Below, piece by piece: positions 1-12,132 of a stretch of 12,132 nt of DNA. The stretch covers positions 1 through 12,132 of the forward strand of contig JAGAKC010000127.1 in NCBI GenBank assembly GCA_017848155.1, read 5' to 3'. Below the pieces are notes generated by a model. That model was not told the origin of the DNA. It searched no databases and saw nothing but the letters and a program-made list of their open reading frames with translations. Source of the DNA: Oscillospiraceae bacterium. GTDB taxonomy: Bacteria; Bacillota; Clostridia; Oscillospirales; Ruminococcaceae. A program made the translations under genes and the position numbers. Position 1 is the stretch's first letter. Each line of letters begins with the position of its first letter.

Positions 1-309
1 AATTTATTCGATAACGCTTGCTATTGGATAAAAGATTCTAAAAAAAACAACCAACAAATTTCAATATCTCTTGAAGAAAATTCAGATCCAACTAGAATAA
101 CTGTTGTAGTAAGTGACACAGGAAGTGGTATACTTACGGATGAAATGGAAAAAATATTCGTTCCAGGAATAACTTCAAAGCCAAATGGGATTGGAATGGG
201 GTTGGTCATTGTTTCAGAAATTTTAAGTTATTATAAAGGTAAAATCGGTGTACGTGTACCTGGCGATTTAGATGGTGCAACATTTGTGTTTGATATACCT
301 AGGAAGTGA
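1..309 (+). CDS. Sensor histidine kinase, C-terminal ATPase domain (5' end outside window)
   Basis: Reading from base 1, the frame gives 102 residues ending at TGA 307-309. They form the GHKL/HATPase_c ATP-binding fold of a histidine kinase. Visible boxes: N box NLFDNA at the first residues, G1 box DTGSG (residues 39-43), F-box-like IFVPGITSK (52-60), and G2 box NGIGMGL (62-68), then a closing strand pair (TFVFDIP). ATP-binding residues look intact, so the kinase half is probably active. The dimerisation/His-phosphotransfer and sensor domains lie to the left of the window, so the signal and the phosphoacceptor His cannot be seen. The receiver gene begins 11 bases after this stop, so the two are almost certainly one operon and kinase/receiver partners (inference). 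The sequence is AT-rich, like the two genes that follow. A MORC/MutL-like GHKL ATPase is less likely, because the G1/F/G2 spacing is kinase-like. Confidence 0.88.
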   Translation, partial: NLFDNACYWIKDSKKNNQQISISLEENSDPTRITVVVSDTGSGILTDEMEKIFVPGITSKPNGIGMGLVIVSEILSYYKGKIGVRVPGDLDGATFVFDIPRK

Positions 310-320
310 GGTTTATAATA

Positions 321-1406
321 TTGAAAATACTAATTATAGAAGATAACCCTTTAACAGTAAAAGGTATTGTTGATTTTGCATCTGACAATAATCATTCCTG
401 TGATGTTTATAATTTCCAAGATTTCACCAAAAAAATAGTTGACTATTCGCCCGACATTCTAATTTTAGATTGGAAAAATGATGTCGATGATTATGATGCA
501 GGGAATCCAATATTTGAGTATATTCTCACGCATCAATTTATGCCGTTGATTATTTTTTCGGCCATAGCCCAAACTATTGAAATTCCTTCTGAAATTAAGG
601 ATTTGCCATTGGTAAATATTCTTGAAAAAGGAGATGAGCAACCAGTTATTGATTGTATAACAAATTGGGAACCATATATTTCATCTATCAATGAACTACG
701 TTCTGATATGAATAAAGCTTTAATAGAATCTACAAAGGCAATTGGTAGTTTTATGAGTGTTTCTACACCTCAGAATGATGTTATCAAATATATGTTAAAT
801 AAAAGAGCAAATCAATATTTTGACAACGATGCTGTTGGTGAAAATCCTCCTGCGTGGATTGAATATTTGTATCCCCCTATGAAATCACATCTGTTGGTTT
901 CTGATGTTTTAAGAGTAATTAGCAAAGAAAGTGATCATAGTCTACCTGGTCAACCAGAAGAATATTATGTTGTCCTAACACCTAGTTGTGATATGGCAAA
1001 CACTACTGGTCCTGTTATGATTTTGTTGGCACATTGCACTAGTAAAGGAAAGTTTTCAGATGTTAGTCTTGGTAGTAGTTCAATAGATTCTGGCAAGGGA
1101 AAAGATAAGGTTGATAAAGTGAAAGCACAATTAAATTATGGTTATAACAAAGCAAATGTCGCATTACCAGGATTACCCAACATAATACCTTATCTTACAA
1201 TCAATCTAAAGGATATTATACAAGTGTTGAATACAGAGATTGCCTTGTCTTATGAACAAGCTAATGAAACTCATAAATATTATAGAGTAGCATCAATCAA
1301 CAGTCCTTTTAGAGAGCAAATTGTATGGGCACATATGATTAATTCATGCAGACCAGGAATGCCAAATAGAGATGTAGAAACTTGGGCTAAAGGAATATTA
1401 GTGTGA
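321..1406 (+). CDS. Receiver-domain (response regulator) protein with an unrecognised C-terminal domain
   Basis: I start this at TTG 321, which gives MKILIIEDN, the canonical first strand of a receiver domain, 8 bases after GAGGT (308-312). A GTG at 306 is in frame but adds residues outside the fold. Of 361 residues, about 1-120 are a CheY-like receiver: acidic pair E7/D8, phosphoacceptor D50 in LILDW, switch Ser S80 in IIFSA, and conserved Lys K103 in LEKGD. So it should accept phosphate from the upstream kinase. Residues from about 125 to 361 match no DNA-binding output domain I recognise (no clear HTH). They contain a hydrophobic strand ending in VVLTPSCDMAN (217-227), a Gly/Ser/Lys-rich loop (249-268), and a C-terminal NSCRPGMPNRDVETWA segment (341-356). 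C223, H238, C239 and C343 could be metal ligands or catalytic, but this is only a guess. The stop overlaps the methyltransferase start, suggesting translational coupling. The C-terminal domain is the likely output or effector; function unknown. Confidence 0.8.
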   Translation: MKILIIEDNPLTVKGIVDFASDNNHSCDVYNFQDFTKKIVDYSPDILILDWKNDVDDYDAGNPIFEYILTHQFMPLIIFSAIAQTIEIPSEIKDLPLVNILEKGDEQPVIDCITNWEPYISSINELRSDMNKALIESTKAIGSFMSVSTPQNDVIKYMLNKRANQYFDNDAVGENPPAWIEYLYPPMKSHLLVSDVLRVISKESDHSLPGQPEEYYVVLTPSCDMANTTGPVMILLAHCTSKGKFSDVSLGSSSIDSGKGKDKVDKVKAQLNYGYNKANVALPGLPNIIPYLTINLKDIIQVLNTEIALSYEQANETHKYYRVASINSPFREQIVWAHMINSCRPGMPNRDVETWAKGILV

Positions 1407-2446
1407 TGAATGCAATTGACTTTTTCTGTGGCGGCGGAGGAATGACGCGTGGGTTATTAGACGCTGGAATAGATGTCATTTGGGGGTTGGATTCAAATCC
1501 ATCGTGCCAAAATACATATGAACACAATAATAATATTCCATATTTATGTAGGGATATTTTAAATGTTCATGGAAATGAACTCATTGAAGAATATCCAATT
1601 CTTGAAGATAATGACGAATTACTGATGGTTGGATGCGCACCATGCCAGCCGTTTAGTGTTCTTAGGCAAGGCCCAGCTAACGAACATATTTCCGTAAATT
1701 TACTTAATGAGTTTGGAAGAATTGTTGCAGATATACTACCAGCCCACATACTTGTAGAAAATGTTCCTGGCTTGAGAGGCAAGGGTGAAGAGGTGTTGAA
1801 TCAGTTTTTAGATTTAATTACTGATTTAGGATATGATTATGTATCAAGAGTTGTAAATGCTAAAGATTATGGGGTTCCACAAAACAGAAGACGTTTTATT
1901 CTAATCGCATCTAGACGTTTCGTCCCTATTTTTCCTGAACCAACACACGGAAGAGATCTTTTGCCATATGAAACAGTCTATAATGCTATTCATCACTACC
2001 CTCCTATAGAAGCTGGTCAGGAAGATGAACATTTTTTTAATCATCGTTCAGCTGGTCTTGCTCAAATTACTCTTGAGAGAATCCAAGCAACGCCCCACGA
2101 CGGAGGAGGCAGATTGGATTGGCCAGAACATTTGGTGTTAAATTGTCATCAAAATGGTTTTGTAGGGCATTCTGACGTGTATGGAAGAATGTCATGGAAT
2201 AGCGTTTCTCCTACTCTCACTGCAAAATGCTATAGTATTTCCAATGGAAGATTTGGGCATCCAGAACAGGATAGAGCAATATCGTTAAGAGAAGCAGCAG
2301 CATTACAAACTTTTCCAGATAATTATGAGTTTTTTGGTTCATTAACCGAAATAGGCAAACAAATCGGTAATGCTGTTCCTGTTTTATTGGCTCGACAAAT
2401 TGGAGAATATGTACTTGAACAACATAATGTGCTGAATCAGGAGTGA
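1406..2446 (+). CDS. DNA (cytosine-5-)-methyltransferase (Dcm/type II family)
   Basis: This enzyme transfers a methyl group from S-adenosylmethionine to cytosine C5 in a specific DNA site. ATG 1406 overlaps the previous stop (TGATG), with AGGA 11 bases upstream. The 346 residues carry the ordered C5-MTase motifs: I IDFFCGGGG (4-12, SAM binding), IV GCAPCQPFS with catalytic C80, VI VENVPG (117-122), VIII QNRRR (159-163), IX SPTLTAK (268-274), X GKQIGNAVP (317-325). The target-recognition region between VIII and IX is short (about 100 residues) and I cannot name the recognised site. Everything needed for activity is present. No restriction endonuclease follows: the gene is the last one before the tRNA fragment that seems to end the element. 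A cognate nuclease could lie to the left of the window, or the methyltransferase may act as self/non-self marking for the kinase-receiver pair (inference). AT-rich composition and context suggest horizontal transfer. Confidence 0.95.
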   Translation: MNAIDFFCGGGGMTRGLLDAGIDVIWGLDSNPSCQNTYEHNNNIPYLCRDILNVHGNELIEEYPILEDNDELLMVGCAPCQPFSVLRQGPANEHISVNLLNEFGRIVADILPAHILVENVPGLRGKGEEVLNQFLDLITDLGYDYVSRVVNAKDYGVPQNRRRFILIASRRFVPIFPEPTHGRDLLPYETVYNAIHHYPPIEAGQEDEHFFNHRSAGLAQITLERIQATPHDGGGRLDWPEHLVLNCHQNGFVGHSDVYGRMSWNSVSPTLTAKCYSISNGRFGHPEQDRAISLREAAALQTFPDNYEFFGSLTEIGKQIGNAVPVLLARQIGEYVLEQHNVLNQE

Positions 2447-2506
2447 ATCATAGTTTTACATAACCTGTGATAATGTTTTGTAAATTGCAATATCGTTACG
2501 CTCTCA

Positions 2507-2556
2507 TTAGGTTCTGGCGAGCAATCGTGCAGGTTCAAGTCCTGTCACCCGTACCA
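2507..2556 (+). other. 3' part of tRNA-Leu(UAG): candidate attachment site (att) of an integrated element
   Basis: The stretch reads as the second half of a class II tRNA: T33 and anticodon TAG (2508-2510), G37, anticodon 3' stem TCTGG (2513-2517), variable arm CGA-GCAA-TCG (2518-2527), T stem GCAGG/CCTGT (2529-2533 and 2541-2545) enclosing TTCAAGT, acceptor 3' strand CACCCGT (2546-2552), discriminator A and encoded CCA (2554-2556). The long variable arm and TAG anticodon fit tRNA-Leu. Upstream bases have no matching acceptor strand (ACGGGTG or GCGGGTG), no D arm, and do not pair with TCTGG. So this is a fragment, not a gene. Integrases of the tyrosine recombinase class often cross over at the anticodon loop and leave such a displaced 3' end (known). 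Here it coincides with the AT-rich to GC-richer switch. The fragment and its terminator would be the original chromosomal end (inference). Confidence 0.8.
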
Positions 2557-2559
2557 GCG

Positions 2560-2606
2560 TTCCGCTGGACCTCATTCGGATAAGGTCCGGCGGAATCATC
2601 ATTTTA
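2560..2606 (+). terminator. Intrinsic-terminator-like hairpin after the tRNA-Leu fragment
   Basis: TTCCGCTGGACCT (2560-2572) pairs with AGGTCCGGCGGAA (2583-2595): 13 pairs with one G-T wobble, 10-base loop. The following T-rich run (ATCATCATTTT) is weak. Placed three bases after the CCA, it is probably the ancestral terminator of the tRNA gene, and it now also closes the methyltransferase operon. Confidence 0.65.
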
Positions 2607-2637
2607 CATCATTTACATTATTAAAGGAGAGCGTTGT

Positions 2638-2673
2638 TTGAAGAAGAATAACCGACCTGAGATAGTAGCGTAA
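2638..2673 (+). other. Possible 11-codon leader peptide upstream of the GNAT gene
   Basis: TTG at 2638 lies 8 bases after AAAGGAG (2623-2629) and opens an 11-codon frame (MKKNNRPEIVA) ending at TAA 2671-2673. Its last codons overlap the left strand of the leader stem described in the next entry, a layout typical of translation-attenuation leaders. The frame is too short to be judged by composition, so this is a weak call. Confidence 0.25.
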
Positions 2674-2736
2674 ACGGGGGTTTGCGAATACTTTCTCACA
2701 CAGACCTCCCGTATCGACAGCATACTATCAGGAGGT
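2661..2736 (+). promoter_or_regulatory. Structured 5' leader adjoining the GNAT ribosome binding site
   Basis: Two nested pairings are visible: GATAGTA (2661-2667) with TACTATC (2723-2729), a perfect 7 pairs, and ACGGGGG (2674-2680) with CCTCCCGT (2706-2712), 7 pairs with one G-T. They are separated by an asymmetric internal loop and closed by a loop of about 25 bases. The stem ends one base before the strong Shine-Dalgarno AGGAGGT (2730-2736), so folding could modulate access to it. It matches no riboswitch class that I recognise. Confidence 0.45.
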
Positions 2737-2741
2737 AAACA

Positions 2742-3395
2742 ATGAATAACAACTATATTATCCGTCAGGAAACAGCAAATGACTATCGTGAAACAGAGGC
2801 GCTCGCCCGTGAGGCATTCTGGAATTTGAACGTTCCCGGCTGCCACGAGCATTACTTCGTGCATATCCTGCGAGATCATGAGGATTTTATTCCGCAGCTG
2901 GACTACGTGCTTGAAGCTGACGGAAGGATAATCGGAAGCATCATGTACACCAAAGCAAAGCTAGTGGATGAAAAAGGCGAAGAAAAGGATATCCTTACCA
3001 TGGGCCCGATATGCATTCATCCCGAGCATCAGCGCAAAGGATACGGAAAGCTACTGCTTGAATACACCTTTGAAAAGGCGGCGGAAATGGGATATGACAC
3101 CGTTGTGAATTTCGGCAATCCCGACAACTACGTTGCACGTGGGTATAAAAGCTGCAAAAAGTATAACGTATGCTTTGAGGGTGACGTTTTCCCTGCGGCA
3201 CTGCTTGTAAAGGAGCTGCGTCAGGGTGCGCTTGACGGCAGGAAATGGTTCTATCATCCGAGCGATTCCGAAGCACTCTGTGATGATACCGAGGCTGTTG
3301 AAAGGTTTGACGCCCTTTTCCCGAAAAAAGAAAAGGCATGGCGACCAAGTCAGGAGGAGTTCTACATCCACAGCCATTCAGTGATAAGCCGGTAA
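2742..3395 (+). CDS. GNAT-family N-acetyltransferase (YhbS-like)
   Basis: This 217-residue protein should transfer an acetyl group from acetyl-CoA to an amine; the substrate is unknown. It begins RQETANDYRETEALAREAFW, the usual first strand and helix of the fold. The acetyl-CoA pyrophosphate loop is QRKGYGKLL (97-105; R-x-x-G-x-G), preceded by the strand TMGPICIHPEHQ (86-97). The segment NFGNPDNYVARGYKS (123-137), resembling G(D/N)P-xYY-x-FGF, is typical of YhbS-type members, which carry an extra 60-70 residues after the core, as here. The start is set by AGGAGGT with 5-base spacing. It sits alone between the tRNA terminator and its own terminator, behind a structured leader. YhbS-like proteins have been tied to lipid or small-molecule acetylation and sometimes annotated as resistance genes; nothing here decides between these. 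Confidence 0.9.
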   Translation: MNNNYIIRQETANDYRETEALAREAFWNLNVPGCHEHYFVHILRDHEDFIPQLDYVLEADGRIIGSIMYTKAKLVDEKGEEKDILTMGPICIHPEHQRKGYGKLLLEYTFEKAAEMGYDTVVNFGNPDNYVARGYKSCKKYNVCFEGDVFPAALLVKELRQGALDGRKWFYHPSDSEALCDDTEAVERFDALFPKKEKAWRPSQEEFYIHSHSVISR

Positions 3396-3415
3396 CATCA
3401 TAAGATCAATGGCCC

Positions 3416-3451
3416 GAGCCGATGAGTTTTTCTCATCGGCTCTTTATTTTA
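3416..3451 (+). terminator. Rho-independent terminator of the GNAT gene
   Basis: GAGCCGATGAG (3416-3426) and CTCATCGGCTC (3432-3442) form a perfect 11-bp stem with a TTTTT loop, followed by TTTATTTTA. It lies 20 bases after the GNAT stop codon. Confidence 0.92.
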
Positions 3452-3531
3452 TGTCGGTAATGCCGTAACGTGGTATAGATGCCGAGCGTGATAAAGTTGT
3501 GCGTTTTTCTTCAAAAAATAGCATAAACCTC

Positions 3532-3560
3532 TTTACAAAAATCACTTTATGTATTAAAAT
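3532..3560 (+). promoter_or_regulatory. Sigma-A-type promoter for the SGNH-Rsm22-secreted protein-PPTase operon
   Basis: -35 TTTACA (3532-3537) and -10 TAAAAT (3555-3560) are separated by exactly 17 bases, in an AT-rich stretch 35 bases before ATG 3595. The stretch between the preceding terminator and this promoter (3452-3531) shows nothing else that I can identify. Confidence 0.75.
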
Positions 3561-3594
3561 ATAATTGTATAATTATATAGTGAGGTTAGTTTAT

Positions 3595-4359
3595 ATGGAT
3601 AATTTCAAGGAGCTTGCCTTCGGTGTTGACGGCGACAGTATCACCGCAGGCAACCAGTGGTCATTCCACGTATACAACACGCTTGGACTAAAGACACACC
3701 ACAATGTCGCTGTGGGCAGTGCGGTCTGGTACAAGAGGACAGTCGAATGCGGCGGCAGGACTGTGACCACACAGGACTACAACGCAGAGGATTTCGCAGG
3801 AATAAGCGGCGGCTGGGAGCCGACCGATGACGCTGACGAGATGCAGATGCGCATGAACAACTGCGCAATAGTACATATCCAGCGCTTCCTTGCGGAAGTG
3901 GAACAGGGTCTTTATCCTGCGCCCGATATATTTGCGTTTGCAATGGGCACGAATGATATTGCAGAATGTATCGGCGACCCCGAAAAGGCGCTCACAGGAA
4001 AAGCGCTCGACGGCAACGACAATATCGACCTTTTCACCGAGGCAGGCGCTGCACGCTGGTGCATACAGACTATACTGGAGCACTTCCCCGACTGCCGTGT
4101 GTTCGTACTGACTCCGCTTCAGACGGCTGACCCCGAGTTCAACGAGAAAAATCTCAGGGTGATAGAGTGCCTTAAGAAGATATGCGGCGGCATGTCTGTA
4201 CAGATGATAGACTGCTACAACGGCTGCGGTATCTGCGAGAAGTTCGAGATAAAGGACGGCGAGGGCAGATATCTCCGTGACGGACTGCACCCCAAGGAGA
4301 ACGGTCAGGCGCTTGAGGGCGCATTCGCCGCAAAAGAGATTAGAAACAACTATTTCTGA
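3595..4359 (+). CDS. SGNH/GDSL-family hydrolase, cytoplasmic
   Basis: The start is ATG 3595, 8 bases after GAGGT (3582-3586). An in-frame TTG at 3565 lies at the promoter's expected transcription start and is rejected. The 254 residues show all SGNH blocks: block I GVDGDSITAG with nucleophile S15, block II Gly near G41 (VAVGSAVW), block III MGTND with N120, and block V RDGLHP with D229/H232. A serine esterase or deacylase acting on an ester or acetyl group is expected; the substrate is not evident. There is no signal peptide, so it acts in the cytosol, unlike many secreted Ruminococcus GDSL carbohydrate esterases. It is first in an apparent four-gene operon (15 bases to the next start). Several cysteines (C207, C211, C214) cluster in YNGCGICEKF, possibly structural. 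Confidence 0.9.
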   Translation: MDNFKELAFGVDGDSITAGNQWSFHVYNTLGLKTHHNVAVGSAVWYKRTVECGGRTVTTQDYNAEDFAGISGGWEPTDDADEMQMRMNNCAIVHIQRFLAEVEQGLYPAPDIFAFAMGTNDIAECIGDPEKALTGKALDGNDNIDLFTEAGAARWCIQTILEHFPDCRVFVLTPLQTADPEFNEKNLRVIECLKKICGGMSVQMIDCYNGCGICEKFEIKDGEGRYLRDGLHPKENGQALEGAFAAKEIRNNYF

Positions 4360-4374
4360 TGATGGGAGCATAAA

Positions 4375-5325
4375 ATGGAATTTCCGTCAGAGCTGCGTTT
4401 CAGGATAGAGCAGCTTTTCAGCGGCAGGGATATTAAAACGCTCACCGCATCGGCAGAGGCTATCTCCGCACGCTATCGCAGCGAGAGCGGAAGCGGAAAG
4501 CGCCTTGTCAGCGCAGGCAGGGACGTGCTCGCCTATGCAGCGGTGAGGATGCCTGCGACCTTCGGAGCGGTCAGCCGTGCGCTGGAGCTTACCCTTGAAC
4601 AGTGGACGGGAGATATCTCCTCGATACTGGACGTGGGAGCAGGTACGGGAGCGGCAAGCCATGCCGCAGAGCTTGTGACAGGATGCGACGATATCACCTG
4701 CATAGAACGTGAAAAAGAGATGATAGCGCTCGGCAGCGAGCTTATGTCAGCACGTGCGCTGGACGCACAGTGGATACAGGCGGACATCACCTCGGGCGAG
4801 CTTACACGGCACGCCGACCTTGTGATATCCTCCTACTGTCTTAATGAGCTTTCGCCGTCAGCGAGGAAAAATGCGCTGCTTAAGCTATGGAGCGCCGCAG
4901 ACAAGCTGCTGCTGATAGTGGAGCCGGGCACTCCCGAGGGCTACAGCCAGCTGAAGGCGGCAAGAGAGCTGCTTTTGCAGCAGGGCGGTCACATAGCCGC
5001 ACCATGTCCCCACGAAAACAGCTGTCCCCTGCCCGAGGATGACTGGTGTCACTTCACGGCGAGGGTCGCACGCTCAAAGCTGCACAAGCAGCTGAAGGGC
5101 GGAGATGCACCGTATGAGGACGAAAAATTCAGCTTTCTGGCAATAGTCAGAGAGCCGTGTACAGGGGCGGCGAGGATACTCCGCCACCCGAAGATAGAAA
5201 GCGGTAGGATCACCTTAAGGCTCTGTATGCCGACAGGTGTTTCTGATATAGTCGTCACGAAGAAGAGTGCGCTGTTCAAAGCAGCACGCAAATCCGACTG
5301 CGGCGATACATTTTCACAAAACTGA
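4375..5325 (+). CDS. Rsm22-family (METTL17-like) ribosome-assembly methyltransferase-fold protein
   Basis: The 316 residues match the Rsm22 family, whose mitochondrial members bind the small ribosomal subunit during assembly. A Rossmann SAM motif LDVGAGTGAAS occupies 85-95, with ISSYCLNEL (151-159) as the equivalent of the post-II strand. After it comes the family signature: CPHENSCPLPEDDWCHF (211-227), then RSKLHK, PYEDEKFSF (246-254), and LC at 283-284. C211, C217, C225 and C284 are spaced like the four cysteines that bind a 4Fe-4S cluster in METTL17 (family knowledge, from memory). The C-terminus KAARKSDCGD has Cys where members I recall have Trp (ARK-x-x-WGD). ATG 4375 follows GGGAG (4364-4368). 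Whether bacterial members still methylate anything is uncertain. It is the second gene of the operon, 19 bases before the next start. Confidence 0.85.
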   Translation: MEFPSELRFRIEQLFSGRDIKTLTASAEAISARYRSESGSGKRLVSAGRDVLAYAAVRMPATFGAVSRALELTLEQWTGDISSILDVGAGTGAASHAAELVTGCDDITCIEREKEMIALGSELMSARALDAQWIQADITSGELTRHADLVISSYCLNELSPSARKNALLKLWSAADKLLLIVEPGTPEGYSQLKAARELLLQQGGHIAAPCPHENSCPLPEDDWCHFTARVARSKLHKQLKGGDAPYEDEKFSFLAIVREPCTGAARILRHPKIESGRITLRLCMPTGVSDIVVTKKSALFKAARKSDCGDTFSQN

Positions 5326-5344
5326 CCAAAAAGGAGAAAAGACC

Positions 5345-6319
5345 ATGTTCAAGAAGATCGTTTCAGCAATGATGTGTGCAGCGGTGCTCTGTACCACATC
5401 CGTTACAAGCTTTGCAGAATCCGGCGGAATCCCCACTTCGGAGTCAGTCGTGATCTCTGTAACAAAAGCTACCGAATGGAACGGAAAAACAAAGCTCGAA
5501 TCAGGCAAGGAGTATGTTGTTTCCAAGAACATCACCATCTCAAAGAAGATGACCATTCCCTCAAAGGCTACCGTTACAGTGGAGAAGGGCGCAAAGATAA
5601 CTGTTTCCAGCAAGGGCAGCCTTTATGTAAAGGGCACTCTGGAGATAGAAAAGGGCGCTACTCTTTCTGTAAAGGGCAAGCTGTATGAGTACAAGAGCAA
5701 GACCATCAACAACTACGGCACCATCAGCTTCGGCAGCAAGGCAAACGTGACCATCAAGGGCAAGCTCAACAACAAGTCCACAGGCGTTATCAAGGGCACT
5801 CCCAAGAAGGTAACGGTAAGCAGCACCGCTGTCATCAGCAACAGCGGCAAGAACTCCACAAAGAAGCTGAACAAGTACATAGACAGTACAGCTATCGAAA
5901 AGAAGCTTGAAAACATCCTCGGCAAGATCGCAAAGGATCTTGATATCTACAGCGCTCTTAAGGAAGGCCTGCCCCGGGCAATGCTGGATGAGCTTGAGAT
6001 CGTATTCCCCGAAGCATTCGGAATGGGCTTCAAGGAGTTCTGCGACCTCTTAAAGCAGGAGTATGAGCTTGCTCTTAAGGAAGAGGGCTTCGACATGGAG
6101 ACCATCAAGTCCGTTGACGTGAAGATCACAAAGCTCACCGAGATAAAGACGCTGGACAGCGACGCCAAGGCTACCGCAGATATGTTCTACTCCGGCTGGA
6201 CAAAGGTATACGAGGTACAGTTCGACCTTACCGCCAAGACATCCGCAGGCAACACCACCAGCGAGCCTCAGACGATATCCGTTATCTTCTGGAACGGCGA
6301 CTGGTATCTGCTGGCATAA
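5345..6319 (+). CDS. Secreted protein with beta-strand repeats and an NTF2-like-looking C-terminus, function unknown
   Basis: ATG 5345 follows AAGGAG (5331-5336). The first 24 residues are a signal peptide: MFKK, a hydrophobic core to about residue 20, and a likely cut after SFA (A24|E25). Residues about 55-165 are short Lys-rich strand repeats of the type G-x-L-x-V-x-x-GA-x-L-x-V-x-G, e.g. KGAKITVSSKGSLYVKG (81-97) and KGATLSVKGKL (103-113), suggesting a beta-helix or stacked-sheet stalk. A linker and helical section (180-255) follow, then a strand-rich end finishing FWNGDWYLLA (315-324), resembling NTF2-like/DUF4878-type domains (tentative). There is no sortase motif, lipobox or dockerin, so it is probably free or cell-associated by charge. 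Codon choice is strongly biased (mostly AAG Lys, ATC Ile, ACC Thr), suggesting higher expression than its neighbours. I do not recognise the family; surface adhesin or stress-type exported protein are possibilities. Confidence 0.85.
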   Translation: MFKKIVSAMMCAAVLCTTSVTSFAESGGIPTSESVVISVTKATEWNGKTKLESGKEYVVSKNITISKKMTIPSKATVTVEKGAKITVSSKGSLYVKGTLEIEKGATLSVKGKLYEYKSKTINNYGTISFGSKANVTIKGKLNNKSTGVIKGTPKKVTVSSTAVISNSGKNSTKKLNKYIDSTAIEKKLENILGKIAKDLDIYSALKEGLPRAMLDELEIVFPEAFGMGFKEFCDLLKQEYELALKEEGFDMETIKSVDVKITKLTEIKTLDSDAKATADMFYSGWTKVYEVQFDLTAKTSAGNTTSEPQTISVIFWNGDWYLLA

Positions 6320-6343
6320 AAAGCATCCGACGGAGGAAAGATC

Positions 6344-6979
6344 GTGGATATCTATGTTGTTGAAACAGGGGCGCTAAGCTTTGCGGATATCGAGGGATAT
6401 CTGTCCTGCGTTTCCCCTGCAAGGCGAAAGGCTGTCATGAAGAAAGCGTCCGACTGCGACAAGGTACAGTCGCTCATCGGAGGTCTGCTGCTGCGCTCGG
6501 AGCTGTCAAGGCTGACGGGACTGCCGATAAAAAGGATCGGCTTTGTAAGAGGCGCTCACGGAAAGCCGTATCTCTACGGCGGCGATGCGCAATTCTCGCT
6601 GTCCCACACAAAGGGCGCTGTCTGTGCGGCTGTCGCACCTGTGGATGCAGGAGAGATAGGCGTGGATATAGAGCTTCGTGACAGAAAGGCTTCGGACAGG
6701 CTGAAGGAGCGTGTGCTGAGCGACGGCGAGAGCGCTGTCGTAAAGACAGACGAGGATTTCATACGTGTCTGGGTGCGCAAGGAATCGTTCCTGAAACGCA
6801 TCGGCATAGGTGTATCCACCGACCTTAAAGGCGCAGACACGGCGTTTCTGCCCGACACAGCGGACTTTCCCTGCGGCGCTTATCGTATAGGCGCTTCGGG
6901 CAAGGGTGCGGCTGCGGCAGAGATACACATGATCTCAGCAGAGGAGCTGCTGTCACGCTTTACGCCGAAAAGCAAATAA
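6344..6979 (+). CDS. 4'-phosphopantetheinyl transferase, Sfp type
   Basis: This enzyme moves phosphopantetheine from coenzyme A to a Ser of acyl or peptidyl carrier proteins. Start GTG 6344 is set by GGAGG (6332-6336) with 7-base spacing. The 211 residues contain the Sfp-type motifs: GKPYL (73-77) and FSLSHT (84-89), Mg-binding GVDIE (106-110, D108 and E110), and the W-x-x-KE-xx-K signature as WVRKESFLK (143-151; K146, E147, K151). The length fits Sfp-type enzymes (about 200-230). No carrier protein, NRPS or PKS gene lies in the window, so the partner may be the fatty-acid ACP or a distant cluster. It ends the operon that begins with the SGNH hydrolase, 24 bases after the secreted-protein stop. 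A metabolic link to its neighbours is not obvious. Confidence 0.93.
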   Translation: MDIYVVETGALSFADIEGYLSCVSPARRKAVMKKASDCDKVQSLIGGLLLRSELSRLTGLPIKRIGFVRGAHGKPYLYGGDAQFSLSHTKGAVCAAVAPVDAGEIGVDIELRDRKASDRLKERVLSDGESAVVKTDEDFIRVWVRKESFLKRIGIGVSTDLKGADTAFLPDTADFPCGAYRIGASGKGAAAAEIHMISAEELLSRFTPKSK

Positions 6980-6987
6980 ACAAATAC

Positions 6988-7020
6988 ATGCCGCTTCCGC
7001 AGGGAGCGGCATTATTGTTT
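6988..7020 (+). terminator. Rho-independent terminator of the PPTase operon
   Basis: ATGCCGCTTCC (6988-6998) pairs with GGGAGCGGCAT (7002-7012), one T-G wobble, loop GCA, followed by TATTGTTT. It starts 8 bases after the PPTase stop and ends before the MFS promoter. Confidence 0.85.
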
Positions 7021-7039
7021 ACAAAAAACACGGAAGCTC

Positions 7040-7068
7040 TTGACAAAAAGCGAAAAGGAATATATAAT
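7040..7068 (+). promoter_or_regulatory. Consensus sigma-A promoter of the MFS gene
   Basis: TTGACA (7040-7045), 17-base spacer, TATAAT (7063-7068): a perfect match to consensus, 30 bases before ATG 7099. No clear operator palindrome is visible around it, so the gene may be expressed constitutively. Confidence 0.92.
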
Positions 7069-7098
7069 AATCAAAGCGCTTTTTTAAGGAGTTTTATC

Positions 7099-8277
7099 AT
7101 GACGGTCAACAGCAACAGCCGCCCCACGATTTATGCGTGCTACGGCGGATACATAACACAGGCGATAGTCAACAATCTTGCACCGCTGCTCTTTCTGATA
7201 TTCCGTGACAGCTTCGGTATACCGCTGGAGCAGATAACGCTGCTCGTGACGGTGAATTTCCTTGTGCAGCTGGGAGTGGACCTTGTGGCGGCAAAGGTGG
7301 CTGATAAGATAGGCTGGAGGAAGTGCCTTGTGGCGGCGCATGTGTTTGCGGCGCTGGGACTTGCGGGAATGGGGATACTTCCGATGGTGCTGCCGCCGTT
7401 TGCGGGGCTTCTCTGTGCGGTCACGCTTTATGCGGTGGGCGGAGGTCTTATCGAGGTGCTTATAAGTCCTGTGGTCGAAGCCTGCCCAACTGAAAACAAG
7501 GCAGGTATAATGAGCCTGCTGCATTCATTTTACTGCTGGGGCACGGTAGCGGTGGTGGCGCTGTCCACGCTGTTTCTAGCGGTATTCGGCAAGGACAGCT
7601 GGCAGATACTTGCGATGTGCTGGGCGGTATTTCCGCTTGCGGTGGGCGCATGCTTTACGAGGGTACCTATCTATCCGCTGACGGAGGAGGGCGAGGGTCT
7701 TTCCATCCGCAGCCTTTGCAGGATGAAGTCATTCTGGCTTTTTGTGGTGCTTATGGTAGCGGCAGGTGCGAGCGAGCAGGCTATGAGCCAATGGGCAAGC
7801 GCATTTGCGGAGAGCGGACTTGGGATATCAAAGACGATGGGCGACCTGCTTGGACCGTGCATTTTTTCGGTGCTGATGGGCAGCGCACGTGTTTTCTATG
7901 CTAAGATGAGCGAAAGGATAGGCCTTAACTCATTTCTGATATACAGCGGAATACTGTGTGTGGGAGCTTATCTGCTGGCATCGCTGTCACCTGTGCCTGC
8001 GCTGGCGCTGGTGGGATGCGGAGTATGCGGATTGTCGGTGGGGATACTGTGGCCCGGGGTGTTCAGCCTTGCGGCTGCGGAGATACCTAAGGGAAGCACG
8101 GCGATGTTTGCGCTGCTGGCACTGGCGGGAGATCTTGGTTGTTCGGGAGGGCCTACGACGGTGGGAGTGCTGTCGGGGGCATTTAACGGAGAGCTTAAGA
8201 CGGGATTACTGTTTGCGATAGTATTTCCTGTGGTGATGATAGCGGGAGCGCTGATACTTAAGAGAAACAAGACTTGA
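7099..8277 (+). CDS. MFS transporter (FucP/sugar-type, substrate unknown)
   Basis: ATG 7099 follows AAGGAG (7086-7091); the in-frame upstream ATG at 6988 lies inside the previous terminator and before the promoter, so it is rejected. The 392 residues are almost all hydrophobic helices, consistent with 12 membrane segments. An MFS motif-A-like loop, DLVAAKVADKIGWRK (61-75), follows the second helix. Charged or polar in-membrane residues appear in SEQAMSQWASAF in the second half, a pattern I associate with FucP/YbjJ-like sugar-type members. After a central loop (EEGEGLSIRSL) comes the second six-helix bundle. Export versus import and substrate cannot be told from sequence. It has its own promoter and is followed by a bidirectional terminator, so it is monocistronic. 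The last base of its TGA is also the first base of the 23-bp inverted-repeat arm at 8277-8299. Confidence 0.9.
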   Translation: MTVNSNSRPTIYACYGGYITQAIVNNLAPLLFLIFRDSFGIPLEQITLLVTVNFLVQLGVDLVAAKVADKIGWRKCLVAAHVFAALGLAGMGILPMVLPPFAGLLCAVTLYAVGGGLIEVLISPVVEACPTENKAGIMSLLHSFYCWGTVAVVALSTLFLAVFGKDSWQILAMCWAVFPLAVGACFTRVPIYPLTEEGEGLSIRSLCRMKSFWLFVVLMVAAGASEQAMSQWASAFAESGLGISKTMGDLLGPCIFSVLMGSARVFYAKMSERIGLNSFLIYSGILCVGAYLLASLSPVPALALVGCGVCGLSVGILWPGVFSLAAAEIPKGSTAMFALLALAGDLGCSGGPTTVGVLSGAFNGELKTGLLFAIVFPVVMIAGALILKRNKT

Positions 8278-8356
8278 GCGAAGCGTCATAGTCCGCACGT
8301 TTATCATTTCAGTGTGGGGCAACGTCCCACGTGCTTAGCAAAACATATGTATACAT

Positions 8357-8397
8357 CAAAAAGACCTCGGAACTTCATGTTCCGAGGTCGCTTTTTT
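8357..8397. terminator. Bidirectional terminator between convergent genes
   Basis: GACCTCGGAAC (8363-8373) and GTTCCGAGGTC (8379-8389) make a perfect 11-bp stem with a 5-base loop. It is followed on the + strand by GCTTTTTT and preceded by CAAAAA, which is TTTTTG on the minus strand. It can therefore end both the MFS transcript and the GH13 transcript. Confidence 0.9.
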
Positions 8398-8439
8398 ACG
8401 TGCTTCGCACGGTTTGAGGGGCTTCGCCCCTTGCCCCCA

Positions 8440-8463
8440 CCTGCTTTTTTGAAAAAAAGCAGG
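8440..8463. terminator. Secondary terminator-like palindrome
   Basis: CCTGCTTTTTT and AAAAAAGCAGG pair perfectly around GA. The T run lies inside the stem and not after it, so its strength as a terminator is uncertain; it may be part of the repeat block. Confidence 0.4.
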
Positions 8464-8514
8464 ACAAAAAACTTTTGCACCGCACTTCGTGCGGACTATA
8501 ACGCTTCGCTTGAG

Positions 8515-10401
8515 TTACACCTTACAATAAATTACTGCATAATCAAACGGCGACACCGTGATCGTTCCATCCTTTATACCCCTGCCATATCTGTCAAACG
8601 CAGGTACAAAATCAAAGAACATATCCGTGTGCTCATTCTTTATCGTAAACGTGTGTCCCCTTGTGCTCTTGTTCAGGTAAACTATCGCCGCATCACGTGT
8701 GATCTTGTCATATCTCGCAAATACCACCACATCGTCTGTCACCTCAATAAACTCAAAGTGACCCTGCTCAAATGCACGTGTGCCCTTCCTCACCACAGAA
8801 AGCTGACGCGTGAACTCGATAAGATCAAGATTCTCCCTGCCCCAGGGATAACAGCGGCGGTTGAACGGATCACGATATCCCTCCATTCCTGCCTCGTCGC
8901 CGTAGTATACCGACGGGATTCCCGGCAGGAAGAACTGCAGCACCATCGCACATTTCATGAGCGATATTCCGTACATGTACTGCTGTCCGTCAAGATACTT
9001 CTCGCACTGCCAGTCCTTGTCGTGCCAGCCTATCTCCTCGCCGCCAAGACGTGTCAGCGCACGCTCTGTGTCATGAGTGGAAAGGAAGTTCATCAGCATG
9101 TCGATAGCAGGCTTAGGATAATGATCCAGTATCGTCAGTATGCTGTCACGGAATGCACGTGGATCGGCATATTTACAGTAGTTCAGGATAGCTTCCTTGA
9201 ACGGATAGTTCATTACGCTGTCCAGCTGACCGCCTGTAAGATAGCGCCTGCGTACACCGTAGCTCTCCTTGTTGGAAGCGTCCTCCCATACCTCGCCGTA
9301 GATTATCTTGTCATTGCCCATAGCCTTTACAGCCTTGTTCAGGTTGTCAAGAAACTCATCGGGAAGCTCGTCCGCAACGTCCAGTCGCCAGCCACGTGCG
9401 CCAAGCTTTATCCATTTCTGGAGTATGCCGCCGTCGCCGCAGATATAGTTCGTGTACTGTTCGTTGTTCTCGTTTACGTTGGGCAGAGTCGTGATGCCCC
9501 ACCAGCTCTCATACTTGTCGGGATATCCCGTGAAGCTGTACCAGGGGAAGTACGGAGAATTTCTGTCCCTGTATGCGCCGACGTTGTCGCCGTAGCGTCC
9601 GAATTTGTTGAAGTACACGGAGTCAGCGCCTGTGTGAGAAAATACGCCGTCAAGAATGATGTCGATGCCCATTTCCTTTGCCTTTTTGCAAAGCTCCACA
9701 AAGTCCTCCTCTGTGCCGAGAAGCGGGTCGATCCTTTCGTAGCTCGCCGTGTTGTAGCGGTGATTCTCGTGAGCCTCGAAAATAGGATTCAGATATATCA
9801 CCGTCACGCCCAGCGACTTGATATACGGCAGCTTTTCAATGATTCCCTGCAGGTCGCCGCCGAAGTAGTCATTGTTGCGCACGATGCCCTTGTTATCAGG
9901 CTTGTACAGCGGTGTGCCGTACCAGTCATCACGCATTATCCTGTCAGATGGCACGCCCTCGTGCTCCTTTCCGCTCTTTGCAAAGCGGTCAGGGAATATC
10001 TGATACATGATACCGCCGCGGATAAATGAAGGTGTGTACAGATTCTCATCAAATACCGTGAGCTGGAAAAGCTCCTCGCCCTCGAAAACGCCCTCGGACG
10101 CGCCACGGCGCTTGATGTAGCGGCGTCTGCCGTCAAGCACGCAGGTGAAATAGTAATGGTGAAGTCCCGTGTTATTCGGTGTGAATACGCAGGAATAGAT
10201 GTTGTCATCGCCGCTCTCGTCCTGTAAGATAAGCTCGATAAAGCGCTCCTTGTAGCCGGGACGGTACATTACCAGTGTAAGGTCATACACGGGCATGGAC
10301 TTCGGTATGCGCACATTGAAAATGCTCGGCTGTCCCCTTCTGAGAGCACCGAAGGGATGCTTATAGCTGCTGTCAAAGCAGTCAAAAATGGGAAGGCTCA
10401 T
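8515..10401 (-). CDS. GH13_20-type neopullulanase / cyclomaltodextrinase / maltogenic amylase, cytoplasmic
   Basis: This enzyme hydrolyses alpha-1,4 (and often alpha-1,6) bonds in maltodextrins, cyclodextrins or pullulan fragments. Start ATG at 10401 sits 8 bases after GGAGG; an in-frame TTG at 10416 overlaps that site and is rejected. The 628 residues begin with a CBM34-like beta-sandwich (about 1-115), then the barrel from GIMYQIFPDRF (130-140). Catalytic regions are intact: I DGVFSH (251-256), II GWRLDVADE with nucleophile D341, III GEVWED with acid/base E370, IV FLSTHDTE with H443/D444. The domain-C sheet covers the last 90 residues or so. Ser at 255 replaces the Asn found in many GH13 region I motifs. 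No signal peptide: it acts inside the cell. It lies 123 bases downstream of glgP on the same strand, fitting joint glycogen/maltodextrin breakdown. Confidence 0.93.
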   Translation of the reverse strand: MSLPIFDCFDSSYKHPFGALRRGQPSIFNVRIPKSMPVYDLTLVMYRPGYKERFIELILQDESGDDNIYSCVFTPNNTGLHHYYFTCVLDGRRRYIKRRGASEGVFEGEELFQLTVFDENLYTPSFIRGGIMYQIFPDRFAKSGKEHEGVPSDRIMRDDWYGTPLYKPDNKGIVRNNDYFGGDLQGIIEKLPYIKSLGVTVIYLNPIFEAHENHRYNTASYERIDPLLGTEEDFVELCKKAKEMGIDIILDGVFSHTGADSVYFNKFGRYGDNVGAYRDRNSPYFPWYSFTGYPDKYESWWGITTLPNVNENNEQYTNYICGDGGILQKWIKLGARGWRLDVADELPDEFLDNLNKAVKAMGNDKIIYGEVWEDASNKESYGVRRRYLTGGQLDSVMNYPFKEAILNYCKYADPRAFRDSILTILDHYPKPAIDMLMNFLSTHDTERALTRLGGEEIGWHDKDWQCEKYLDGQQYMYGISLMKCAMVLQFFLPGIPSVYYGDEAGMEGYRDPFNRRCYPWGRENLDLIEFTRQLSVVRKGTRAFEQGHFEFIEVTDDVVVFARYDKITRDAAIVYLNKSTRGHTFTIKNEHTDMFFDFVPAFDRYGRGIKDGTITVSPFDYAVIYCKV

Positions 10402-10466
10402 TCTGGTTTCCTCCAAAGAGATTTGTCGTTTTGGGCACGTCTTTACGTGATATAGAAACGAAAAGC

Positions 10467-10486
10467 GGCGGGGGCAAGCCCCCGCC
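10467..10486. repeat. GC-rich palindrome between glgP and the GH13 gene
   Basis: GGCGGGGGC (10467-10475) and GCCCCCGCC (10478-10486) form a perfect 9-bp stem around AA. On the minus strand it follows glgP and is trailed by GCTTTTCGTTTCTAT, so it could be a weak terminator or an RNA-processing/stability element within the operon. GC-rich palindromes of this shape flanked by CCTACG recur between genes in many gut Clostridia (recollection, not checked). The rest of 10402-10524 shows only the GH13 ribosome binding site and a small CACGT-AAAG-ACGTG hairpin. Confidence 0.55.
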
Positions 10487-10524
10487 CTACGGTCTGCACC
10501 GAACTTTCCGATTTATTTTTGATA

Positions 10525-12132
10525 TTACTTAAGCTTCCAGATGTCACGTGCGTAGTCTGTAACCGCTCTGTCAGCAGAGAAGCGACCTGCGCCTGCGATG
10601 TTGAACAGGGACTTCCTGTTCCAGTCAAGCTGATCCTTGTATACCTCGCTGAGGTACTTCTGTGTGCCACGGTAGCTGTCAAAGTCAGCAAGCGCCATGT
10701 AGAAGTCCTTGAACTTGATGGAGTTTGCGACCTCCTCGAAGGTAGCGCCGTTGATGCCGTTGTACATACGCTGCATAACGTCCTTGATCTCCTGGCTGCC
10801 GTTGATGTAGTTCTCGGGGTGGTAGCCTCTCATACGGAGATCGTTCACCTCGGGAGTCCTCATACCGAATATGAAGATGTTGTCGTCGCCCACAGCCTCG
10901 TGGATCTCAACGTTAGCACCGTCGTAAGTACCGATAGTGAGCGCACCGTTCAGCATGAACTTCATGTTACCTGTACCGGAAGCCTCTGTACCTGCAAGAG
11001 AGATCTGCTCGGAGACCTCAGCAGCGGGCATAAGCATCTCGGACAGTGTTACACGGTAGTCCTCAAGGAAGATGACCTGAAGCTTCTCACGCAGTTTGGG
11101 ATCGTGCTTGATCTCCTCGCCGATGCACCAGATCATCTTGATGATCTGCTTAGCGATATAGTAGCCGGGAGCAGCCTTTGCCGCAAAGATATATGTCTTG
11201 GGCACGAAGGGAGCGTCGGGATTCTGCTTGAGGAAGTTGTAGTCAGCGATGATGTTCATAGCGTTCAGCTGCTGACGCTTGTACTCGTGCAGACGCTTTA
11301 CCTGTACGTCGAAGATGGAATCCAGGTTCAGCTTTGTGCCGGTGGTCTTTTCAACATACTGAGCAAAACGCTCCTTGTTGTTTCTCTTGATCTTGCCAAG
11401 CTTTTCGAGAACGGACTTGTCGTTTGCGAATACCTGGAACTTGATAAGCTCGGAAGCGTCCTTCTTGAAGCCCTCGCCGATGCACTCGGACAGCAGGTCC
11501 GTAAGCTCCTGGTTGGACTGGAGCAGCCATCTTCTGTATGCGATACCGTTGGTAACGTTCTTGAACTGGCTGGGCTTATCCATAGCCTGGAGATGGAATA
11601 CGTCGTCCTTGATGATCTGGCTGTGGAGCTTGGAAACGCCGTTTACGCTGTGGGAAGCGGCAACACAGAGATTTGCCATGTGGATCTTGTTGTCCTGGAT
11701 AATGGACATCTTTGTGACCTTCTCGCTGTTCTGTGTTCTTGCAAACAGCTCCTCGCAGTAGCGGCGGTTGATCTCGCAGATGATGGAGAATATTCTGGGA
11801 AGGATCTTCTCAACGAGCGGAACATCCCACTTCTCAAGAGCCTCTGCCATAACGGTGTGGTTCGTATAAGCAAACGCATTGGTAACGATGTGCCATGCCT
11901 GCTCCCAGCCGTAGCCGCAGTCGTCAAGCAGTATCCTCATAAGCTCGGGAACCGCAAGTGTGGGGTGAGTATCGTTGATGTGGATAGCGACCTTCTCGTG
12001 GAAGTTGTCAAGTGTGCCGTATACCTTCATGTGGCGCATTACGATATCGCCAACAGAAGCAGCGCACATGAAGTACTGCTGTCTTAAACGGAGAGCCTTA
12101 CCCTCCATGTGGTTGTCGTTGGGGTAGAGTAC
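10525..12132 (-). CDS. glgP: Glycogen/maltodextrin phosphorylase, C-terminal 535 residues (5' end outside window)
   Basis: This GT35 enzyme releases glucose-1-phosphate from the non-reducing ends of alpha-1,4-glucans using phosphate and pyridoxal phosphate. The frame is open to the right edge and begins VLYPNDNHMEGKALRLRQQY, an internal family segment, so about 250-300 N-terminal residues lie beyond the window. Recognisable pieces: HINDTHPTLAVPELMR, NVTNGIAYRRWL, VQVKRLHEYKRQQLN, FAAKAAPGYYIAKQIIK and the PLP site EASGTGNMKFMLNGALTIGT, whose Lys (in NMKF) forms the Schiff base. The site continues YDGANVEI, with Tyr where many members have Leu. The C-terminus is ordinary (DRAVTDYARDIWKLK). No regulatory N-terminal phosphorylation region can be judged. 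The GH13 gene follows on the same strand. Codon use is biased towards C-ending codons, as in highly expressed genes. Confidence 0.96.
   Translation of the reverse strand, partial: VLYPNDNHMEGKALRLRQQYFMCAASVGDIVMRHMKVYGTLDNFHEKVAIHINDTHPTLAVPELMRILLDDCGYGWEQAWHIVTNAFAYTNHTVMAEALEKWDVPLVEKILPRIFSIICEINRRYCEELFARTQNSEKVTKMSIIQDNKIHMANLCVAASHSVNGVSKLHSQIIKDDVFHLQAMDKPSQFKNVTNGIAYRRWLLQSNQELTDLLSECIGEGFKKDASELIKFQVFANDKSVLEKLGKIKRNNKERFAQYVEKTTGTKLNLDSIFDVQVKRLHEYKRQQLNAMNIIADYNFLKQNPDAPFVPKTYIFAAKAAPGYYIAKQIIKMIWCIGEEIKHDPKLREKLQVIFLEDYRVTLSEMLMPAAEVSEQISLAGTEASGTGNMKFMLNGALTIGTYDGANVEIHEAVGDDNIFIFGMRTPEVNDLRMRGYHPENYINGSQEIKDVMQRMYNGINGATFEEVANSIKFKDFYMALADFDSYRGTQKYLSEVYKDQLDWNRKSLFNIAGAGRFSADRAVTDYARDIWKLK

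What the first reader, a model, noticed from the sequence alone, without database searches (positions are those of the whole stretch)
1..2446. Histidine kinase, receiver-domain protein and C5-cytosine methyltransferase in one translationally coupled operon
The sequence shows a kinase ATPase domain, a receiver protein with intact D8/D50/S80/K103, and an intact C5 methyltransferase, with gaps of 11 bases and a TGATG overlap. Ordinary two-component systems pair with transcription factors, not DNA methyltransferases, and here the receiver has no recognisable DNA-binding domain. Phosphorelay-based antiphage systems are known (Detocs), and comparative-genomics work has proposed unusual kinase/receiver families in conflict systems (I recall Pfam Response_reg_2 and HEF_HK, not checked). 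A plausible reading is a defence module where phosphorylation switches an effector and the methyltransferase marks self DNA. This is inference.
Basis: partly seen in the sequence, partly recalled or inferred. Interest (0 to 1): 0.75.

Follow-up and report, generated by a model that had tools for sequence, protein, structure and literature searches.

The report
Two-component pair linked to DNA methyltransferase
A bacterial signalling pair (a kinase and the protein it should switch) sits beside a DNA-methylating enzyme, and the switched half is predicted to fold like a bacterial self-poisoning toxin, so this may be a signal-controlled defence module rather than ordinary gene regulation.

The parts
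1..309 (+). C-terminal catalytic (HATPase_c) part of a GHKL-type histidine kinase; N-terminus cut off by the contig end
   Evidence: PF02518 7.4e-12; aligns to the last ~100 aa of 716-734 aa kinases L002-L004, L035, L037-L040; N, D, G1 and G2 box residues present
310..320 (+). 11-base intergenic gap kinase/receiver
321..1406 (+). response regulator, 361 aa: REC domain (res ~1-124) plus MazF/CcdB-fold output domain (res ~189-346)
738..1403 (+). stretch modelled alone: helical linker and output domain; near-invariant Cys223, Asp224, Arg344, Gly346
   Evidence: AF2 pLDDT 92.1, pTM 0.84; conservation over 33 receivers
1404..1408 (+). TGATG stop/start overlap receiver/methyltransferase
   Evidence: 4-base overlaps in L035 and, read from the ORFs, L055 and L057
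1406..2446 (+). C5-cytosine DNA methyltransferase, 346 aa, intact
   Evidence: PF00145 6.7e-54; TIGR00675 140.4 bits, cut-off 100.65; sequence relatives in the PDB include Dnmt1, M.HaeIII and M.HhaI
2507..2556 (+). 3' 50 nt of a tRNA-Leu gene (5' 33 nt absent): attachment-site remnant at the end of an integrated element
   Evidence: 49/50 identical to tRNA-Leu of G706 and G716; the 33 nt before it 7/33 and 6/33; no intact tRNA called in the window
2559..2596 (+). terminator-like hairpin after the tRNA remnant: start of the chromosomal flank
   Evidence: -24.5 kcal/mol, z -4.5

Best explanation
A mobile, phosphorelay-gated effector module coupled to DNA modification. Shown or strongly supported by sequence: (1) the receiver comes with a kinase directly upstream; full-length kinases have two ATPase folds, an N-terminal MORC/MutL-type GHKL domain and a C-terminal histidine-kinase core with an invariant phospho-His; (2) the receiver keeps the phospho-acceptor Asp50 and carries a predicted MazF/CcdB-fold output domain; (3) a DNA methyltransferase is the usual third gene, often with Vsr, and I recognised no restriction nuclease family that recurs; (4) members lie on plasmids, viral contigs and, in the window, an island end. 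Inferred: the MORC-like domain acts as the intracellular sensor of DNA state (unmodified, invading or damaged DNA), it controls autophosphorylation, phosphate passes to Asp50, and this releases or activates the toxin-fold domain, which poisons the infected or plasmid-freed cell through a surface around Cys223-Asp224 and Arg344-x-Gly346; the methyltransferase marks resident DNA as self. The effector replaces the restriction enzyme in the compact loci.
Against: No activity is shown. hhalign finds no sequence-level link to MazF (prob 0.2), and the positions expected to hold MazF's catalytic Arg and Thr are not conserved (equivalence set by topology, inferred), so RNase activity is doubtful. The fold could serve as a binding module. 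K103, usual for REC signalling, is conserved in only 16/33. Foldseek E-values are marginal (0 at or below 1e-3). MTase partners come in four orders and two catalytic families, so no fixed operon is conserved. L037, L060 and L092 showed no adjacent MTase. L002, L004 and L038 do contain nuclease genes beside the trio. The fold was modelled for the window's own branch only; distant receivers share it by profile similarity.
Confidence: 0.45

Rival explanations
1. Regulatory accessory of an R-M system: the kinase-receiver pair does not kill; the output domain binds DNA, RNA or protein and tunes expression or activity of the methyltransferase (and of restriction genes where present).
Against: In the compact loci I recognised no recurring restriction gene to regulate (read by eye); no known DNA-binding domain in the output part; an output fold shared with poisons is an odd choice for a regulator.
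Confidence: 0.3
2. CcdB-like protein poison: the output domain is a MazF/CcdB-fold inhibitor of a host or phage protein and not a nuclease; Arg344-x-Gly346, just after the last helix, occupies the place of CcdB's C-terminal contact residues.
Against: No sequence similarity known; target unknown; the positional equivalence is inferred from aligned ranges only.
Confidence: 0.15
3. Ordinary orphan two-component system that happens to sit next to an orphan methyltransferase; no functional link.
For: Rare and scattered: the full-length receiver was found only in the window's own genome among 398 phylum genomes, and in own plus G877 among 394 order genomes; gene order varies.
Against: About 80-fold local enrichment of MTases and repeated overlap of receiver and MTase genes in distant relatives; independent published linkage statistics (PMC8011034).
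Confidence: 0.05

Closest known systems
Response_reg_2 (PF19192) / HEF_HK (PF19191) two-component-like system with R-M genes, PMC8011034
   Same: N-terminal HATPase_c_3 plus phospho-His region plus C-terminal HATPase_c kinase; adjacent receiver protein; C5 MTase, Vsr and N6/N4 MTase neighbours; 13 of 120 listed relatives of the window receiver carry a precomputed PF19192
   Different: The window receiver itself does not match PF19192; 5 of 33 aligned relatives do at E<=0.01 (best 7e-7, bits not shown), and the two whose bits I read (25.2, 26.8) lie just below the 27-bit cut-off. No PF19191 hit in five scanned kinases paired with this receiver. Receiver 361 aa against a 600-aa query in that paper. 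The paper does not mention MazF or an output domain
MazF/PemK and CcdB toxin superfamily
   Same: Predicted fold of the output domain
   Different: No profile-level sequence similarity to MazF; catalytic Arg/Thr not conserved; fused to a REC domain; I did not look for antitoxin genes
MORC/paraMORC ATPases of R-M systems, PMC2292703
   Same: N-terminal GHKL ATPase, neighbourhood of Dcm, Vsr and nucleases
   Different: Here fused to a histidine-kinase core and paired with a receiver; that text has no hit for receiver, response regulator or two-component
Detocs (recalled; one search listed no paper holding the name)
   Same: Phosphorelay used by a defence system
   Different: Components not compared; recalled only
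DISARM (locus L004 only)
   Same: DrmB-like gene upstream of MTase-kinase-receiver in Fibrobacter L004 (PADLOC DrmB 6.6e-81)
   Different: No DISARM gene in the window; PADLOC was run on few genes of the other loci

Membership tests
Response_reg_2/HEF_HK system | Receiver matches PF19192 over its cut-off | tested here: not met
   Window receiver: no match at E<=1. Relatives are mixed: 13 of 120 carry a precomputed PF19192, 5 of 33 match at E<=0.01, P0033 25.2 and P0043 26.8 bits against 27
Response_reg_2/HEF_HK system | Kinase matches PF19191 | tested here: inconclusive
   The window lacks that region. No match in relatives' kinases L004, L035, L037, L055, L057; L099, a kinase with another receiver, matches weakly (18.1 bits, cut-off 24.1)
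Response_reg_2/HEF_HK system | Adjacent kinase with N-terminal HATPase_c_3 and C-terminal HATPase_c | tested here: met
   In relatives: L004, L035, L037, L055, L057; in the window only the C-terminal part is present
Response_reg_2/HEF_HK system | Linkage to C5 methyltransferase | tested here: met
   Window; 24 of 31 relatives
MazF/CcdB superfamily | Fold | tested here: met
MazF/CcdB superfamily | Sequence profile similarity to PemK/MazF | tested here: not met
   hhalign prob 0.2 against 30 PF02452 proteins; no Pfam hit
MazF/CcdB superfamily | MazF catalytic Arg before strand 2 and Thr after strand 3 | tested here: not met
   No conserved Arg at 213-216, no conserved Thr at 239-242 in 33 receivers; equivalence inferred from topology, catalytic residues recalled
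Two-component response regulator | REC fold with phospho-acceptor Asp | tested here: met
Two-component response regulator | Phosphotransfer from the neighbouring kinase | not testable with these tools
   Needs biochemistry
Type II R-M system | Cognate restriction endonuclease | tested here: inconclusive
   None seen downstream in the window; upstream lost; no recurring nuclease recognised near relatives (by eye), but nucleases in L002, L004, L038
Detocs | Detocs kinase, receiver and effector genes | not tested
   No Detocs sequences compared; the rows shown by the PADLOC scans name none (the MTase table shows 25 of 62)

The most novel reading that the evidence does not exclude
A restriction-modification system without a restriction enzyme: a two-component phosphorelay, sensed by a MORC-like ATPase fused to the kinase, gates a receiver-fused MazF/CcdB-fold poison with a new Cys-Asp/Arg-x-Gly site, while the linked methyltransferase marks self DNA. 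It would be the first response regulator known to me whose output domain is of the MazF/CcdB toxin fold (paper searches showed none: 20 of 95, 4 of 4 and 0 papers listed; only listings read, apart from passages of PMC2701414).
Probability: 0.3. Interest if true: 0.85.

Novelty: new variant of a known kind. Interest (0 to 1): 0.62.

Why it matters
Kinase/receiver pairs next to DNA methyltransferases have been known from gene maps since 2021 (PMC8011034), with the receiver's output left undescribed there. A predicted toxin-fold output gives a direct, testable answer, would join two-component signalling to the toxin-antitoxin world, and would explain how a methyltransferase can be kept as a self mark without a restriction enzyme. 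The conserved residues named here make the test a matter of a few point mutants.

Tried and rejected
PF19192 over 398 phylum genomes: 0 hits and 0 of 14 controls, so uninformative. Receiver profile over 297 family genomes: 35 genomes matched, but only the window's own over full length; the others matched within the REC part. Window receiver against plasmids: none; L035 receiver against plasmids: one partial match, against phages: none; L037 kinase-receiver DNA against E. coli genomes: none. The whole-receiver fold search was filled by REC domains, so the output part was modelled alone. Profile comparison with MazF failed. Clustering of neighbours within 6 kb gave, read by eye, phage genes, recombinases and the N6/N4 methyltransferase, several clusters unidentified. 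Of the 51 kinases without this receiver by my distance rule, 30 have a same-strand ORF of 250 aa or more directly downstream; 12 such ORFs were printed in part and several look like other receiver-like proteins; 16 of 51 have an MTase under a looser distance rule; they are not in my 31. The viral fold library was never reached. The upstream part of the window's operon is not on another contig of G000; one search shows the receiver cluster on a 21,861-base contig that I could not fetch. An intact copy of the tRNA was not found in G000. Rfam: no match in the window.

Rows dropped before counts: L069 and L085 (near duplicates of L068 and L084); L035 was represented by L056; the window was left out of the 31 pairs because its kinase is cut; L089 has a receiver hit overlapping its kinase by more than my rule allowed, so it stands among the 51 although it is probably a pair with an MTase beside it; it is among the 33 receivers.

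Full report
OBSERVATION. The window is the start of contig C37 of a 77% complete, 498-contig assembly. Three genes run left to right: a kinase catalytic domain (1-309), a 361-residue receiver protein (321-1406) and a C5 methyltransferase (1406-2446), separated by 11 bases and by a TGATG overlap. Only the last 102 residues of the kinase are present; the missing part was not found on another contig. Next to the operon, 2507-2556 is the 3' 50 nt of a tRNA-Leu gene (49/50 to two congeners, while the preceding 33 nt match only 7/33 and 6/33), followed by a strong hairpin. The usual reading is an attachment site at the right end of an integrated element (inference from the known habit of integrases); what lies to the right looks like plain chromosome: GNAT, Rsm22-like methyltransferase, Sfp-like transferase and, by reading, transporter and glycan genes.

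CENSUS. A kinase profile run on viral contigs returned 79 loci. With ten other loci (window included) there were 84 kinase ORFs of at least 550 aa; after dropping two duplicates, 31 are followed by this receiver family under my distance rule and 51 are not (one of the 51, L089, is probably a pair). Of the 31, 24 have a C5 MTase within 1.5 kb (10 convergent, 7 upstream same strand, 6 downstream same strand, of which L002 and L003 have one on both sides, 1 divergent). Four of the other seven (L059, L077, L078, L093) have a PF01555 N6/N4 methyltransferase directly upstream; L037, L060 and L092 showed none. Density is 26 MTase ORFs in 90.1 kb within 1.5 kb and 1 in 274.1 kb beyond. None of these loci was fetched through a methyltransferase; but the MTase profile was trained on seven MTases of such loci, the window's included, so it may miss unlinked MTases of other kinds. 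A Vsr-profile match lies within 2 kb in 9 of 31 (Pfam-confirmed in L056 and L057, and in L055 just outside that distance). BLASTP clustering of neighbours within 6 kb showed no recurring family that I recognised as a nuclease (clusters read by eye, some unidentified). The 51 other kinases are a mixed group; 30 have a same-strand ORF of 250 aa or more directly downstream, and one such pair (L099) is close to the published Response_reg_2/HEF_HK type (25.5 and 18.1 bits, both below cut-off).

RESIDUES. In the 31 kinases the phospho-His, the first-ATPase Glu, Asn, Asp, Gly, Gly, Met and the second-ATPase N-box are 31/31; Glu after His is 26/31. In 33 receivers Asp50 is 33/33, S/T80 33/33, K103 16/33; in the output part Cys223 33/33, Gly346 33/33, Arg344 32/33, Asp224 30/33, and nothing else exceeds 28.

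MECHANISM. Shown: pairing, conservation of the phosphorelay residues, DNA-methyltransferase linkage, carriage by plasmids and viral contigs, toxin-like predicted fold. Inferred: DNA-state sensing by the MORC-like ATPase, phosphate-gated release of a poison, self-marking by the methyltransferase. I put 0.45 on a gated effector with protective or addictive role, 0.3 on a regulator of modification or restriction, 0.15 on a CcdB-like protein inhibitor as a separately stated form of effector.

KNOWN WORK. PMC8011034 (parts 1-5 of 7 read, plus term searches of the whole main text; [quoted passage not shown] The window family is a divergent branch: same architecture, window protein without the Pfam match, some relatives with it. 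PMC2292703 (part 2 and a term search read) describes paraMORCs without receivers. PMC12137116 (passages) shows a Shedu nuclease with a GHKL ATPase domain that restricts phage and needs both activities, a precedent for a GHKL ATPase proposed to control an effector. PMC2701414 (passages) and PMC12839542 (passages) gave nothing on this architecture. Searches for a receiver-fused MazF/PemK/CcdB listed no paper with that topic among the titles and abstracts shown (20 of 95, 4 of 4, 0); only listings were read, apart from PMC2701414.

VERDICT. Observation confirmed; interpretation partly supported; association known since 2021, output fold not found in the literature I could search. New variant of a known kind.

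Noticed in passing
window 2507-2596: 3' half of a tRNA-Leu gene with terminator-like hairpin, marking the likely end of an integrated element whose cargo includes the operon; intact copy not found in the assembly.
   Followed up: yes
window 2560-2595 and G000 contigs C283, C426, C429: The hairpin sequence recurs in several places of the same genome, in C429 three times about 90 bases apart; in C283 it follows a tRNA-Leu, in L052 and L053 no tRNA was called; a repeated palindromic element.
   Followed up: partly
window 1-309: The kinase fragment weakly matches PADLOC candidate models PDC-M43B (4.5e-5).
   Followed up: no
L035 14912-15886: A cold-shock domain fused to a Shedu-type DUF4263 domain on the same viral contig, 2.7 kb beyond the methyltransferase.
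   Followed up: no
L099, L102, L112, L127 and other loci: GHKL-histidine kinases of the same kind, several of them followed by different, longer or unrelated receiver-like proteins: the kinase seems to be a module with exchangeable outputs.
   Followed up: partly
P0066: Its receiver domain matches a PADLOC SduA (Shedu) model (residues 2-112, 4.8e-8), hinting at Shedu nucleases with a REC domain in front.
   Followed up: no
L059, L077, L078, L093 (upstream of the kinase): N6_N4 methyltransferases stand in the place of the C5 methyltransferase beside the same kinase-receiver pair.
   Followed up: partly
L055 9751-11106: A transposase-like gene (IS110 type by reading) lies between kinase and receiver on the opposite strand.
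   Followed up: no
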